Assembly (NCBI GenBank): GCA_009908505.1
Contig: JAAAPD010000016.1
Coordinates: 1-64,000, forward strand
Direction of reading: 5' to 3'
Source: Alphaproteobacteria bacterium
GTDB taxonomy: Bacteria > Pseudomonadota > Alphaproteobacteria > Rhodobacterales > Rhodobacteraceae
Length of the DNA stretch: 64,000 nt
Part shown: positions 1 to 64,000 of the stretch, piece after piece
How positions within the stretch are numbered: position 1 is the first letter of the stretch
Layout of the letters: every line of letters begins with the position of its first letter
Made by a program: the position numbers and the translations under genes
The notes under the pieces: generated by a model
Database searches by the model: none
Told to the model about the DNA's origin: nothing
What the model saw: the letters and a program-made list of their open reading frames with translations, nothing else

Positions 1-1140
1 TTTGTGGCAGATGAACAGCTGCCGGATATCCTTAGGCGACAACTCCGCAAGCAACTGGTTCACCAGGTCGGCATCGGGGTGGTCGGTGGCCCGCAACGTG
101 TAGAAATAGCCCGGATGATCGCTGTCGATGCGCGGCCACGGCCCGCCATCCTCGGCCCAGCGCACAAGGTCGGACAGGCCGTGCCATTCGCCCGGCAACT
201 GGCCGTGATAGCGTCGGGCCAACCGCCGCAGGTCGCGCCGCGTGGCACCGGTCAGGTCCTCGCCCATGCCCGACGCCACGTCGGCCACGATGAAATCCAT
301 CTTCTGGCGCAGGATCGCGGCGGCATCTATGCCGCGCGCCTGGACGATGGGTTCGGCAAGGTCGTTGAGTTGCAGGAACTTCGCGATCGCCGCCCGTTCA
401 CCCTGCTCGAAAACGAACGGGATGGGCAGGCTCTCGCGCCAGTCCGCCGGGCCCATGGCAATGGCCGCCGGGTGATCCACGCCGCGAAACACGTAGAGCC
501 CGCCGAAATGCGCGGTCCAGAAATTCTCCTGCACAAAGCTCATCTGGCGCAGCGACAGCGGATTGCGGGTGATATCACCGGTCTTCTTCGCAAGGCCGAT
601 CATCTGCGCGATGAGCACGTCGTCATGCCAGGCCTCGTTTTCAGTCCTGAACCGGTCGATCAACCCTTTCAACGCGCCCGCCGTGGCCACCGCGCCATCG
701 GTCGTGTCCGCCTCGACCGTCAGCGTGCGGATATCGAACAGCCGCTGCGGCGTATCCAGCGCGAAAACCGAATTGACCAACTCCCCGGCCACCGCGTCGC
801 GCGCCGTCAGCGCGAAAAGCTCGCGCTCGTTCGCCTCGATGAATTGCCGCAGGATCCCCCGCGACATGGAAAACGTTGCGTCCAGAAGCGGCGCGGTCTT
901 CTGTTCGGTGGTCAGCAGGATGAACTGTCGGTTCACGCCCTCGTGGTTCAGGTAGAACCGGTCACCCAACTCATCGGCCACCTCAGGGCTTTGCCCGGCG
1001 ATGTCGATATGAAACTCGCTCAGCGCGGTCACCTTGCCCGTCAGCGCCTTCAGCGCCCGGTTATACCGCTCCACCAGCACCGGCGAGGTGACGGGGATCA
1101 GGTTGCCGAACATGAGGCCCTTTTCGATGAGGCGATTCAT
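1..1140 (-). CDS. Uncharacterised protein, 3' end outside window
   Basis: 380 codons are open from an ATG to the window edge with no stop, so the C-terminus is missing. The protein looks soluble, with mixed helix and strand character and no signal peptide or membrane segment. A Cys-x-His pair lies right at the visible end. I recognise no characterised family. It is the last visible member of a tight minus-strand gene set and starts 34 bases after the preceding small membrane-protein gene, so it is probably co-transcribed with the AAA ATPase upstream. Function unknown; a role alongside the ATPase is inference from operon position only. Confidence 0.82.
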   Translation of the reverse strand, partial: MNRLIEKGLMFGNLIPVTSPVLVERYNRALKALTGKVTALSEFHIDIAGQSPEVADELGDRFYLNHEGVNRQFILLTTEQKTAPLLDATFSMSRGILRQFIEANERELFALTARDAVAGELVNSVFALDTPQRLFDIRTLTVEADTTDGAVATAGALKGLIDRFRTENEAWHDDVLIAQMIGLAKKTGDITRNPLSLRQMSFVQENFWTAHFGGLYVFRGVDHPAAIAMGPADWRESLPIPFVFEQGERAAIAKFLQLNDLAEPIVQARGIDAAAILRQKMDFIVADVASGMGEDLTGATRRDLRRLARRYHGQLPGEWHGLSDLVRWAEDGGPWPRIDSDHPGYFYTLRATDHPDADLVNQLLAELSPKDIRQLFICHK

Positions 1141-1174
1141 CGGGGCCGCGCCTCGGAGAGCATCGTCAACCCCA

Positions 1175-1519
1175 TCACCAAACCTCCTCCTTCCAGCGTT
1201 TCGGCAGGCTGGCCACCGCCAGCAGCATGATCGGCCCCCACAGCAACGACGAGACCAGCCCAAGCCTGAGGAAATGCAGCAGGAATGCACCCCAGCCATC
1301 CTGCATCAGCGCCGCCCAGTTGATCCCCTGTGCCAGATAGAGCACCGTAAAGAACACGATCCCCAGCGCCAGCATGATCAGCGTTGAACAGAGCGCCAGA
1401 AGGATCAGCGGCTTCACCCCCTCGGGGAAGACGTGGAACAGCAACCGCGGCACGGCCCAGCCCATCGCCGTCAGCACCAAAGCTGGCAGGATCAGGTCGA
1501 GCGTCAGCCCCCCGGTCAT
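1175..1519 (-). CDS. Small membrane protein of ATPase operon (114 aa)
   Basis: A 114-residue hydrophobic protein with about three predicted membrane segments (roughly residues 7-29, 37-64 and 76-105) and a basic C-terminus (PKRWKEEVW). The start is fixed by a 4-bp ATGA overlap with the stop of the preceding gene, a sign of translational coupling. No family recognised. Together with the preceding 103-aa protein it may form a membrane anchor or channel for the cytosolic ATPase encoded just upstream; that is inferred from gene order alone. Confidence 0.8.
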   Translation of the reverse strand: MTGGLTLDLILPALVLTAMGWAVPRLLFHVFPEGVKPLILLALCSTLIMLALGIVFFTVLYLAQGINWAALMQDGWGAFLLHFLRLGLVSSLLWGPIMLLAVASLPKRWKEEVW

Positions 1520-1827
1520 TCGTCCCGTCCCGTGCGAGCGACCATGACCGACAAGGCGATGGCGGCCGCCGCGAACCCGATCATGATCAACAGGTTGGCC
1601 GGCTTGGTCTGCGCCGGAACATTCTCGGGCGCCGCCGTCGCCCCCCAGATCGCCACACCGAAGCGCGCGCCGACCAGCATGAACAGGCCCCAGACCAGCG
1701 GTATCGCCAGGATGCCCAACAGCATGCCCAATGCACCGCCGATCCGCGTCCAGATCAGGGGAACCACGATCACCACGACCAGGCCCGCCGCGACGGTCAG
1801 AAGGGTATAGACGATCGCCGCACTCAT
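1516..1827 (-). CDS. Small membrane protein of ATPase operon (103 aa)
   Basis: A 103-residue protein with three hydrophobic stretches (about residues 3-26, 31-57 and 78-97) separated by short loops; the loop before the last one is Pro/Glu-rich (APENVPAQ). The ATG overlaps the stop of the ATPase gene by 4 bases and its own stop overlaps the next start by 4 bases, so the three genes look translationally coupled. No known family recognised. Probably an inner-membrane partner of the ATPase. Confidence 0.8.
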   Translation of the reverse strand: MSAAIVYTLLTVAAGLVVVIVVPLIWTRIGGALGMLLGILAIPLVWGLFMLVGARFGVAIWGATAAPENVPAQTKPANLLIMIGFAAAAIALSVMVARTGRDE

Positions 1828-3758
1828 TCCCGGCCCTCCAGGTAGCGCCGCTTTGCTTCTTCCTGCCGGGCATAGTCGCGCACCATGTTCGAAATCGCCA
1901 CCTCGTCGGACTTGTCGGCATATCGGAATTCGCTGTCCGCGTAGCGGTTGATTTCCTGGATCACCATCTCGATGGTGATCGGCTGTCGCAGTTCGGAAAT
2001 CATCGCCTTCTTGGTCTCGTAATCCTTCCAGACGAAAAGCTCGGGGTTTTCCATCCACTCGTCGGGCAGTTCGAAATCCATCGCGCGGACCTTGACGGCG
2101 TCGGTAATGTTCTTGATCGCCCGGCCCGTGAACCGTTCGTCCGCCTTCTGGATGCCCTTGAGGTAGGTGCCCAGCTTGGCAATCGTGTCCAGTTCGCCGA
2201 TCTCGGACCGAACCCGCTCGTAAACCTGCAGCAGCCCCTCTTCCTTGGGGCGGTTGTGGCTGTCGAAACTGGCCGCAACGGCCTTCTTGATTTCCTGCGC
2301 GGCAAAGACGTCATGTTCGCCAACCGGGATGTCATGGTTTCGACCCATCAGCAGGTAGAGGATGTCGATGTAATCCTCGCGCGTCTGCGGCCCGTCGACA
2401 AGGAACCGCGCCCCGGCGCGCTGGCGCAGCGCGTCGTCGACGTTCTCGGGGTAGTTCGAGAACATGCCGAAGGTGCAGTTTCCGCGCACCACGGTATTGG
2501 CCCCTGCAAACGCCTCCATGAAGACCGCCGTGACCTCCTGCTGGCCGGCGCTGGATTGCCGGTCGCCGCGCTTGCCCGCGATCTGGTCGATATCGTCGAT
2601 CGTGCCGAAACCGATCACGCCCGGTTCGATCACGTTGTTGATGAAGGCACGGGCGTTCTGGCCCGACTTGCCCTGGTAGCTGTCGATATTGTCGATGCCG
2701 AAATTCTGATAGCGAAAAGTGTATCCCGCCGCCGCGCAGTAGTCGTTGATGAGCCCCGCCATCATCTGGATCAGCGTGGTCTTGCCCGTGCCGGGCGCGC
2801 CGTCGCCCATAAAGGTGAAGATGAAGCCGCCCAGTTCGGCGAAGGGGTTCAGGCGCCGGTCGAAATCATAGGCCATGAGCATCTTGGAAAGCTTCAGCGC
2901 CTGGTATTTCGCGATATGGTTGCCCACGACCTCGTTCGGCGTCTTGAAGGTCATGGTCAGGGTCTGTGCCTTCGCGGCCCGCGCCGGGGTGAAGCCGCGC
3001 AGGGTCAGGTCATCGGCCTCGACCTTCCATGTCGCCCCCTCGAACGGGCCCAGGCGCGCGGCGGTCGAAGCCCGCGCCGCGACCTTCGCCATCAGCTGTT
3101 CGGCAAAGGCAAGCACGGTGGGCACCAGCCGCTCTTCACTCGTTGCGAAGGCCCCGATGTCCTGGTCCAACTCCCAAAGCGCGCCGTGCAGGGCCAGCTG
3201 TGCATTGTCGGTCAGCACTTCCTCGACCTCGCCGATCTCGACGCTGTCCTCCGTGGCGTGCGGCGCGATCAGGAACGCGGTCGCATTGGCAAAGCAATGG
3301 GCCACGACCAGCGCCTCCGCCGTAAGCAACTCGCCGAACTCGGCCTTCTTGCCCGCGGGCAGCGACCCTTCGAGATTGGCACGCTTCAGGTCGGCCAGGC
3401 CGGTCCGGTCGGCATATTGTTCCCCCATGGCCAGCGCGATGGCCAGGGCCCGGCGCAGCCCGTGCAGCACCGTGGCCTGGATGGGCGAGATCAACGCGTC
3501 GCCACCGTCGCTTTCCTCGATCCGCACCACCAGTTGCACGCCCTCGCTACGCACCTGCCTTCGCGTGACCAGACCCGGGGTCGTGGACCGGAACGCGCGG
3601 CGGGTGCCGAGTCCGCTGGACCGTTCTTTTGGCGCGGCCTCTTTCGGCAAACCGATCCGGGGCACATGGTCAAAGCCCTGCAACATCGCCGTCGCAGCCT
3701 CGTAGTGCTTGACGATGTCCTCTTCTCGAAGCTCCATCTGGTCGGCTGTCTGGCTCAT
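1824..3758 (-). CDS. AAA-type ATPase, 644 aa, unknown system
   Basis: The C-terminal half is a clear AAA ATPase: Walker A GDGAPGTGKTT (residues 318-328), Walker B GTIDDID (385-391), a sensor-1-like Asn in MFSNYP near 435, and an arginine-rich LRQRAGAR near 445-452 in the arginine-finger position. The first 290 residues or so are mostly helical and match no domain I recognise. No membrane segments. The gene sits in the middle of a minus-strand set with four small or coiled-coil partners and overlaps the next gene by 4 bp. ATP-driven remodelling of a membrane-associated complex is plausible, but substrate and pathway are unknown. It is not a MoxR, ClpX or FtsH ortholog by motif context. Confidence 0.88.
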   Translation of the reverse strand: MSQTADQMELREEDIVKHYEAATAMLQGFDHVPRIGLPKEAAPKERSSGLGTRRAFRSTTPGLVTRRQVRSEGVQLVVRIEESDGGDALISPIQATVLHGLRRALAIALAMGEQYADRTGLADLKRANLEGSLPAGKKAEFGELLTAEALVVAHCFANATAFLIAPHATEDSVEIGEVEEVLTDNAQLALHGALWELDQDIGAFATSEERLVPTVLAFAEQLMAKVAARASTAARLGPFEGATWKVEADDLTLRGFTPARAAKAQTLTMTFKTPNEVVGNHIAKYQALKLSKMLMAYDFDRRLNPFAELGGFIFTFMGDGAPGTGKTTLIQMMAGLINDYCAAAGYTFRYQNFGIDNIDSYQGKSGQNARAFINNVIEPGVIGFGTIDDIDQIAGKRGDRQSSAGQQEVTAVFMEAFAGANTVVRGNCTFGMFSNYPENVDDALRQRAGARFLVDGPQTREDYIDILYLLMGRNHDIPVGEHDVFAAQEIKKAVAASFDSHNRPKEEGLLQVYERVRSEIGELDTIAKLGTYLKGIQKADERFTGRAIKNITDAVKVRAMDFELPDEWMENPELFVWKDYETKKAMISELRQPITIEMVIQEINRYADSEFRYADKSDEVAISNMVRDYARQEEAKRRYLEGRE

Positions 3759-3780
3759 CTCATACCTTTCTGCGGGACGA

Positions 3781-3800
3781 CCAAAATTCCAGAATTTTGG
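3781..3800. repeat. Palindromic AATTC-CA-GAATT element, copy 1
   Basis: A 20-base inverted repeat: nine-base arms CCAAAATTC and GAATTTTGG around a CA loop. It lies in the 48-base gap between the 369-aa protein gene and the ATPase gene, just upstream of the latter's start. Two further intergenic palindromes with the same core occur at 8642-8665 and 23039-23060. It could be a hairpin that modulates expression within the operon, or a small dispersed repeat. Confidence 0.6.
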
Positions 3801-3806
3801 TCCGCC

Positions 3807-4916
3807 TCAACGATAACTCAAAACACGTCCGGCCGGGCTAACCACGAATTTGCGCACCTCGCGAAACCCCGGCGGGTTGCGGTCCTCCAGAGCCTGGTAG
3901 GGCCGCTGCGGCAGGATGATCGCCCGTTCCATCCGCGTCGCCCCGGTATCCGCCCCCTGCCCGGCGAACGGGTCCAGCGCGAAGACCTGCCGTTCCACCG
4001 ACCGGAACCAGCCCGACTTTTCGCGTTCCGCCCGGTCGCTTACCAGCTCTTCCTCGGTCCAGACCAGCGCCCAATCCTCGCCCTCGGGCGCCTCGGCCAG
4101 CTCCAGAACCTCGCGCAGCGGACCGGCCTGCCGGGTGAAGGCATTCGAATACATCGGCCCCACATGGAACCGGCGCAACCGCTTGGGGTGCAGATCGTCG
4201 AAATCCTGGTCGAAGCCCCTGGCGATGGTCAGCAGCTTCAGATGTGCCAGGGCCTGCGCCATCAGGTGCGCCTGGGCCTCGGGCCAGCGGCGGTCGTCCT
4301 TGGGCAGGCCGGTGCGACCCGTATCCTCGACCTCCATCAGGTAAATGGTGGGCAGGTTGATCTGGCTGTCATAGACCGCCCAATGGACCAGGAACCGGCG
4401 GCGATCCTCGTCATTGCCCAGCCAGATCGCCTGCGGATCGTTGCGGGCCCAGAACAAATCGCCCCGCGCGAGTTCCTGGTAATAGAGCCGTTGGGACAGC
4501 GCGTATTGCAACTTGGTCGGGATCTCGCGGTCGCGCAGGATGACGCGTACCATTTCGTCTTTCAGTTGCTCTGTGCTGCGCATGCCCGCAAGGTGACGAT
4601 CGGCCTGGGCGGCGTCGTTGGCCATGGTCATCAGTTCGGTGGCAACGGGAAACCCGCTTTCGACCCGGTCGAATGTCAGCTTGCCGGCATGGGCGAAACG
4701 GCCCGAGAACTGGTATTTGTGGGCCAAGGCTCGAAAGGTGAAGGTCAAAGCGGTCAGGTAGCGCGCCAGCACCTCGACTTCGCGTTTCGATAGCCGCCCC
4801 TCGACCTCCATGTTCGCCGCCACCCGCGCCAGATGCCCGGTGATCCGTTCGAACTTGTCGAAATAGCGCCGAGTGACGCGGGTGTCCTCAAGCTGGAAAT
4901 GGTCGGAGGAGGTCAT
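3807..4916 (-). CDS. Uncharacterised 369-aa protein of ATPase operon
   Basis: A soluble, helix-rich protein with many charged residues (for example VILRDREIPTK and WLGNDEDRRRF) and no signal peptide. I chose the internal ATG because it has a GGAAGAG ribosome site just upstream and overlaps the stop of the preceding small membrane gene by 4 bases; the longer open frame would overlap that gene much further. The gap to the ATPase gene is 48 bases and contains a palindrome. No family recognised. Likely a cytosolic partner of the ATPase; function unknown. Confidence 0.8.
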   Translation of the reverse strand: MTSSDHFQLEDTRVTRRYFDKFERITGHLARVAANMEVEGRLSKREVEVLARYLTALTFTFRALAHKYQFSGRFAHAGKLTFDRVESGFPVATELMTMANDAAQADRHLAGMRSTEQLKDEMVRVILRDREIPTKLQYALSQRLYYQELARGDLFWARNDPQAIWLGNDEDRRRFLVHWAVYDSQINLPTIYLMEVEDTGRTGLPKDDRRWPEAQAHLMAQALAHLKLLTIARGFDQDFDDLHPKRLRRFHVGPMYSNAFTRQAGPLREVLELAEAPEGEDWALVWTEEELVSDRAEREKSGWFRSVERQVFALDPFAGQGADTGATRMERAIILPQRPYQALEDRNPPGFREVRKFVVSPAGRVLSYR

Positions 4917-5152
4917 CGTCTCTTCCACGGAAATGGTCCGAGGAACCGTTCGACGCGGATGGCCCATAGCGTCGCGCGGGGCACGAACCGGCCAAGAAAG
5001 AACAGGAGCACGTCGAGCCCGGCCACGATCTGCGCGAGCATGAATACCGCGACCGCAGACGACCCGTATCCGGCGACGAAACCGGCAAACGCCAAAGCCA
5101 AACCGGCGAACTGAACCGCGTCCCGACGCTTGAAGGTCACGTTGCCGGTCAT
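4913..5152 (-). CDS. Small membrane protein of ATPase operon (79 aa)
   Basis: A 79-residue protein with a short basic N-terminus (TFKRRD), two hydrophobic segments (about residues 12-30 and 32-54) and a basic, aromatic tail (FPWKRR). It starts 40 bases after the coiled-coil gene and overlaps the 369-aa gene by 4 bases. No family recognised. With the two other small membrane proteins of this set it suggests that the system works at the inner membrane. Confidence 0.75.
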   Translation of the reverse strand: MTGNVTFKRRDAVQFAGLALAFAGFVAGYGSSAVAVFMLAQIVAGLDVLLFFLGRFVPRATLWAIRVERFLGPFPWKRR

Positions 5153-5192
5153 CGACTCCGCCCCGCCCTTGTCGCCTTCGCCGCCGACAAGA

Positions 5193-6269
5193 TCAGGCCC
5201 CATACAGGTTCTTGTCGTGCTTCTCGACGATCTTCTGGAACCGCCGGACGAACCGTTCGTCTGCCTTTGCCTTCTGTTCCAGCACCTCGCGGGCAAAGAC
5301 CATGTGGTCCTCGTGCGCCTCCAGCATGTCGGCCATCCGGGCATTGGTGGCGCCGCCGATTGCGGCCATGGCCGTCTGGGCCTCTTCATCCGTCTTCACG
5401 CCGATCTCGTTGATGCGGTGGGCCACGTCCTGTTGCTGCGCGGTCTTCAACGACTTGGTCAGCGCATCGTAAAGCACCACGCGCTGCTTGGTGTCGGTCT
5501 GCAGCTTGTTGATGAGGACCATCTGCGTCGCCGCCTGGTTCTGCAGGCTGTCGATCCAGGTCTTGCCCTTCTCGATATAGCGTTCCAGTGTCTGGCTCTT
5601 GGCCAGCTTCACCTGTTCCGACTGCACCAGCTCGTTGTATTTCGCGTTCAACTCGGCCAGCTCGGTTTCCAGCTTGGTGCGGGCGGCGGCATCCTGTTCG
5701 ACGCTTATCTTGTTTTCCAGCTCGATGATCTTTGGGTCCATCGCCAGGATCTCGGCCCGCGCGGCCTCGAGTTCTCCCACCACCGCTTCGCGCTCGTCCA
5801 GCGTCACCGACAGGTTGCCCTCGACCTTGTCCTTCTGTTCGTTCAGCACGGCCAGCTGACCCTCCAGCAGGCCCGTGATCACGTCGGACTTGGAAATCAG
5901 GTCCTGCAGCTTGTCATCCACGCTGGCGGTGCGCATCCGTTCCTGGCGCATCGATTCGGCCTTGCCCTTGGAAAAGAAGCCCACGACGGTTTCCCAGCCG
6001 GTCTTGGACCGCATCTCGTCGAAATTCTTTTGGAAACCGGCGGTGACATCATCCAGCCCCATGATGAGCTCCGCGATATTCGCGTTCATCGCCTCGGTAT
6101 GGGCGTGGACATCTTCCAGTGTCGCATTTTCGATATCGACTGCGATATCCTCGCCGCTTTCCATCTTCTGGCGCGCGGTTTCGATGCGGCTGGTCAGTTC
6201 CTGGATCTTCGCCTGCGCGTCCTGAACCTGGGTCTGCGACTCGCGAATCTGGGCATCGAAATCGGCCAT
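5193..6269 (-). CDS. Long coiled-coil protein, first gene of ATPase operon
   Basis: 358 residues, almost entirely helical with heptad-like spacing and high Glu, Lys, Gln and Ala content; no signal peptide or membrane segment. Only a short stretch around residues 90-115 (GFFSKGKAESMRQ) breaks the helix. A GAGG ribosome site precedes the ATG. The segment with ATQMVLINKLQTDTK vaguely recalls TelA/KlaA-type toxic-anion-resistance proteins, but I cannot establish homology by eye. It begins the minus-strand set and probably carries its promoter in the 147-base gap upstream. A scaffold or filament partner for the ATPase is a reasonable guess. Confidence 0.82.
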   Translation of the reverse strand: MADFDAQIRESQTQVQDAQAKIQELTSRIETARQKMESGEDIAVDIENATLEDVHAHTEAMNANIAELIMGLDDVTAGFQKNFDEMRSKTGWETVVGFFSKGKAESMRQERMRTASVDDKLQDLISKSDVITGLLEGQLAVLNEQKDKVEGNLSVTLDEREAVVGELEAARAEILAMDPKIIELENKISVEQDAAARTKLETELAELNAKYNELVQSEQVKLAKSQTLERYIEKGKTWIDSLQNQAATQMVLINKLQTDTKQRVVLYDALTKSLKTAQQQDVAHRINEIGVKTDEEAQTAMAAIGGATNARMADMLEAHEDHMVFAREVLEQKAKADERFVRRFQKIVEKHDKNLYGA

Positions 6270-6416
6270 CTGGAATCCTCACTGTTTCAACTTTCTGAAC
6301 TTGTATGGGCGATGTTAATGGCATTTTCACGACCCGTGTAGCGGGAAATGGCCGCGCAAAATGCCCCGATGCACGCCCGAGGATGGCGGCCAGACGCGGC
6401 TCGCGCCGTCCGACGG

Positions 6417-7265
6417 TCAGGCGTCGCCCGTCGTCTCGTCGGCTTCCGCCCCGGCAATGGCATCCGGCGCAGCCTCTTCGCCCGCGTCGTCGTCGGAATC
6501 GGTGCTTTCGTCCTCGGCGTCAACGTCGGTCGCGCCGTAGATGGATTCCGGGTCGATGATCGTCGGTGGCAACTCGACACCGCGATTGGCAAGCGCCTCG
6601 CCCTCGGCGGCCACGCTTTCCTCGTAAGTGCGCACGGTGACGCGGGCGCCCCGCTCAACCCGTTCGTAAAGGTCGATGATGTCGTGGTTGAACAGACGGA
6701 TGCACCCCGCCGACCCGGAATTCCCGATCGAAGGCAGGTCATTGGTGCCGTGAATCCGGAAAAAGGTATCGCGCCCGTTCTGGTAGAGATACAGCGCCCG
6801 GGCCCCCAACGGGCTGGCCAGCCCGCCATCCACACCGTCAGCGAAGGGGCCATAGACCTCGGGCTGGGTGCGCAGCATGTTCGCGGTGGGCATCCAGCCG
6901 GGCCATTCGCGTTTCATGCCGACGGTCGAATCCTCGCGCATGCTCAATCCGGCCCGGCCCACGGCGATGGGATAGCGCACCGCCGCGCCGTCCTCTTCGA
7001 CGAAATAGAGGAATTTCGCATGGGGATCGACGATGATCGTGCCGGGCTCTTCGGGGCCGTCATGGACAACAGGCATGCGGCGATTCACGCCCTGCAGGTA
7101 TTCCGGCGGCACGGGCGGCAGGGTGTATTCGCCGTCTTCGACCACACCGTAATCCGTCACGATCTCGTCCACCGGCACTCCGCCGATCATTTCGGGGTCG
7201 CGCGCGCAGCCCAAAAGGGCCATCAGCGAAATGAGCGGGATCGAGACACGAAGGATGGGGCGCAT
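6417..7265 (-). CDS. L,D-transpeptidase lipoprotein (YkuD family)
   Basis: Predicted 282-aa lipoprotein: signal peptide ending in lipobox LLGC at about residues 16-19. The catalytic YkuD signature is present as HGTN followed by SAGCIRL, giving the His and the active Cys. The family cross-links peptidoglycan stem peptides, or attaches protein to them, in the periplasm. The roughly 40-residue C-terminal tail is extremely acidic (DAEDESTDSDDDAGEE) and likely disordered. The start was chosen for the signal peptide; the open frame extends 18 codons further upstream. Monocistronic between the ATPase set and creatinase. Confidence 0.9.
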   Translation of the reverse strand: MRPILRVSIPLISLMALLGCARDPEMIGGVPVDEIVTDYGVVEDGEYTLPPVPPEYLQGVNRRMPVVHDGPEEPGTIIVDPHAKFLYFVEEDGAAVRYPIAVGRAGLSMREDSTVGMKREWPGWMPTANMLRTQPEVYGPFADGVDGGLASPLGARALYLYQNGRDTFFRIHGTNDLPSIGNSGSAGCIRLFNHDIIDLYERVERGARVTVRTYEESVAAEGEALANRGVELPPTIIDPESIYGATDVDAEDESTDSDDDAGEEAAPDAIAGAEADETTGDA

Positions 7266-7331
7266 TGGTTGTTCCTTTATCAGTCGGCGGCAGACTAGCA
7301 GCCCCCGACTACATGGCAATCCCGGTCCGGC

Positions 7332-8534
7332 CTAGCCGACCACGTTGAAGTCCGGTCCGTAGGGAAAGCCGGTGATGTTCTCGTTGCCGTCCTCGGTGAT
7401 GACAAGGATATCGTGTTCACGATATCCGCCGGCGCCGGGCTGGCCCTCGGGGATGGTGAGCATCGGTTCCATCGAGATCACCATGCCCGGTTCAAGAACC
7501 GTGTCGATATCCTCGCGCAGTTCCAGGCCCGCCTCGCGCCCGTAGTAATGCGACAATACGCCGAAGGAATGGCCATAGCCGAAGGTGCGATATTGCAACA
7601 GGTCTCGATCCGCGAAGAAGTCGTTGATCTTCTCGGTGATGGCGGCACAGCTGACCCCGGGCTTCAGCAGGGACATGCCATATTCATGGGCCGCGACATT
7701 GGCCTCCCAGATCTTCAGGCTGGCCGGATTCACCGCGCCCATGAACATCGTCCGTTCAAGCGCGGTGTAATAGCCCGAGATCATCGGGAAGGTATTGAGG
7801 CTCAGGATATCCCCGCGCTGAACCTGGCGGGCCGTCACTGGGTTATGGGCGCCGTCGGTGTTGATGCCCGACTGGAACCAGACCCAGGTGTCGCGATATT
7901 CGGCGTCGGGAAACCGGGCGGCGATTTCAAGCTCCATCGCGTCGCGCCCCGCCATGGCGATGTCGATTTCCCGTGCGCCTTCGCGCACCGCGTCGCGGAT
8001 CGCGTAGCCACCCACATCGGCCACGTTGGCCCCGGCTCGAATCAGCGCGATCTCGGCCTCGGACTTGCGCATGCGCTGCGCCATGGTCGCGGATGCGATA
8101 TCGAGCGTCACGGCCGGTTCCAGGAAATCCTCCAGCAGGTCGCGCTGCAGCAGCGTCAGGTGGTCCGCCTCGATCCCGATCACGGCCCCGACGCCGGTGA
8201 CGGACCTGATCGCCCGCCAGTAGTTGTTCCGCTGCCAGTCGGTATAGGTGATGCTGTCCCCGAAGGACCGCCGCCAGGGTTGGGCGGCGTCGATCCCGGC
8301 GCTGATGGTCACGCAATCGGTCTCGGTCACGACCAGGCCATAGGGCCGTCCGAACGCGCAGTAGAGAAAACCCGAGTAGTAGGCGATGTTGTGCATCGAG
8401 GTGAATACGCAGGCTGTCATGCCGTTGTCTTCCATCGCGGCACGCAGATCGGCAAGCCGCGCTTCGTATTCCGAGGCCTCGAACGGCAACACCCGGTCAC
8501 CTTGATGAAAACGGTAGTAGTCAGGACGGTCCAT
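7332..8534 (-). CDS. Creatinase (creatine amidinohydrolase)
   Basis: 400 residues with the pita-bread (M24-like) fold of creatinase, which hydrolyses creatine to sarcosine and urea. From memory it matches Pseudomonas creatinase almost end to end: FLYCAFGRPYGLVVT, WFQSGINTDGAHNPVT with the catalytic His (His230), TALERT (Glu260), the FGYGHSFG and SHYYGREAGLELRED stretch, SMEPM and GGYREHDI. Family length is about 403, so it is complete. This is creatinase rather than a metal-dependent Xaa-Pro peptidase. No creatininase, sarcosine oxidase or urease gene is in this window. It diverges from the DUF418 gene across a 212-base spacer. Confidence 0.9.
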   Translation of the reverse strand: MDRPDYYRFHQGDRVLPFEASEYEARLADLRAAMEDNGMTACVFTSMHNIAYYSGFLYCAFGRPYGLVVTETDCVTISAGIDAAQPWRRSFGDSITYTDWQRNNYWRAIRSVTGVGAVIGIEADHLTLLQRDLLEDFLEPAVTLDIASATMAQRMRKSEAEIALIRAGANVADVGGYAIRDAVREGAREIDIAMAGRDAMELEIAARFPDAEYRDTWVWFQSGINTDGAHNPVTARQVQRGDILSLNTFPMISGYYTALERTMFMGAVNPASLKIWEANVAAHEYGMSLLKPGVSCAAITEKINDFFADRDLLQYRTFGYGHSFGVLSHYYGREAGLELREDIDTVLEPGMVISMEPMLTIPEGQPGAGGYREHDILVITEDGNENITGFPYGPDFNVVG

Positions 8535-8641
8535 GTTCGGCCCCCTTCGTCAAAAGAGGTCCCGGCGTTCAGGACGGACAAGCGCAGGAATTGGGGGCGA
8601 CGCCATCGCGCCCCGCGCAGGTCTCTCCTTAGGCAGACAGG

Positions 8642-8665
8642 CAACGAAATTCCAGAATTTTGTTG
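8642..8665. repeat. Palindromic AATTC-CA-GAATT element, copy 2
   Basis: Inverted repeat with 11-base arms (CAACGAAATTC and GAATTTTGTTG, one mismatch that would be a G-U pair in RNA) around a CA loop. It lies in the divergent spacer between creatinase and the DUF418 gene and shares its core with the palindromes at 3781-3800 and 23039-23060. In this divergent position it could not be a simple terminator for either neighbour. Confidence 0.6.
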
Positions 8666-8746
8666 CCGCCCGGTCTCAACTGCGGTGCAGTGTGATTGGC
8701 GGGCCAGAGGTCGGCATTTCACTTTTCGCCAGTTATAAGGCCATCC

Positions 8747-9865
8747 ATGTCCGACCGCCGCCGCGCCCTCATGCCCGATTACCTGCGCCTCGTGGCGCTG
8801 TTCGGCATCGTCGTGGTCAACGTGCAATACATGGCCTTCTCCTCGCTGCACGGGTTTGCCGATCCGGGCGGCGTTTCCCCCGCGGACGCCGTGACGCTCT
8901 GGCTGGTCAACGGGCTTGCCACGCTAAAGACCTACGGCCTGTTTTCCTTCATGTTTGGGGTCGGGCTGGGCTTTTTGATGCGATCGGCAGAACGGCGCGG
9001 ACTGGCCTTCGGCCGCGTCTATCGCAACCGCATGCTCGGCCTGCTGATCCTGGGCATCGCTCATGGCTGCCTGTTCTTTCCCGGGGACATCCTTGTCATT
9101 TACGCGGTGACCGGCGCGATCCTTTATCGCTTTCGAAACTGGCCGGCGGGCCGGCTTGTGCGCGTCGGCGCGGCGCTTCTGCTGGTGCAGGTGGTGCTCG
9201 CCCCGCCCATCCTTCTGTCGATCCCGGACGCGCCGGCCGACATGATCGCCCTCGAACGCGAGATCATGACCCATGGCGGGTTCGCGGAGGCGGTGCTGTT
9301 CCGGGTCATCGGCTTCGCCTTTACCCTGCCCGCCTTCCTGGTCGTCCAGGGCACCGCCGCGCTGGGGTGGTTCTGGCTGGGATTGGCGGCGGTGAAATCG
9401 GGTATGATCGACAACGCGGCGCATCCGCTTTGGCGGCGGGCGCGCCGCTGGTGCCTCGGCCCCGGTATCGTTCTCAGCCTCGGCGCCGCCGCGGCCTGGC
9501 AATGGGGGCCGGGCGTTGCGGGCGCCGCCCTGGCCATAGCGGTCGCGCCGGTCGCAACCCTCGGCTACCTCGGCCTGATCGCCACCGTCGCCCGCCCGCC
9601 GGGCCCGATCCTGTCCCGCGCCCTCGCGGCGGGCGGATCGAGCCTGACTATCTATCTGGGCCAGTCCATCCTGCTGTCGACCATATTCGCGGGCTATGGT
9701 CTGGGGCTATGGGGCGCGGTCGACCGGACCACCGCGACGGGCATCGCCATTGTCGTCACCATCGCCCTGATCGGCCTGGTCGCGGTCTGGCGCATGCGCT
9801 TTGCCCTTGGACCCTTCGAATGGGTCTTGCGGCGGATCACCTATGCCGGCCAGCCAAAGGCCTGA
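8747..9865 (+). CDS. DUF418 (YeiB-type) membrane protein
   Basis: 372 residues, polytopic with about eight to ten membrane segments. The N-terminus has the family pattern of a first helix starting RLVALFGIVVVN followed by a Phe-rich loop and a second helix with FSFMFGVGLGF; the conserved DUF418 region lies at the C-terminus (SLTIYLGQSILLSTIF and GPFEWVLR). The ATG was chosen because an AAGG ribosome site lies seven bases upstream. Substrate unknown; the family includes inner-membrane proteins of suspected transport or acyl-transfer function. Stands alone. Confidence 0.85.
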   Translation: MSDRRRALMPDYLRLVALFGIVVVNVQYMAFSSLHGFADPGGVSPADAVTLWLVNGLATLKTYGLFSFMFGVGLGFLMRSAERRGLAFGRVYRNRMLGLLILGIAHGCLFFPGDILVIYAVTGAILYRFRNWPAGRLVRVGAALLLVQVVLAPPILLSIPDAPADMIALEREIMTHGGFAEAVLFRVIGFAFTLPAFLVVQGTAALGWFWLGLAAVKSGMIDNAAHPLWRRARRWCLGPGIVLSLGAAAAWQWGPGVAGAALAIAVAPVATLGYLGLIATVARPPGPILSRALAAGGSSLTIYLGQSILLSTIFAGYGLGLWGAVDRTTATGIAIVVTIALIGLVAVWRMRFALGPFEWVLRRITYAGQPKA

Positions 9866-9969
9866 CAGGGCACGGGCACGGATGGCTGGTCATTGGCGGG
9901 CTGATGCCGCAAAGTGCCGGGCATGAGCGATAGCGCCACGGCAACCAACGGCCCCGGGGGCCACGCCCG

Positions 9970-10950
9970 ATGACAGCGGGGGCACGCAACTTGATAACGG
10001 ATGTGGCCGGGCTGCGGGTGGGAAACGCCCAGGATAACCGATTGAAATCCGGCGTCACGGTCCTGACCGCCGACACCCCCTTCACCGCCGGCGTGGCCAT
10101 CATGGGCGGCGCGCCCGGCACCCGTGAAAGCGACCTTCTGGCCCCCGACAAGACGGTCGAGCAGATCGATGCGCTGGTGCTGGCGGGCGGCTCCGCGTTC
10201 GGCCTGGCCGCTGCCGATGGCGTGATGGCCGGTCTGCGGGCCACGGGCCGCGGCTTTGCCGTCGGCCCGCACCGGGTGCCGATCGTGCCCGCCGCGATCC
10301 TGTTCGACCTGATGGCGGGGGGTGATCACGACTGGCAGGAGAACCCCTACCCGGCCCTGGGGCGCACCGCCCTGAATGCCGCCGCACCGACCTTCACACT
10401 GGGCAGCATGGGCGCGGGCACCGGGTGCACCACGGCGACTTATAAGGGCGGGCTCGGCTCGGCCTCGCAGGCGCTGGAAACGGGGCATACCGTCGGGGCG
10501 CTGGTCGCGGTCAACGCGCTCGGAAGCGCCACGGTCGGGGACGGCCGGCATTTCTGGGCCGCCCCGTTCGAGCAGGACCGCGAATTCGGCGGGCTAGGCC
10601 CGGCCTCCGACTATCCGCCTGCGCCCCTTACCAAGCTCGATGCGCCGCGCAACACGACCATCGCCATCGTCGCCACCGACGCCACCCTGACCCAGGCTCA
10701 GTGCACGCGCCTTGCCACCGCCGCCCATGACGGCATGGCCCGCGCGCTGGTGCCCGCCCATACCCCCATGGATGGCGACCTGGTCTTTGCCGCCGCGACC
10801 GGGGCACGGCCGCTGTCCGACCCGGTCGGCGATACGCTCGCCCTCGGACATGCCGCCGCCACCTGCCTGGCCCGCGCCATCGCGCGGGGTGTGCACGCCG
10901 CCACGCCCGGCCGGGGCGATACGCACCCCTGCTGGGTCAGCGGCGCCTGA
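9970..10950 (+). CDS. P1-family peptidase / amide hydrolase (DmpA-NylC type)
   Basis: 326 residues resembling the autoprocessing Ntn-type P1 family (DmpA, NylC): glycine-rich GGSAFGLAAADG near residues 73-84, SMGAGTGCTT near 146-155, then VNALGSATVGDG near 181-192, where Ser186 is the likely nucleophile exposed by self-cleavage. Members hydrolyse N-terminal residues or short amides; the actual substrate cannot be told from sequence. It precedes gabD by 96 bases on the same strand, which hints at a shared role in amide or amino-acid catabolism but does not show it. Confidence 0.8.
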   Translation: MTAGARNLITDVAGLRVGNAQDNRLKSGVTVLTADTPFTAGVAIMGGAPGTRESDLLAPDKTVEQIDALVLAGGSAFGLAAADGVMAGLRATGRGFAVGPHRVPIVPAAILFDLMAGGDHDWQENPYPALGRTALNAAAPTFTLGSMGAGTGCTTATYKGGLGSASQALETGHTVGALVAVNALGSATVGDGRHFWAAPFEQDREFGGLGPASDYPPAPLTKLDAPRNTTIAIVATDATLTQAQCTRLATAAHDGMARALVPAHTPMDGDLVFAAATGARPLSDPVGDTLALGHAAATCLARAIARGVHAATPGRGDTHPCWVSGA

Positions 10951-11046
10951 ACATTCGATAAGTCCAGATCGGCACCCGGCTTGGCGCCGGCGCCGCAAGA
11001 CGATACGTCTTCGATCAACGTACACCGCATATTGGAGGGCCAGGGC

Positions 11047-12516
11047 ATGACCGGCACAACGCAACTCAAGGACATTCTTTCGCGTCCGGACCTTGTCCTC
11101 GAACAGGCCTATGTCGCCGGCGAATGGGTCGATGCCGAGGACTGCAAGACCTTCGGCGTGATCAACCCCGCAAGGGGCGACGTGATCGCGCAGGTCGCGG
11201 ACCTGTCCCGCGCCGAGGTCGCGAACGCCATCGAGAAAGCCGAGGAAAGCCGCAACGCCTGGGCGGCCCGTACCGCCAAGGACCGGGCACAGGTGCTGCG
11301 CCGCTGGTTCGACCTGCTGATGGAAAACCAAGAGGACCTGGCCCGCATCATGACCGCCGAACAGGGCAAGCCCCTGGCAGAGGCACGCGGCGAGGTGGCT
11401 TACGGCGCGTCGTTCATCGAATGGTTCGGCGAAGAGGCCAAGCGGCTTTATGGCGAAACCATCCCCGGTCACCAGCCCGACAAGCGCATCACCGTGATCC
11501 GTCAGCCCATCGGTGTCTGCGCCTCGATCACGCCGTGGAATTTCCCCAACGCCATGATCGCCCGCAAGGTCGGGCCGGCGCTGGCCGCCGGCTGCGCCAT
11601 GGTGGCGCGTCCAGCCTCGCAGACCCCGCTTTCGGCGCTGGCTATGGCCAAGCTGGCCGACGAGGCCGGCGTGCCGCCCGGCGTGTTCTCCGTCGTGACC
11701 AGCGATGATGCGTCGGGCATCGGCAAGGAATTCTGCGAGAACCCGCTGGTGCGCAAGCTGACCTTCACCGGATCCACCCAGGTGGGCCGCATCCTGCTGC
11801 GCCAGGCGGCCGATCAGGTCATGAAATGTTCGATGGAGCTTGGCGGCAATGCGCCCTTCATCGTTTTCGACGACGCGGACCTGGATGCGGCCGTTGCCGG
11901 CGCAATCGCCTGCAAGTTCCGCAACAACGGTCAGACCTGCGTTTGCGCCAACCGCATCTACGTCCAGGACGGGATCTACGACGCCTTTTCCGCCAAGCTG
12001 AAAGAGGCGGTCGAGGCGCTCAGGGTCGGCGACGGTCTGGAAGAGGGCGTGGACCTTGGCCCGCTGATCGAACCCGCGGCCGTCGAAAAGGTCCGCGACC
12101 ACCTGAAGGATGCGCTGGCCAAGGGCGGGTCGGTCCTGACCGGCGGCAAGGCCATCGAGGGGCTGTTCTTCGAGCCGACCATCGTCTGTGACGCGACCCC
12201 CGACATGAAGGTCGCCACCGATGAAACATTCGGTCCCTTTGCTCCGTTGTTCCGGTTCACCGACGAGGACGAGGTGATCGCCATGGCCAATGACACGATC
12301 TTCGGGCTGGCCTCATACTTCTATGCCAAGGACATCTCGCGGGTCTACAAGGTGGCCGAGGCCCTGGAATACGGGATCGTCGGGATCAATACCGGCATCA
12401 TCTCGACCGAGGTGGCGCCCTTCGGCGGGGTCAAGCAATCGGGTCTGGGCAGCGAAGGGTCGTCCCACGGAATCGACGAATTCACCGAGATGAAATACAT
12501 GTGCCTCGGCGTGTAG
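11047..12516 (+). CDS. gabD: Succinate-semialdehyde dehydrogenase
   Basis: 489 residues aligning by eye with E. coli GabD end to end, from ITPWNFPNAMIARK through NNGQTCVCANR (catalytic Cys298), ELGGNAP (general base Glu264) and EALEYGIVGINTG to KYMCLG. Oxidises succinate semialdehyde to succinate with NAD(P), feeding the TCA cycle from GABA or related compounds. The ATG was set by a GGAGGG ribosome site eight bases upstream. One odd point: the usual cofactor-site KPA is RPA (Arg188), and the following VVTG is VVTS. Probably active, but cofactor preference could differ. Confidence 0.92.
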   Translation: MTGTTQLKDILSRPDLVLEQAYVAGEWVDAEDCKTFGVINPARGDVIAQVADLSRAEVANAIEKAEESRNAWAARTAKDRAQVLRRWFDLLMENQEDLARIMTAEQGKPLAEARGEVAYGASFIEWFGEEAKRLYGETIPGHQPDKRITVIRQPIGVCASITPWNFPNAMIARKVGPALAAGCAMVARPASQTPLSALAMAKLADEAGVPPGVFSVVTSDDASGIGKEFCENPLVRKLTFTGSTQVGRILLRQAADQVMKCSMELGGNAPFIVFDDADLDAAVAGAIACKFRNNGQTCVCANRIYVQDGIYDAFSAKLKEAVEALRVGDGLEEGVDLGPLIEPAAVEKVRDHLKDALAKGGSVLTGGKAIEGLFFEPTIVCDATPDMKVATDETFGPFAPLFRFTDEDEVIAMANDTIFGLASYFYAKDISRVYKVAEALEYGIVGINTGIISTEVAPFGGVKQSGLGSEGSSHGIDEFTEMKYMCLGV

Positions 12517-12526
12517 ATTGCCCGGG

Positions 12527-13705
12527 ATGCAATCCATCGCCCCGCCCGGCCCGCTGCGCCCGGAAACCCGGACGGACCTGTTCTATCTGAGCTTCTTCAC
12601 CATCGCCGGGGTGATGACCGCCTATGGCGGACTGTGGTTCGCCCATATGGGCCTGAGCGAGGCGCAGATCAGCCTTATCAGCGCCGCGCCGATCCTGGTC
12701 ATGCTGATGCTGAACATCGCGGTCGGGCGAATCGCCGACCGGGCCTCGGACTGGCGCCAGGTGATCATTTGGGGGGCGATGATCGGCGGCGTATCCGGGA
12801 TCGGCCTGATCTGGGCGCAGGGCGCCTGGTCGATCGGTCTGGTGATCCTGCTGGTGTCGGCCAGCCAGATCGGCACTATGCCGGTCCTTGACGCGGCCAC
12901 CATCCGGATGACGCGCCGCCGCGGCAGCAGCTATGGCCCGCGACGGGCCTGGGGCACGGTCGGTTATATCCTGGCCCTGGTCCTGACGGGCGTGCTGGCC
13001 GACCGTTACGGCCCGGTCGTGTTCGTTCCGCTGTTCGTCGGCATCGGCCTGCTGCGCGCGGCGGCCTCGCTTATTCTGCCCAGGTTCCGCGCCCCCGACA
13101 AGGCCCGTGACGTGGACCCTGCCCAGAACCTGCGCGCCGTGCTGAAACCCTGGTTCGTCCTGCCGCTGCTGGGGGCGGCGCTGGTCTTTGGCAGCCACCT
13201 TATCCTCAACACCTTTCAAAGCCTGCTTCTCGTGCGGCAGGGGATCAGCGAAACCACCGTCAGCCTGCTGATCGCGCTTGGGGCCGTGGCCGAAACCCTG
13301 CTGTTCTTCACCTTTACGCGGTTCAGTCACCTTCTGGCCGCTAGGCATTTCCTGTTGATTGCGGCGCTTGTTACCGTGCTGCGCTGGGTCGCATTCGGGT
13401 TCGAGCCGGGGGTGGGGCCGCTGATCGTCCTGCAAGCGCTTCACGCGATCACCTTCGCGCTCAGCCTCATCGCGGTGGTTGGGTTCATCGCCAACCACAC
13501 CGACGAAGGCATCGCCGCGCAGGCGCAGAGCTTCTACGTGATGCTGCAACAGGGGGCGTCGATCCTGGCGCTGATGCTGTTCGGGTCGCTGGTCGGGCAA
13601 TGGGGCGCCGAGGCCTATTTCCTGTCTTCCGGCATCGCGGCACTCGGGGCGGGCTGCATCCTTGCCTCGCTTGTGCTGAAGCCGCCGGTGGAACGCGGGG
13701 ACTGA
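12527..13705 (+). CDS. MFS transporter (MFS_1-like)
   Basis: 392 residues with about twelve hydrophobic segments and the first-half hallmark GRIADRASDWR after the second helix, a version of the MFS loop 2-3 motif. Overall pattern fits the MFS_1-like group that includes HcaT and nucleoside permeases. Substrate unknown. It follows gabD by only ten bases and may be co-transcribed with it. A TTG nine bases upstream could also serve as start, but ATG is preferred. Confidence 0.87.
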   Translation: MQSIAPPGPLRPETRTDLFYLSFFTIAGVMTAYGGLWFAHMGLSEAQISLISAAPILVMLMLNIAVGRIADRASDWRQVIIWGAMIGGVSGIGLIWAQGAWSIGLVILLVSASQIGTMPVLDAATIRMTRRRGSSYGPRRAWGTVGYILALVLTGVLADRYGPVVFVPLFVGIGLLRAAASLILPRFRAPDKARDVDPAQNLRAVLKPWFVLPLLGAALVFGSHLILNTFQSLLLVRQGISETTVSLLIALGAVAETLLFFTFTRFSHLLAARHFLLIAALVTVLRWVAFGFEPGVGPLIVLQALHAITFALSLIAVVGFIANHTDEGIAAQAQSFYVMLQQGASILALMLFGSLVGQWGAEAYFLSSGIAALGAGCILASLVLKPPVERGD

Positions 13706-13741
13706 ACCCGACATGGTCGGGTCAGGGCGCGCGCGGTCGGG

Positions 13742-14430
13742 TCAACTTCGGTCGGCATGCGCGCTCAGTGCGTAGAAATCCCGCAACGTCTTGCCCCGTT
13801 CGTCGCCGAACCGGTCACCCTCGGTCATGGTAACAACCCGGTCGAGCCGGAACATCCGGAAATCCCCGCGCAGTTCGCACAGGCGACCACGGTCCAGACC
13901 TTGCCCCAGAACCACAGGCCAAGCGGGCGGACGACGCGCTCGGTCTCGGCCTCGGCCTCGTCGCGATAGACCAGGTGCAGGCGCCGCCGCGCATTCGACG
14001 CCGCTTCGACCCTGTCGATGGCGCGGCGGGTCTCGTCGGACAGGTCCTCCATCCCGAAGGCATGGATCTGCACCGTTTCCGCGCGCGCCCGCGCCGCGTC
14101 GGGCAGCACGGTCTCGATTTTGATAAGGGCCTCTTCGGCCGCGGCCGCCATGTCCAACCCACCCCAGGCCCGGATCAGACGGGCACCTGCTACGAGCGCT
14201 ACGATCTCGGCCTCGGTGAACATCAGCGGCGGCAGGTCATACCCGTCCCGCATGATGTAACCGACCCCGGCCTCTCCCTCGATCGGCACGCCCGAGCCTA
14301 CGAGGTCGGCGATATCGCGATAGATCGTGCGCGGCGTCACCTCCAGCCGTTCCGCCAGTTGCGATGCCGTCAGCAGCCGACCGCCCCGCAGATACTGCAC
14401 GATCTGGAACAGGCGGTCGGCGCGGCGCAT
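13742..14430 (-). pseudogene. YafY-type HTH/WYL regulator, frameshifted
   Basis: The N-terminus is a DeoR-like helix-turn-helix (LTASQLAERLEVTPRTIYRD, residues 20-39), followed by a WYL-type region. The reading frame runs as expected to GLWFWGKVWTVVA, then degenerates and stops at 13825. One base of shift at about 13880-13882 restores a sensible C-terminus (CELRGDFRMFRLDRV, then DFYALSAHADRS) ending at 13742. Adding one base gives 229 residues, the usual family length. Either a true frameshift that breaks the regulator or a sequencing error in a CCAGG context. It starts three bases after the VOC gene stop. Confidence 0.85.
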
Positions 14431-14433
14431 GGG

Positions 14434-14802
14434 TCAGCCGGCCCCCATTTCGAACAGGCCGATGGAATTTCCGTCGGGGTCGGTCGCGTACTGGAACCGC
14501 CCGGCCGGGATGTCGATGACGGGGCCGAGCGTCCGGCCGCCGGCCGCGGTCACCCGCGCCGCGGTCTCTTCCAAGGTGTCGGGCACGGTCAGGTGGATGG
14601 TCGTGCCGCAATCCCGCGCGGGCTTGCCCGGGTAAAGATGGCCGCCGCCGCCTTCTTCGGCGCCGTCGAACACGGCGATCTCGTTGGGCCCGGCATCGGT
14701 GATCTCCATCTTCCAGCCGAACGCCTTCGCATAGAAGGCACAGGCGGCGTTCAGGTCGGTAACGGGAATTTCCGTCCAGGCGACGATGGGTTGGTATGTC
14801 AT
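14434..14802 (-). CDS. VOC-family (glyoxalase/bleomycin-resistance fold) protein
   Basis: 122 residues, a single vicinal-oxygen-chelate module of two beta-alpha-beta-beta-beta halves: WTEIPVTDLNAACAFYAKAFGW at the start and GRFQYATDPDGNSIGLFE at the end, with the Glu typical of the metal-site position in the last strand. The ATG follows a GGAG ribosome site. Substrate unknown; in such regulator-linked settings these proteins are often annotated only as VOC. It sits between the hydroxypyruvate-isomerase-like gene and the WYL regulator and probably shares their transcript. Confidence 0.87.
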   Translation of the reverse strand: MTYQPIVAWTEIPVTDLNAACAFYAKAFGWKMEITDAGPNEIAVFDGAEEGGGGHLYPGKPARDCGTTIHLTVPDTLEETAARVTAAGGRTLGPVIDIPAGRFQYATDPDGNSIGLFEMGAG

Positions 14803-14860
14803 GGCGTTTCTCCGGTTGCTAAGGCATCTGTCATGCCACAGCCCTGCTGACAGCATCCTG

Positions 14861-15622
14861 TCAGTAGTATGTCAGCCAGTCCAATCCATCCTGCGTCTTT
14901 CGACGCGGGTGGTATTCGGCGCTGACCCATCCGGTATAGCCATCCGCGTCAAGCTGGCTGAAAAACGAGGGGTAGTCGATCTCGCCCGCCAGGGGTTCGT
15001 GGCGGCCCGGTGCCCCGGCGACCTGAACGTGTCGCACGTGGGGGGCAACAGCGGCCCACGTGCCGGCCACGTCGCCCGTGATGCGATGGGCATGGTAGGC
15101 ATCGAATTGCAGGCCCAGGTTCGGGGCGGCAGTCTCCTCCAGCAGCGCCAGCGCCACGGAAAAATCGTCGAGGAAATAGCCCGGCATGTCATGCGGGTTG
15201 ATCGGCTCGATCGTCAGCTGCCGCCCCTCGGCCATCTCTGCCGCCCAGGCCAAGTTTTCGGCGAAGACGCCTGCCGCCTCCGGACCCTCGGCCAGGCCCG
15301 CCATGATGTGCAGCCTTTCGGCGCCCAGCGCATCGACATAGCGCAAGGATCGCCGCAACGCGTGCCGGAACCGCTCTTGCTCGACGGGCACGGCGGCAAA
15401 GCCGCGTGGTCCGGCCGGGTCGGCATAGTTCGGGGGCGGGCAGTTGATCAGCGCCAGCGGCAGATCCGCCTGTGCCAGCGCACGGCCCAGCGCCTTGGCA
15501 TCGACATCGTAGGGAAACAGGATCTCGACCGCCTCGAACCCGGCCTCGGCCGCAAGGGCCGGCCGGTCGAGCAGGGGCGCTTCGGTGAAAAGCGTCGTGA
15601 GGTTGGCACAGAACCGGGGCAC
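14861..15622 (-). CDS. Hydroxypyruvate isomerase-like TIM-barrel protein
   Basis: 253 residues of the xylose-isomerase-like TIM barrel with Hyi/OtnI features: PRFCANLTTLFTE at the N-terminus, FEAVEILFPYD, LINCPPPNY, IEPINPHDMPGYFL (metal ligand Glu), GLQFDAYHA (metal ligand Asp), and SAEYHPR. It should interconvert hydroxypyruvate and tartronate semialdehyde or a related 2-oxo-tetronate. The start codon is GTG, chosen because homologs begin at this point. It follows the DUF1285 gene by 20 bases. No glyoxylate carboligase gene is nearby, so the exact substrate is open. Confidence 0.85.
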   Translation of the reverse strand: MPRFCANLTTLFTEAPLLDRPALAAEAGFEAVEILFPYDVDAKALGRALAQADLPLALINCPPPNYADPAGPRGFAAVPVEQERFRHALRRSLRYVDALGAERLHIMAGLAEGPEAAGVFAENLAWAAEMAEGRQLTIEPINPHDMPGYFLDDFSVALALLEETAAPNLGLQFDAYHAHRITGDVAGTWAAVAPHVRHVQVAGAPGRHEPLAGEIDYPSFFSQLDADGYTGWVSAEYHPRRKTQDGLDWLTYY

Positions 15623-15642
15623 TTTTGGTCAGCCCCGCCCGG

Positions 15643-16233
15643 TCATGGCAGGTCCGCCGCGGGAATGATGGGAAAGAATTCGCCCTGCGAGCGAAGGCCG
15701 AACCAATCTTCGCCGTCATGGGTGGCGACCTCGCCGATCTCGACCAGCCGGTAAAAAGACTTCCGGTCGATCAGCGCCTCGAGGTTGCGGCGGATCAGTA
15801 CGTAGGGCGACGGTTCACCGGTTTCGGGATCACGCTCTACCCGGATCGGATGATCCGGTCCGGCGACGGCGTCGTCGCCCAAGTTGGTCTCGAACCGCAG
15901 CGCGTCGCCCTCGCGTTCGAAATCCACGGCCACGAAGGGCGCGTCATCGACCGTGATCCCGACCTTTTCCACTGGCGTGACGAGAAAATAGTTATCCCCG
16001 TCCTTGCGCAGGATGGTCGAGAAAAGCCGCACCAGTTCGGGTCGCCCGATCGGGGTGCCCAGGTAGAACCAAGTGCCATCGCGGGCGATGCGCATGTCCA
16101 GATCGCCGCAAAACGGGGGATTCCATTTCTCCACCGGCGGCAATCCGCGCCCCTTACTGGCCGCGCGGGCACTGCTTGCGATGTTTTCCGCCGATACGGT
16201 CACGGATGTGTCACTGGGGTTTGTCTTTGCCAT
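15643..16233 (-). CDS. DUF1285 protein
   Basis: 196 residues with the DUF1285 pattern: PPVEKWNPPFCGDLDMRI, GTWFYLGTPIGRPELVRLFSTILR and, near the end, an Arg-rich RRNLEALIDRKSFYRLV. The family is widespread in Proteobacteria and has no firm function. The start was placed at MAKTNPS because it leaves a divergent promoter spacer of 64 bases to moxR; the open frame runs further back into moxR. Probably the first gene of the four-gene minus-strand unit ending in the frameshifted regulator. Confidence 0.85.
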   Translation of the reverse strand: MAKTNPSDTSVTVSAENIASSARAASKGRGLPPVEKWNPPFCGDLDMRIARDGTWFYLGTPIGRPELVRLFSTILRKDGDNYFLVTPVEKVGITVDDAPFVAVDFEREGDALRFETNLGDDAVAGPDHPIRVERDPETGEPSPYVLIRRNLEALIDRKSFYRLVEIGEVATHDGEDWFGLRSQGEFFPIIPAADLP

Positions 16234-16297
16234 TGGGGTCCGGCGAGATATCTGTTCAACTACACATAGGAATATAGTCGTTGAGGGAGATTTTGCC

Positions 16298-17305
16298 ATG
16301 GCCGATGACGCACAGCTCGTCGCCGAGATGGACGCGCTTGGGGACAAGCTGGCCACCGCCCGCAGCTCGATCGCAAACAGGTTCATTGGCCAGGACAGCG
16401 TGGTGGACCTGACGCTGGCATCGCTTCTGTGTGGCGGTCATGCCTTGTTGATCGGCCTGCCGGGGCTTGGCAAGACCCGGCTGGTGGACACGCTGTCCAC
16501 CGTCATGGGGCTGTCAGGCAACCGCATCCAGTTCACGCCTGACCTGATGCCGGCGGACATCCTCGGTTCCGAGGTTCTTGAAACCGGACCGGACGGATCG
16601 CGCAGCTTCAAGTTTATTGAGGGGCCGGTCTTTTGCCAGCTTCTGATGGCCGACGAGATCAACCGCGCCAGCCCGCGCACGCAATCGGCCTTGCTGCAAG
16701 CGATGCAGGAGCGCGAAGTGACGATCGCCGGCGAACATCGGGCCCTTGGCGTGCCGTTCCACGTGCTGGCCACGCAGAATCCGATCGAGCAGGAAGGTAC
16801 CTATCCCCTGCCCGAGGCACAGCTGGACCGGTTCCTTGTGCAGATCGACGTGCCCTATCCCGACCGCGTCACCGAACGTGACATTCTGCTGGCCACGACC
16901 GGCGTGGAGGAGGCCGGGGCCCGCAATGTCTTTACCGCGCAGGACCTTCTGAACGCGCAGACGCTGCTGCGGCGGATGCCCGTCGGCGAGGCCGTGGTCG
17001 AGATGATCCTGGACCTTGTGCGCGCGTGTCGCCCGGATGACGAAAGTGCCCCGCAGATCGTGCGCGACACGGTCAGCTGGGGACCGGGGCCGCGCGCCGC
17101 GCAGGCCTTGATGCTGACTGTCCGGGCCGAGGCTTTGCTGCACGGTCGCCTGGTGCCAAGCGCCGAGGACGTGCGCCGCATGGCCGCGCCGGTGCTGACC
17201 CATCGCATGGCGCTGTCCTTTGCCGCGCGGGCCCGGGGCGAAAGCCTGCCCGGCGTCATCGCGCAGGTGGCCGACCAGATCACGAAGGTCGAGGCCGCCG
17301 CGTGA
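16298..17305 (+). CDS. MoxR-family AAA+ ATPase
   Basis: 335 residues with the MoxR core: Walker A GLPGLGKTR (about residues 53-61), Walker B LLMADEINRASPRTQSALLQ, the AMQEREVTI helix-2 insert, sensor-1 ATQNPIEQEGTYPLPEAQLDRF. MoxR ATPases act as chaperones that mature or insert cofactors into partner complexes, together with VWA-domain proteins. A GAGGGAGA ribosome site precedes the ATG. The stop overlaps the DUF58 start by 4 bases, which fixes the classic MoxR-DUF58 pair. Confidence 0.92.
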   Translation: MADDAQLVAEMDALGDKLATARSSIANRFIGQDSVVDLTLASLLCGGHALLIGLPGLGKTRLVDTLSTVMGLSGNRIQFTPDLMPADILGSEVLETGPDGSRSFKFIEGPVFCQLLMADEINRASPRTQSALLQAMQEREVTIAGEHRALGVPFHVLATQNPIEQEGTYPLPEAQLDRFLVQIDVPYPDRVTERDILLATTGVEEAGARNVFTAQDLLNAQTLLRRMPVGEAVVEMILDLVRACRPDDESAPQIVRDTVSWGPGPRAAQALMLTVRAEALLHGRLVPSAEDVRRMAAPVLTHRMALSFAARARGESLPGVIAQVADQITKVEAAA

Positions 17306-18177
17306 CCGAACGCCCCCTAACCCTGCGCAGCGGGGCCGAGGCGCTTGCCGCGCCTATGCCGCCGCTTCTGGCCGAGGCCGAGCATCTGGCCACGACCGTG
17401 ATCGTCGGCGACCATGGCCGGCGTCGCGCGGGATTGGGGGACACGTTCTGGCAATACCGGCCCGCGCAGTATCACGACGAGCGCCGCCATATCGACTGGC
17501 GCCGCAGTGCCAAGTCGGACGCGCAGTTCGTCCAGGACAAGGAATGGCAGATCGCCCAGTCGGTCCAGGTCTGGGTCGATCAGTCGGCCTCGATGGCCTA
17601 TGCCTCCCGCGATGACCTGCCGCCCAAGGCCGACCGCGCCCGCGTGCTCGCGCTGGCCGCGGCGATCCTGCTGTTGCGCGGCGGCGAACGGGTCGGGCTG
17701 ACGGGCGGGCTGCTGCCACCCAAGCGGGGCGAAACACAGGCCGCGCAGATGGCGATGCTTCTGTCCGAGGATCACCCGGAGGATTTCGGCGCGCCGGTGG
17801 CCGACGGCATGCTGCACCATTCCCGGGCCGTTTTCGTGTCGGATTTCCTGGGCGATATCGACGCCGTTGAACAGGCGCTGTCCCAGGCGGCCGACCGCGA
17901 CATTCGCGGGGCGCTGGTGCAGGTGCTGGACCCGGCGGAAGAGGCGTTTCCTTTCGATGGGCGCACAATTTTCGAGAGCATGACCGGCGCGATGCGGCAC
18001 GAAACGTTGAAAGCCGCCGACCTGCGCGGCCGGTATCTCGACAGGTTGGCCCGCCGCAAGGACCGGCTGGCCGAACTGGCCCGCCTCAGCGGCTGGCAAT
18101 TCCACACCCACCATACCGGCGACAGCGCCAGCGCGGCGCTTCTGTGGCTCTATTCCGCGCTGGAGCGGCACGCCTGA
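17302..18177 (+). CDS. DUF58 (VWA-like) MoxR partner
   Basis: 291 residues with the DUF58 signature HIDWRRSAKSD near residue 55 and an intact MIDAS-like DQSAS near 95. Such proteins pair with MoxR ATPases, and the VWA-like fold usually mediates metal-dependent protein contacts. No signal peptide or membrane segment is visible, unlike many DUF58 proteins. The gene is coupled on both sides, overlapping moxR by 4 bases and the next gene by 1 base. Confidence 0.9.
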   Translation: MTERPLTLRSGAEALAAPMPPLLAEAEHLATTVIVGDHGRRRAGLGDTFWQYRPAQYHDERRHIDWRRSAKSDAQFVQDKEWQIAQSVQVWVDQSASMAYASRDDLPPKADRARVLALAAAILLLRGGERVGLTGGLLPPKRGETQAAQMAMLLSEDHPEDFGAPVADGMLHHSRAVFVSDFLGDIDAVEQALSQAADRDIRGALVQVLDPAEEAFPFDGRTIFESMTGAMRHETLKAADLRGRYLDRLARRKDRLAELARLSGWQFHTHHTGDSASAALLWLYSALERHA

Positions 18178-20963
18178 TGTGGTCGCTCGGTCCCATCGCC
18201 TTTGGCATGCCGTGGCTTTTGCTGGGGCTTGTCGCGCTGCCGATCCTGTGGCTGCTGCTGCGGGCCGTGCCGCCCGCGCCGATCCGGCGGCAGTTTCCCG
18301 GCGTGGCTTTGCTGCTGGGTCTTGCGGATGACGAAAGCCAGACCGACCGCACGCCGTGGTGGCTGCTGCTTCTCAGGATGCTGGCCATCGCCGCCGTCAT
18401 CGTCGGATTCGCCGGGCCGGTTCTGAACCCGCAGGATGACCAGCCGGGCAGCGGGCCGCTTCTGGTGGTGGTCGACGGCACCTGGGCCGATGCCCGCGAC
18501 TGGCCGCGCCGCCTGGACCGGATCGAAGCCGCGTTGGACAATGCCGCAAGCGACGGGCGCACGGCGGCCCTGGTCCAGGTGACGGACCTGCCTGCCGACG
18601 GGCCGGTATTCCAGGACGCGCAAGCGGTGGCACCGGGCGTGGCCGGGCTGGTGCCCCGCCCGCACGATCCCGACGCCCAGGCCATTATCGACTGGACCGA
18701 AACCTTGACCGGGACTTTCGACACGTTCTGGCTGTCCGATGGCGTGACCCGGGACAGTCGCGACGATCTGCTGGCCGCACTGGAGGCGCGCGGTTCGGTC
18801 CAAGTCTTTGAAAGTCCCCATCCCGTCGTCGCCCTTAGACCGCCACGTTTCGAGGACGGGGCCATCGCGATCGAGGCCCTGCGCGCCCGGCCCGGCACGA
18901 CGGCCGAGATCCGGATTGATGCCATCGGGCTGGACCCGGCGGGCGTCGAACGCCGGCTGGCCAGCGAAGCCGTGACGTTCGGGCCCGACGAAGGCAGCGC
19001 ACGGCTGGCTTTGTCCCTGCCGCCGGAACTGCGCAACCGCATCACCCGCTTCGAGGTGCAGGGAGTGTCCTCGGCCGGAGCAGTGGCTCTGGCCGACGAT
19101 GCGCTGAAGCGGCGCGAGGTGGCGCTGATTTCGGGCGGCAATGACCGCGAGGAACTGGAACTGCTGGACCCGCTTCACTACCTGCGGCAGGCGCTGGCGC
19201 CGTCCGCCGACCTGATCGACGGGACGCTGGCCGATGTCCTGCTGGCCAATCCGGACGTGATCATCCTGGCCGATGTGGCCACCCTGTCGGAGCTGGAGGC
19301 GCAGGACCTGCAAGACTGGGTGGAGGCCGGCGGTTTGCTGGTGCGCTTCGCCGGGCCCCGCCTGGCGGCCAGCGATGTCAGCCGCAACGCCGAGGACCCG
19401 TTGATGCCCGTGCGTCTGCGCGTCGGCGGCCGGTCCATCGGCGGCGCCATGAGCTGGGGCGAACCCAAGGCGCTGGCGCCATTCGACCCAGACAGCCCCT
19501 TTTTCGGCCTGGCTATCCCCGAAGATGTCGCCGTCAATGCCCAGGTCATGGCGCAGCCCGACCCGTCGCTGGCCGACCGCGTCATCGCCGGGCTGGCCGA
19601 TGGCACGCCGTTGGTCACCCGCAAGGCCTCCGGGCAAGGCCGGATCGTCCTGTTCCATGTGACCGCCAATGCCGAATGGTCGACCCTGCCCCTGTCGGGC
19701 CTGTTCGTGCAGATGCTGGAACGCCTTGCGGTCTCGACCCGGCCCGCTGTTCCGGACATGGAGGCCATGGAAGGCACGAGCTGGACGCCCGAGGACGTGC
19801 TCGATGCCTTTGGCGTGCTTCAGGATGCGGGCACCCTGCCGGGTGTGGACGGCGCACGCCTTGCACGGATGACACCGGCCGCGGACATGCCGCCGGGGCT
19901 TTATGCAGGAGAAGACCGCCGCATCGCTGTCAATGTCCTGAACGCCGACAGCACGCTTTCGGCCACCGCCTGGCCGCCGCGTATCCCGGTCGAGGGGTTG
20001 GACGTGGTCCGTGAAACGCCGCTCAAGGGGTGGCTGCTGGGGGCGGCGCTGGCGCTCCTCATGCTGGACATTCTGGCCGCGCTGGCCCTGTCGGGACGCT
20101 TGCGCGGACCCCGCGCCGGGGTAACTGCGGCTATGGTCGCCCTCGCCTTGGCCGGGCTGCCGACCCCGCCGCAGGCCCAAGAATCCGAGGACCAGGCGCC
20201 GGTCTCCGAGGACTTCGCCGTCGCCGCGACCTCGAACGTGGTGCTGGCCTATGTGCAGACCGGCGACCCCCGCATCGACGACATGTCCGAGGCAGGTCTT
20301 TACGGGCTGTCGAACACCTTGTTCCAACGCACCTCGATCGAGCCGGCCATGCCCGTGGGCATCGACCCGGAAACCGACGAGTTGGCCTTCTTCCCGTTCC
20401 TCTATTGGCCGGTCACTGCCGACCAGGACCTGCCCAGCCGCGAGGCCTATGCCAAGCTCAATCGCTACCTGCGTTCGGGGGGCATGATCCTGTTCGACAC
20501 CCGCGATGCGGACCTGGCGCGCTTCGGCTCATCCAGCCCGGAAGGTCAACGCCTGCAAGCCATCGCGCGCGGGCTGGACATCCCGCCGCTGGAGCCCATA
20601 CCGCAGGACCATGTCCTGACCCGCACCTTCTACCTGCTGCAGGATTTCCCGGGCCGCCATGCCAGCCGCGATGTCTGGGTCGAGGCCGCCCCGGCCGATG
20701 CCCAGGCCGCGGAGGACATGCCCTTTCGCGACCTCAATGACGGGGTGACGCCGGTGGTGATCGGCGGAAACGACTGGGCGGCGGCCTGGGCGACCGATGA
20801 GTTGGGCAACCCGCTGGTGCCTGTCGGGCGCGGCATGGCCGGGGAACGCCAGCGCGAGATCGCCATGCGGTTCGGCGTGAACCTCATCATGCACGTGCTG
20901 ACCGGCAACTACAAATCCGACCAGGTGCACGTTCCCGCACTTCTGGACAGGCTGGGCCAATGA
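18177..20963 (+). CDS. Large BatA-like membrane protein with DUF4159 C-terminus
   Basis: 928 residues. The N-terminus has the BatA/aerotolerance-type pair of membrane helices (residues about 8-28 and 60-80), with FPGVALL between them. A degenerate VWA-like segment follows (VVVDGTWADARD, where MIDAS residues are not conserved). A further membrane helix lies near 620-645, then a second hydrophobic stretch before PPQAQESED, and the last 240 residues match DUF4159 (LAYVQTGD, GLYGLSNTLFQRTS, FFPFLYWPV). It forms a coupled unit with moxR, the DUF58 gene and the following gene. Likely an inner-membrane platform of the MoxR complex; function unknown. Confidence 0.87.
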   Translation: MWSLGPIAFGMPWLLLGLVALPILWLLLRAVPPAPIRRQFPGVALLLGLADDESQTDRTPWWLLLLRMLAIAAVIVGFAGPVLNPQDDQPGSGPLLVVVDGTWADARDWPRRLDRIEAALDNAASDGRTAALVQVTDLPADGPVFQDAQAVAPGVAGLVPRPHDPDAQAIIDWTETLTGTFDTFWLSDGVTRDSRDDLLAALEARGSVQVFESPHPVVALRPPRFEDGAIAIEALRARPGTTAEIRIDAIGLDPAGVERRLASEAVTFGPDEGSARLALSLPPELRNRITRFEVQGVSSAGAVALADDALKRREVALISGGNDREELELLDPLHYLRQALAPSADLIDGTLADVLLANPDVIILADVATLSELEAQDLQDWVEAGGLLVRFAGPRLAASDVSRNAEDPLMPVRLRVGGRSIGGAMSWGEPKALAPFDPDSPFFGLAIPEDVAVNAQVMAQPDPSLADRVIAGLADGTPLVTRKASGQGRIVLFHVTANAEWSTLPLSGLFVQMLERLAVSTRPAVPDMEAMEGTSWTPEDVLDAFGVLQDAGTLPGVDGARLARMTPAADMPPGLYAGEDRRIAVNVLNADSTLSATAWPPRIPVEGLDVVRETPLKGWLLGAALALLMLDILAALALSGRLRGPRAGVTAAMVALALAGLPTPPQAQESEDQAPVSEDFAVAATSNVVLAYVQTGDPRIDDMSEAGLYGLSNTLFQRTSIEPAMPVGIDPETDELAFFPFLYWPVTADQDLPSREAYAKLNRYLRSGGMILFDTRDADLARFGSSSPEGQRLQAIARGLDIPPLEPIPQDHVLTRTFYLLQDFPGRHASRDVWVEAAPADAQAAEDMPFRDLNDGVTPVVIGGNDWAAAWATDELGNPLVPVGRGMAGERQREIAMRFGVNLIMHVLTGNYKSDQVHVPALLDRLGQ

Positions 20964-23035
20964 CAGGACAGATCCTACTCGATCCGCTGATTCCGCTGGC
21001 GCTGATCTACGGCCTTGCCGCACTGGCCCTGGCGGGCCTGGTCCTGGCCGCCTGGCGGCGCCTGACCGGGTGGGTTCTTCGGACACTGGCGGCGCTGGTC
21101 CTGCTGGCGGCCATCGCGAACCCCGCGCTGCAACGCGAGGACCGCGCGGCCCTGTCGGACATCGTGATCGCGGTGGTTGACCGGACCGCGAGCCAGCGCA
21201 TCGCAGACCGCCCAAGCCAGGCCCAGGCCGCGCTGGACAAGCTTCGCACCGAGGTCGCTGGCCGCGCGAATACCGAGCTGCGAGTGGTCGAGCTGGGGGA
21301 TGGGGAAGGCGACCGCGGCACACAGCTGATGACGGCCCTGTCCGAGGCGCTGGCCGAGGAGCCCCGTGCCCGTGTCGCGGGCATGGTCCTGATCACCGAT
21401 GGCCGCGCCCACGACATCGCCAATGCGCCGCCCGACCTGCCCGCGCCGCTGCACGCCCTGCTGACCGGCCAAGAGGACGATTGGGACCGCCGCCTTGTCG
21501 TGCGCAACGCCCCCAGCTTCGCCATTCTCGGCGAACCCGTCACCCTGACCCTGCGGGTCGAGGACCAGGGCGCCGCGCCGGATGTGGACCTCGTGGACCT
21601 GACCATCGCCATCGATGGCGGGGCACCGATGCGATTCCAGGTGCCGGTGAACGAGGATATCGAGCTGCCCATCGACATCCCCCATGGCGGCATGAACGTG
21701 TTGCAGTTCGAAACGCCCGAGGGCGAGGGCGAACTGACCGATCGTAACAACGCCGCCGTCGTGCAGATCAACGGCGTGCGCGACCGGCTTCGGGTCCTGC
21801 TTGTCTCGGGCGAACCGCATCCGGGCGAGCGCACCTGGCGCAACCTGCTGAAGTCGGATTCGGCCGTGGACCTGGTCCATTTCACCATCCTGCGTCCGCC
21901 CGAGAAACAGGACGGGGTGCCGGTGAACGAATTGTCGCTGATCGCCTTTCCGACCCGCGAGCTGTTCCTGGAAAAGATCGACGAATTCGACCTGATCATC
22001 TTCGACCGCTACCAGCGGCGGGGCATCCTGCCCTCGGTCTACCTGGACAACGTGTCGAGCTACGTGCGCGACGGCGGCGCGGTGCTGATCGCGGCGGGCC
22101 CGGACTATGCTAGTGCCGACTCGCTCTATCGTTCACCGCTTGGCGCGGTTCTGCCGGGCACGCCCACGGCGCGCGTCTATGAACAGGGGTTCCTGCCAAG
22201 CCTGACCGAACTGGGCGACCGCCACCCGGTAACCGAAGGCCTGACCGATTTCGCCCCCTTGCCCGACGAAGAGGACGGCGCGCCCGGCTGGGGACGCTGG
22301 TTCCGCCATATCGAGGTGACGCCCACGCCCGGCGCCACCACGGTGATGAACGGCGTCGATGGCCAGCCCCTCTTGATGCTGGAACGCGTGGACGAGGGGC
22401 GCGTGGCGCTGATGGCCTCGGACCATGCCTGGCTGTGGAATCGCGGCTTCGAAGGGGGCGGGCCGCAACTGGAACTGCTGCGGCGGCTGGCCCACTGGAT
22501 GATGAAGGAACCCGAACTTGAGGAAGAGGCGCTCTGGGTCGAACCCACGGGGCAGACCATGCGCATCATCCGCCGGACCCTGGGCGAAGACATCGGGGCG
22601 GTCACGATCACCCATCCCGACGGGAGCGAAACCGTGCTGGAGCTGGACCGGGTCAGTCCCGGCCGGTTCGAAACGCTGTGGGAGGCGCCCGAAATAGGGC
22701 TGTATCGCCTGACCGACGGCGAGGAAGAGACCGTGATCGCGCTCGGTCCCTCGGCCCCGCGGGAATTCGAACAGACCATATCCAGCGGCGAGGTGCTGGC
22801 CCCCGTGATCGACGGGGCGAATGGCGGGACGCTGGCGATTGCCGATGGCCTGCCCGACCTGCGCGAGGTGCGCGCAGGACGTCCCGCATCGGGCAATGGC
22901 TGGATCGGGATCACCCCGCGGGGGGCCTATCGAACGGCCGATATCAGCGTCACGCCGGTGCTGCCGGCCTGGGCTGTTCTGCTGCTTGCCGCGGCCTTGA
23001 TCATCGGGGCCTGGCTGCGCGAAGGGCGCCGCTAG
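20960..23035 (+). CDS. Membrane-anchored VWA / glutamine-amidotransferase-like protein
   Basis: 691 residues. Two membrane helices lie at about 10-30 and 40-57. A VWA-like segment follows with a partly preserved MIDAS (VVDRTAS near 70 and LITDG near 145), then a beta-rich region and a class I glutamine-amidotransferase-like fold near residues 270-480 (LRVLLVSGEPHPGE, GGAVLIAAGP). I see no obvious catalytic Cys-His pair, so it is likely a non-catalytic version. One C-terminal membrane helix (WAVLLLAAALIIGAWLRE) ends the protein. It overlaps the preceding gene by 4 bases and closes the MoxR gene set. Confidence 0.85.
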   Translation: MTGQILLDPLIPLALIYGLAALALAGLVLAAWRRLTGWVLRTLAALVLLAAIANPALQREDRAALSDIVIAVVDRTASQRIADRPSQAQAALDKLRTEVAGRANTELRVVELGDGEGDRGTQLMTALSEALAEEPRARVAGMVLITDGRAHDIANAPPDLPAPLHALLTGQEDDWDRRLVVRNAPSFAILGEPVTLTLRVEDQGAAPDVDLVDLTIAIDGGAPMRFQVPVNEDIELPIDIPHGGMNVLQFETPEGEGELTDRNNAAVVQINGVRDRLRVLLVSGEPHPGERTWRNLLKSDSAVDLVHFTILRPPEKQDGVPVNELSLIAFPTRELFLEKIDEFDLIIFDRYQRRGILPSVYLDNVSSYVRDGGAVLIAAGPDYASADSLYRSPLGAVLPGTPTARVYEQGFLPSLTELGDRHPVTEGLTDFAPLPDEEDGAPGWGRWFRHIEVTPTPGATTVMNGVDGQPLLMLERVDEGRVALMASDHAWLWNRGFEGGGPQLELLRRLAHWMMKEPELEEEALWVEPTGQTMRIIRRTLGEDIGAVTITHPDGSETVLELDRVSPGRFETLWEAPEIGLYRLTDGEEETVIALGPSAPREFEQTISSGEVLAPVIDGANGGTLAIADGLPDLREVRAGRPASGNGWIGITPRGAYRTADISVTPVLPAWAVLLLAAALIIGAWLREGRR

Positions 23036-23038
23036 GCG

Positions 23039-23060
23039 AACGAATTTCTGGAAATTCGTT
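23039..23060. repeat. Palindromic AATTTC-TG-GAAATT element, copy 3
   Basis: A perfect 10-base inverted repeat, AACGAATTTC and GAAATTCGTT, around a TG loop, four bases after the last stop of the MoxR gene set and 23 bases before the stop of the convergent secreted-protein gene. The core matches the palindromes at 3781-3800 and 8642-8665. In this convergent site it could act as a terminator hairpin, though no T-run follows. Confidence 0.6.
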
Positions 23061-23090
23061 GGTCCGGTCAGGGTAGGTCCGGTCAGGGTA
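23061..23090. repeat. Two exact tandem copies of a 15-base unit
   Basis: The unit GGTCCGGTCAGGGTA occurs twice in a row directly after the palindrome at 23039-23060. The second copy contains the stop codon of the minus-strand secreted-protein gene, so the duplication touches its 3' end. A partial third unit (GGGTGAGGG) follows. Confidence 0.85.
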
Positions 23091-23430
23091 GGGTGAGGGC
23101 GACCCGGTCCGCGTTCCAGCCATCGACGAAGCATTTCGCGCGAAGAAAGACCGTTTCGGTGCCGTCAGGGACCGCGACCCCGGACAGGGACCGGGCAAAG
23201 GGCTGTTCGGCCACGTGCGGGTGGGCGAGCACGCGTGTGCCGAGGATCGTTCCGTCGCCGGTCTCGACCCGCCATCCATCGGCGTAGTGATCCCAGCCGG
23301 TATCGGGATGGGCGATGGTCACGCTGAATGTCCATGCGCCACCATCCGTCCGCGCGGTGGCCTCGGTGATGGTGGGCGGATCGGCAAGGGCCGGGCCGGC
23401 GAGGCAAAGAAATGGCACAAGGTATCGCAT
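23083..23430 (-). CDS. Small secreted protein, unknown
   Basis: 115 residues with a short signal peptide (YLVPFLCLAGPALA, cleavage expected after ALA at about residue 16). The mature part is beta-rich: WTFSVTIAHPDTGWDHYADGW, GTRVLAHPHV, FARSLSGV, and a Cys near 99 in FLRAKCF. I recall similar small periplasmic proteins in Rhodobacteraceae but no function. It is convergent with the MoxR gene set, and 53 bases separate it from the CopD/HemJ-like gene upstream on the same strand. Confidence 0.75.
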   Translation of the reverse strand: MRYLVPFLCLAGPALADPPTITEATARTDGGAWTFSVTIAHPDTGWDHYADGWRVETGDGTILGTRVLAHPHVAEQPFARSLSGVAVPDGTETVFLRAKCFVDGWNADRVALTLP

Positions 23431-23483
23431 ATGCCACCAATATCAGCTTGCCATGCCGGGCGCGGTCACATCCCCGAGAGGGC

Positions 23484-23894
23484 TCAGAACGGTTTGAACA
23501 CCACGAGGTAGAGCACGACCAGCGTGCCGAGCACGCTGACCTCGTTGAAGACGCGCAGGTAGAATTCGCTTTCCTCGAACCGGCCCCGCTTGGCCCGCGC
23601 CACCAGCCGCCCGGTCCAGCCGTAGTGAACCGCCAGCAGCGCCACCAGAGCCAGCTTGGCCCAGACCCAGCCCTGCCAGTTCCAGTGAAAGGCCAGGATC
23701 ACCCCGGTGATCACCGCCAGCACGCCCAGACCCAGTGAGAAACGATAGACCCTGAAGGTCAGGTCTCCCGCCGGGCCGAAAGCCCCCGTCGCGGCATATT
23801 CGCGTTTCCAGTAGATCAGGCCACGCGGGGCCACGAAGATTCCGGTCATCCAGCCCATGACGCACAGCAAGTGTATGACTTTGATCCAATCCAT
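23484..23894 (-). CDS. CopD/HemJ-like four-helix membrane protein
   Basis: 136 residues with four hydrophobic segments. The first carries IKVIHLLCVMGWMTGIFVAPRGLIY, close in form to the HemJ/CopD first helix with its conserved His, and KREY follows. A later WAKLALVALLAVHYGWTGR supplies a second His. HemJ oxidises protoporphyrinogen, while CopD proteins move copper; the sequence does not decide between them, and the C-terminus differs from typical HemJ. It diverges from glcD, with about 113 bases between the starts. Confidence 0.7.
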   Translation of the reverse strand: MDWIKVIHLLCVMGWMTGIFVAPRGLIYWKREYAATGAFGPAGDLTFRVYRFSLGLGVLAVITGVILAFHWNWQGWVWAKLALVALLAVHYGWTGRLVARAKRGRFEESEFYLRVFNEVSVLGTLVVLYLVVFKPF

Positions 23895-23947
23895 GGCGCC
23901 TTCCTGCCCCGATGCGGGACCGGTCGCAAGGCGTGAAAAGTCGCGCC

Positions 23948-23976
23948 TTGCCGAAGTCGAGTTTTTGGTATATTAA
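23948..23976 (+). promoter_or_regulatory. Putative glcD promoter
   Basis: A -35-like TTGCCG, a 17-base spacer and a -10-like TATTAA lie 31 bases before the glcD start. The -10 box is inside the FadR-type palindrome at 23965-23985, an arrangement that would suit repression. Confidence 0.4.
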
Positions 23977-23985
23977 TCTTACCAA
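23965..23985. promoter_or_regulatory. FadR/GntR-type operator upstream of glcD
   Basis: TTGGTA, nine AT-rich bases, then TACCAA: a perfect six-base inverted repeat with the TGGT...ACCA ends typical of sites bound by FadR-family GntR regulators such as GlcC, LldR and PdhR. It ends 22 bases before the glcD start codon and covers the likely -10 box. No GntR gene is adjacent; the FadR-family gene at 42305 is the only candidate in the window. Confidence 0.6.
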
Positions 23986-24007
23986 TTCAGCGAAAAGGAT
24001 GACTCGC

Positions 24008-25447
24008 ATGGACATGCCCGCCCCCGATGAAACGATCCTGGCCCGCAAGGCCCGGATCGTCGAGCGCCTGTCCGCCGCCTTGCCCGCCGGGGCGGTGATC
24101 CATGATGACACCGAGCTGCGCGCCTATGAATGCGACGCCCTGACGGCCTACAAGTGCCCGCCGCTCTGCGCCGTGCTGCCCACCAGCACCGAAGAGGTCT
24201 CGGCGGTTCTGAAAATCTGCCATGACGCGGGTGTGCCGGTGGTGCCGCGCGGGGCGGGCACCTCTCTGGCCGGCGGAGCCCTGCCGACGGCCGATGCCGT
24301 CCTGCTGGGCACGGCCCGCCTGATCGCGGTGCTCGAAACCAGCTACGCCGACCGCTATATCCGCGTGCAATCGGGTCGCACCAACCTATCGGTCACCGGC
24401 GCGGTCGAGGCCGAAGGGTTCTTCTACGCGCCCGACCCGTCCAGCCAGCTGGCCTGCGCCATCGCGGGCAACATCGCGATGAATTCCGGCGGCGCCCATT
24501 GTCTCAAATACGGGGTCACCACCAACAACCTGCTGGGCGTGACGATGGTGATGATGGACGGAACCGTCACGGAAATCGGTGGCGCACACCTGGATGCCGG
24601 GGGACTGGACCTGCTCGGCCTGGTCTGTGGCTCCGAGGGGCAGCTTGGCGTCGTCACCGAAGCCACACTGCGCATCCTGCACAAGCCCGAGGGCGCACGG
24701 CCGGTCCTGATGGGATATGACAGCAACGAAGTCGCCGGCCAGGTGGTCAGCGATATCATCAAGGCCGGGGTTCTGCCCGTGGCCATCGAGTTCATGGACC
24801 GGCCCTGTATCGAAGCGACCGAGGCCTTCGCCAAGGCCGGCTATCCGATGTGCGAGGCGCTCTTGATCGTCGAGGTCGAGGGCTCGGAGGCCGAGATCGA
24901 TGAACAGCTGGGCCTGATCAAGCAGATCGCCGCAAGGCACAACCCCGTGGAACTGCGCGAGGCCAAGGATGCCGACGAGGCCGGTCGCATCTGGCTGGGC
25001 CGAAAATCCGCCTTCGGCGCGATGGGCCAGATCAACGACTACATGTGCCTGGACGGCACGATTCCGGTCAGCGAACTGCCCTACGTTCTGCGCCGCATCG
25101 GCGAGATGTCCCGCGAATACGGCCTGGGCGTCGGCAACGTCTTCCATGCGGGCGATGGCAATATGCACCCGCTGATCCTCTACAATGCCAACACCCCCGG
25201 CGAGCTGGAAAAATGCGAGGCATTCGGGGCGGACATCCTGAAACTCTGCGTAGAGGTGGGCGGCTGCCTGACCGGCGAACACGGCGTGGGCATAGAAAAG
25301 CGCGACCTGATGGGCGTGCAATACACCGCGGCGGATATGGCGGCCCAGATGGCCGTGAAGGACGTGTTCGATCCGGCCTGGTTACTGAACCCGGCCAAGG
25401 TCTTCCCGCTCGATGCCAGCGCCGCGCACAGGGTGCCCGCCGCGTGA
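24008..25447 (+). CDS. glcD: Glycolate oxidase FAD subunit GlcD
   Basis: 479 residues. The FAD-binding (PCMH) domain comes first, with VVPRGAGTSLAGGALP near residues 78-93, DPSSQLACAIAGNIAMNSGG near 145-164 and the LGLVCGSEGQLGVVTEATL segment. The FAD-oxidase C-domain ends with VFHAGDGNMHPLILY and GEHGVGIEKRDLM. GlcD oxidises glycolate (or D-lactate) to glyoxylate with GlcE and GlcF at the membrane. The ATG at 24008 was chosen over one nine bases earlier because an AGGA ribosome site sits eight bases upstream. glcE and glcF follow, and a FadR-type operator precedes. Confidence 0.93.
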   Translation: MDMPAPDETILARKARIVERLSAALPAGAVIHDDTELRAYECDALTAYKCPPLCAVLPTSTEEVSAVLKICHDAGVPVVPRGAGTSLAGGALPTADAVLLGTARLIAVLETSYADRYIRVQSGRTNLSVTGAVEAEGFFYAPDPSSQLACAIAGNIAMNSGGAHCLKYGVTTNNLLGVTMVMMDGTVTEIGGAHLDAGGLDLLGLVCGSEGQLGVVTEATLRILHKPEGARPVLMGYDSNEVAGQVVSDIIKAGVLPVAIEFMDRPCIEATEAFAKAGYPMCEALLIVEVEGSEAEIDEQLGLIKQIAARHNPVELREAKDADEAGRIWLGRKSAFGAMGQINDYMCLDGTIPVSELPYVLRRIGEMSREYGLGVGNVFHAGDGNMHPLILYNANTPGELEKCEAFGADILKLCVEVGGCLTGEHGVGIEKRDLMGVQYTAADMAAQMAVKDVFDPAWLLNPAKVFPLDASAAHRVPAA

Positions 25448-25448
25448 T

Positions 25449-25497
25449 GGGGGGCGCTGCCCCCCGGCCTGCGGCCTCCCCCCGGGGTATTTGGAGT
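25449..25497. repeat. GC-rich intergenic repeat (REP-like), copy 1
   Basis: Fills the gap between glcD and glcE. It has stem one GGGGGGC-gct-GCCCCCC, stem two GGCC-tgc-GGCC, a CCCCCCGGGGTATTTGG stretch, and a short TTTGGA/TCCAAA inverted repeat just after. I recall repeats with this GCTGCCCCC...CCCCGGGGTATTT layout as frequent in Rhodobacteraceae genomes. A related inverted copy is at 35411-35447. As an intra-operon hairpin it may alter the glcD:glcEF expression ratio. Confidence 0.75.
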
Positions 25498-25509
25498 CCA
25501 AAGAAAGTG

Positions 25510-26625
25510 ATGACACCAGCGAGCGAGGCAGAGTTGTCCGGGGCGATCCGTTCCGCCGAGGGGCCGTTGCGGATCGTCGGCGGCGGAACGCGGCCCATCG
25601 GCAAGCCGGTCGATGGCGCCGCGCTGTCGACGGATGCGCTGACGGGACTGGAACTTTACGAACCGGGCGCGCTGACACTCGTGGTGAAGGCGGGAACGCC
25701 CGTCGAGGTCGTGAAGGCCGCTCTGGCGGCAGAGGGCCAGCGGCTTCCGTTCGAGCCGATCGACCATCGCGCGCTGCTTGGAACCACCGGCGCTGCCACG
25801 ATGGGCGGCATGGTCGCCGCCAATGCCAGCGGGCCGCGCCGGATCGCCGTGGGGGCGTGCCGGGATTTCCTGCTGGGGGTTCGGTTCGTCGACGGCGCGG
25901 GCCGGATCGTCAAGAACGGCGGCCGTGTGATGAAGAACGTGACCGGCTATGACCTGGTCAAGTTGATGGCCGGCAGCCACGGCACGCTGGGCGTGCTGAC
26001 CGAGGTGGCGCTGAAGGTGCTGCCGGATGTGGACGATGCCGCGACGCTGACGCTGACGGATCTGGCCGACACCGACGCGGTGCGGGCCATGTCCGCGGCG
26101 CTCGGCTCGCCTTTCGAGGTGACGGGCGCGGCACATGATCCAGAGGCGGGCAGGACACGGCTGCGGATCGAGGGGTTCGAAAACTCGGTCACCTACCGCG
26201 CCGGGCGATTGCGCGACCTGCTGGCCTCGTTCGGCACCGCCGATGTCGCGCAGGGCAAGGTCGCCACGGGCGAGACCTGGTCGGCGATCCGCGACGTGAC
26301 GGATTTCGCCGGGCGCGCGGGCGATGTGTGGCGGTTGTCTGTCAAACCGTCGGACGCGGCCGCGCTGGTGGCCCGGTCAGGCGCTGAAACCGTGCGCTAT
26401 GATCTGGGCGGCGGGCTGGTCTGGCTGCTGATGCCCGAGGGCGCCGATCTGCGCGCCAAGCTCGGCACCTATCAGGGCCACGCAACCCTGGTCCGTGCCA
26501 GCAAGGACACCCGCAGCGCCTTGCCCGTGTTCCAGCCGGAAAACACGGTGATCGCCAAGATCTCGTCCGACCTGAGGGCGCGGTTCGACCCGCGCGGCAT
26601 TCTCAACCCGGGGGTCATGGCCTGA
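25510..26625 (+). CDS. glcE: Glycolate oxidase subunit GlcE
   Basis: 371 residues with a single PCMH-type FAD-binding domain: LRIVGGGTRPIGKPVDG near residues 20-36, LLGTTGAATMGGMVAANASGP, then GGRVMKNVTGYDLVKLMAGSHGTLG. It ends in RFDPRGILNPG, the typical GlcE terminus. Shorter than GlcD and lacking its C-terminal oxidase motifs, as expected for GlcE. GTG immediately before the ATG is an alternative start. Its stop overlaps the glcF start by one base. Confidence 0.92.
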   Translation: MTPASEAELSGAIRSAEGPLRIVGGGTRPIGKPVDGAALSTDALTGLELYEPGALTLVVKAGTPVEVVKAALAAEGQRLPFEPIDHRALLGTTGAATMGGMVAANASGPRRIAVGACRDFLLGVRFVDGAGRIVKNGGRVMKNVTGYDLVKLMAGSHGTLGVLTEVALKVLPDVDDAATLTLTDLADTDAVRAMSAALGSPFEVTGAAHDPEAGRTRLRIEGFENSVTYRAGRLRDLLASFGTADVAQGKVATGETWSAIRDVTDFAGRAGDVWRLSVKPSDAAALVARSGAETVRYDLGGGLVWLLMPEGADLRAKLGTYQGHATLVRASKDTRSALPVFQPENTVIAKISSDLRARFDPRGILNPGVMA

Positions 26626-27938
26626 TGCAGACGACATTCACGGACGACCAGCTGAAAGACCCCGGTACGGCACGGGCCAACGAGATCCTGCGCGCCTGCG
26701 TGCATTGCGGGTTCTGCACCGCAACCTGCCCGACCTACCAGGTGCTGGGCGACGAGCTGGACAGCCCGCGCGGCCGCATCTACCTGATCAAGGACATGCT
26801 GGAAAACGAGCGTGTGCCGGACGAGAAGACGGTCAAGCATATCGACCGCTGCCTGTCCTGCCTGGCCTGCATGACGACCTGCCCCTCTGGCGTGCATTAC
26901 ATGCACTTGGTCGACCATGCCCGCGAATACATCGAACGGCATTACGACCGTCCCTGGTCTGACCGGGCGTTACGCTGGATCCTTTCGAAAATCCTGCCCT
27001 ACCCGATGCGGTTCCGCATCGCGCTTCTGGGGGCGAAGATCGGGCGGCCCTTGGCGCCGGTTATGCCCGATGCCCGACTGCGCGCCATGCTGGAGATGGC
27101 GCCGAAACGGATCCCGCCGGTCAGCCGCAACGACGATCCGCAAAGCTTTGCGCCCACGGCCCCGCGCAAGAAGCGGGTCGCGCTGATGACGGGCTGCGCA
27201 CAGCGCGCGCTGAACACCGATATCAACGATGCCACCATCCGTCTTCTGACCCGGCTGGGCTGCGAGGTGGTGGTGGCCGAGGGGGCCGGGTGCTGCGGCG
27301 CACTGACCCATCACATGGGCAAGACCGCCGAGAGCCATGCGACGGCGGCGCGAAACGTCCGCGCCTGGGCGGCAGAGATGGACGGCGCGGGGCTGGATGC
27401 GATCGTGATCAACACCAGCGGCTGCGGGACGACCGTCAAGGATTACGGCCACATGTTCCGCAACGAGCCCCTGGCCGAGGACGCCGCGCGGGTCAGCGCC
27501 ATCGCCCGCGATGTCAGCGAGGTTCTGATGGACCTGGACCTGCCCGAGGGCACGCCGCAGGGCCTGACGGTGGCCTATCACGCGGCCTGTTCACTGCAAC
27601 ATGGCCAACAGATCAAGACCCACCCCAAAGACCTGCTGAAACGGGCCGGCTTCGCGGTGGCCGAACCGGCCGATCCGCATCTGTGCTGCGGCAGCGCCGG
27701 CACATACAACCTGATGCAACCCAAGATTTCCAAGCAACTGAAGGACCGCAAGGTGCAGACGCTGGAGGCGGTGACGCCGGACCTGATCGCCGCCGGGAAT
27801 ATCGGCTGCATGATGCAGATCGGCGGCGGCACGGACCTGCCGGTCGTTCATACGGTCGAATTGCTGGACTGGGCCACGGGGGGGCCCAAGCCACCTGCGC
27901 TGAATGATGCCGAAATGGCGGTGCCGAGACTGCGCTGA
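26625..27938 (+). CDS. glcF: Glycolate oxidase iron-sulfur subunit GlcF
   Basis: 437 residues. Two 4Fe-4S clusters are encoded near the N-terminus (CVHCGFCTATCPTY near 25-38 and CLSCLACMTTCPSGV near 75-89), followed by two CCG-domain repeats (GCGTTVKDYG preceded by GAGCCG; CCGSAGTYN). GlcF passes electrons from the GlcD/GlcE flavins to the quinone pool. All cluster cysteines are present. Final gene of the glc operon. Confidence 0.94.
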   Translation: MQTTFTDDQLKDPGTARANEILRACVHCGFCTATCPTYQVLGDELDSPRGRIYLIKDMLENERVPDEKTVKHIDRCLSCLACMTTCPSGVHYMHLVDHAREYIERHYDRPWSDRALRWILSKILPYPMRFRIALLGAKIGRPLAPVMPDARLRAMLEMAPKRIPPVSRNDDPQSFAPTAPRKKRVALMTGCAQRALNTDINDATIRLLTRLGCEVVVAEGAGCCGALTHHMGKTAESHATAARNVRAWAAEMDGAGLDAIVINTSGCGTTVKDYGHMFRNEPLAEDAARVSAIARDVSEVLMDLDLPEGTPQGLTVAYHAACSLQHGQQIKTHPKDLLKRAGFAVAEPADPHLCCGSAGTYNLMQPKISKQLKDRKVQTLEAVTPDLIAAGNIGCMMQIGGGTDLPVVHTVELLDWATGGPKPPALNDAEMAVPRLR

Positions 27939-28000
27939 CCGCCTTAATCTTGCCCCAACGGGCCGATATAGGCTTAAGTCAGCGAAAAAGGCTTCGATCG

Positions 28001-28813
28001 ATGCGGTTTTTTCTTTTGGCCCTGCTTCTCGCCCTCGTTCCGGGCGGTGCGGCGCGCGCCCAGGACAGCGCCCTGCAACCGTTGCTCAACGGGATCGACG
28101 CCCGCGGCTGGGAGGCGGTGGGTCGTATCGACATGGCCGATGGCGGGTTCTGCACCGGAACGCTGATCGCGCCCGAACTGGTGCTGACCGCAGCGCATTG
28201 CCTGTTCAACCGGCGTACCGGCCAGGCGCAGGCGCTGGACAGGCTGGAATTTCGGGCCGGCCTGCGCGAGGGCCGCGCCGAGGCGAACCGGTCGATCCGG
28301 CGCGCCGTGATCCATCCGGCCTACGTTTTTTCCCAGAGCCCCGATTCGACCCGTGTCAGCAACGACCTGGCGCTGCTGGAACTGGATCGCCCCATTCGCA
28401 CCACGCGCGTCCAACCCTTCGAGATTTCCCGGCGCGTCGGACGCGGCACCGAGGTGGGCATCGTGTCCTATGCAAAGGACCGGGCCGAGCATCCGTCGCT
28501 TCAGCAGGTCTGCAACGTGCTGGGCACGGCGGAAACGGCTCTGGTCATGGATTGCGATATCGATTTCGGAGCCTCCGGCGCACCCATTTTCCGCGACGAG
28601 GCTGGCGTGATGCGCCTGGTCTCGGTCGTGTCCTCGATGGCCGAACTGAATGGTGAACGGGTCGCGCTGGGGATGGACCTGGCCCGGCCGCTGGCGGAAC
28701 TGCGCCAGGAACTGGCCACCGACACCGAAGTTTTCGACACGATCCCGGGCCAGGCACGCGTCCTGCGCCCCGGCGAACGGTCAGACACGGGCGCGCTTTT
28801 CGTGCGACCCTGA
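28001..28813 (+). CDS. Secreted trypsin-like serine protease
   Basis: 270 residues: signal peptide FFLLALLLALVPGGAARA (cleavage near 20), then a chymotrypsin-fold S1 domain with the complete triad, His in LTAAHC, Asp in NDLALLELD and Ser in FGASGAPIF. The Cys in FCTGTL is positioned to pair with AAHC. Expected to act in the periplasm or outside the cell. No PDZ domain follows, so it is not DegP-like. The start at MRFFLL was chosen for the signal peptide. Stands alone after glcF. Confidence 0.88.
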   Translation: MRFFLLALLLALVPGGAARAQDSALQPLLNGIDARGWEAVGRIDMADGGFCTGTLIAPELVLTAAHCLFNRRTGQAQALDRLEFRAGLREGRAEANRSIRRAVIHPAYVFSQSPDSTRVSNDLALLELDRPIRTTRVQPFEISRRVGRGTEVGIVSYAKDRAEHPSLQQVCNVLGTAETALVMDCDIDFGASGAPIFRDEAGVMRLVSVVSSMAELNGERVALGMDLARPLAELRQELATDTEVFDTIPGQARVLRPGERSDTGALFVRP

Positions 28814-28818
28814 CGGGT

Positions 28819-28847
28819 CTTGAAACGCCGCTGACGCCTTCCCAAAT
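28819..28847 (+). promoter_or_regulatory. Possible heat-shock (RpoH) promoter of hsp20
   Basis: CTTGAA, a 16-base spacer, then CCCAAAT: close to the sigma-32 pattern (CTTGAA and a C-rich -10). It lies just after the protease stop and about 97 bases before the hsp20 start, which would leave a leader of roughly 90 bases. Pattern match only. Confidence 0.4.
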
Positions 28848-28943
28848 CCTGTCTCGCGGAACGCCACGCAAGGGTTCCGCAACCCAGCCTGTCCCATGCC
28901 GGGAAGGCGCAACATATCGTTATCGCTCAAAGGAGGATGACCC

Positions 28944-29417
28944 ATGACACGTTTCGATCTTGCACCGCTTTACCGTGCGACCGTCGGCTTCGACCAGATC
29001 GCCGACATGATGGACCGGGTCCTGGCCAATGATGTCGGCACCCAGAGCTATCCCCCCTACAATATCGAGAAAACCGACGATGACGCCTGGCGCATTTCCG
29101 TCGCTGTCGCCGGTTTTTCCGACGATGACCTGAATGTCGAAGTGCGCGAAAACGCGTTGCTGATCTCGGGCCGCAGGTCCGAAGATGCAGCGGAGGACCG
29201 CACCTTCCTGCATCGCGGCATCGCCACGCGAGCCTTCGAGCGCCGGTTCACCTTGGCCGATCATGTGCGCGTGACCGGGGCCACCCACGAGAATGGCATG
29301 CTGCATGTCGACCTTGTTCGCGAAGTGCCCGAGGCGCTCAAGCCGCGCCGGATCGAGATCGCGAAGTCCGACGCGCCGACCAATACCGGCGTGCTGGAGG
29401 CCGACAAGGTCAACTGA
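28944..29417 (+). CDS. Small heat-shock protein Hsp20 (IbpA type)
   Basis: 157 residues with a full alpha-crystallin domain: YPPYNIEKTDDDAWRISVAVAGF (about 36-58), VRENALLISGRR, RTFLHRGIATRAFERRFTLADHV and a C-terminal beta-strand with GMLHVDLVREVPE. ATP-independent holdase that binds unfolding proteins. A strong AAAGGAGGA ribosome site lies nine bases before the ATG. The leader has a U-C-G-C-U run three bases before that site, as in ROSE-type thermometers. Terminated by a hairpin at 29465. Confidence 0.92.
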   Translation: MTRFDLAPLYRATVGFDQIADMMDRVLANDVGTQSYPPYNIEKTDDDAWRISVAVAGFSDDDLNVEVRENALLISGRRSEDAAEDRTFLHRGIATRAFERRFTLADHVRVTGATHENGMLHVDLVREVPEALKPRRIEIAKSDAPTNTGVLEADKVN

Positions 29418-29464
29418 TCCCGGACCGGACCGGGCGGGACCGGACCGCCCTGTCCCGTCGGCAA

Positions 29465-29493
29465 GGGTCGAGGCGACTGCCTCGGCCCGTTTT
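29465..29493 (+). terminator. Rho-independent terminator after hsp20
   Basis: Stem GGGTCGAGGC / GCCTCGGCCC (one G-U pair), loop GACT, followed by GTTTT. It lies 47 bases after the hsp20 stop and 52 bases before the 3' end of the convergent GSCFA gene. Confidence 0.7.
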
Positions 29494-29545
29494 CACGATA
29501 GCGGGGGTCGGTCCTTTGCGTCGCCGCCCGGTGTGCGCGACAGGG

Positions 29546-30733
29546 TCAGGGGGGCGGCACCCTTTGCCATTCCGCCTTGATCTCGGCCAGCAAGTCCTGC
29601 ACGGCGGCTTCGCAATCGTCGTCCAACTTGTTGGCGACGTTCTTGCGCTCCATGAATTCTTCCAGCGCCTCGGTGTCGCGCCGGCGCAAAATCCGGCCCA
29701 GGAAGGGCAGCATCCGCCCGGCGGCCACATGGGCCATGCCGAGGCGGGTATTCACGTCGACCTTGTCGGCGCGGTCCTTGCACCAGGTCAATTCGAACAG
29801 GCTCATGATAAAATTGATGATGGTCGGGTCGGGATGGCGCATGTCCTCTTTCAGGCCGCCATCAAAGACTTGCCGGACGATCTCGTAGGAGGGCCAGTAA
29901 TAGGCCGCGTCGGGGTTTTCACGCAAAAACTCGTCCAGCGCCACGCGCAGGGTCGCCTTGCTGACCTCGTTCGAGGCCAGGCAGGATTGGTCGCGGAAGG
30001 TCGCGATCAGCGGGATGGGCGACAGGGTCAGGACGATCTTGGCCTCCGGCCGATGCTTGCGGATCAACGCACAGATCGCGGCGATATTATCCTTGTTCTC
30101 GGACACACTGGCCACGCGGAACCGATGCCGCTCGGGGTCGTAGACATCCTTGGGGATCGTGCGCCAGAAGACGTTGCCGGTAGGTTCGTCATACCAGACC
30201 TCGGACAGGCCCAGCGTGAGGATGAACACGTCCGTGCGGTCGAAGATGGCCTTTGTCGCCTGCCGCACCTCTTCGTCATAGCCGTAGGCCTCGGCCTTGT
30301 AGCCATGCCAGAGCTCGCCCTCGAAGGTGCGGTTCTCCCAGGCCCATTCGAATTGCTGGCGAATGACGAAGGTATTCACCATGCCCTCGCCGCAGCGGAT
30401 CACGTAGGCGTTGTTGTCGTCGCCCTCGCGGCCGGCCACCGCGAAATTGCGCCGTGCCAGGTAGCCCGAGATGTTCGAGGCGAAACAGGACCCAAAGGCG
30501 GTGATCTGCGTGTCCTCGTCGATCGGCGGCTCTTCGGGCAAGAAACCGTGCAGGACGGAATCCCGCATGCCTTGCACGCTGAACAACTGGTCCAGCTTGG
30601 GGGTCTTGTTGGTGTGCGCGCCGCGGAACCAGCTGTGGTGTTCGTTGCCGTCTTTCGATGTCTTCTGAAAATCCAGATGATGCGCGTGATTGCGCCCGCC
30701 ATCCGAGACGATCGTATCGCTGTCCTTGGCCAT
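29546..30733 (-). CDS. GSCFA-domain protein
   Basis: 395 residues carrying the family-naming motif in FGSCFASNISGYLARRNF near residue 80, then a block with FILTLGLSEVWYDEPTGNVFWRTIP and KIVLTLSPIPLIATFRDQSCLASN (SGNH-hydrolase-like blocks II to V). GSCFA proteins are thought to be SGNH-type esterases or acyltransferases acting on glycans; substrates are unproven. No signal peptide, so cytoplasmic. The start is set at MAKDSD, since the open frame before it lacks family character. Two sulfotransferase-like genes and a GT14 gene elsewhere in the window fit a surface-glycan theme. Confidence 0.87.
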   Translation of the reverse strand: MAKDSDTIVSDGGRNHAHHLDFQKTSKDGNEHHSWFRGAHTNKTPKLDQLFSVQGMRDSVLHGFLPEEPPIDEDTQITAFGSCFASNISGYLARRNFAVAGREGDDNNAYVIRCGEGMVNTFVIRQQFEWAWENRTFEGELWHGYKAEAYGYDEEVRQATKAIFDRTDVFILTLGLSEVWYDEPTGNVFWRTIPKDVYDPERHRFRVASVSENKDNIAAICALIRKHRPEAKIVLTLSPIPLIATFRDQSCLASNEVSKATLRVALDEFLRENPDAAYYWPSYEIVRQVFDGGLKEDMRHPDPTIINFIMSLFELTWCKDRADKVDVNTRLGMAHVAAGRMLPFLGRILRRRDTEALEEFMERKNVANKLDDDCEAAVQDLLAEIKAEWQRVPPP

Positions 30734-30838
30734 GTGCTCGAAACCCCTTACCGCCGCTTGTTGTTTGTTGGGACCAAGGATGGGTGGCAAGGGGCGGCAC
30801 TGCAAGGGGTGCGCGCGCGATTGGCGCAGGGTGATTCC

Positions 30839-31249
30839 CTAGCGCACCACGTAGACCGAACAATAGGCATGGGCGACGACATGGCTGGCCGTGGTGCCAA
30901 GAAGGTAATCCTGGATCTTGGGGTTGGCCGCCTCCATCACGATCAGGTCGACCTTGCGTTCGCGCGCCAGTTTCACGATCTGGCGATGCACCGCGCCCTT
31001 GCGCACGATCAGTTCCACATCGACACCCTCGGCCGGATGCGCCTGGATGAACTTGCGCAGCTCCTGCCCCCAATAGGCATCGCTGTCGTAGATGTTCATG
31101 TTGCGCTCGATCTCTGGGGCGACCGTCGTGACGATGAGCTTGGCCCCGCGCCGCTGCGCCATCTCGACCGCCTCTTCGTAGGCGGCGTAGTCATGCTTGA
31201 TGTGCCGCAGGTTCAGCGGGCACAGGATCAACTTGGTTTTTCGGGTCAT
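30839..31249 (-). CDS. Universal stress protein (UspA family)
   Basis: 136 residues with the Usp fold: KLILCPLNLRH at the first strand, DLIVMEAANPKIQDYLLGTTASHVVAHAYCSVYVVR at the end. The canonical nucleotide loop G-2x-G-9x-G-S/T is altered (ANPKIQDYLLGTTAS has only one of the glycines), so ATP binding is uncertain. Monocistronic between polA and the GSCFA gene, same strand. Confidence 0.87.
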   Translation of the reverse strand: MTRKTKLILCPLNLRHIKHDYAAYEEAVEMAQRRGAKLIVTTVAPEIERNMNIYDSDAYWGQELRKFIQAHPAEGVDVELIVRKGAVHRQIVKLARERKVDLIVMEAANPKIQDYLLGTTASHVVAHAYCSVYVVR

Positions 31250-31327
31250 GGCGCATCCTTTCAGTCGGAGACTGCCGGATACCTATCACACAGCAATGAA
31301 GCCGTCCGAAAGCGGCACAGCGGAAGC

Positions 31328-34132
31328 TTAATGCGCCTCGGCCCATGTGTCGCCCTGCCCCGCATCGACAACCAGCGGCACGTCGATCTTCACCGCCGGG
31401 TCGGCCGCGTTTTCCATCACGTCGCGCGCTGCGCCGATCAGGTCATCGACGGCTGCCGCTTCTACCTCGAACAACAATTCGTCGTGGACCTGTAGCAGCA
31501 TCCTGGCCGGCAGGTCGGCAATTGCATCAGGCATCCGGACCATGGCCCGCCGGATCACATCGGCCGCCGTGCCCTGGATCGGAGCGTTGATCGCCGCGCG
31601 CTTGGCGAACCCGGCGCCCGGCCCCTTGGCGTTGATCTCGGGCGTGTGGATCTTGCGCCCGAACAGAGTCTGGACGAACTTGTGCTCCTTCGCGAAGTCC
31701 ACCGTCTCGTCCATGTAGGCGCGGATGCCGGGGAACCGTTCGAAATAGCGGTCGATAAAGCCCTTGGCCTCGTCGCGCGGAATGCGCAGGTTGCGGGCCA
31801 GTCCGAAGGCGGAAATGCCATAGATCACCCCGAAATTGATCGCCTTGGCCTGGCGACGCACATCCGGGGTCATCTCGTCCAGCGGCACGCCGAACATTTC
31901 CGAGGCGGTGGCGGCGTGGATGTCTTGCCCGTCTCGAAACGCCTGTTTGAGCGCGTCGATTTCCGCCACATGGGCAAGGATGCGCAGCTCGATCTGGGAA
32001 TAGTCGAGGCTGACCAGCACATTGCCCTTTTCCGCCACGAAGGCCTCGCGGATACGGCGGCCTTCCTCGCTGCGCACGGGAATGTTCTGAAGGTTCGGGT
32101 CGGTCGAGGCCAGGCGGCCGGTATTGGCCCCGGTCTGCACATACGAGGTATGAACGCGCCCGGTTTCGGCATTGATATGCGTCTGCAGCGCATCGGTATA
32201 GGTTGATTTCAGCTTGGACAGCTGCCGCCAATCGAGGATGCGCGCGGGCAGGTCGTGCTCGGTCGCCAGGTCCTCCAGCACGTCGGCCGGCGTCGAATAC
32301 TTGCCGGTCTTGCCGCGCTTGCCGCCATCCAGCCCCATCTTTCCGAACAGGATCTCCCCCACCTGCGCGGGGCTGCCCACGTTGAATTCCTCGCTCGCGA
32401 GGTCGTGGATCTCGGCCTCCAGCCCGGCCATCTTTTGGGCGAAGGCGTTGGACATCTGGCTCAGCGTGTTGCGGTCCACCTTGATCCCGTGACGTTCCAT
32501 CTGTGCCAGGACCGGCGACAGAGGGCGTTCGAGCGTCTCGTAGACCGTCGTGACCTGCTTGCGGTGCAGCTGCGGCTTGAACACCTGCCAGAGGCGCAGG
32601 GTGATATCTGCATCCTCGGCGGCGTATCTCGTCGCCTCTTCGATCGGCACGCGGTCGAAGGTCTTGGCCGATTTGCCGCTGCCCAGCAGCGATTTGATCT
32701 CGATGGGCTGGTGCGACAGGTAGCGTTCGCTCAGCGCGTCCATCCCGTGCCCGTGCAGCCCCGCATTGAGTGCGTAGCTCATCAGCATCGTGTCTTCGAA
32801 CGGGGCGACGGTGACGCCATGGCGCGCGAATATCTTGCAGTCATACTTGGCGTTCTGGAAAATCTTCAGAACGCTGTCATCTTCCAGAAGCGGCTTGAGC
32901 ATTTCCAGGCAGGTGTCCATGTCCATCTGCCCCTCAAGCCGGGCATCCTTGCCGAAAAGATCGCCCCCCTCGTCCGAGACATGCGCCAGCGGGACATAGC
33001 AGGCCCGGCCGGGATCGACGCTCAGGCAGATTCCCACGAGGTCAGCGACCATATCGTCCAGCCCGGTGGTCTCGGTATCCACGGCGACGTAGCCACGTTC
33101 AGTGGCACGGTCGATCCAGGCCTGCAGCGCTCCTGCATCGCGCACCGTTTCGTAACTGTCGGGTTCGAAGGGCAGCGCCTCGGGCCCGCCTTCCTGCTCG
33201 GGCGGGTTGGCGCCCTCGGGTGTCTTGTCCTCGATCACCGGCGGCTCGATGCCCAGCTTGTCGGCGACCCGCTTGGTGATGGTGCGGAATTCCATCTCGG
33301 CCAAGAAACCCAGCAGAACGTCCGGCTCGGCGTCGCGCACTTCGAGGTCGTCCAGCGTGAAGTCGATGGGCGTCGCGCAATCCAGCTGCACCAGCGTCCT
33401 GGACAGCTCGATCTGCTCCCGCTTTTCGATCAGGGTCTGGCGGCGCTTGGGCTGTTTGACCTCCTCGGCCCGGTCCAGCAACTCCTCAAGTGAACCGAAT
33501 TCGTTGATCAGCAGCGCGGCCGTCTTGATGCCGATACCGGGGGCACCGGGCACGTTGTCCACGCTGTCCCCGGCCAAGGCCTGCACGTCCACGACACGCG
33601 CCGGCCCGACACCGAATTTCTCTTCCACGCCCTCGCTGTCGATCGTGCGGTTCTTCATCGGGTCCAGCATCTCGACGCCGTCGCCTACCAACTGCATCAG
33701 GTCCTTGTCCGAGGACAGGATCGTCACCCGCCCGCCTGCCTCGCGGGCCTGGCAGGCCAGCGTGGCGATGATGTCGTCGGCCTCGTAACCTTCCATTTCC
33801 TTGCAGGCAATGTTGAACGCCTCGGTTGCGCGGCGCGTCAGGGGGATCTGCGGGCGCAGCTCCTCGGGCATCTCGTCGCGGTTGGCCTTGTATTGATCGT
33901 AAAGGTCGTTGCGGAACGTATGGCTGCCCTTGTCGAAAACCACCGCCACATGGGTCACGTCGGAGTCGACATTGTCGTCCACGTAACGCTGCAGCATGTT
34001 GCAGAACCCGCTGACCGCGCCCACTGGCAGGCCATCCGATTTTCGCGTCAGCGGCGGCAGCGCGTGGTAGGCCCGGAAAATGTAGGCGGACCCGTCGATC
34101 AGATGTAGGTGACAACCTTTGCCGAACGCCAT
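31328..34132 (-). CDS. polA: DNA polymerase I
   Basis: 934 residues, full length. Domains in order: 5'-3' exonuclease (residues 1 to about 290, HLHLIDGSAYIFRAYHALPP, EADDIIATLA), 3'-5' proofreading exonuclease with an intact DxE (YVAVDTETTGLDDM), and family A polymerase with motif A SLDYSQIELRILAH, motif B RRQAKAINFGVIYG and motif C LLQVHDELLFEV. Repairs gaps and replaces RNA primers. The gene follows a zinc-finger protein gene by 71 bases on the same strand. Confidence 0.97.
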   Translation of the reverse strand: MAFGKGCHLHLIDGSAYIFRAYHALPPLTRKSDGLPVGAVSGFCNMLQRYVDDNVDSDVTHVAVVFDKGSHTFRNDLYDQYKANRDEMPEELRPQIPLTRRATEAFNIACKEMEGYEADDIIATLACQAREAGGRVTILSSDKDLMQLVGDGVEMLDPMKNRTIDSEGVEEKFGVGPARVVDVQALAGDSVDNVPGAPGIGIKTAALLINEFGSLEELLDRAEEVKQPKRRQTLIEKREQIELSRTLVQLDCATPIDFTLDDLEVRDAEPDVLLGFLAEMEFRTITKRVADKLGIEPPVIEDKTPEGANPPEQEGGPEALPFEPDSYETVRDAGALQAWIDRATERGYVAVDTETTGLDDMVADLVGICLSVDPGRACYVPLAHVSDEGGDLFGKDARLEGQMDMDTCLEMLKPLLEDDSVLKIFQNAKYDCKIFARHGVTVAPFEDTMLMSYALNAGLHGHGMDALSERYLSHQPIEIKSLLGSGKSAKTFDRVPIEEATRYAAEDADITLRLWQVFKPQLHRKQVTTVYETLERPLSPVLAQMERHGIKVDRNTLSQMSNAFAQKMAGLEAEIHDLASEEFNVGSPAQVGEILFGKMGLDGGKRGKTGKYSTPADVLEDLATEHDLPARILDWRQLSKLKSTYTDALQTHINAETGRVHTSYVQTGANTGRLASTDPNLQNIPVRSEEGRRIREAFVAEKGNVLVSLDYSQIELRILAHVAEIDALKQAFRDGQDIHAATASEMFGVPLDEMTPDVRRQAKAINFGVIYGISAFGLARNLRIPRDEAKGFIDRYFERFPGIRAYMDETVDFAKEHKFVQTLFGRKIHTPEINAKGPGAGFAKRAAINAPIQGTAADVIRRAMVRMPDAIADLPARMLLQVHDELLFEVEAAAVDDLIGAARDVMENAADPAVKIDVPLVVDAGQGDTWAEAH

Positions 34133-34203
34133 GCGCGCCTCCTGTGCCAGACCCGGTCAGTGGTATCCGGCGCGGGCGCGGGGTTCAACGACGATGTCTC
34201 GGC

Positions 34204-34383
34204 TCAGGCGCTCTCGGCATCCGCGCGATAGACGTAGCGCGCATCGCAATAGGGGCATTCGACCCAGCCCGTTTCCTCGGGGATCTGCAACCAGACACGC
34301 GGATGGCCCAGCGCCCCCTCGCCACCGTCGCAGGCAACGCGGCGGCTGTTCACGAACTTGGTCTCGGGCGCGGGAATGGACAT
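34204..34383 (-). CDS. Small zinc-finger protein (zf-CHCC, NDUFS6-like)
   Basis: 59 residues with [17 protein letters not shown] followed by [13 protein letters not shown]: the C-x-H...C-x2-C set of the zf-CHCC family related to complex I subunit NDUFS6. The start at MSIPAPET fits the usual family length of about 60 residues. Probably binds one zinc ion; role in alphaproteobacteria unclear. Upstream of polA on the same strand and divergent from the ABC ATPase gene. Confidence 0.87.
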
Positions 34384-34465
34384 GTCATTGCCTCTTTCTG
34401 GGCTGCGGGCTAAATCACGGCATACTACGACTTTCCCCACACGGACAAGAGAAGGGACAGCCGAA

Positions 34466-35392
34466 ATGGCCGAGAACGCCATCGAAATCGAAGGCCTGCG
34501 AAAGACCTATGCCGCAACCCGCCGGTCGCCCGCGAAACAGGCCTTGACCGGTATCGACCTTACGGTGCCGCGCGGCTCGACTTTCGGCCTTTTGGGGCCC
34601 AACGGCGCGGGTAAATCGACGCTGATCAATATCCTGGCTGGGCTGGTGGTCAAATCCGCCGGGGGCGTGCGCATCTGGGGTTTCGACCAGGATGAAAACC
34701 CCCGGCAGTCGCGCGCCGCCATCGGTATCATGCCGCAGGAACCCAACCTCGATGCGTTTTTCACCCCGCGCGGATCGCTCGACGTGCAGGCCGGGCTCTA
34801 TGGCGTTCCGAAACACAAGCGCCGTACCGAAGAGCTGCTCGACCTGATCGGACTCGCCGACAAGGCCGAGGCCTATGCGCGCTCTCTCTCGGGGGGGATG
34901 CGGCGACGGCTGCTGCTGGGCAAGGCGCTGGTCCATTCCCCGCAAGTGTTGGTGCTGGACGAACCCACCGCGGGTGTCGATATCGAATTGCGCAACATGC
35001 TCTGGCAGAATGTGCGTATGCTGAACGAGCAGGGCATGACGATTATCCTGACCACCCATTACCTCGAAGAGGCCGAACAAATGTGCGACCAGATCGCCAT
35101 CATCAACCACGGCGCGGTCATCGCCAATGACAGCACCGCGAACCTACTGTCCCGCCTGGACAGCAAGACGATGGTGATACGCCCGGACGGCGACGCCCCC
35201 CTGCCGCCGATGCCCGAGGATGTGACCGCCGAGGCCAATCCGGACGGAACCATGCATTTCACCTATCGCACCAGCACCACCCCGGCAGAGGCGATCCTGG
35301 CCGCGGTGCGCGAGGCAGGCATTTCCATCGCCGATGTGCGCACCGAAGAGGCCAACCTGGAAGACGTCTTTCTCTCGCTCACCCAAGGCTGA
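34466..35392 (+). CDS. ABC-2 type transporter ATPase
   Basis: 308 residues: Walker [11 protein letters not shown]-loop [15 protein letters not shown], signature LSGGMRRR, Walker [13 protein letters not shown]-loop [13 protein letters not shown]. The C-terminal 70 residues form the small regulatory extension seen in DrrA/CcmA-like exporters ([12 protein letters not shown]). Exports drugs, lipids or polysaccharide together with an ABC-2 permease, but no permease gene is adjacent: the next gene is HIT on the other strand. The ATG follows an AGAAGGGA ribosome site. Confidence 0.9.
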
Positions 35393-35410
35393 CAGGTGTC
35401 TTCGGGTCGA

Positions 35411-35447
35411 AAAACACCTCGGGGGCGTTAGAGGGGGCAGCGCCCCT
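35411..35447. repeat. GC-rich intergenic repeat (REP-like), copy 2
   Basis: Read on the minus strand this gives GGGGCGCTGCCCCC, a short spacer, then CGCCCCCGAGG followed by TGTTTTTCG, the same layout as the repeat at 25449-25497 but with a shorter middle part. It sits between the convergent ABC ATPase and HIT genes and may help terminate transcription. Confidence 0.65.
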
Positions 35448-35476
35448 CATTCACAAGGGCAGAACGTGCGCAGCGC

Positions 35477-35839
35477 TCAATTCGACAGCATTCGACCCAT
35501 GGGGCGGCCGCCCAGGATATGCAGGTGAAAATGCGGTACCTCCTGCACGCCATGGGCCCGGGTATTCGTAATCGCGCGGAACCCGTCCTCGACCCCTTCG
35601 CTTTCGCACACCGCGGCCACGGCGGCAAAGAAACCCGTCTGCTCTTCGGCGCTGGCATCGCGCGCAAAATGGTCCATCGACACGAAAGGCCCCTTGGGGA
35701 TCACCAGCACATGGACCGGCGCCTGCGGCTGTATATCGCGAAAGGCCAGGGCGTGGTCATTTTCGAACACGGTATCGTTCGGAATCTCGCCCCGCAGGAT
35801 TTTCGCAAAGATGTTCTGGTCGTCATAGGCGAAGTCCAT
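35477..35839 (-). CDS. HIT-family nucleotide hydrolase
   Basis: 120 residues with the HIT triad HFHLHILGG near residues 106-114 and the upstream FAKILRGEIPNDTVFEND and PVHVLVIPKGP motifs of the HinT/PKCI branch. Hydrolyses purine phosphoramidates such as AMP-lysine. The start was chosen at MDFAYDDQ. The upstream GT14 gene ends 10 bases before this start, so the two may be co-transcribed. Confidence 0.92.
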   Translation of the reverse strand: MDFAYDDQNIFAKILRGEIPNDTVFENDHALAFRDIQPQAPVHVLVIPKGPFVSMDHFARDASAEEQTGFFAAVAAVCESEGVEDGFRAITNTRAHGVQEVPHFHLHILGGRPMGRMLSN

Positions 35840-35849
35840 TCCGGTCTCC

Positions 35850-37427
35850 TCAGTCGGCAAAAAGATAGGGTGTCTGGGCGATGCTGCGCGCCGTGTCCTC
35901 GGGCAAACTCAGGAATTCGGCAATGGGTGCCGCGTTCTCCTCGGGCGTGTTGCGTTCCCGGATCTTGGAGTGATTGGGAAAGCCCGCGTCGCGGATGCGG
36001 TCGGCCTCGAAAACAACGTCATAGCGGATCGTGGGCAGCAACTGCTTGAGTGTCTCGTCCGAGGTCTCTTCCCCCGCCAGACCGACCCGCTTGGCATGGC
36101 CGATCAGGTAGTCGTCGGTGAATTCGCACTCGATCTCCAGCAGGCGCGTGGTGCTGCGGTCGGAAAAGAAATCCTGCATCAGGTCCAGGTTCGCCGTGTC
36201 GATGCAGAAGATGAGCCGGTCCGTTTCGTGGTAGTCGAACAGCATCCGCATCAGGGCCCTTCGGTGTCGCGTTCGTTTTTCCAGTGTGCTCTGGATTCCG
36301 CCGAGATCCGGAAGCTCGGTATCCTCTTCGTTGAACAGATAATCGATGGTCGTGAGGTTGGTGTGATGCTTGATAGACCCCACGAACCGCTTGGCCACGT
36401 GCCATTTCTTGCACGCGATGATCATCAGCTCGCGTTCGCGGCCCAGCGATGTCTCGGTCTCCCAGAAACGGGGGGCGAAGCGGCGCCCGATCCGGCCTCG
36501 GCCGGTCAGGAAACCGAACAGCTTGCGTCCCTCGTCCGAGATCTTGAACTCCGTCCGGTCAGAGGCATAGAGCCGCCCCAGCCGGTCCTTCAGTTGCGCC
36601 GCCTCCGGGCTGATCTTGCGCGCGAACAGGTAATCCTGGCTGAGCAGCAGATCGTAGTGGTCGTTGTAGAAGGTCACCGGCATGCCGTAATCGGTGAACA
36701 TCAGGAATGTCAGGGTCCGGGTACGGATTTCGGGTTCCGGCACAAGATGACGCACGAGAGTCTGAAAGAAGGTTTCGTCCGGTATCCAGGTGGTGCGGAA
36801 GAACCGCATGACGTCGCGCCGCTTGCGGCTGAAATCGAGGATCCATTCGATCGTGCGCCGGCGCAGGCACCACCACTGGCTGCCGATCATCACCTGTATG
36901 TCCGAGGGAACCTTGCGCTCAAGCCCCAGCCGGCGCTGTATCCACCAGGACCGGTAGAACAGCGTCTTCTGGGTGCGCTCGTTGAACCAGTGCCGGTAGA
37001 TCAGCCGCTCTTCCTTCATGCCGGTCTTGATCCAGTCGCTTTCGAAGAAATCGAAGCTTTCGATGTAATCGACGTCGTCGGCATCCAGCACCGCGTGGGC
37101 ATATTGAGCGGACTTGATGGCCATGCAGTCGCCCGAGACCATGTAGAAATGCGTCGCGCGGGGAAAGGCCTCGACCGCCGCCTCGACCGCGTTCAGCGTG
37201 GCCTGGACCAGCGACCATTCGCCCCAGCCGCACTTGATGCGATTCTTTGCGAAGGTGACATTGGGGTTGTCGGCCAGGGCGTCACGGATCATTTCGAAGG
37301 ACTGTTTCGGCGCGCGCGCATCGAAATGGATCGAGATGTAGTCGCCGACCGCCGTCAGCTGTTCGGCCTGACGGATGATCGCCCTGGGGTCTTTGTGACA
37401 CAGCAATATGAAGGCTATTCGCGCCAT
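35850..37427 (-). CDS. GT14/Branch-type glycosyltransferase with long C-terminal domain
   Basis: 525 residues. The N-terminal 280 or so match core-2/I-branching beta-1,6-N-acetylglucosaminyltransferases: ARIAFILLCHKDP at the start, ISIHFDARAP, HFYMVSGDCMAIKS, SQWWCLRRRTIEWIL, WIPDETFFQTLV. The remaining 240 residues are a domain I know only as uncharacterised in Rhodobacteraceae. No signal peptide, so it should act on cytoplasmic sugar-nucleotide donors. It diverges from a sulfotransferase gene, suggesting joint building and sulfation of a surface glycan. Confidence 0.85.
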   Translation of the reverse strand: MARIAFILLCHKDPRAIIRQAEQLTAVGDYISIHFDARAPKQSFEMIRDALADNPNVTFAKNRIKCGWGEWSLVQATLNAVEAAVEAFPRATHFYMVSGDCMAIKSAQYAHAVLDADDVDYIESFDFFESDWIKTGMKEERLIYRHWFNERTQKTLFYRSWWIQRRLGLERKVPSDIQVMIGSQWWCLRRRTIEWILDFSRKRRDVMRFFRTTWIPDETFFQTLVRHLVPEPEIRTRTLTFLMFTDYGMPVTFYNDHYDLLLSQDYLFARKISPEAAQLKDRLGRLYASDRTEFKISDEGRKLFGFLTGRGRIGRRFAPRFWETETSLGRERELMIIACKKWHVAKRFVGSIKHHTNLTTIDYLFNEEDTELPDLGGIQSTLEKRTRHRRALMRMLFDYHETDRLIFCIDTANLDLMQDFFSDRSTTRLLEIECEFTDDYLIGHAKRVGLAGEETSDETLKQLLPTIRYDVVFEADRIRDAGFPNHSKIRERNTPEENAAPIAEFLSLPEDTARSIAQTPYLFAD

Positions 37428-37570
37428 ACTGGAAACAGTCTACCCCTCTGGTCCGGATCGTTTTAACTGTCTAAACATGAAGACAGATTGAATAAACACG
37501 GTTTCTTTGCTTTTTTGCCCGAAACGGCCAAAGCACGACAAAGCCGGATTTTTTTTTGGAGGCAGCGTAT

Positions 37571-38389
37571 ATGGGGTTTCCCGGAACCTGGATGACCGAG
37601 AGCGAAAGCGTCGTCTATCGCGTGGTCCCGAAATGCGCCTGTTCGACGATCGGGCAGGTCATGTTCTATTCCGACCATGGTGAGTTTTTCGACGGGGACA
37701 TCCACGATGCCGACAGCGGCATGCACAAATGGGCCTTCGAAGGCAGCCAGCCCAAGATCACCGAAAACGTTCAAGGCCACAAAAGCTATGCCTTCACCTG
37801 CGTACGCAACCCCTACACGCGCATCTTGTCATCCTTCTTCGACAAGATTTGCGGCATCCAGAGAAACGGCCGCCGCTACCGCGGCAACCTCGTCCCGCTT
37901 CTGATCCAGAAATACGGGATCGAGGTCGGCAGCCCCGAGGACGGGTTCGAGTTCGACCAGGTCAAGAGCTTCCGCCGCTTTCTTCTCTTCGCGCGCGACA
38001 CGATCCGCTGGCGCCGCCCCATGGACCCGGACATTCACTGGTCGGCGATGTCCGGCCATGTCAGCACCTTCATCCTGAACGGCGGCACCTATGACAACAT
38101 CTTCTGGACCGAGAAGTTCAACGAGGGGATGCGATCGGTTCTGGACGCCATCGAGACGCCGGTGAAGGTCGACATAGAGGCGGTGCCGCGTTTCAACGAA
38201 TCCGAGGGCCACGGGCCCAAGCGCGCCCATCCGGTTGAGGACTATTTCGACGACCTGTCGATGCATCTGGTCTACGAAATCTACAAGAAGGACTTCCAAA
38301 TCTTCAAATACGATTTCGAGAACCCGTCCAACAAGATGCCGGTGGCCGAGATCGACCTGGAAGAGGTCCACGCCAAGCTGGGTGAGTGA
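37571..38389 (+). CDS. Sulfotransferase family protein
   Basis: 272 residues with the PAPS-binding 5'-PSB loop VPKCACSTIGQ (about 19-29) and the 3'-phosphate motif FTCVRNPYTRILSSF (about 76-90), as in the Golgi-type Sulfotransfer_2 group that sulfates glycans. The cysteine-rich loop (KCACS) is typical of bacterial members. The ATG was chosen because a GGAGG ribosome site lies eight bases upstream, just after a T9 run. Divergent from the GT14 gene. Confidence 0.87.
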   Translation: MGFPGTWMTESESVVYRVVPKCACSTIGQVMFYSDHGEFFDGDIHDADSGMHKWAFEGSQPKITENVQGHKSYAFTCVRNPYTRILSSFFDKICGIQRNGRRYRGNLVPLLIQKYGIEVGSPEDGFEFDQVKSFRRFLLFARDTIRWRRPMDPDIHWSAMSGHVSTFILNGGTYDNIFWTEKFNEGMRSVLDAIETPVKVDIEAVPRFNESEGHGPKRAHPVEDYFDDLSMHLVYEIYKKDFQIFKYDFENPSNKMPVAEIDLEEVHAKLGE

Positions 38390-38421
38390 CCGCCCGGCCC
38401 GGCTAATTCACATCGCGAAAA

Positions 38422-38853
38422 TTGGAGCACCGATTCACGCCCGGTATTGGCTGCGCCCCGAAACGCCCTGTCCTGACGTCAGCCGGTCTCGGGAAAACGG
38501 GGGCTGAGAGCGATGGTGTCGGGAACGGCCGCGACCAGGCCTCGGTCAAGGGTGTGCTTTGGGGCTCTGACCTGCGGTTCTGGGTGTTGCCGCCGGAATG
38601 GAACCTGCGCCGGGTCACGTTGCTGGGCGCATGGGAGCCGATGGATGCCGGTTCGCCGATCGTGCATTCGCACCAGTTGCTCCGCCATCTGCGCGCGGGT
38701 GATGTCCCAGTTGGCGACCTGGCCGACATCCTGACGCTGGAGCGCGAAGCGCTGAAACTGGAATGGTCCGCGCTGGAACAGCGTCTTTTGACGGCCGAGG
38801 TCGGCGACCCCATCGCCCGTTTCCGCCGCGCCCGCGACCTGCAGCGGGAATAG
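38422..38853 (+). CDS. Small unknown protein, start uncertain
   Basis: The 3' part encodes a plausible protein: LWGSDLRFWVLPPEWNLRRV, then charged helices (LEREALKLEWSALEQRLL) and an Arg-rich end. The frame is open from a TTG at 38422 (143 aa); a GTG at 38554 would give 99 aa and starts just where sensible protein sequence begins, so the shorter form may be the true one. No family recognised. It ends two bases from the stop of the convergent adenosine kinase gene. Confidence 0.5.
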   Translation: MEHRFTPGIGCAPKRPVLTSAGLGKTGAESDGVGNGRDQASVKGVLWGSDLRFWVLPPEWNLRRVTLLGAWEPMDAGSPIVHSHQLLRHLRAGDVPVGDLADILTLEREALKLEWSALEQRLLTAEVGDPIARFRRARDLQRE

Positions 38854-38854
38854 C

Positions 38855-39847
38855 TCAGAGCAGGCCGTGCTTGCCGAACAGCACCTTCAGGTCGGCCTGC
38901 GCCCGGGCGCCGATATGGCTGATCACTTCGGACGCCGCGACGTTGCCCATCCGGGCACAGATTTCCAGGGGATGACCCTCGCACAGCCCCCAAAGGAATG
39001 CCCCGGCGAACAGATCCCCCGCCCCGGTCGCATCGACGATCTGCGTTGGCACCGCGGGCACATGGGTTTCCTCGCCTTCGGCCAGAACGTAGACGCCGTT
39101 CTCGCTGTCGGTGCAGACGGCGATCTCGACATCCGCCGCCGCCGCCGCCCGCGCCGCCTCGAAATCCTCGGTCTGGTACATCGACATGACCTCGGCCCGG
39201 TTGGCAAAGAGAAGGTCCACGTCCTCGCGGACCATCAGGCGAAAGGCGTCGCGGTGCCGTTCCACGCAGAACGGATCGGACAGGGTCAGGGCGACCTTGC
39301 CGCCATGGGGTTTGCAGGCATTGATCGCTTTGGCAAAGGCCGCGTGGCTGTCAGGCCCGTCAAAGCGATAGCCCTCAAGGTAGATCCAGTCGGTATCGGC
39401 CATCTGCGCCGGGTCGATATCCGACGGCTCGAGGAACTCGGTCACACCCAGATAGGTATTCATCGACCGTTCACCGTCGGGGGTGACGATCACGATGCAG
39501 CGCCCGGTTTCATGCGCGGCGCCTCTGGGGGCAGGCGCGGTTTCGTAATCGGCCCCTTGCGCCCGCAGGTCATGGGAAAAGATCTGACCCAACTGGTCGT
39601 TCTTGACCTTGCCCACATAGGCGCAGCGCCCGCCCAGGTGGGCGATGCCGGCGATGGTGTTCGCGGCCGACCCGCCGCTGATCTCTTCGGCGGGACCGAC
39701 ATTATCGTAAAGCTCGACCGCGCGCTCCATGTCGATCAGCTGCATGATGCCCTTTTCGATCCCCATCTCCGACAGGAATTCCTCGGCTTCGCGTGTCAGC
39801 ACGTCGACCATGGCATTTCCGATGCCGACAACCTGGTATTTCTTCAT
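38855..39847 (-). CDS. Adenosine kinase (PfkB family)
   Basis: 330 residues with PfkB signatures: GIGNAMVDVL at the N-terminus, EEISGGSAANTIAGIAHLGG near residue 60 and the catalytic anion-hole/Asp motif VDATGAGDLFAGAFLWG near 285. The Asn-rich substrate region and overall length fit the adenosine-kinase group common in alphaproteobacteria rather than ribokinase or fructokinase. Phosphorylates adenosine to AMP for purine salvage. The start is fixed by a 4-bp overlap with the stop of nth. Confidence 0.88.
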   Translation of the reverse strand: MKKYQVVGIGNAMVDVLTREAEEFLSEMGIEKGIMQLIDMERAVELYDNVGPAEEISGGSAANTIAGIAHLGGRCAYVGKVKNDQLGQIFSHDLRAQGADYETAPAPRGAAHETGRCIVIVTPDGERSMNTYLGVTEFLEPSDIDPAQMADTDWIYLEGYRFDGPDSHAAFAKAINACKPHGGKVALTLSDPFCVERHRDAFRLMVREDVDLLFANRAEVMSMYQTEDFEAARAAAAADVEIAVCTDSENGVYVLAEGEETHVPAVPTQIVDATGAGDLFAGAFLWGLCEGHPLEICARMGNVAASEVISHIGARAQADLKVLFGKHGLL

Positions 39848-40488
39848 TCCGTCTTGTCCTCGAACTGGCACAGGTCACGAATGACGCAGGCGCCGCATTT
39901 GGGTTTCCGGGCCACGCAGATATAGCGCCCGTGCAGGATCAGCCAGTGATGCGCGTGCTGCTGGAAATCGACCGGCACGTTGTCCTCGATCGCACGTTCG
40001 ACCGCGACCACGTCCTTGCCGGGGCAGATCCCCGTCCGGTTGCCGACGCGAAAGATATGGGTGTCGACCGCCTGGGCCGGGTATTGCCACCACATGTTCA
40101 GCACCACGTTGGCGGTCTTGCGCCCAACACCCGGTAACGATTGCAGCGCGGCGCGGGAATTGGGCACCTCGCCGCCGTATTCGTCGACCAGTATCCGGCT
40201 CAGCTTGATCACGTTCTTCGCCTTGTTGCGAAAAAGGCCGATGGTCTTGATATGGTCGATAACGCCCTCTTCGCCCAGCGCCAGCATCTTTTCGGGCGTG
40301 TCGGCGACCTGGAACAGCTTTTGGGTGGCCTTGTTCACCCCCGAATCGGTGGCCTGCGCCGACAGGGCCACGGCCACGACCAGCGTATAGGCGTTGACGT
40401 GGTTCAATTCGCCCCGCGGTGCGGGCTCGACCGACCGGAAGCGCTCGAACACAGCGCGCATCTCGTTGTAGGAAAGCTGTTTCGCCAT
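39844..40488 (-). CDS. nth: Endonuclease III
   Basis: 214 residues: helix-hairpin-helix LPGVGRKTANVVL with the catalytic Lys, the catalytic Asp region VDTHIFRVGNR, and the C-terminal 4Fe-4S set C-x6-C-x2-C-x5-C in CVARKPKCGACVIRDLC. Removes oxidised pyrimidines and nicks the abasic site in base-excision repair. The ATG at MAKQLSY was chosen for normal family length. Overlaps the adenosine kinase gene by 4 bases; divergent from the ogt-like gene, another DNA-repair gene. Confidence 0.95.
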   Translation of the reverse strand: MAKQLSYNEMRAVFERFRSVEPAPRGELNHVNAYTLVVAVALSAQATDSGVNKATQKLFQVADTPEKMLALGEEGVIDHIKTIGLFRNKAKNVIKLSRILVDEYGGEVPNSRAALQSLPGVGRKTANVVLNMWWQYPAQAVDTHIFRVGNRTGICPGKDVVAVERAIEDNVPVDFQQHAHHWLILHGRYICVARKPKCGACVIRDLCQFEDKTE

Positions 40489-40618
40489 TACCATCCCTCT
40501 GGGCCGCATCCCTTTTGACCGAGCAAGGCGCGGGCGACAAGGGCAAGCCGCCCCGATCGCGGCGCTTTGGCGCAAGAACCGGGTCGCCTGCCACTGCCCC
40601 GCCGCCTAAGATCGAACC

Positions 40619-41455
40619 ATGACCCAGGACAGCTGTTACCATTACCACGTCATGCGCCGCGCCATCGAGGAGATCGACGCCGCGCCTGCCCCCCTGCCCC
40701 TGGCCGAGCTGGCCGCCCGGTTGGACATGTCACCCGCCCATTTCCAGCGGCTGTTCTCGCGCTGGGTGGGCGTCAGTCCCAAGCGCTACCAGCAATATTT
40801 GGCGTTGGGCCATGCCAAGGCGCTGCTCAAGGATCGGTTCACCACGCTGGAAACCGCCGATGCGGTCGGCCTGTCCGGGTCCGGGCGGTTGCACGATCTG
40901 TTCCTGCGATGGGAAGCCATGAGCCCCGGCGACTATGCCCGGGCCGGTGCGGGTTTGACGGTGCGGTGGGGCTGGTTCGATACGTTCTTCGGCAAGGCGC
41001 TTGTCATGGGTACCGACACGGGGATTTGCGGCATCGGCTTTGCCGAGGAAAACGGTGGGGCCGAGACGATGGCGGACTTGTCCGGGCGCTGGCCCAAGGC
41101 GCGCTTCGTCGAGGATGCGGACGCGTTGCGGCCCTGGGTCGACACCGCATTCGGCGCGGGTGGCGCGGCACGGACACCACTGCACCTGATCGGAACCCCG
41201 ATGCAGATCAAGGTCTGGGAGGCGCTGCTGGCGATCCCCTCGGGGCACGTGACCACCTACTCGGAGATCGCCGGCGCCATCGGCAACCCGAAGGCCGTGC
41301 GCGCCGTCGGAAGTGCCGTGGGCCGCAATCCCGTCAGCTTCCTGATCCCCTGCCACCGGGCCATTCGCAAGTCCGGCGACCTAGGGGGCTATCACTGGGG
41401 GCTGCCGGTCAAGCGGGCCATCCTGGCCTGGGAGGCGGCCCGTGCCGATGCCTGA
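40619..41455 (+). CDS. AraC-HTH / O6-methylguanine-DNA methyltransferase fusion (Ada-like)
   Basis: 278 residues. The N-terminal AraC-type helix-turn-helix (PLAELAARLDMSPAHFQRLFSRWVG, about 25-50) lacks Ada's metal-bound N-terminal cysteine domain. The C-terminus is a full suicide methyltransferase with PCHRAIRKSG (active Cys) and the DNA-recognition helix GNPKAVRAVGSAVGRNP. Repairs O6-methylguanine by transferring the methyl to itself, and may also regulate. Divergent from nth. Confidence 0.93.
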   Translation: MTQDSCYHYHVMRRAIEEIDAAPAPLPLAELAARLDMSPAHFQRLFSRWVGVSPKRYQQYLALGHAKALLKDRFTTLETADAVGLSGSGRLHDLFLRWEAMSPGDYARAGAGLTVRWGWFDTFFGKALVMGTDTGICGIGFAEENGGAETMADLSGRWPKARFVEDADALRPWVDTAFGAGGAARTPLHLIGTPMQIKVWEALLAIPSGHVTTYSEIAGAIGNPKAVRAVGSAVGRNPVSFLIPCHRAIRKSGDLGGYHWGLPVKRAILAWEAARADA

Positions 41456-41567
41456 GGATCGGCGATAAACCGCGCGTACATATGCTGATATTGGATATCA
41501 CGTTGCCCTCCGCGATAAGGTAGCGTCAGACGCGTGAACCTGTGCGCCCAAACCTGAAAGAAGACCC

Positions 41568-42227
41568 ATGAAGATTACAAAGCTGACCACGGCCCTGATG
41601 GCCTCGTCTCTGTTCATCGTTGCCGGCTGCGCCGAGATGACCGACCCCAACAACCCCAACCGTAACCAGCAGACCGGCGCCGCCGTGGGCGCGGGCCTTG
41701 GGGCGCTGGTGGGCATCGCCTCGGGCGACAATGCCGAGGAACGCCGTCGCGGCGCCGTCGTCGGCGCATTGGTGGGCGGTGGCCTGGGCGCGGTCGGCGG
41801 CGCACAGCTGGACCGGCAAGAGGCCGAACTGCGCCAGCAGATGGGGTCCAACGCGACCATCGTGAACACCGGCGACCAGCTGATCGTGACCTTGCCGCAG
41901 GACATCCTGTTCGCCACCGACAGCGCCCAGCTGACCGGTGCGCTGCGGTCGGACCTGACGACCCTGGCGGCCTCGATCAACCGCTATCCGGGCACCACCA
42001 TCAACGTGATCGGTCATACCGACAATACCGGTACCGCCGCCTATAATCAGGACTTGTCGGCCCGCCGTGCCCAGGCGGTCAGTTCCGTCCTGATCGGCGC
42101 GGGCGTCACGCCGAATCGCATCCGGTCCATCGGCCGGGGCGAGGATGCGCCGGTGGCCACGAACCTGACCCCCGAAGGCCGGGCCCAGAACCGCCGGGTG
42201 GAAATTACCATCACGCCGAACGCCTGA
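41568..42227 (+). CDS. OmpA-family lipoprotein with glycine-zipper
   Basis: 219 residues. Signal peptide with lipobox VAGC at about 18-21, two glycine-zipper helices (GAAVGAGLGALVG and GAVVGALVGGGLGAVGG, about 37-80), then an OmpA peptidoglycan-binding domain with NVIGHTDNTGTAAYNQDLSARRA. YiaD-like architecture: outer-membrane lipoprotein that binds the cell wall. Ends 77 bases before the GntR gene. Confidence 0.92.
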   Translation: MKITKLTTALMASSLFIVAGCAEMTDPNNPNRNQQTGAAVGAGLGALVGIASGDNAEERRRGAVVGALVGGGLGAVGGAQLDRQEAELRQQMGSNATIVNTGDQLIVTLPQDILFATDSAQLTGALRSDLTTLAASINRYPGTTINVIGHTDNTGTAAYNQDLSARRAQAVSSVLIGAGVTPNRIRSIGRGEDAPVATNLTPEGRAQNRRVEITITPNA

Positions 42228-42267
42228 GCCGGGGCCGTTAGCGCGGCCCATTGAGCCCCGCTGGCTT

Positions 42268-42286
42268 TGGTCATATGACTTGACCA
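42268..42286. promoter_or_regulatory. FadR-type operator upstream of the GntR gene
   Basis: TGGTCA, seven bases, then TGACCA, with a perfect nested 10-base palindrome GTCATATGAC at 42270-42279. The site ends 18 bases before the start codon of the FadR-family regulator, so autoregulation is likely. Its outer TGGT...ACCA resembles the site before glcD, though arm spacing differs. Confidence 0.55.
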
Positions 42287-42304
42287 GAGCCAGCGGAGGC
42301 CCCA

Positions 42305-43072
42305 ATGCCGTTTGAACCCGTCCAACCCGAAAAGCTGTCGCGGTCGGTTGTCCGCCAGATCGAGAAACTGATCCTGCGCGGCATCCTTCGCCCCGGCGAG
42401 CGCCTGCCATCGGAACGGGAGATGTCGGAACGGCTGGGCGTGTCGCGCCCGTCGCTGCGCGAGGCCCTGGCCGATCTGCAGCAAAGCGGCCTGCTGACCA
42501 GCAAGGCCGGGTCGGGGGTCTACGTGGCCGAGGTCTTCGGAAATGCCTTTTCCGAGGCGCTGGTGCGGCTGTTTTCCACCCATGACGAGGCGGTCTTCGA
42601 CTACATCGCCTTTCGCCGCGACATGGAAGGGCTGGCCGCCGCGCGGGCCGCCACGCACGGAACCGAGACCGACCTGAAGGTCATCGACACGCTCTTTCAG
42701 AAGATGGAAGCGGCCCATAGCAAGCGGAACCCCCAGGAAGAGGCGGCGCTGGACGCGGATTTCCACCTGTCGATCATCGAGGCCAGCCACAATGTCATCA
42801 TGCTGCACATGATGCGCTCAATGTATCAGTTGCTGCGCGAAGGCGTCTTCTACAACCGACAGATCATGTTCAAGCAGCGCATGACCCGCGACAGCCTGCT
42901 GGACCAGCACCGCGCGATCAATGACGCGCTTCAGGCCCGCGATGCGGCTGCGGCCCGCGCGGCTGTCGAGGCCCATCTGTCCTTTGTCGAACAAGCCTTG
43001 GCCGATCACCAACAGGCCGAGCGGAACGAGCGGATCGCGCGTCAAAGATTCGATCACGAAATGGGTCGCTGA
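42305..43072 (+). CDS. FadR-family (GntR) transcriptional regulator
   Basis: 255 residues: winged helix at the N-terminus with LPSEREMSERLGVSRPSLREAL (about 38-59) and SGVYV, followed by an all-helical FCD ligand domain with metal-type His residues (DADFHLSIIEASHN, LLDQHRAINDAL, EAHLSFVEQAL). PdhR, LldR and GlcC are family examples and bind organic acids such as pyruvate, lactate or glycolate. The effector cannot be told from sequence. It is the only GntR gene in the window and a candidate regulator of glcDEF. Confidence 0.9.
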   Translation: MPFEPVQPEKLSRSVVRQIEKLILRGILRPGERLPSEREMSERLGVSRPSLREALADLQQSGLLTSKAGSGVYVAEVFGNAFSEALVRLFSTHDEAVFDYIAFRRDMEGLAAARAATHGTETDLKVIDTLFQKMEAAHSKRNPQEEAALDADFHLSIIEASHNVIMLHMMRSMYQLLREGVFYNRQIMFKQRMTRDSLLDQHRAINDALQARDAAAARAAVEAHLSFVEQALADHQQAERNERIARQRFDHEMGR

Positions 43073-43137
43073 CTTTGACCTTTTCTTGGATCGTCGTCGC
43101 GGCAACACGCGCAGCGCGATCAACCGCTCCTATCACG

Positions 43138-43169
43138 AAAAAAGGCCCGGGCATCGACCCCGGGCCTTT
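43138..43169 (-). terminator. Terminator of the F0 ATP synthase operon (bidirectional stem)
   Basis: Stem GGCCCGGG / CCCGGGCC (extendable by three A-T pairs) with a seven-base loop. On the minus strand it is followed by T6, a good terminator 28 bases after the atpF stop. On the plus strand only TTT follows, so it would work weakly for the convergent GntR gene. Confidence 0.8.
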
Positions 43170-43196
43170 CGGTTCCGCATCACGCCGCGCGCGGTC

Positions 43197-43763
43197 TCAG
43201 TGCAGCTTTTCACCGACTTCCGCGATGGCCTCGTCAATCAGCTTGTTGGCCTCAGTTGCCGTGGTCTGCTTGGCGATCACGTCCTGGGCCGCGCCGACAG
43301 CGACGGCGACGGCCTTGGTCTGCACATCGCGAACGGCGGCATCCTTGGCGCTTTCGATCTGTTCTTCGGCGGCGGCCAGGCGGCGCGCGACCGAGGCTTT
43401 GATGTCCTCTTTCGCCTGCTGGGCAGCGGTTGTGGCCTCTTCCTTGGCGGTGCTGACGATGCGGTCGGCCTGGGCCTGCACCTCTTTCTGCTTGCGCTCA
43501 TACGAGGCCAAAAGCGTCTGCGCCTCTTCACGCAGGGCCTTGGCCTCGTTCAGCTCGGACTGGATGCCCTCGGCCCGGTCGTCCAGCATCTTGCCGATCA
43601 GGCCCGGAACCTTGAAATAGGCCAGCACGGCGATGAAGACGACAAAGCCGAGAAGCACGATGAAGTCGGTGTTCTTCAGCGAGAAGAAGCCGTAATCGCC
43701 CGAGGCGGCGAAAGCCGGGGATGCGGCAATAGACAGGGCGGCGGTGGTCATGATCTTTTTCAT
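43197..43763 (-). CDS. atpF: ATP synthase F0 subunit b
   Basis: 188 residues. An alanine-rich N-terminus (TTAALSIAASPAFA) resembles a signal peptide, followed by the membrane helix TDFIVLLGFVVFIAVLAYF and a long, highly charged coiled coil that forms the peripheral stalk reaching the F1 head. Last gene of the F0 set; starts five bases after the b' gene and is followed by a terminator. Confidence 0.93.
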   Translation of the reverse strand: MKKIMTTAALSIAASPAFAASGDYGFFSLKNTDFIVLLGFVVFIAVLAYFKVPGLIGKMLDDRAEGIQSELNEAKALREEAQTLLASYERKQKEVQAQADRIVSTAKEEATTAAQQAKEDIKASVARRLAAAEEQIESAKDAAVRDVQTKAVAVAVGAAQDVIAKQTTATEANKLIDEAIAEVGEKLH

Positions 43764-43768
43764 GGCGC

Positions 43769-44317
43769 TTACCCTTTCATCCGGGCGTTGACGGCCGCTG
43801 TCACGGTCCGGGCATCGGCCTTGCCGCCCATGGCGGCGACCACGTCCTTTGCCACGTCCTTGGCCACGTCCTTGACGCTGTCCATGGCGTTGGCTTGGAT
43901 CTCGGCAATGGCCTTCTCGCTTTCGGCGGTGCGGGCGGCGATCTCGGCGTCGGCCTTGGCCATTTCGGCGTCCAGCTCGGTCTGAATCTCGGCCTTGGTT
44001 TCGCCGGCGATGCGCTGAGCTTCGGCGCGGGCATCGGCAAGCGCCTTTTCATAGGCGGCCTCGGCCTCTTTGGCCTTCTGCTTCAGCTCTTCGGCGGCAG
44101 CGATGTCATTTGTGATGGTGCCTGCGCGCTCGGCCAGCACCGCGGAAATACGGGGCAGCGCGATGCGGGACAGCACGAAGTATATCACGACGAGCGTGAG
44201 AAGAAGCCAGAAAATCTGGTTGGGCCACCAGTCAAAGCACAGCTGCGGCATGCCGATGGCAGAGCCATCCACGCCAACGCAAGTGCCTGCGGTTTCCCCG
44301 GTTGTTTCGGTCGCCAT
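43769..44317 (-). CDS. ATP synthase F0 subunit b'
   Basis: 182 residues with the membrane helix [24 protein letters not shown] and a long Ala/Glu/Lys coiled coil. The paired b and b' subunits, rather than a b homodimer, are typical of photosynthetic bacteria and Rhodobacterales. The N-terminus (about 30 residues before the helix, with [19 protein letters not shown]) is longer than in b. Preceded by the c-subunit gene. Confidence 0.92.
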
Positions 44318-44400
44318 GACGTCCTCCGTCGGAACTGGGTCTCACTATCGGGCGGCCCGTCAACGAGCCGCCCGCGCGTAAGGATAGTGTTCCGTAAGGC

Positions 44401-44625
44401 TTAGACGGCGAACATCAGCAGCAGGGCGACGAGGAACGAGAAGATCCCCAGGGCCTCTGCGAAGGCGATGCCGATGAACAGGGTGGCCGTTTGGCCGCCG
44501 GCGGCGGACGGGTTGCGCAGGGCGCCGGCCAGGAAGTTGCCGGCAACCGTGCCCACACCGATTGCGGCAGCGCCGGAACCGATAGCAGCCAGACCAGCGC
44601 CGATATGTGCGAGTTCGCCTTCCAT
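44401..44625 (-). CDS. atpE: ATP synthase F0 subunit c
   Basis: 74 residues, a helical hairpin: the first helix has the glycine repeat [22 protein letters not shown], the polar loop is RNPSA, and the second helix has the ion-binding Glu in [14 protein letters not shown]. Forms the rotor ring. The start at MEGELAH was chosen for family length. Followed by the b' gene after 83 bases. Confidence 0.95.
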
Positions 44626-44677
44626 GAGAATTCTCCTTACGATTGATTTGGAAGTTTCGATACTAGGGTTCGGACCT

Positions 44678-45433
44678 TTAGTGCGACGGGTGCAGCGCAT
44701 CCTTGAGGTACACACAGGTCAGAATGGTGAAGACATAGGCCTGGATGAAGGACACCAGGACTTCGAGCCCGTACATCGCCGTGATGGCCAGCACCGACAG
44801 CGGGCTGACAAGCGCGATCGCCGCAAAGCCCGCGAAAACCTTGATCACCGCGTGACCGGCCATCAGGTTGCCGGCAAGACGGATCGAATGGCTGACGGGC
44901 CGCACGAAATACGAGATGAGTTCGATCACGGCCAGGATGGGCCGCAAGGCCAGCGGCGCGCTGGACACCCAGAACAGGCCCAGGAACTTGCTGCCATTCT
45001 TGACGAAGCCGACGATCGTGACAGTCAGGAAAACCGCCAGTGCCAGAACGACGGTCACCGCGAAATGCGAGGTCGTCGTAAAGGCCGTCGGGACCAGACC
45101 AAGGAAGTTGGCGAAGACGATGAACATGAACAGGGTCATGATGTAGGGGAAGAAGCCAACGGCATCCTTGCCGGCGACATCCTCGACCATCTTGTAGATG
45201 AAGCCGTAGGCAAGCTCGGCGACGGACTGGGTGCGGCTGGGTACAATCGCACGGCGGCGGGTGCCCACGACAAGCAGCAGAACAACCCCGATAACCGCCA
45301 GCGCCATCCAAAGCGTGACGTTGGTGGGGGTATACCAGTGGATCGGGCCGTTTCCGAAAAGAGGCTCGACAATGAACTGGTCCATCGGGTGGAAGACCAG
45401 GCTGCTTTCTCCGCCGTTCGTCTCAGTCGCCAT
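44678..45433 (-). CDS. atpB: ATP synthase F0 subunit a
   Basis: 251 residues, five to six membrane helices. Key stator features are present: the essential Arg in [12 protein letters not shown] and the C-terminal helix with [14 protein letters not shown]. Forms the proton half-channels against the c ring. Overlaps the atpI gene by 11 bases; the c-subunit gene follows after 52 bases. Confidence 0.96.
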
Positions 45434-45767
45434 CGCGTTCGTCTTTCCCGTCTTCGCCGCCCAGTTCGGACAGCTGCGTTCTTTGTATCTCTTCAGCCGA
45501 TCGCATCATGGTTTTGACACCCGCCGCGAGGCCCAAGAAAACGAATAGCACCATCAACCACGGCCGCGTGCCCAGAAGGGCATCCAACCCGTATCCGATG
45601 CCGAAACCGATCCCCAGACCGGCCACAAGCTCGATCACCATCCGCCAGGCAAGCTGCGCTTGCGAATAGTGCTCCTCGGAATGGTGCTTCTCGACCTTGT
45701 CGCCCTTGGCTGCCGCGATCTTCTCCTCCAGCGACCTCAGGCGGTCAGATGGATCATGATCGGACAA
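45423..45767 (-). CDS. atpI: AtpI-type ATP synthase assembly protein
   Basis: 114 residues: charged N-terminus, then two membrane helices (about 45-63 and 70-88, [20 protein letters not shown] and [15 protein letters not shown]), and an acidic tail. First gene of the F0 operon; AtpI helps assemble the c ring and may handle Mg2+. Overlaps atpB by 11 bases. Confidence 0.88.
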
Positions 45768-45794
45768 GTTAAGCCCCTTTCCTCGGTTGTGGAT

Positions 45795-45823
45795 GTGCTA
45801 TGCGCGGGACGGGTCAGAGTCAA
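45795..45823 (-). promoter_or_regulatory. Putative promoter of the F0 operon
   Basis: On the minus strand TTGACT, a 17-base spacer and TAGCAC lie 28 bases upstream of the atpI start. Good -35, moderate -10. Confidence 0.4.
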
Positions 45824-45926
45824 CTCTGCCATTCCGCCACCCAAACCATTGATTCATAGTCATTAAACCATGGCGCGCTACCCTGCCGCACCGGTCAAGG
45901 ACGGGGATTTGGCACTTGGGCCATAT

Positions 45927-45942
45927 TCAACCTAACGGTTGA
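45927..45942. promoter_or_regulatory. ArsR-type operator upstream of the ArsR gene
   Basis: Perfect palindrome TCAACC-TAAC-GGTTGA, 30 bases before the ArsR start. Sites of the form CAACC-N4-GGTTG are usual for this branch of ArsR regulators. It overlaps a -35-like TTGACG at 45940, so it should block transcription of its own gene. Confidence 0.65.
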
Positions 45943-45972
45943 CGTTTTCCGAGATTGCCGCTTGATGGGCGC

Positions 45973-46299
45973 ATGAGCGCGCCCCTTGATACCGTTTTCG
46001 CGGCCCTGGCCGATCCGACCCGACGGGCGATCCTGACGATGCTGCTGGAAGACGACATGGCCGTCACGGATGTGGCCGACCCGTTCGAGATGTCGCTTGC
46101 CGCGATTTCCAAGCACTTGGGCATCCTGACCCGTGCCGGCCTGATCAGTCAGGAAAAGCGCGGCCGCGTGAAATGGTGCAAGCTGGAGCCGGACGCGATG
46201 CGTGCGGCAAGCGTTTGGATGCAAGGTTTCGGCCAGTTCGATCAGATCGACCTGGACGCCTTCGAACGGTTCCTCGAAGGCGAGCTGCGCCCGGACTAG
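45973..46299 (+). CDS. ArsR-family transcriptional regulator
   Basis: 108 residues: winged helix with ALADPTRRAILTMLL at the start and MSLAAISKHLGILTRAGLI as the recognition region (about 39-57), then a wing EKRGRVKWCKL. No CxC metal site, so it is not a classic metal sensor. The branch usually lies next to an SRPBCC/AHSA1 gene, absent here. The start was taken at MSAPLD, just after the operator. Its stop overlaps the stop of the convergent LysR gene by 4 bases. Confidence 0.88.
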   Translation: MSAPLDTVFAALADPTRRAILTMLLEDDMAVTDVADPFEMSLAAISKHLGILTRAGLISQEKRGRVKWCKLEPDAMRAASVWMQGFGQFDQIDLDAFERFLEGELRPD

Positions 46300-47174
46300 C
46301 CCTGCCAGTCCCTGGCCGCGTCCTTCAGGTGCTTGAGGAAAGCCTGCACCTTGGTCGTCCGGTGCAGGTCGACATGCGTCACCAGCCACAACTGCCCGCC
46401 CCATTCGGTCCGAGAGGGCAACACCTCGACCAGGTCGTCGTGTTGGTCCATCTCGCCGCGCCCGACGAAGCCGATGCCGATCCCGGCCAGGATCGCATCG
46501 GTCACGTTGCGGGTCGCAGATGTGCGAAAGATCACGTGGTCCTGCGGAACCGCATCCGCCAGCCACTGATTGTAGGGGGCGCGGTTGGTCGCGTCGTCGG
46601 GACCGACGAACCAGTGATCGGCCAGGTCGTCTGCGCCGGAGGGGTGGCCGTGCCGCGCGATATAAGTGCGTGACGCCACAAGGTGCGCCGACTGCCGAAT
46701 GAATTTCTGGACCACGTTGTCGGGCTGGTCCGGCGCCTTGCCTGCCCGGATCGCCACATGCGCTTCGCCGTATTCCAGGCGGAACAGGCGCTGGCCGGTC
46801 AGGTAGCGCACGGTGATCTCGGGATAGGCCGCGCGGAACGACGCAAGCACAGGGGTCAGTTCGGGCGAGAACGCCTCTAAAGAAGTCACGACCAACTCGC
46901 CGGTCACGCCCTCGCCCTGGCCCTTTATGCGCCCCGCCAACTGGGTCAGTTGATCATCCGTTGCCGCCGCCACCTGCAAAAGATCCTGTCCCGCCTCGGT
47001 TGGGGTATAGCCGCGCGCATGACGCTGGAACAGGCGCGTGCCCAACCGCTCTTCGAGCGCGTCGATATGGCGGATCACTGTGGCGTGATGCACGCCCAGC
47101 ACCTCGGCGGCGCCGCTGACCGTGCCCACGCGCGCCACTTGGTAGGCGGTGCGAACCTCGTCCCAATTGTCCAT
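46296..47174 (-). CDS. LysR-family transcriptional regulator
   Basis: 292 residues: N-terminal winged helix (GTVSGAAEVLGVHHATVIRHIDALEERLGTRLFQRHARGY, about 17-56) and a periplasmic-binding-like effector domain. The motif FQRHARGYTPTEAGQDLL is the usual linker. The HTH reads V-H-H-A-T-V where most LysR proteins have S-Q-P/S-A-V. Target unknown: neither neighbour diverges as a clear partner except ffh, which it faces across 315 bases. Confidence 0.9.
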   Translation of the reverse strand: MDNWDEVRTAYQVARVGTVSGAAEVLGVHHATVIRHIDALEERLGTRLFQRHARGYTPTEAGQDLLQVAAATDDQLTQLAGRIKGQGEGVTGELVVTSLEAFSPELTPVLASFRAAYPEITVRYLTGQRLFRLEYGEAHVAIRAGKAPDQPDNVVQKFIRQSAHLVASRTYIARHGHPSGADDLADHWFVGPDDATNRAPYNQWLADAVPQDHVIFRTSATRNVTDAILAGIGIGFVGRGEMDQHDDLVEVLPSRTEWGGQLWLVTHVDLHRTTKVQAFLKHLKDAARDWQG

Positions 47175-47270
47175 GGGGCCTCCTGTGCGCAATCGAACAT
47201 AGAACCGACGTTTCGTCATAGATGGGCATCCATGCGGCAAAGTCCAGCGATGGCCGTGCTTTGGCATAAC

Positions 47271-47299
47271 TTGACTCACGGGCAGATCAGTCCTAAAGC
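47271..47299 (+). promoter_or_regulatory. Putative promoter of the ffh leader
   Basis: TTGACT, a 17-base spacer and TAAAGC. Transcription would begin near 47306, right before the first of several hairpins, and leave a leader of about 185 bases before ffh. The -10 TAAAGC resembles the TAAACG used before rpmH in this window. Confidence 0.5.
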
Positions 47300-47310
47300 C
47301 GCTCTCACAC

Positions 47311-47399
47311 CCGGAAAGCGCCGCCTTTCCGGTCCCTGGATGGCCAGGGATCGCCCCCCGTCAGCGAGGTTTCGCCCACGGGGGCAAATCGCGTTTGCC
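47311..47399 (+). other. Structured leader between the LysR gene and ffh
   Basis: The gene-free stretch 47175-47489 holds a promoter and then perfect hairpins in series: CCGGAAAG/CTTTCCGG (47311-47332), TCCCTGG/CCAGGGA (47333-47350) and GGCAAA/TTTGCC (47383-47399). A fourth pairing, CCCCCGT (47355-47361) with ACGGGGG (47378-47384), shares two bases with the third and so could switch with it. I find no SRP RNA tetraloop motif, so this is not an obvious 4.5S RNA gene. Possible cis-regulatory leader or small RNA. Confidence 0.5.
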
Positions 47400-47489
47400 G
47401 CCGACTTCTTGCCGGCGGGCGCTACTGCATTGAGCCGTTCGTTCCTATATGGACCGGACACGGAGACAACCGCCGCAAGGAGGCGCAAG

Positions 47490-49004
47490 ATGTTCGAGAG
47501 CCTATCAGACCGCCTGTCCGGCGTCTTCGAACGCCTGACCAAGCAAGGCGCCTTGTCCGAAGAGGATGTCAAGACCGCCCTTCGCGAGGTACGCGTAGCT
47601 CTGCTGGAGGCCGACGTGTCGCTGCCCGTGGCGCGCGACTTCGTCAAGGCCGTGCAGGACAAGGCCACGGGCCAGGCGGTAACGAAATCGGTCACGCCGG
47701 GCCAACAGGTCGTCAAGATCGTCCATGACGAACTGGTCCATGTCCTGACCGGCGACGAAGACCCCGGCAAGCTCAAGGTCGACAACCCGCCCGCGCCCAT
47801 CCTGATGGTGGGGCTTCAGGGCTCGGGCAAGACGACGACGACCGCCAAGCTGGCCAAGCGCCTGAAGGATCGCGACGGCAAGAAGGTGTTGATGGCCTCG
47901 CTCGACGTGAACCGCCCGGCCGCGATGGAGCAGTTGCAAATTCTCGGCGTCCAGATCGGTGTCGATACGCTGCCCATCGTCAAGGGCGAAAGCCCGGTGC
48001 AGATCGCCAAGCGCGCCAAGACGCAAGCCAGCCTTGGCGGCTATGACGTCTACATGCTCGACACCGCCGGTCGTCTGCATATCGACCAGGAACTGATCCA
48101 GCAGGCCGCCGAGGTGCGCGATGTCGCCAACCCGCGCGAAACCCTGCTTGTGGTCGACGGGTTGACCGGCCAGGACGCGGTGAACGTCGCCACCGAATTC
48201 GACGACAAGATCGGCGTCAGCGGCGTTGTGCTGACCCGGATGGATGGCGACGGGCGCGGCGGTGCGGCCCTGTCCATGCGCGCCGTGACAGGCAAGCCCA
48301 TCCGTTTTGTCGGCCTCGGCGAAAAGATGGACGCGATCGAGGAATTCCACGCCGAACGGATCGCCGGCCGCATCCTTGGGATGGGCGATATCGTCAGCCT
48401 CGTCGAGAAGGCCCAGGAAACCATTGAGGCCGAACAGGCCGAACGCATGATGAAGCGTTTCCAGAAGGGCCGTTTCAACATGAACGACATGAAGATGCAG
48501 CTTGAACAGATGCATAAGATGGGCGGCATGGAGGGCATCATGGGCATGATGCCGGGCATGAAGAAGGCCGCCAAGCAGATGGAAAACGCCGGCATCGACG
48601 AAAGCGTTTTCAAGCGGCAGGTCGCGCTGATCAACTCGATGACCAAGAAGGAACGCGCCAACCCGCAGATCCTTCAGGCCAGCCGCAAGAAGCGGATCGC
48701 CAAGGGCGCGGGGCTGGAAGTGTCCGAGTTGAACCAGCTTCTGAAGATGCAGCGGCAGATGGCCGACATGATGAAGAAGATGGGCAAGATGGGCAAAGGC
48801 GGCGCCTTGAAACAGGCCATGAAAGGCATGATGGGCAAGGGCGGCGACATGCCCGGCGGCATGCCCGACATGAACGACCCCAAGGCCATGGAAGAGGCCG
48901 CCAAGGCGCTTGGCGGCGGCAAGGGCCTGCCCGGCGGCATGCCGGGATTCGGCGGTGGGTCGCAATTGCCTCCCGGCCTCAGCGGATTCGGGAAGAAGAA
49001 GTGA
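47490..49004 (+). CDS. ffh: Signal recognition particle protein Ffh
   Basis: 504 residues: N domain, G domain with GLQGSGKTTTTAKLA (P-loop, about 107-121), DVNRPAAMEQL, DTAGRLH and TRMDGDGRGG, then a methionine-rich M domain (from residue 300) that binds 4.5S RNA and signal sequences. The tail is long and rich in Gly and Met (GGDMPGGMPDMND). Co-translational targeting of membrane proteins to FtsY. The start follows an AAGGAGG ribosome site seven bases upstream; the frame is open further upstream but without family sequence. Confidence 0.96.
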   Translation: MFESLSDRLSGVFERLTKQGALSEEDVKTALREVRVALLEADVSLPVARDFVKAVQDKATGQAVTKSVTPGQQVVKIVHDELVHVLTGDEDPGKLKVDNPPAPILMVGLQGSGKTTTTAKLAKRLKDRDGKKVLMASLDVNRPAAMEQLQILGVQIGVDTLPIVKGESPVQIAKRAKTQASLGGYDVYMLDTAGRLHIDQELIQQAAEVRDVANPRETLLVVDGLTGQDAVNVATEFDDKIGVSGVVLTRMDGDGRGGAALSMRAVTGKPIRFVGLGEKMDAIEEFHAERIAGRILGMGDIVSLVEKAQETIEAEQAERMMKRFQKGRFNMNDMKMQLEQMHKMGGMEGIMGMMPGMKKAAKQMENAGIDESVFKRQVALINSMTKKERANPQILQASRKKRIAKGAGLEVSELNQLLKMQRQMADMMKKMGKMGKGGALKQAMKGMMGKGGDMPGGMPDMNDPKAMEEAAKALGGGKGLPGGMPGFGGGSQLPPGLSGFGKKK

Positions 49005-49014
49005 TTCTTTTGTG

Positions 49015-49581
49015 ATGTCTGGCCTGACTGTCCATATCCCCACGCTGGAAACCGACCGGCTGATCCTCCGCGCCCCGCGGATGTCGGATTGCGAGCCGAT
49101 GATGGATTTCATGGCGACCGAGCGGTCGAAATTCATCGGCGGCCCGAAGGACCGACGTGATGCCATGCGCGGCTTTGGCCACATTTCCGGGCTGTGGGTG
49201 ACACGTGGGTATTCGCTGTTCATCGGGGTCCTGAAAGACAGCCCCGACACCCCGATCGGCGCCTTTGGGCCCTATTACCCGCTCGATTGGCCCGAACTGG
49301 AATTCGGCTGGTCGATTTGGAACCCCGAAAACGAGGGCAAGGGTTACGTGACCGAGGCGCTGCGCCGCCTTATCCCCTGGGGCTGGGAAAAGACGGGCGC
49401 CGATCGCGCGGTGTCTTTCATCGACGCGGACAATGCCCGCTCGATCCGGGTGGCCGAGGCGCTGGGCGCCGTGCAAGACCCGGCCGCGACCGAGGCGGCG
49501 AACCGGCCCGGCTCGCCATTCCACGATGCCGAAGGCTGCCCTGTGCAGGCCTGGCTTCACACCAAGGGGCGGCTGCAATGA
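49015..49581 (+). CDS. GNAT acetyltransferase (RimJ/RimL type), copy 1
   Basis: 188 residues: IPTLETDRLILRAPRMSD at the start, beta-bulge region FGWSIWNPENEGKGYVTEALR (acetyl-CoA pyrophosphate loop ENEGKGY), and DNARSIRVAEALGAV. Transfers acetyl from acetyl-CoA to an amine, possibly a protein N-terminus or small molecule. Ten bases after ffh, overlapping the next GNAT gene by 4 bases. Confidence 0.88.
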   Translation: MSGLTVHIPTLETDRLILRAPRMSDCEPMMDFMATERSKFIGGPKDRRDAMRGFGHISGLWVTRGYSLFIGVLKDSPDTPIGAFGPYYPLDWPELEFGWSIWNPENEGKGYVTEALRRLIPWGWEKTGADRAVSFIDADNARSIRVAEALGAVQDPAATEAANRPGSPFHDAEGCPVQAWLHTKGRLQ

Positions 49582-50159
49582 TCCCGCGCCACGAACAGCC
49601 CACGCCTGGCAAGGCGGCCTTGTTGGGCGGTAGAATTTCGGGCGAGGTCCCGGAACTGCGGACCGCGCGGCTGCTCCTGCGTGCCCCGAGGATAGAGGAT
49701 TTCGCGACCTATGCCGATATCCTGTGCGGGCCGCGTGCCGCCCATGTCGGCGGCCCGCTGTCGCGACCCGATGCCTGGGCCGATTTCACCAACTACGTGG
49801 CCGGCTGGATGTTGCACGGCCACGGAAGCTGGACGATCACCGACACCCGGGGGCGCGATGTCATTGGTTTCGTCATGGTTGGGCTGGAGCCGGGCGACCA
49901 CGAACCGGAACTCGGATACCTGATGACCGAGGCCGCCGAAGGCAATGGTTATGCGTTCGAGGCCGCCACCGAGGCGCGCACTTTTGCGTTGTCCACACTG
50001 CGGCTGCCTTCGCTGGTCAGCTACATCGCGCCGGGCAATACCCGGTCCATCGCTCTGGCCGAAAAGCTGGGCGCGGTTCGCGACGGGGCCGCCGAGGCCG
50101 CGATCGACCACGACATTCTGGTCTATCGCCACGTCCCCGACCGGAGGATCACGCAATGA
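49578..50159 (+). CDS. GNAT acetyltransferase (RimJ/RimL type), copy 2
   Basis: 193 residues, recognisably a paralog of the preceding protein (ELRTARLLLRAPRIEDF, LGYLMTEAAEGNGYAFEAATEA, NTRSIALAEKLGAVRDGAA). The acetyl-CoA loop is EAEGNGY-like. Overlaps its neighbours on both sides by 4 bases, so all three genes are translationally coupled. Substrate unknown. Confidence 0.87.
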   Translation: MIPRHEQPTPGKAALLGGRISGEVPELRTARLLLRAPRIEDFATYADILCGPRAAHVGGPLSRPDAWADFTNYVAGWMLHGHGSWTITDTRGRDVIGFVMVGLEPGDHEPELGYLMTEAAEGNGYAFEAATEARTFALSTLRLPSLVSYIAPGNTRSIALAEKLGAVRDGAAEAAIDHDILVYRHVPDRRITQ

Positions 50160-50452
50160 GTGATGCCACCCAACGCGCGGCCTCCCTTCTGGCCAGCCAC
50201 CGCGACAGCATCGACCGACTGGACTCGATCCTCGTCTATGCCTTGGCCGAGCGGTTCAAGCACACCCAGGCCGTGGGGCGACTCAAGGCCGAACATGACC
50301 TTCCGCCGTCCGATCCCCAGCGCGAGGCGCGCCAGATCGAGCGGCTACAGAAGTTGGCGCTGGATGCCGATCTGGATCCGGAATTCGCCAAGAAGTTCCT
50401 GAACTTCATCATCGCTGAAGTGATTCAGCACCACGAGAAACACCAAGGATAA
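50156..50452 (+). CDS. Chorismate mutase (AroQ class)
   Basis: 98 residues, all helical, matching the AroQ fold: [23 protein letters not shown], then [29 protein letters not shown] and [13 protein letters not shown]. The Arg and Lys residues that bind chorismate are in the expected places. Converts chorismate to prephenate for Phe and Tyr. Free-standing, not fused to prephenate dehydratase. Located between the GNAT pair and rpsP. Confidence 0.9.
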
Positions 50453-50489
50453 CGGGGCCAGGCCCCAGCCATTCACAGGAGATACTCAC

Positions 50490-50888
50490 ATGGCCATGAA
50501 AATTCGTCTCGCCCGCACCGGTTCCAAGAAGCGCCCCTTCTACCGCATCGTCGCCGCCGACAGCCGCATGCCCCGCGACGGCCGCTTCATCGAGAAGCTG
50601 GGCACCTACAACCCGCTGCTGCCCAAAGACAGCGAAGACCGCGTCAAGATGGACGTGGACGCGGTGAAGGCCTGGCTCGACAAGGGCGCCCTGCCCACCG
50701 ACCGTGTCGCCCGCATGCTGGAAGCCGCTGGCGTTCTCGACAAGAAAGAGCGCAACAACCCCAACAAGGGGACCCCGGGCAAGAAGGCCCAGGAACGCGC
50801 CGAGGAAAAGGCCGAGAAGGCTGCCGCTGCCGCCGCCCCGGCTGAAGAGCCGGCCGAAGAGGCCGCCGCGGAAGAAACCGCCGAGTGA
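50490..50888 (+). CDS. rpsP: 30S ribosomal protein S16
   Basis: 132 residues: conserved core [23 protein letters not shown] and [13 protein letters not shown], then an alphaproteobacterial C-terminal tail rich in Ala, Glu and Lys (residues 95-132). Ribosome site AGGAGA seven bases upstream. A strong hairpin separates it from rimM. Confidence 0.97.
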
Positions 50889-50897
50889 TCGGCCGGA

Positions 50898-50924
50898 CCG
50901 GGGCACGCCGGTGGCGTGCCCCGG
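50898..50924 (+). terminator. Strong hairpin between rpsP and rimM (attenuator or partial terminator)
   Basis: Perfect 12-base stem CCGGGGCACGCC / GGCGTGCCCCGG with a GGT loop, starting ten bases after the rpsP stop; the ribosome site of rimM lies after it. Only TGTTT follows, so read-through is likely; it may lower rimM and trmD expression relative to rpsP. Confidence 0.65.
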
Positions 50925-50939
50925 CCGTGTTTCGCGACC

Positions 50940-51452
50940 ATGGGCAACGACAGCATCATAGTCGGCAGCATCGCCGGGGCCTTCGGGGTCAAGGGCGAGG
51001 TGCGGCTGAAAAGTTTCTGCGCCGACCCTGAGGCGATCGTGGACTACACACCGCTGACCCGCTCGGACGGGCCGGTCGTGCAGACCATCGTGCTGACCGG
51101 ACGTGCCAAGGGGGCGCTTGTCGCGCGCATGGATGGCGTCACCACCAAGGAAGAGGCCGATGCCCTGAAAGGCGTCGAGTTGTCGGCGCTGCGCAGCCAA
51201 CTGCCCGCCTTGCCCGATGACGAGTTCTACCATGCAGACCTGATCGGTCTGGAGGCCTTCGATACCGGCGGCGACAGCTTGGGCCGGGTCAAATCGGTGC
51301 AAAACAACGGCGCGGATGACCTGCTGGAAATCCATGGTCCGGGCCTGCGGGCCACCGTGCTGGTGCCGTTTACCCGGGCCGTCGTTCCGACCGTGGACCT
51401 GGCCACCGGCCGCGTCGTGATCGACCCGCCGGGCGGACTGTTCGAGGACTGA
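50940..51452 (+). CDS. rimM: Ribosome maturation factor RimM
   Basis: 170 residues: N-terminal beta barrel ([19 protein letters not shown]) and C-terminal PRC barrel ([21 protein letters not shown] ... LLVPF-type [21 protein letters not shown]). Assists 30S head maturation with S19. The start at MGNDS is 16 bases after the rpsP hairpin. Confidence 0.95.
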
Positions 51453-51456
51453 CCCG

Positions 51457-52257
51457 ATGGAGGGGCGCCGGATCGTCATCCATGGCGGCTTTCACAAGAC
51501 CGGGACCACCAGTGCCCAGAATTTCATCTTCGACAACGGTCCCCTGATCTGGCCGCACGCAGCCACCGTCCTGCCGGGACGGACACGGGCTCGGGTGGCG
51601 CGCCATGCCGTCCGTTACTCGGTGGGCAACGCGCAGCCCGATCTCAACCGGTTCCGGCGCGGCCTGGCCGAGGTTCTGGGCGGCCTGAACCTCGGCAAGC
51701 GGGCGGTTCTGATCTCGGACGAGAATCTTTGCGGCCGAATGCCGGGCCGCGACGGCCAGACCGGCTATGGCAGCGCGCCGGATCTTATGGCGGCCATGGT
51801 CCGGGTAATTCGGCGATTCGTGGAGAAAGACGCCGATATCCATTTCGTCTTCACCACGCGTGACCCTAAGGACTGGCTGCGCAGCACGTGGCTGCACAAT
51901 TTGCGCACGTCCCGGCTGACGCTGGATTTCGAAAGCTATGCCGCCATTCATTCAGAGGCGGCCGATCTCGGCCGGGTGGTCGGGGAGATTGGCGCGGCCG
52001 TCGCCCCCTACCCTGTCCACACCGCGCGGATCGAAGCCCTTGCCGACAATCCTGAAGGTCCGGCCGCACCGCTGATCCAGTTGCTTGGCATACCCAACGA
52101 AAAGCGAACGCGATTGACCGGACTGGGTCGCGCGAATATCGGCCCGGGCGTTGCCGTTGCGCCGCAGCTTCTGGCGTTGAACCGGTCCGACCTTGCCGAT
52201 GACGTCCTCGCCGCGCGCAAGGCCGCATTGCTTGACTCGCTTTCCCCCGAAAGCTGA
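51457..52257 (+). CDS. Sulfotransferase-like protein inserted in the trmD operon
   Basis: 266 residues. The N-terminus HGGFHKTGTTSAQNFI is a typical 5'-PSB (PAPS-binding) loop with Lys, and FVFTTRDPKDWLRSTWL carries the 3'-phosphate Arg and Ser. The C-terminal half is less conserved. Probably a bacterial sulfotransferase of unknown acceptor. Four bases separate it from rimM and 14 from trmD, so it is transcribed with the ribosome-maturation genes, an unusual place for such a gene. Confidence 0.75.
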   Translation: MEGRRIVIHGGFHKTGTTSAQNFIFDNGPLIWPHAATVLPGRTRARVARHAVRYSVGNAQPDLNRFRRGLAEVLGGLNLGKRAVLISDENLCGRMPGRDGQTGYGSAPDLMAAMVRVIRRFVEKDADIHFVFTTRDPKDWLRSTWLHNLRTSRLTLDFESYAAIHSEAADLGRVVGEIGAAVAPYPVHTARIEALADNPEGPAAPLIQLLGIPNEKRTRLTGLGRANIGPGVAVAPQLLALNRSDLADDVLAARKAALLDSLSPES

Positions 52258-52271
52258 CCTATGACGCCCCC

Positions 52272-53078
52272 ATGACCAATCACCCCAGCAAGTCCCACGG
52301 CCGCAAGAGCATCCGGCCAACCCTGAAGCCGCAGGAATTGATGACCGATCGCCCGGCCCTGGCCCATGCCTGGACGGCGCAAGTGATCACACTTTTTCCC
52401 GAAGCCTTTCCGGGGCTTCTGGGTACCAGCCTTACCGGCAAGGCGCTCAAGGACGGGATCTGGCAGCTCGACACCACCGATTTGCGCCGGTTCGGCGAGG
52501 GCAAGCATCGCAATGTCGATGACACGCCCGCGGGGGGCGGCGCGGGCATGGTGCTGCGCGCCGATGTGCTGGGCAAAGCGATCGAGGCGACGCGGCGCGG
52601 CGCACGCGGGCGCATGCCGCTGATCTATCTCAGCCCGCGCGGCGTGCCCTTTACCCAGGCGATGGCCCGCGACCTTGCCCGGCAGGACGGCGTGACGCTT
52701 GTGTGCGGGCGCTTCGAAGGTGTGGATGAACGGGTGCTGGAGCACTACGACATCCTCGAAGTGTCCATGGGGGACTATGTCCTGACCGGCGGTGAATTGC
52801 CCGCAATGACCCTGATCGACGCCTGCGTGCGGCTGTTGCCCGGCGTTCTTGGCAATGCCGAAAGCGCGGTCGAGGAAAGCCATTCCGCCGGCCTTCTGGA
52901 ACATCCGCAATATACCCGCCCCGCCGAATGGCAGGGCCGAACCATCCCCGAGGTCCTGACCTCGGGCGATCATGGCAAAGTCGCCCAATGGCGCCGCGAC
53001 CAAAGCGAGAAACTGACCCGCACGCGCCGCCCGGACATGTGGGCCCGCCATGACGGAAAGACCCCCGAAAAGGGTTGA
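52272..53078 (+). CDS. trmD: tRNA (guanine-N1)-methyltransferase TrmD
   Basis: 268 residues with the knotted SPOUT core: VITLFPEAFPGLLGTSLTGKAL, DDTPAGGGAGMVL, LVCGRFEGVDERVLEHYD and SMGDYVLTGGELPAMTLID. Methylates G37 of tRNAs to prevent frameshifting. A second ATG at 52341 has a better ribosome site (AGGAATTG) and would give 245 residues; the longer form is kept because its N-terminal SHGRKSI-type extension seems shared among relatives. Confidence 0.93.
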   Translation: MTNHPSKSHGRKSIRPTLKPQELMTDRPALAHAWTAQVITLFPEAFPGLLGTSLTGKALKDGIWQLDTTDLRRFGEGKHRNVDDTPAGGGAGMVLRADVLGKAIEATRRGARGRMPLIYLSPRGVPFTQAMARDLARQDGVTLVCGRFEGVDERVLEHYDILEVSMGDYVLTGGELPAMTLIDACVRLLPGVLGNAESAVEESHSAGLLEHPQYTRPAEWQGRTIPEVLTSGDHGKVAQWRRDQSEKLTRTRRPDMWARHDGKTPEKG

Positions 53079-53320
53079 TCGAACAACCGCCTGCCACTAT
53101 ACGGCACCGGTCCGGGACTCGTCCGAGTCGTCCGGGCATGTATCGTTATGGCACATGCCCCGCTTTCTTCGGCATCGGGCGCCAGGGCGGCACAGCACAA
53201 GACAAGGAATGACGCGTTACCTCTGGCGGGCGCCATACGGGCGGACCCGGAAGAAGACTCAGAGCTCTGTTGCGACCAAACCTTCGTGGACCAACCACGA
53301 GCCATATAGGAGATGATCAG

Positions 53321-53707
53321 ATGGACCTGATCGCACAACTCGAGGCGGAACAGATCGCCGAACTGGGGAAGAAAATCCCCGACTTCAAGGCCGGCGACAC
53401 CATCCGCGTCGGCTACAAGGTGACCGAAGGCACCCGCTCCCGCGTGCAGAACTATGAAGGCGTCTGCATCAGCCGCAAGAACGGCGACGGCATCGCCGGA
53501 TCGTTCACGGTGCGCAAGATTTCCTTCGGCGAAGGCGTGGAACGTGTGTTCCCGCTCTATTCGACCAACATCGAATCCATCGAGGTGGTGCGCCGCGGCA
53601 AGGTCCGCCGCGCCAAGCTCTACTACCTGCGCTCGCGTCGCGGCAAATCGGCCCGTATCGCGGAAAAGACCAACTATCGCCCGCTGTCGAGCGGCGCCGA
53701 CGCGTAA
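53321..53707 (+). CDS. rplS: 50S ribosomal protein L19
   Basis: 128 residues matching L19 throughout: [77 protein letters not shown]. The start has an AGGAGAT ribosome site eight bases before. A hairpin (TCGTGG / CCACGA, 53284-53300) lies just upstream in the 242-base gap after trmD and may be part of a leader. Confidence 0.96.
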
Positions 53708-53719
53708 GGAGGCCCGGAC

Positions 53720-53941
53720 ATGAAAAAAGACATCCATCCCGACTACCACATCATCAACGTCAAGATGACCAATGGCGACGTTGTGCAGATGCGGTCGACT
53801 TGGGGCGGCGAGGGCGAGACCCTGTCGCTGGACATCGACCCCAGCGTGCACCCGGCCTGGACCGGCGGCTCGTCCCGCTTGATGGACCAGGGCGGCCGCG
53901 TGTCGAAGTTTAAGAAGAAATACGAAGGCCTGGGCTTCTAA
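53720..53941 (+). CDS. rpmE: 50S ribosomal protein L31
   Basis: 73 residues: [19 protein letters not shown] and [25 protein letters not shown]. The zinc-binding Cys residues of the C+ type are absent, so this is the C-minus form that does not need zinc. Ends the ribosomal gene block and is followed by a strong terminator. Confidence 0.95.
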
Positions 53942-53963
53942 GCAGGGCCGAAGTTTCGGGAAG

Positions 53964-53989
53964 ATGCCGCCGTTTTCGGCGGCATTTTT
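53964..53989 (+). terminator. Terminator after rpmE
   Basis: Perfect nine-base stem ATGCCGCCG / CGGCGGCAT, TTTT loop, then a T-run. It begins 23 bases after the rpmE stop and closes the ffh-to-rpmE gene block. Confidence 0.92.
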
Positions 53990-54059
53990 CGTTTCGTGGC
54001 CCGCGTTAACGACATTTTACGATCTGGCACGGACCTTCGCCGCCGGAAAGGTGTCCGGC

Positions 54060-54827
54060 ATGATGTTTCGTATCTACAGGTTTTTCGTTCCCCGGGGGCC
54101 GATCGACTTCGCCTACAAGTTCGTGCTTTTCTGCACGGTGATCGTGACGGTCAACTACGCCTTCAACATGGCCTGGCCGCACCCGGACGGGCTGCCGCAT
54201 CTTTTCATCATTCTGAACGGTTTCTGCGTCGGCGCCCCGTTTGTCGGGTTCGTTTTTCTTCTGGTGCGCAAGCAATTGCACCTGCAACAGGAATTGACCA
54301 CCCGGTCACGCACGGACGACCTGACCGGGCTGTCGAACCGGCGCTTCTTTCTCAAGCAGACCAATGCCTTGCTTGATGACGGGGTCGAGGGCGTTCTGCT
54401 GATCATGGATGCAGACCACTTCAAGGCCGTGAACGACAGCTATGGCCACCAGGCCGGTGATACCTGCCTTGTCTCGATCGGCTATCGCCTGAAACGCGCC
54501 CTGCGCACCGACGACGTCATCGGTCGCATCGGGGGCGAGGAATTCGGCGTCTTCCTGACCAATACCTCTTTGGACCATACCGGCATGGTCTGTCGCGACC
54601 TTCTCATGCCGATTCCCTTTAATGGCGGGCCCGACCATCCGCACCTGACCGTAACCCTCTCGATGGGGGCCTCGGCGGTCCGGCCCGGCGTGTCGCTCGA
54701 CCAGCTCATGCAAGAGGCGGACGCCGCCCTCTACCGGGCCAAGGCAAATGGGCGTAACCGGCTGGAAATCGCATTCCCCTTTGATCAGGACCCGCGCCGG
54801 CGCCACCTGGGCGAGAAAAGCGCCTAG
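54060..54827 (+). CDS. Diguanylate cyclase (GGDEF domain)
   Basis: 255 residues: two membrane helices near the N-terminus (about 19-37 and 47-70), then a complete GGDEF domain starting DDLTGLSNRRFF. The active-site motif is GGEEF (158-162) and the inhibitory I-site RTDD lies five residues before it, so it should make c-di-GMP and be product-inhibited. No separate sensor domain beyond the membrane part. The start was chosen for an AAAGG ribosome site eight bases before. Confidence 0.92.
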   Translation: MMFRIYRFFVPRGPIDFAYKFVLFCTVIVTVNYAFNMAWPHPDGLPHLFIILNGFCVGAPFVGFVFLLVRKQLHLQQELTTRSRTDDLTGLSNRRFFLKQTNALLDDGVEGVLLIMDADHFKAVNDSYGHQAGDTCLVSIGYRLKRALRTDDVIGRIGGEEFGVFLTNTSLDHTGMVCRDLLMPIPFNGGPDHPHLTVTLSMGASAVRPGVSLDQLMQEADAALYRAKANGRNRLEIAFPFDQDPRRRHLGEKSA

Positions 54828-54965
54828 CTGGTTCAGGACGTCCAGTCACGTCTGACGGCAAGGGTCCGGGGGCTACCGATCTCGACGCCCATGGACGGGC
54901 GATCGGAACGGGCCAACGGCCCGGACACCATTACCCGGGCCGGTGATGTGTCCACGCGCCCGGGG

Positions 54966-56216
54966 CTAGGCCGCGCGGCCGGGCCGGCGGCGGCGGCGCG
55001 CGCCCCCCGGTTTGCCAGTCGCGCCCGGCTTGCCCCCAGGTCCGCCCCGGCGACGGCCATCGCCACGCTTGGGCTTGGGGTCTTCGACTTCCCAGGGACG
55101 GCCGGAGGCGACCGGAATATCCGCCTTCATCGCCTTCTGGATAGCGCGCAGTTCGCCCATCTCGTCGGGTGCGCAAAAGGCCACGGCCATGCCGTCGGCC
55201 CCCGCCCGTGCCGTGCGGCCGATCCGGTGCACGTAGTTTTCCGGCACGTTGGGCAGATCGAAATTGTAGACATGCTTGACCTCGGGAATGTCGAGTCCCC
55301 GTGCCGCCACGTCGGTCGCAACCAATACCTTGACCTCGCCCGCCTTGAACGCCTTGAGCGCGCGGTCGCGCTGGCCCTGGCTCTTGTTGCCGTGGATCGA
55401 GGCGGCGGGAAAGCCGTCCTTTTCCAGCTTGCGGAACAGTTTCTCGGATCCGTGCTTGGTGCGGCCGAAGACGATCGCGCGTTCGTCGCGATGGCCGTCC
55501 AGCAACTCGACCAGAAGATTGGACTTTTCCGCCTTGGCGATGAAATGCACTGATTGGGCGATCTTGTCGGCGGCCTTGCCCGGCGGGTTCACCTGCACCC
55601 GGATCGGGTTGGACAGGTAGGTATCGGCCAGTTCGGACATCTGCTTGGGCATGGTGGCCGAGAACAGCATGGTCTGGCGGTCATCGGGCAACAAAGGCGC
55701 GATCTTGCGCAGCGCGTGGATGAAGCCGAGGTCCAGCATCTGGTCGGCTTCGTCCAGCACGAGGAACTGGGTTTCGTCCAACTGCACGGCGCCGCGATCA
55801 AGCAGGTCGATCAGGCGGCCGGGGGTGGCCACCAGCAGCGCACAGCCCTTTTCGAGCCGCCGCATCTGGCCGGTGATTCCGGCACCGCCCACGACCAGAA
55901 CGGTCTTGAGGTGGGTGCCGGCCGTGTAGGCGGTCAGGTTGTCAGCGATTTGCTTGGCCAGTTCGCGCGTCGGCGCAAGGATCAGGCCCCGCGCGGTCCT
56001 GGGCGCGGCCTTGCCTTGGGTCTTCAGCAACGCGTCGATCATCGGCAGGCCGAAGGCGGCCGTCTTGCCGGTGCCCGTCTGGGCCAGGCCCATGACATCG
56101 CGGCCATTCATGGCATGGGGGATGGCCTGGGCCTGGATCGGTGTCGGCTCGGAGATGCCTTGTTCGGCAAGGGCTTTTGTCAGGCGGGGCGCAAGGCCCA
56201 GCATATCGAAATCCAT
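54966..56216 (-). CDS. DEAD-box RNA helicase (RhlE-like)
   Basis: 416 residues with all core motifs: Q motif PTPIQAQAIP, I AQTGTGKT, Ia PTRELA, II VLDEADQMLD, III SATMP, V ATDVAARGLD, VI HRIGRTARAG. The tail after residue 375 is basic and Gly/Arg-rich (GGPGGKPG, RRRRRPGRA), suited to RNA binding. Likely works in ribosome assembly or cold-shock RNA remodelling. Preceded on its strand by a long non-coding stretch. Confidence 0.93.
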   Translation of the reverse strand: MDFDMLGLAPRLTKALAEQGISEPTPIQAQAIPHAMNGRDVMGLAQTGTGKTAAFGLPMIDALLKTQGKAAPRTARGLILAPTRELAKQIADNLTAYTAGTHLKTVLVVGGAGITGQMRRLEKGCALLVATPGRLIDLLDRGAVQLDETQFLVLDEADQMLDLGFIHALRKIAPLLPDDRQTMLFSATMPKQMSELADTYLSNPIRVQVNPPGKAADKIAQSVHFIAKAEKSNLLVELLDGHRDERAIVFGRTKHGSEKLFRKLEKDGFPAASIHGNKSQGQRDRALKAFKAGEVKVLVATDVAARGLDIPEVKHVYNFDLPNVPENYVHRIGRTARAGADGMAVAFCAPDEMGELRAIQKAMKADIPVASGRPWEVEDPKPKRGDGRRRGGPGGKPGATGKPGGARRRRRPGRAA

Positions 56217-56579
56217 AGTTATTCCTTCTGCGCGGCCCATCGGGGACCGCACGGCAAACCTCCCGCAATGCAGCGGGCCGGTCTTAGGGTTGCGCCGATG
56301 CCCTCGCACACAGGCATCATTGCCTGCGCACCGGTCCGGCGCGGCACCCCTGCGTGATGGTGGGAACCTGTTCGAAAGATGCCGGTCTCGCGCCTTGGAC
56401 CCGCTTAGGGGTGGCGCCCTGCTCACGCGGCAGCGGCATCGGTCAAACCGCACATGGGGCTTTTGGCGTCACAAGTCAACACCGGTTCGGCGCGCAACGC
56501 TTTTCCTTGAACCTTTGCGCCCCTATAGTTACGGCAATCCTCCGGGCCGGGGTCCCGGGGCAGAAGAAGGGGCCGGGTA
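56217..56579. other. Gene-free spacer between DEAD-box helicase and mipZ
   Basis: 363 bases with no credible gene on either strand. It must hold the divergent promoters: a TATAGT at 56524-56529 with a poor -35 suits mipZ. A modest hairpin GATGCC/GGCATC lies at 56297-56318 in what would be the helicase leader; such long leaders are usual for cold-shock RNA helicases. No clear operator seen. Confidence 0.5.
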
Positions 56580-57389
56580 GTGGCACATATCATCGTTGTC
56601 GGAAACGAAAAGGGCGGCGCGGGCAAGTCCACCGTGTCCATGCATGTTGCGACCGCCCTTGCGCGCATGGGCAACAAGGTCGGCCTTCTGGACCTGGACC
56701 TGCGCCAGAAGACCCTTGGCCGCTATATCGAGAACCGCCGGGCCTTCATGAACAAGGATGGGCTGGACTTGCCCACGCCGACCTATCACGAGCTACCCGA
56801 GATCGACCCGGCCAGTCTGACCGAGGGCGAGAACATCTTCGATCATCGCCTGTCCATGGCCGTGGCCGGGCTGGAGCCGGACAGCGACTTCATCCTGATC
56901 GACTGCCCGGGCAGCCATACGCGGCTGAGCCAGGTGGCGCATTCGCTGGCCGACACGCTGATCACGCCGCTCAACGACAGCTTCATCGATTTCGACCTGC
57001 TGGCGCAGATCGACGCGGACGGGGAAACGATCAAAGGGCCATCGGTCTATTCCTCGATGGTCTGGAACGCGCGCCAGTTGCGCGCGCAGGCCGGGTTCGA
57101 TCCGATCGACTGGGTCGTGGTGCGCAACCGGCTGGGCGCGCAGAACATGGTCAACAAGCAGAAGATGGAAAAGGCGATCGACAAGCTGTCCAAGCGGATC
57201 GGCTTTCGCAGCGCGCCGGGCTTCAACGAACGGGTCATCTTCCGCGAATTGTTCCCGCGTGGCCTGACGCTGCTGGACCTGCGCGATATCGGGGTGAAGA
57301 ACCTGAACATCTCGAACCTGGCGGCCCGGCAGGAACTGCGCGACCTGATGAAGGCGCTGCACCTGCCCGGCGTGTCAGTCGATTTCTAA
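56580..57389 (+). CDS. mipZ: Division-site positioning ATPase MipZ
   Basis: 269 residues of the ParA/MinD family with deviant Walker A EKGGAGKST (Lys16), DLDLRQKTLGRYIENR, and the Walker B-like FILIDCPGSHTRLS. This match is characteristic of MipZ, which forms a bipolar gradient with ParB and blocks FtsZ assembly away from midcell. The start codon is GTG with a purine-rich GAAGAAGGGG site upstream. Convergent with the large membrane protein gene. Confidence 0.93.
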   Translation: MAHIIVVGNEKGGAGKSTVSMHVATALARMGNKVGLLDLDLRQKTLGRYIENRRAFMNKDGLDLPTPTYHELPEIDPASLTEGENIFDHRLSMAVAGLEPDSDFILIDCPGSHTRLSQVAHSLADTLITPLNDSFIDFDLLAQIDADGETIKGPSVYSSMVWNARQLRAQAGFDPIDWVVVRNRLGAQNMVNKQKMEKAIDKLSKRIGFRSAPGFNERVIFRELFPRGLTLLDLRDIGVKNLNISNLAARQELRDLMKALHLPGVSVDF

Positions 57390-57392
57390 ACC

Positions 57393-58808
57393 CTACTCGA
57401 AGCCCATATCCGTGAGGTCGGCGGCGATACGCGTGCGCGGCGCCATCGCGCGCACCATGAAGAAGTAGCGCAGCACGAAGCCCGACATGGCGATGCCGAC
57501 CATGATGCTCAGCAAGATGATGATCGCCGTGGTATCGCCCATGGTGGCCAAGAAAAAGGTCGTGAGCGCCCAGTGCGCAACCGGCGTGACATCGATATCC
57601 AGAAGCGCGTTCGTGGGGCTGTCGGCACTGGGCAGAATCTCCTCGGCCATGCGCTGTGCGGCCACTTCTTGCTGACTGAGGACCCGAACCTCCTCCGTGC
57701 TATGGGCCATGGCGTCTTGCACCAGCCCTGCAAGGACAGCGATCAGGACCAGCGCGAAGGCCCCGCCGACCACGACGGTCAGTCCCCGCCGCAGCATGTC
57801 CAGCCCGCTACGCCGGCGCGGCGGGGTGGCGATCTGTTCGGTCGACAGGGTCTTGCCTGCCGTCGGGGCGGTCTCGTCCCCTGCGGCAGCAGGACGGTTC
57901 AGGTCCAGGCTCATACCGTCAAGGACGGCCGCGGCGGGGTCGGGCTGCGCGGTCGTCGTATCGGACCCGGCACCCGCGATGCGCGCATTGAGCCGCTGTT
58001 TCCATAGTGGCACCTCGCCATCCGCGCCCGCCATGGCCTGTGGCACGACCGGTGCGGTCTCGTAGAATGGGGCGGGCGCCGGTGCCGTACCTTGGATCGC
58101 GTCAAGCGGATCGTCTTCGGGCTTGTCGTCCCGGGGGCGGAACACGAGCTTGAAAAGGGCCAGAAGCCCGATGGCGCCCCCGATCTTCGAAAAGATACCG
58201 AACAGGCTCATCGAGGCGTCGCTGCTGGTCGGCAGGTTCGCGTGGCGCCCGCCCAGGTAGGGAAAGACCACGACCGGATTTTCGGGCAGCGACAACCCCT
58301 CGTCTCGCAGCGCATCGGCCACGATCCCTTCCCACTTGCCAAGCGAGCTGCCGCGCCCATTGATACGAACGATCGACCCGAAATCGCCGCGCCCCTCCAG
58401 CTTGGCGAAGATCCGTCCGTCGCTGACATCTGGGAAGTCGAAACCGGGGCCGGTCCATAGCATCACGCCCAGAACCTCGCGGGTGGTCGAGTCCGTCGAC
58501 ACGAACGGGATCATGACGGCGCGGGCCTCACCGATGGATTCCTCGATCACCAGTTCATAGCCGTGTTCGGGCAGGATCTGCGCGCGCAAATGAACCTCGC
58601 CCGCTTCGGTGCGGTGCATGTCACGATCATAGGACTGGACATCCACCACCCCCGGCATCCCCGCAGCCAGTAGCCGCGCGTTGCGGGCGAACTTCTCGTT
58701 CTGCTCGATTTGAAGGTAGTAGCCGATCCCGAAAAACGCGGCGGCGATCAGGCCAAGCGCAAGCGGCCCGAGCATCACAAACCGCAGTAAACCATTCAGA
58801 ATACCCAT
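57393..58808 (-). CDS. Large membrane protein, unknown
   Basis: 471 residues: N-terminal membrane helix (about 10-31), a soluble beta-rich region with GFDFPDVSDGRIFAKLEGRG, a second hydrophobic stretch near 205-225, a Pro/Ala/Asp linker (about 230-340), then two membrane parts at 347-370 and 418-455. No signature family recognised. Stop-to-stop distance with mipZ is three bases. Similar sequences seem usual in Rhodobacteraceae near mipZ, from memory only. Confidence 0.82.
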   Translation of the reverse strand: MGILNGLLRFVMLGPLALGLIAAAFFGIGYYLQIEQNEKFARNARLLAAGMPGVVDVQSYDRDMHRTEAGEVHLRAQILPEHGYELVIEESIGEARAVMIPFVSTDSTTREVLGVMLWTGPGFDFPDVSDGRIFAKLEGRGDFGSIVRINGRGSSLGKWEGIVADALRDEGLSLPENPVVVFPYLGGRHANLPTSSDASMSLFGIFSKIGGAIGLLALFKLVFRPRDDKPEDDPLDAIQGTAPAPAPFYETAPVVPQAMAGADGEVPLWKQRLNARIAGAGSDTTTAQPDPAAAVLDGMSLDLNRPAAAGDETAPTAGKTLSTEQIATPPRRRSGLDMLRRGLTVVVGGAFALVLIAVLAGLVQDAMAHSTEEVRVLSQQEVAAQRMAEEILPSADSPTNALLDIDVTPVAHWALTTFFLATMGDTTAIIILLSIMVGIAMSGFVLRYFFMVRAMAPRTRIAADLTDMGFE

Positions 58809-58950
58809 CCACCAACTCCGCTCGCAGTTCAACGCACGCCCCTAATCGGGAGCTTTTGGTTAAGAATGGCAGTGGTTTTGGGCGACAATTGGACCTGTAG
58901 CGGCCAATTTCATGCAACTGGCGCGTGCAAGTCCATCAATGGAAAGAGAG

Positions 58951-59027
58951 TGGCGGACCGAGGAGGATTCGAACCCCCGACCCCTTGATTCGTAGTCAAG
59001 TACTCTATCCAGCTGAGCTATCGGTCC
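58951..59027 (-). tRNA. tRNA-Arg (anticodon ACG)
   Basis: 77 bases on the minus strand, including an encoded 3' CCA. Acceptor stem GGACCGA/TCGGTCC, D-loop with AGCTGG, anticodon stem CTTGA/TCAAG with loop CTACGAA (anticodon ACG, A34 expected to become inosine), T-arm GGGGGTTCGAATCCTCC. No integrated element next to it. Confidence 0.97.
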
Positions 59028-59040
59028 ACTCTGAGGCGCG

Positions 59041-59069
59041 GATGTAGACCTGTCGGACGGGCAATGCAA
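59041..59069 (-). promoter_or_regulatory. Putative promoter of tRNA-Arg
   Basis: On the minus strand TTGCAT, 17 bases, TACATC, ending 13 bases before the tRNA 5' end, the expected distance. Confidence 0.5.
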
Positions 59070-59121
59070 GGGGGCAACTGGTGGAAACTTCAGTTTTCTC
59101 CCGCCGGGTCGGCCCTTGTGG

Positions 59122-60522
59122 TCAATCCGTTTCCAGCGCCGCCTCGGCCTTGGGCAGGCAGATCGCGAATGCGGTCCCGGTTTCGTCGGTATGGCGCAAC
59201 TCAAGGCGGCCGCCATGGCCCCGGATCAATTCCGCCGCGATGGCCAGGCCCAGACCTGAACCGCCCCGCCGCGTGCCGCCGTGAAACGCCTCGAAAAGGT
59301 GTTCGCGCGCCTTTTGGGGAAGGCCCGGGCCGGTGTCGCTGATATGGATCCACCAGGCCTCTTCGTCCTCGCGGGCACGTATATTGATTTCGCCTGGCTG
59401 GCCCGTGGCCTCGATGGCCTGGCGCGCGTTTCGCACCAGGTTGCCGAGCACGCGATAAAGCTGCTCGCCATCGGCCCGGATCTGCAAGCCGACGGGGATA
59501 TCGGCGGAAAAGGAAATGTCCGCCTCGCCCGCCGCCAGGCGTTCGCCATCCAGAACATCCTCGACCACATCGGCCAGCACAAGGCGGGACAGACGCGGCG
59601 CCGGTTCCTCGACACGGCCGAAGGCCAGCGTCGTTTCACACAGGTTCACCGCGCGGCTGATCGAATTGACCAGTTTCGGCGCCAACCTCCGCACGGTCGG
59701 ATCTTCGGAGCTGTCCAGCCGGTCCGTGAACAGTTGCGCCGACGTCAGGATGTTGCGCAGATCGTGGCTGATCTTGGAGACCCCCCCACCGAGCTGCGCC
59801 AGGCGTTCCTTCTGTTTCAGAGCCCCGGTCAACTGGGTCTGCAGCTTGGCCAGCGAATCCTCGGCCTCGCGCAATTCGAAGACAGACGAGCCAGGTGTGA
59901 TGACAGAGCGCGGGTCTTCGGGCGCGGCGGCATAGCGCTGCATGTTTTGGACGACGGCCTTGATCGGTTTGACCAGGACCACCCGCACCGCAAGAAACAA
60001 CAGGGTCGCCGTCACGATCGAGATCACCGCCGAAAGCAACAATATTCGCAGACCATAATCCAGCATCGCCATGCGCAGCGGCGCCGTTTCCATCGTCACC
60101 TCGATCAGCAGGCCGCCATCGCGCACGGGGTTCCCGATCACGCGGATGATCCGGTTTTCCGTGTCGGCAAGCCGAGCCATGGCATCCCGGATCAAGACCC
60201 AGGCCGACGGGTCGCGCATGTCGAACGTGTCGTGGATCGGCGCGGGAATAGGCGAACTGAGCGCCAGTTGCCGGACTTCGTCACGCCGCAGCACCACGTT
60301 GAACACCTCGGCATTGGTCAGAAGTTCACTTTCCAGTTCTTCCGTGATCATGTCATCGGCCAACAGCGCCAGTGATGCGATCTGCGCACGTTCCAGCCGC
60401 GCCAGGAAATAGTCCTCGCGAAAGCGCGCGACCGAGGGGACGAAAATCAGGACCTCGGCCAGCATCACGAAGATGGTGGTCAGGAGCAGGAACCGCCCGG
60501 AAAGTGTGTTCAACATCCGCAT
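59122..60522 (-). CDS. Membrane sensor histidine kinase, orphan
   Basis: 466 residues: membrane helix at 12-30, periplasmic sensor region 31-155, second helix 158-182 and a HAMP-like segment. The H-box KISHDLRN has the phospho-acceptor His253, and the ATPase domain has N-box NLVRNARQAIEA, G1 DTGPGLP and G2 GGSGLGLAIAAEL. Autophosphorylates and passes the phosphate to a response regulator, none of which is adjacent. Stimulus unknown. Twelve bases separate it from the downstream end of the flavoprotein gene on the same strand. Confidence 0.9.
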   Translation of the reverse strand: MRMLNTLSGRFLLLTTIFVMLAEVLIFVPSVARFREDYFLARLERAQIASLALLADDMITEELESELLTNAEVFNVVLRRDEVRQLALSSPIPAPIHDTFDMRDPSAWVLIRDAMARLADTENRIIRVIGNPVRDGGLLIEVTMETAPLRMAMLDYGLRILLLSAVISIVTATLLFLAVRVVLVKPIKAVVQNMQRYAAAPEDPRSVITPGSSVFELREAEDSLAKLQTQLTGALKQKERLAQLGGGVSKISHDLRNILTSAQLFTDRLDSSEDPTVRRLAPKLVNSISRAVNLCETTLAFGRVEEPAPRLSRLVLADVVEDVLDGERLAAGEADISFSADIPVGLQIRADGEQLYRVLGNLVRNARQAIEATGQPGEINIRAREDEEAWWIHISDTGPGLPQKAREHLFEAFHGGTRRGGSGLGLAIAAELIRGHGGRLELRHTDETGTAFAICLPKAEAALETD

Positions 60523-60534
60523 GCCTTGTCCGAC

Positions 60535-61917
60535 CTAGGGCAGCCACCTTTGCACAAGGCGCACCACCCGTTTCACCATTCGGTTTTCGAACAGCCTTGG
60601 GCCAAAGTATGCGCCCGCGGCGCGTTTGTTAATCTCGCTGAAGGTCGGATAGGGCAGAACAGTGTTCGAGATGGCCGACATCTTGAGGTTGTTGGCGATG
60701 GCCATGGCCCACATGGCGATCATCTCACCTGCCATGGGGCCAGCGATGCTGGCGCCGACGGGGCGGCCCTTGACCACCATGACCTTGATCTTGCCAGTGG
60801 TGCGGCCCTCTGCCACGGCGCGATCATTGCCGGCGAATTCCGCTTCGGCCATCTCCAGCTTGTCGCCGTGCACTTCGCGCGCCTGCGCCTCGGTCAGGCC
60901 GACCTGGGCCAGTTCGGGGTCGGTATAGGTGGTCCAGGGAATGTGATCGGTCTTCTGCTTGGCGGGCAGGCCCAGAAGGGCCGAGCGGATCACCACCCCC
61001 GCGTGATACCCGGCGACGTGAGTGAACTGTAGCCCGCCGGCCACGTCGCCCACCGCATAGACCCGGCGATTGGAGATCGAGCGGAGCCGGTCGTCGACCT
61101 TGACGCCGCCCTTGTCCCAGTCGACCCCGGCCTTTTCCAGGTCCAGCCCTTCGACATTGACCTTGCGCCCCACCGCCATCAGCAAGTGCGAACCGGTGAA
61201 GACGCCCTGTTCCGTGTGAACCGTGATCTGGTCGCCGTCTTGCGTGATGCGTTTGGCCTGCGCGCCCTCGACGATCTCGATCTCTTCAGCGCGCAGCTTT
61301 TCCAGCACGATTGCGGCAAGATCCGGGTCGTCCTTGCCGAGCGCCTTGGCCCCTTCGATCACAGTCACCCTGCAGCCCAGCCGCCGATGTGCCTGTGCCA
61401 TTTCCATCCCGATGGGCCCACCGCCGATGACCAGCAGGTGATCGGGACGGTCGCGCAACTCAAAAATGGTTTCGTTGGTGTGAACGGTGACATCCTCGAT
61501 CCCGTCGATCGGCGGCACGAGGGGGCCGGACCCGGTCGCGATGACGAAGCGGCGCGCCTCGATCACCATATCGCCCGCCTGCACCTCGGTGGGCGACAGG
61601 AACCGGCCGTATTCCTGTATGACCTTGACGCCCAACCCCGCGAAGCGTTCGACGCTGTCATGGGGTTCGATGGTGGCGATCACGTCGGCGACATGGTCCT
61701 TTGCGGCGTCGAAACCGACATCCTGTCCGGCCTTCGCGCGCTTGCCTTCGGACAGCAGCGCCTTGGACGGCACGCAGCCGTAGTTCAGGCAATCGCCGCC
61801 CATCTTGTGCCCTTCCAGAAGGACCACGTCGGCCCCCATCTGGACCGCCCCCGCGGCAATGGACAGCCCGCCGGAACCGGCCCCGATGATGCACAGATCG
61901 GTCTTGATACGGGTCAT
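60535..61917 (-). CDS. MerA/dihydrolipoamide-dehydrogenase-like flavoprotein
   Basis: 460 residues of class I pyridine nucleotide-disulfide oxidoreductases: FAD-binding GAGSGGLSIAAGA, redox disulfide GGDCLNYGCVPSK (Cys43, Cys48), NAD-binding VIGGGPIGMEMA and YAVGDVAGG. The C-terminal His-Pro-Thr that gives lipoamide dehydrogenases their acid-base His reads Tyr-Pro-Thr (LPYPTFSE), and no MerA-type C-terminal Cys pair is present. So it is neither a canonical lipoamide dehydrogenase nor a mercuric reductase; substrate unknown. The gene ends the TVP38 pair. Confidence 0.85.
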   Translation of the reverse strand: MTRIKTDLCIIGAGSGGLSIAAGAVQMGADVVLLEGHKMGGDCLNYGCVPSKALLSEGKRAKAGQDVGFDAAKDHVADVIATIEPHDSVERFAGLGVKVIQEYGRFLSPTEVQAGDMVIEARRFVIATGSGPLVPPIDGIEDVTVHTNETIFELRDRPDHLLVIGGGPIGMEMAQAHRRLGCRVTVIEGAKALGKDDPDLAAIVLEKLRAEEIEIVEGAQAKRITQDGDQITVHTEQGVFTGSHLLMAVGRKVNVEGLDLEKAGVDWDKGGVKVDDRLRSISNRRVYAVGDVAGGLQFTHVAGYHAGVVIRSALLGLPAKQKTDHIPWTTYTDPELAQVGLTEAQAREVHGDKLEMAEAEFAGNDRAVAEGRTTGKIKVMVVKGRPVGASIAGPMAGEMIAMWAMAIANNLKMSAISNTVLPYPTFSEINKRAAGAYFGPRLFENRMVKRVVRLVQRWLP

Positions 61918-61919
61918 GG

Positions 61920-62651
61920 TCACAGCCCTTTCTTGCCGCGCACGATCTTTAACAGAACGGGCAGCAGCGCCAATGCGCATAGCCCGAGGATCGGAAGCAG
62001 GATGTGCGGCTCGAAGATGATCCCGAGGTTCGGGCTTTCACCGCGCGAAAACACTTCGCCAAGGCCCGCGCCGACCGAGGTATAGACCACGGCACCGGGT
62101 ATGATGCCAAGGAAGGTCGAGATCACGAAGCGCCGCAGCGGCACCTCGAGGAAGGACGGGATCAGGTTGGCGAGGAAGAACGGCACCGCGGGAACCAGCC
62201 GGATCAGGAACAGCATCGACCACTGGTTCTCGTCTATTCCGTCCTTGATGCGCTTCACCATGCCCTCTGAGCCTTCCAGCTTGCGCCCCAACTGCTCGCC
62301 GAAGCCCCAGCGCGCGGCCAGGAAGATGCCGACGGCACCGATCGTCGCACCGGTCACGTTGAACAGGGCACCGGGGAAGGTGGCGAACAGGAACCCCCCG
62401 GTCAGGGTCATGACCGTGGCGCCGGGCAGGGAAAAGGCAACGATCACCGCGTAAAGCAGTATGAAAAGCCCGGCCGTCAGCACGTAATTGGCGTCGCGAA
62501 AGGCAAGCAACGCCTCGCGATTCTCGGCCAGCGCCTCGAAACTCAGGTAGTCGCGCAGGTAGATGGCGCCCAGGGCCGCCACCACCAGAATGGTCAGAAG
62601 CGGCAGGCGTTTCAGCCAGTTATGTTCAGATGACTTCGTCATGTCGCTCAC
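61920..62651 (-). CDS. TVP38/TMEM64-family membrane protein
   Basis: 243 residues with the DedA/VTT-like core: SLPGATVMTLTGGFLFATFPGAL, RWGFGEQL and FLIRLVPAVPFFLANLIPSF. About six hydrophobic segments. The start is GTG with an AAGGA site eight bases upstream; an ATG nine bases later lacks that spacing. Stop lies two bases before the flavoprotein start, an often-seen pairing (from memory). Family members may move lipids; function here unknown. Confidence 0.87.
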   Translation of the reverse strand: MSDMTKSSEHNWLKRLPLLTILVVAALGAIYLRDYLSFEALAENREALLAFRDANYVLTAGLFILLYAVIVAFSLPGATVMTLTGGFLFATFPGALFNVTGATIGAVGIFLAARWGFGEQLGRKLEGSEGMVKRIKDGIDENQWSMLFLIRLVPAVPFFLANLIPSFLEVPLRRFVISTFLGIIPGAVVYTSVGAGLGEVFSRGESPNLGIIFEPHILLPILGLCALALLPVLLKIVRGKKGL

Positions 62652-62841
62652 GTTGTGAATCCTTCATCCCGGGGCATGTGCCGCCCATAGATGGCCGAGA
62701 CGGGCGGCGCGTGACAGGGGGATCACGGCACCTTGAAGGCCGGTGAAGGATTGCGGAAGGATTCTTTCACTCCCATGGCCTTCGTGTAACAAAAGGGTTC
62801 GAAAATCCGGGGAATGTTGCAGAAAACCCGGTCCTGCCGCG

Positions 62842-62870
62842 TTGACAGGCGCGCGAGTGGCCTCTAAACG
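62842..62870 (+). promoter_or_regulatory. Promoter of rpmH-rnpA-yidD
   Basis: Consensus -35 TTGACA, 17-base spacer and -10 TAAACG, 67 bases before rpmH. The strong -35 suits a highly expressed ribosomal gene. Confidence 0.6.
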
Positions 62871-62937
62871 ACGGGCTTCGAGATGTATCCGGGGCTCGAA
62901 TCCTTTCGGACTCGCCCCACAGACCGGAGAAAACGCG

Positions 62938-63072
62938 ATGAAGCGCACCTTTCAGCCGTCCAACCGTGTTCGCAAGAACCGCCACGGTTTCCGTGCCCGC
63001 ATGGCCACCAAGGCCGGCCGCAAGATCCTGAATGCGCGTCGGGCCCGTGGCCGCAAGAAGCTGAGCGCCTGA
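62938..63072 (+). CDS. rpmH: 50S ribosomal protein L34
   Basis: 44 residues, the standard L34: [20 protein letters not shown] then [20 protein letters not shown]. Ribosome site GGAGA precedes. First gene of the conserved rpmH-rnpA-yidD unit. Confidence 0.97.
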
Positions 63073-63100
63073 ACGGCCGCCAGTTCGGGACGGGGTCGTC

Positions 63101-63484
63101 ATGACCTCTGAAAACAAGATAACCGCCCCAGCCCCCGCTGCGGCGGTTTCTGTTCGTGTGGAGGGGTTGAAAAAGCGCGCCGATTTCCTGGCCGCCGCGC
63201 GCGCCCGCGTCGCCCATGCCAAGGGATTCGTGCTACAGGCCCGCGACCGGGGCGATGATGGCCCGGCGCGCGTCGGCTTCACCTGTTCCAAGAAGGTCGG
63301 CAATGCCGTGGCGCGCAACCGCGCCAAGCGCCGCCTGCGCGAGATTGCCCGGTTGGACCTGGTCACTTTTGCCCGGCCGGGTTGGGATTACGTCCTGATC
63401 GGCCGGCGAGAGGCGACCGCGACCCTTGATTTCCAGAAAATGCGCGACGATCTGAAGAAAGCGCTGATCGAGGTTCATTCATGA
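63101..63484 (+). CDS. rnpA: Ribonuclease P protein component
   Basis: 127 residues: core with [41 protein letters not shown] (the RNR motif that binds the RNase P RNA) and WDYVLIGR. The first 22 residues are an Ala/Pro extension. Binds the catalytic RNA to process tRNA 5' ends. Overlaps yidD by 4 bases. Confidence 0.95.
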
Positions 63485-63702
63485 CCCCACTCGCCTATGT
63501 CGTCTCGCTGCCCGTACGCTTCTATCGGCTGGTTTTCAGCCCCTGGGTCGGCCATGGCTGCCGCTACCAGCCGACATGTAGCGCCTACGCGATGGAGGCG
63601 CTGGAAAAGCACGGGGCGATCAAGGGCGGTTGGCTTGCCGCCAGGCGCATCGCGCGCTGCCACCCCTGGGGGGGCCATGGTGTGGACAACGTGCCGGACT
63701 GA
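63481..63702 (+). CDS. yidD: Membrane protein insertion efficiency factor YidD
   Basis: 73 residues: [34 protein letters not shown] and [17 protein letters not shown], the conserved YidD pattern with three Cys residues. Amphipathic, membrane-associated, assists YidC-dependent insertion. yidC is not in the window: a DUF3833 gene faces it instead. Confidence 0.94.
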
Positions 63703-63726
63703 TCGACCGGCCGGGACGGCACCGCG

Positions 63727-64000
63727 CTACTTCTTTTCGAAGCTGATCACCACCTGCCCGATATCGACGCCGAAGCGTTTGACATACGCGATATTCAGAA
63801 GCCTGTCGTCGGATTGCAGCCACATCCAGTCGTCGAAGGTGACGCGCATGGTTTCCGTAGGGCCATCGGCCGAGGGCACCGGCAGGTCGATCTCGTAGCG
63901 CCAGTTGAAGCGGTTCCCGTCCTCCTGCCCCGTCGCCGTGCCGATCACCCCAGGGGCCGTGCCGGTCCAGTTTTCCGGGCCGGTCTTCGTCAGGGTCCAG
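63727..64000 (-). CDS. DUF3833 protein, N-terminus outside window
   Basis: At least 91 residues are readable in one frame from the window edge (WTLTKTGPENWTGTAPGV onward). The visible part matches DUF3833 well: GVIGTATGQEDGNRFNWRYE, DDWMWLQSDDRLLN, KRFGVDIGQVVISFEK. Full members are about 180-190 residues with a lipoprotein signal peptide, here off the window. Function unknown. Convergent with yidD. Confidence 0.85.
   Translation of the reverse strand, partial: WTLTKTGPENWTGTAPGVIGTATGQEDGNRFNWRYEIDLPVPSADGPTETMRVTFDDWMWLQSDDRLLNIAYVKRFGVDIGQVVISFEKK

Follow-up and report, generated by a model that had tools for sequence, protein, structure and literature searches.

Does the cluster of minus-strand genes at the very start of the window (the whole 64,000-nucleotide stretch of Rhodobacteraceae DNA analysed here) encode a single undescribed system, and if so, what might this system do? 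A sequence-only reading had described seven tightly packed genes around an AAA ATPase, coupled by three ATGA overlaps, and had proposed an ATP-driven membrane-associated machine. All seven reading frames are present on the minus strand. They are listed below in the direction of transcription, preceded by an upstream element.

6308-6331, minus strand: operator-like element, a dyad of ATGTNAAT-type half-sites, 5' of CC
5193-6269, minus strand: CC, 358 aa, probably helical, first core gene
4913-5152, minus strand: 79-aa two-TM protein in the variable CC-SOL slot, non-core
3807-4916, minus strand: SOL, 369-aa soluble core protein
1824-3758, minus strand: AAA ATPase (AAA), 644 aa, core gene
1516-1827, minus strand: 103-aa membrane protein in the variable AAA-DUF6638 slot
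1175-1519, minus strand: TM114, 114-aa membrane protein in the variable AAA-DUF6638 slot
1-1140, minus strand: DUF6638 (PF20343), core gene, truncated by the contig end

The packing was as tight as described, with 4-base overlaps at all three junctions concerned (4913-4916, 1824-1827 and 1516-1519) and gaps of 40, 48 and 34 bases at the others. The last soluble protein is indeed cut at the window edge, which is a contig end (G000:C49, base 1). The operon extends onto contig C26 of the same assembly, at the end of which lie the last 29 positions of the DUF6638 profile, followed by TM88 (here an 86-aa protein with two TM) and then DUF1523; these two conserved membrane proteins therefore sit outside the window edge. 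Two details of the first description had to be corrected. The ATPase is not the only product with a known domain, as the cut protein matches PF20343 (DUF6638) at 726 bits for a cut-off of 27, and the 114-aa protein, taken for a 3-TM protein, displayed four hydrophobic segments in a Kyte-Doolittle scan. An Rfam scan of window positions 1-12000 gave no match and a sigma-70 scan of positions 1-7500 gave no site.

Core genes were located in other genomes by profile search, because a simple gene caller missed true genes, such as the window's own AAA. CC, SOL, AAA and DUF6638 form one genetic unit, normally one operon in the order CC-SOL-AAA-DUF6638. The four genes were found in an identical set of 20 of 61 genomes (set identity was checked), which bears out the expectation that the soluble partners co-occur with the ATPase. 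In the class, AAA and DUF6638 (over its cut-off) occurred in the same 7 of 385 genomes; in the phylum, DUF6638 was borne by 20 genomes among 299. All 14 loci fetched from the class and phylum DUF6638 searches carried the four genes together. The gene order also recurs in other genomes: of 80 named loci, 65 have the quartet, TM88 and DUF1523 arranged in this sequence on a single strand. In ten of the 80, either at most four of the six genes were present or a gene other than TM88 was missing. Seven of these ten lie near a contig edge or contain N runs (L098, L104, L110, L117, L119, L134 and L172), two are split operons (L097 and L166), and the remaining one is L162. Among 72,556 records of a plasmid collection, AAA, SOL and DUF6638 were found in the same 10, and CC in those 10 plus one. 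The gene order and co-occurrence first seen in the window thus exceed chance and recur across genomes.

Linkage alone could yield such co-occurrence if functionally unrelated genes were merely travelling in one operon. Two records are in line with this explanation. The Rhizobium plasmid pSK03 carries a diverged CC and DUF2333, with SOL, AAA and DUF6638 undetected in that record, so that CC does not strictly need its three partners; and locus L162, from a MAG, holds CC-SOL-AAA, with DUF6638, TM88 and DUF1523 absent from the 4.7 kb downstream. However, the quartet is retained despite broken linkage in two genomes. In G690 the operon is split, CC-SOL-AAA being at one site and DUF6638 at another, and in G689 (a MAG) CC-SOL, AAA and DUF6638-TM88-DUF1523 occupy three sites. 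Moreover, in G001, a sister species in the same genus, all four core genes are absent and TM114-TM88-DUF1523 is kept between the same flanks; non-adjacent core genes are thus jointly missing around a gene that was kept. The set also recurs in another class (Halomonas, Vibrio). We consider it very improbable that functionally unrelated genes merely travel together here. Quartet hosts comprise Rhodobacteraceae, Roseibium, Stappia, rhizobia, Halomonas and Vibrio replicons. If the quartet acts as one unit, it would be an undescribed cellular machine spanning all of these hosts; no function is known for three of its four core families. A single genus includes closely related carriers and non-carriers, which would permit a clean knockout test.

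The three small membrane proteins of the window are lineage-specific and non-core, and may be missing or swapped. The seven-gene unit first proposed thus holds as a conserved system around the ATPase, but it shrinks to four core genes. The small membrane proteins occupy two variable slots (CC-SOL and AAA-DUF6638) and fall into about 70 sequence groups, an upper bound on families obtained by single linkage at a blastp E of 1e-4. Slot ORFs encoding two or more TM segments numbered 82 in sense versus 1 in antisense, and about 0.6 in shuffles. Pfam returned nothing above cut-off for 10 of 105 slot proteins. Among the loci searched for slot relatives, the 103-aa protein was found in the window only, and a TM114 relative persists next to TM88 in four core-less genomes. 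These variable slots amount to natural swaps.

Downstream, DUF6638 is followed by a two-TM protein and DUF1523 in most hosts seen, and DUF2333 replaces DUF1523 in annotated or scanned Rhizobiaceae. DUF1523 (PF07509) and DUF2333 (PF10095), both direct family matches, are families of unknown function, with passing mentions in the literature examined. In 8 of 11 genomes TM88-DUF1523 was present although the quartet was absent, so that the pair must have another role too. The bare quartet of large Vibrio replicons had no TM88- or DUF1523-family gene within about 9 kb. Of the proposed ATP-driven membrane-associated machine, the ATPase-centred system is retained; the operon context hints at membrane association, and the bare Vibrio quartet speaks against it. 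Envelope hints come from neighbours alone, namely an L,D-transpeptidase gene upstream of the operon and DUF1523 or DUF2333 downstream.

A palindromic operator-like element was observed 5' of CC in most Rhodobacteraceae loci, by a model built from the same upstream regions that it recovers (92 regions, including close relatives). In the window it lies 38 bases before the CC start and scores 14.4, versus 23.5 in the best loci. No such element was found before CC in the scanned Halomonas, rhizobial, Aestuariispira and Vibrio loci. Patterns of the CtrA, LexA, RpoH, EcfG and RpoE type were not frequent in 73 upstream regions (at most 5 of 73). A literature search with the operator letters and Rhodobacter gave no occurrence among the matches listed. 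A literature search with six S. meliloti locus tags gave one paper, which lists an intragenic ChvI-bound fragment in SMc02733 and from which no inference is drawn; a further literature search on this tag gave nothing.

The ATPase matches PF00004 at 46 bits for a cut-off of 21.2. Its AAA domain (about residues 297-484) contains Walker A, a Walker B Asp-Asp, the pore loop Y361-Q-G and arginines 445, 447 and 451, and no known domain was found in the N-terminal region by profile search. Y361, Q362, G363, D388, D389, N435, R445, R447 and R451 align with AAA translocase core positions, and all nine are strictly invariant in 86 sequences. Profile, alignment and these sequences thus show the Walker A, sensor 1 and arginine-finger positions of classical AAA proteins. 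The catalytic Asp-Glu of Walker B is lacking: all 86 sequences have D388 D389 in its place. Because this Glu is replaced by Asp, the protein was classified, by profile, only as a divergent AAA protein. The substitution predicts slow ATP turnover.

CC is the most conserved core protein, with a mean column identity of 84% over 17 loci of the window's family, and its C-terminal tail is conserved, H351 and Y356 being invariant. CC had first been described as a coiled coil. The presence of a single proline in 358 residues makes it probably helical. Its heptad power is ordinary, being reached in 88 of 500 shuffles for the whole protein and in 19 of 500 for residues 240-358. The heptad pattern is not convincing and a coiled coil is not demonstrated. 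A profile search of solved chains with CC gave no convincing relative.

The two soluble partners were analyzed through predicted models. Neither the SOL model (AlphaFold2, pLDDT 91.2) nor the good model of DUF6638 had a match in the PDB by Foldseek at E <= 0.001, and profile searches gave no convincing solved relative of either. They are not paralogues of each other by hhalign (0.4% and 0.2%), and the best hit of SOL among viral models (Foldseek E 0.0068, TM-scores of about 0.1) was discarded as noise. For DUF6638, the best second-look structural match reached Z 3.8, in a list that rules out no family. A GPWG motif is found in 50 of 55 DUF6638 rows, inside a stretch with pLDDT <50; it is absent from the complete non-Rhodobacteraceae rows (Aestuariispira, Halomonas, Vibrio and four rhizobial) and from L056. 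The low-confidence tail that bears this motif at the end of the Rhodobacteraceae proteins might be a docking peptide. The searched literature did not mention DUF6638.

The SOL model gave another possible lead. Residues 170-332 weakly resemble T-fold enzymes, which make up many of the second-look matches in a list that rules out no family: urate oxidases at Z 4.9 (rmsd 3.8, 120 aligned), dihydroneopterin aldolases at Z 4.3, and GTP cyclohydrolase and QueF-like proteins, all within the tool's stated background (Z <5). The predicted order of residues 172-301, strand-strand-helix-helix-strand-strand and an additional helix ahead of the final strand, is T-fold-compatible. SOL might then be a divergent T-fold protein with a purine- or pterin-like ligand, in an enzyme-maturation or activase system whose AAA ring would reactivate a client enzyme or load a cofactor. 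However, besides the background-level Z scores and the negative Foldseek result, no client enzyme came to light next to the operon, and this explanation does not account for the small membrane proteins. We judge this explanation unlikely.

The patchy distribution of the quartet (20 of 37 family members) and the diversity of the slot proteins would also fit an anti-phage or conflict system, in which the core would be a conserved cytosolic sensor and motor, and the exchangeable small membrane proteins would be effectors that damage membranes. Variable small membrane proteins are a pattern also known from defence-system effectors. However, PADLOC gave weak, generic matches only to known defence protein families, the best match of the ATPase being a generic AAA one (E 0.00064). 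Tests of five flanking genes in the window assigned them to metabolism or the envelope, flanking genes are common to carriers and non-carriers, and the core proteins are very conserved. Moreover, no AAA or CC relative was found in 50,697 phage records at E 1e-5, nor any AAA relative in viral contigs. A defence role thus appears rather improbable, somewhat more so than an activase. In line with an undescribed set, profile and PADLOC searches found no strong match of the whole to a characterised system; the searched literature gave no function for the quartet, and a generic operon search was empty.

Altogether, we infer that the quartet is most likely a machine that uses ATP for remodelling at the inner membrane. 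That its four proteins form one ATP-driven machine, usually located there, is a tentative proposal to which we give slightly less than an even chance. The ATPase would assemble into a ring and pull on the helical CC or take it apart, the conserved C-terminal tail of CC being a likely handle. SOL and DUF6638 would act as dedicated adaptors, TM88 and DUF1523 would tether the machine to the inner membrane, and the small membrane proteins of the two variable slots may determine which client is handled or where. A structure of the inner membrane or envelope would thereby be remodelled or maintained.

Among known systems, TelA (PF05816) resembles CC in being long, probably helical, cytosolic and of similar length. 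However, CC has no detectable relationship to TelA (no profile match at E <= 1; hhalign probability 0.3-0.4%), and the window's genome carries a separate TelA gene. The Walker A, sensor-1 Asn, arginines and aromatic-x-Gly pore loop of classical AAA ATPases of the fidgetin, katanin and Vps4 type, and of the i-AAA protease ATPase domain, align with those of AAA, which differs from classical AAA ATPases in its Walker B Asp, its N-terminal part without known domain and its unrelated partner families. ESCRT-III with Vps4 combines an AAA ring with a conserved helical protein bearing a conserved C-terminal tail, in a membrane context. No sequence link was found between CC and any solved chain, and CC is known here from sequence alone; by analogy, however, the operon would offer the same combination of AAA ring, conserved helical CC with C-terminal tail and membrane setting. 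The quartet could then be a new bacterial membrane-remodelling machine, in which the AAA ring would dismantle a helical CC scaffold via its C-terminal tail. This machine would include two dedicated adaptors with folds not seen before, interchangeable small membrane proteins that pick the target, and an operator of its own. Such a functional analogue of Vps4/ESCRT-III, devoid of sequence kinship, is a bold extension of the proposed machine, and one that we rate at about one chance in five.

The operon occupies the minus strand from position 6269 to the window edge, where the window begins at the first base of contig C49; the draft assembly totals 2.99 Mb. Seven genes were found, encoding CC (358 aa), a 79-aa membrane protein, SOL (369 aa), an AAA ATPase (AAA, 644 aa), two membrane proteins of 103 and 114 aa (the second named TM114) and DUF6638 (PF20343). 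Overlaps of 4 bases join three gene pairs; the other three pairs are separated by 40, 48 and 34 bases. Pfam matches over the curated cut-off were obtained for AAA (46 bits) and DUF6638 (726 bits) and for none of the other five proteins; NCBIfam and PADLOC returned only weak generic matches to the operon proteins. The missing DUF6638 terminus (profile positions 411-439) was located at the end of contig C26, adjoined by the gene for TM88 (86 aa, two hydrophobic segments) and accompanied by one for a 225-aa DUF1523 protein (PF07509, 194 bits). The features in the window are as follows.

6269 to the window edge, minus strand: seven-gene operon, from CC to the truncated DUF6638
6308-6331, upstream of CC: operator-like palindrome, score 14.4
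6417-7319, minus strand: L,D-transpeptidase (YkuD, PF03734), directly upstream of the operon

CC, SOL, AAA and DUF6638, hereafter the core, constitute one genetic unit. Each was present in 20 of 61 genomes, a set made up of the window's genome and 60 relatives, and the 20 were identical for all four; they all belong to the window's family, which has 37 members among the 61. AAA and DUF6638, over the cut-off, likewise marked an identical 7 of 385 class genomes; in an eighth, the sole trace was a short DUF6638-like fragment that scored under the cut-off. DUF6638 was present in 20 of 299 phylum genomes, and the four core genes lay side by side in all 14 loci fetched from the class and phylum searches with DUF6638. 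A scan of species genomes gave 80 named loci, with hosts including Ruegeria, Leisingera, Sulfitobacter, Roseibium, Stappia, Aestuariispira and Halomonas. The order CC-SOL-AAA-DUF6638-TM88-DUF1523, on one strand, was found at 65 of them, and TM88 was the sole missing gene at 5; the other 10 comprise seven loci near a contig edge or with runs of N, two split operons and L162. This last locus, from a MAG, carries CC-SOL-AAA (6314-11030), with no DUF6638, TM88 or DUF1523 in the next 4.7 kb downstream. In a collection of 72,556 plasmid records, AAA, SOL and DUF6638 marked an identical 10 (Sinorhizobium, Rhizobium, Shinella and Vibrio), and CC was found in those 10 and one more.

On two Vibrio replicons of about 0.9 Mb the four-gene set is bare (L220, 6620-12168; L221, 6619-12168): TM88 and DUF1523 are not beside it, an mfd gene adjoins, and the ATPase shows 39% identity.

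At the two split operons (L097 and L166), DUF6638 is absent within 10 kb of AAA, yet encoded elsewhere in both genomes. In the L166 genome CC-SOL-AAA are still together and DUF6638 lies apart, and in the L097 genome (a MAG) the genes occupy three places: CC-SOL, AAA, and a three-TM gene with DUF6638-TM88-DUF1523. Therefore the set is kept without linkage in these two genomes. One result argues against strict dependence of CC on the other core genes, as judged within a plasmid record. On Rhizobium leguminosarum pSK03 (L241, 8794-11148), DUF2333 is immediately preceded by a diverged CC, which shares 27% identity with that of the window. The gene neighbourhood matches that of a Sinorhizobium meliloti record, and neither SOL nor DUF6638 (E 1e-10) nor AAA (E 1e-20) was detected in the pSK03 record. 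Since CC and DUF2333 are kept there without the other three detected, CC may have a role with this membrane protein alone.

The genes around the core can also occur without it. In G001, a genome of the window's genus, all four core genes are absent, TM114, TM88 and DUF1523 are still in place, and the flanks are colinear with those of the sister genome G002 at about 80% identity. In G002, TM114 separates AAA from DUF6638, so the simplest account is that the core was lost in two pieces. DUF1523 was found in 31 of the 61 genomes (the 20 core carriers and 11 others); TM88 lies beside it in 8 of these 11, together with a TM114-like gene in 4. One genome (G007) carries a second DUF1523 gene on a separate contig (L202, 8539-9255) as well as the operon copy.

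Extra small genes are frequent in two gaps of the operon. Among the 80 named loci, the CC-SOL gap reached at least 140 bases in 42 of 76 and the AAA-DUF6638 gap in 57 of 75; DUF6638-TM88-DUF1523 are tightly packed (median gaps of 1 and 10 bases). Including the SOL-AAA gap, 105 sense ORFs with a hydrophobic segment fell into 70 blastp groups. ORFs with at least two such segments numbered 82 in sense, against 1 in antisense and a mean of 0.6 in block shuffles. Ten of these proteins were scanned with Pfam, and none gave a match over the cut-off. Larger or unusual examples are a 256-aa two-TM protein (L095) and a 209-aa protein with five segments (L138); in L096 the SOL-AAA gap reaches 1.6 kb.

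Upstream of CC, mostly by 32-40 bases, lies a dyad close to GATGTAAAT-N3-ATTTACATC, which a mixture model placed in 55-61 of the 92 upstream regions, the number varying with the seed. Sister genomes of the window score low (G002, -1.2; G003, 9.3). The 80 named loci, scanned over 1.65 Mb, gave 55 hits over 12, of which 54 were the CC site; because the model was trained on the same loci that it recovers, only the scarcity of the dyad elsewhere is informative. The 210 kb around core-less DUF1523 loci held no hit over 9, and none lay before CC in the scanned Halomonas, Aestuariispira, rhizobial or Vibrio loci. In genome G012, two tandem operator-like palindromes (L278, 19869-19953) precede a DUF2852-RDD gene pair encoding small proteins with hydrophobic segments; about 800 kb of that genome gave no other hit over 11.

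Within the window's family, mean column identity was highest for CC (84%), followed by AAA (80%), SOL (69%) and DUF6638 (66%). CC, which contains a single proline, is probably helical, and its conservation peaks at residues 241-270; no relation to TelA was found. The AlphaFold2 models of the window's SOL and of a complete DUF6638 (from L156) had mean pLDDT values of 91.2 and 85.8, and Foldseek found no match to either in the PDB at E <= 0.001. In a second structural look, SOL residues 170-332 resembled many T-fold enzymes (Z up to 4.9), a likeness we treat only as a possible lead from the model, and nothing above Z 3.8 was obtained for DUF6638. The final 28 residues of DUF6638 have pLDDT below 50. 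A GPWG motif in this tail was shared by 50 of the 55 rows aligned. In a wider set of 80 rows, 70 had it, the 10 exceptions being the truncated window copy, L134 (near a contig edge) and eight rows from Aestuariispira, Halomonas (2), Vibrio and rhizobia (4). L056 likewise lacks it, and L064 and L101 have it twice. We read GPWG as a putative docking peptide of Rhodobacteraceae and close relatives.

Altogether, the core and its membrane proteins fit best with a machine at the inner membrane that uses ATP for remodelling or maintenance. AAA, with its aromatic pore loop, would form the ring; CC would be its conserved, probably helical partner, SOL and DUF6638 its two dedicated soluble ones, and membrane proteins would surround them. 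Rival readings would make the set an activase system or a conflict system. Comparisons of AAA and CC with 50,697 phage records, and of AAA with viral contigs, yielded no relative. For the remodelling or maintenance machine, the upstream L,D-transpeptidase and the downstream DUF1523 or DUF2333 are weak hints of a possible envelope link. In 6 of the 25 core-bearing loci that were compared, the gene immediately upstream of CC belongs to the L,D-transpeptidase blastp group; the other four window flanking genes tested encode two peptidase-family proteins, a DUF418 protein and an aldehyde dehydrogenase. A gene of the L,D-transpeptidase group also adjoins the core-less site in G001.

A search of the open-access literature found no mention of DUF6638 and no described system with the core set; passing mentions of DUF1523 and DUF2333 do occur in it. 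The first 290 residues of AAA contain no known domain. When AAA was aligned to solved fidgetin-like proteins, Y361-Q362-G363 matched their pore-loop Trp-Val-Gly, D388-D389 their Walker B Asp-Glu, and R445, R447 and R451 three of their arginines. All eight residues are invariant across 86 sequences, among them one from Vibrio and four from rhizobia. Unlike the fidgetin-like proteins, AAA has Asp at the Walker B Glu position family-wide, a change that may slow ATP turnover. The ATPase is a divergent branch of a known family, and the CC, SOL and DUF6638 families have no known function; we therefore place the novelty in the four-gene system rather than in the ATPase.
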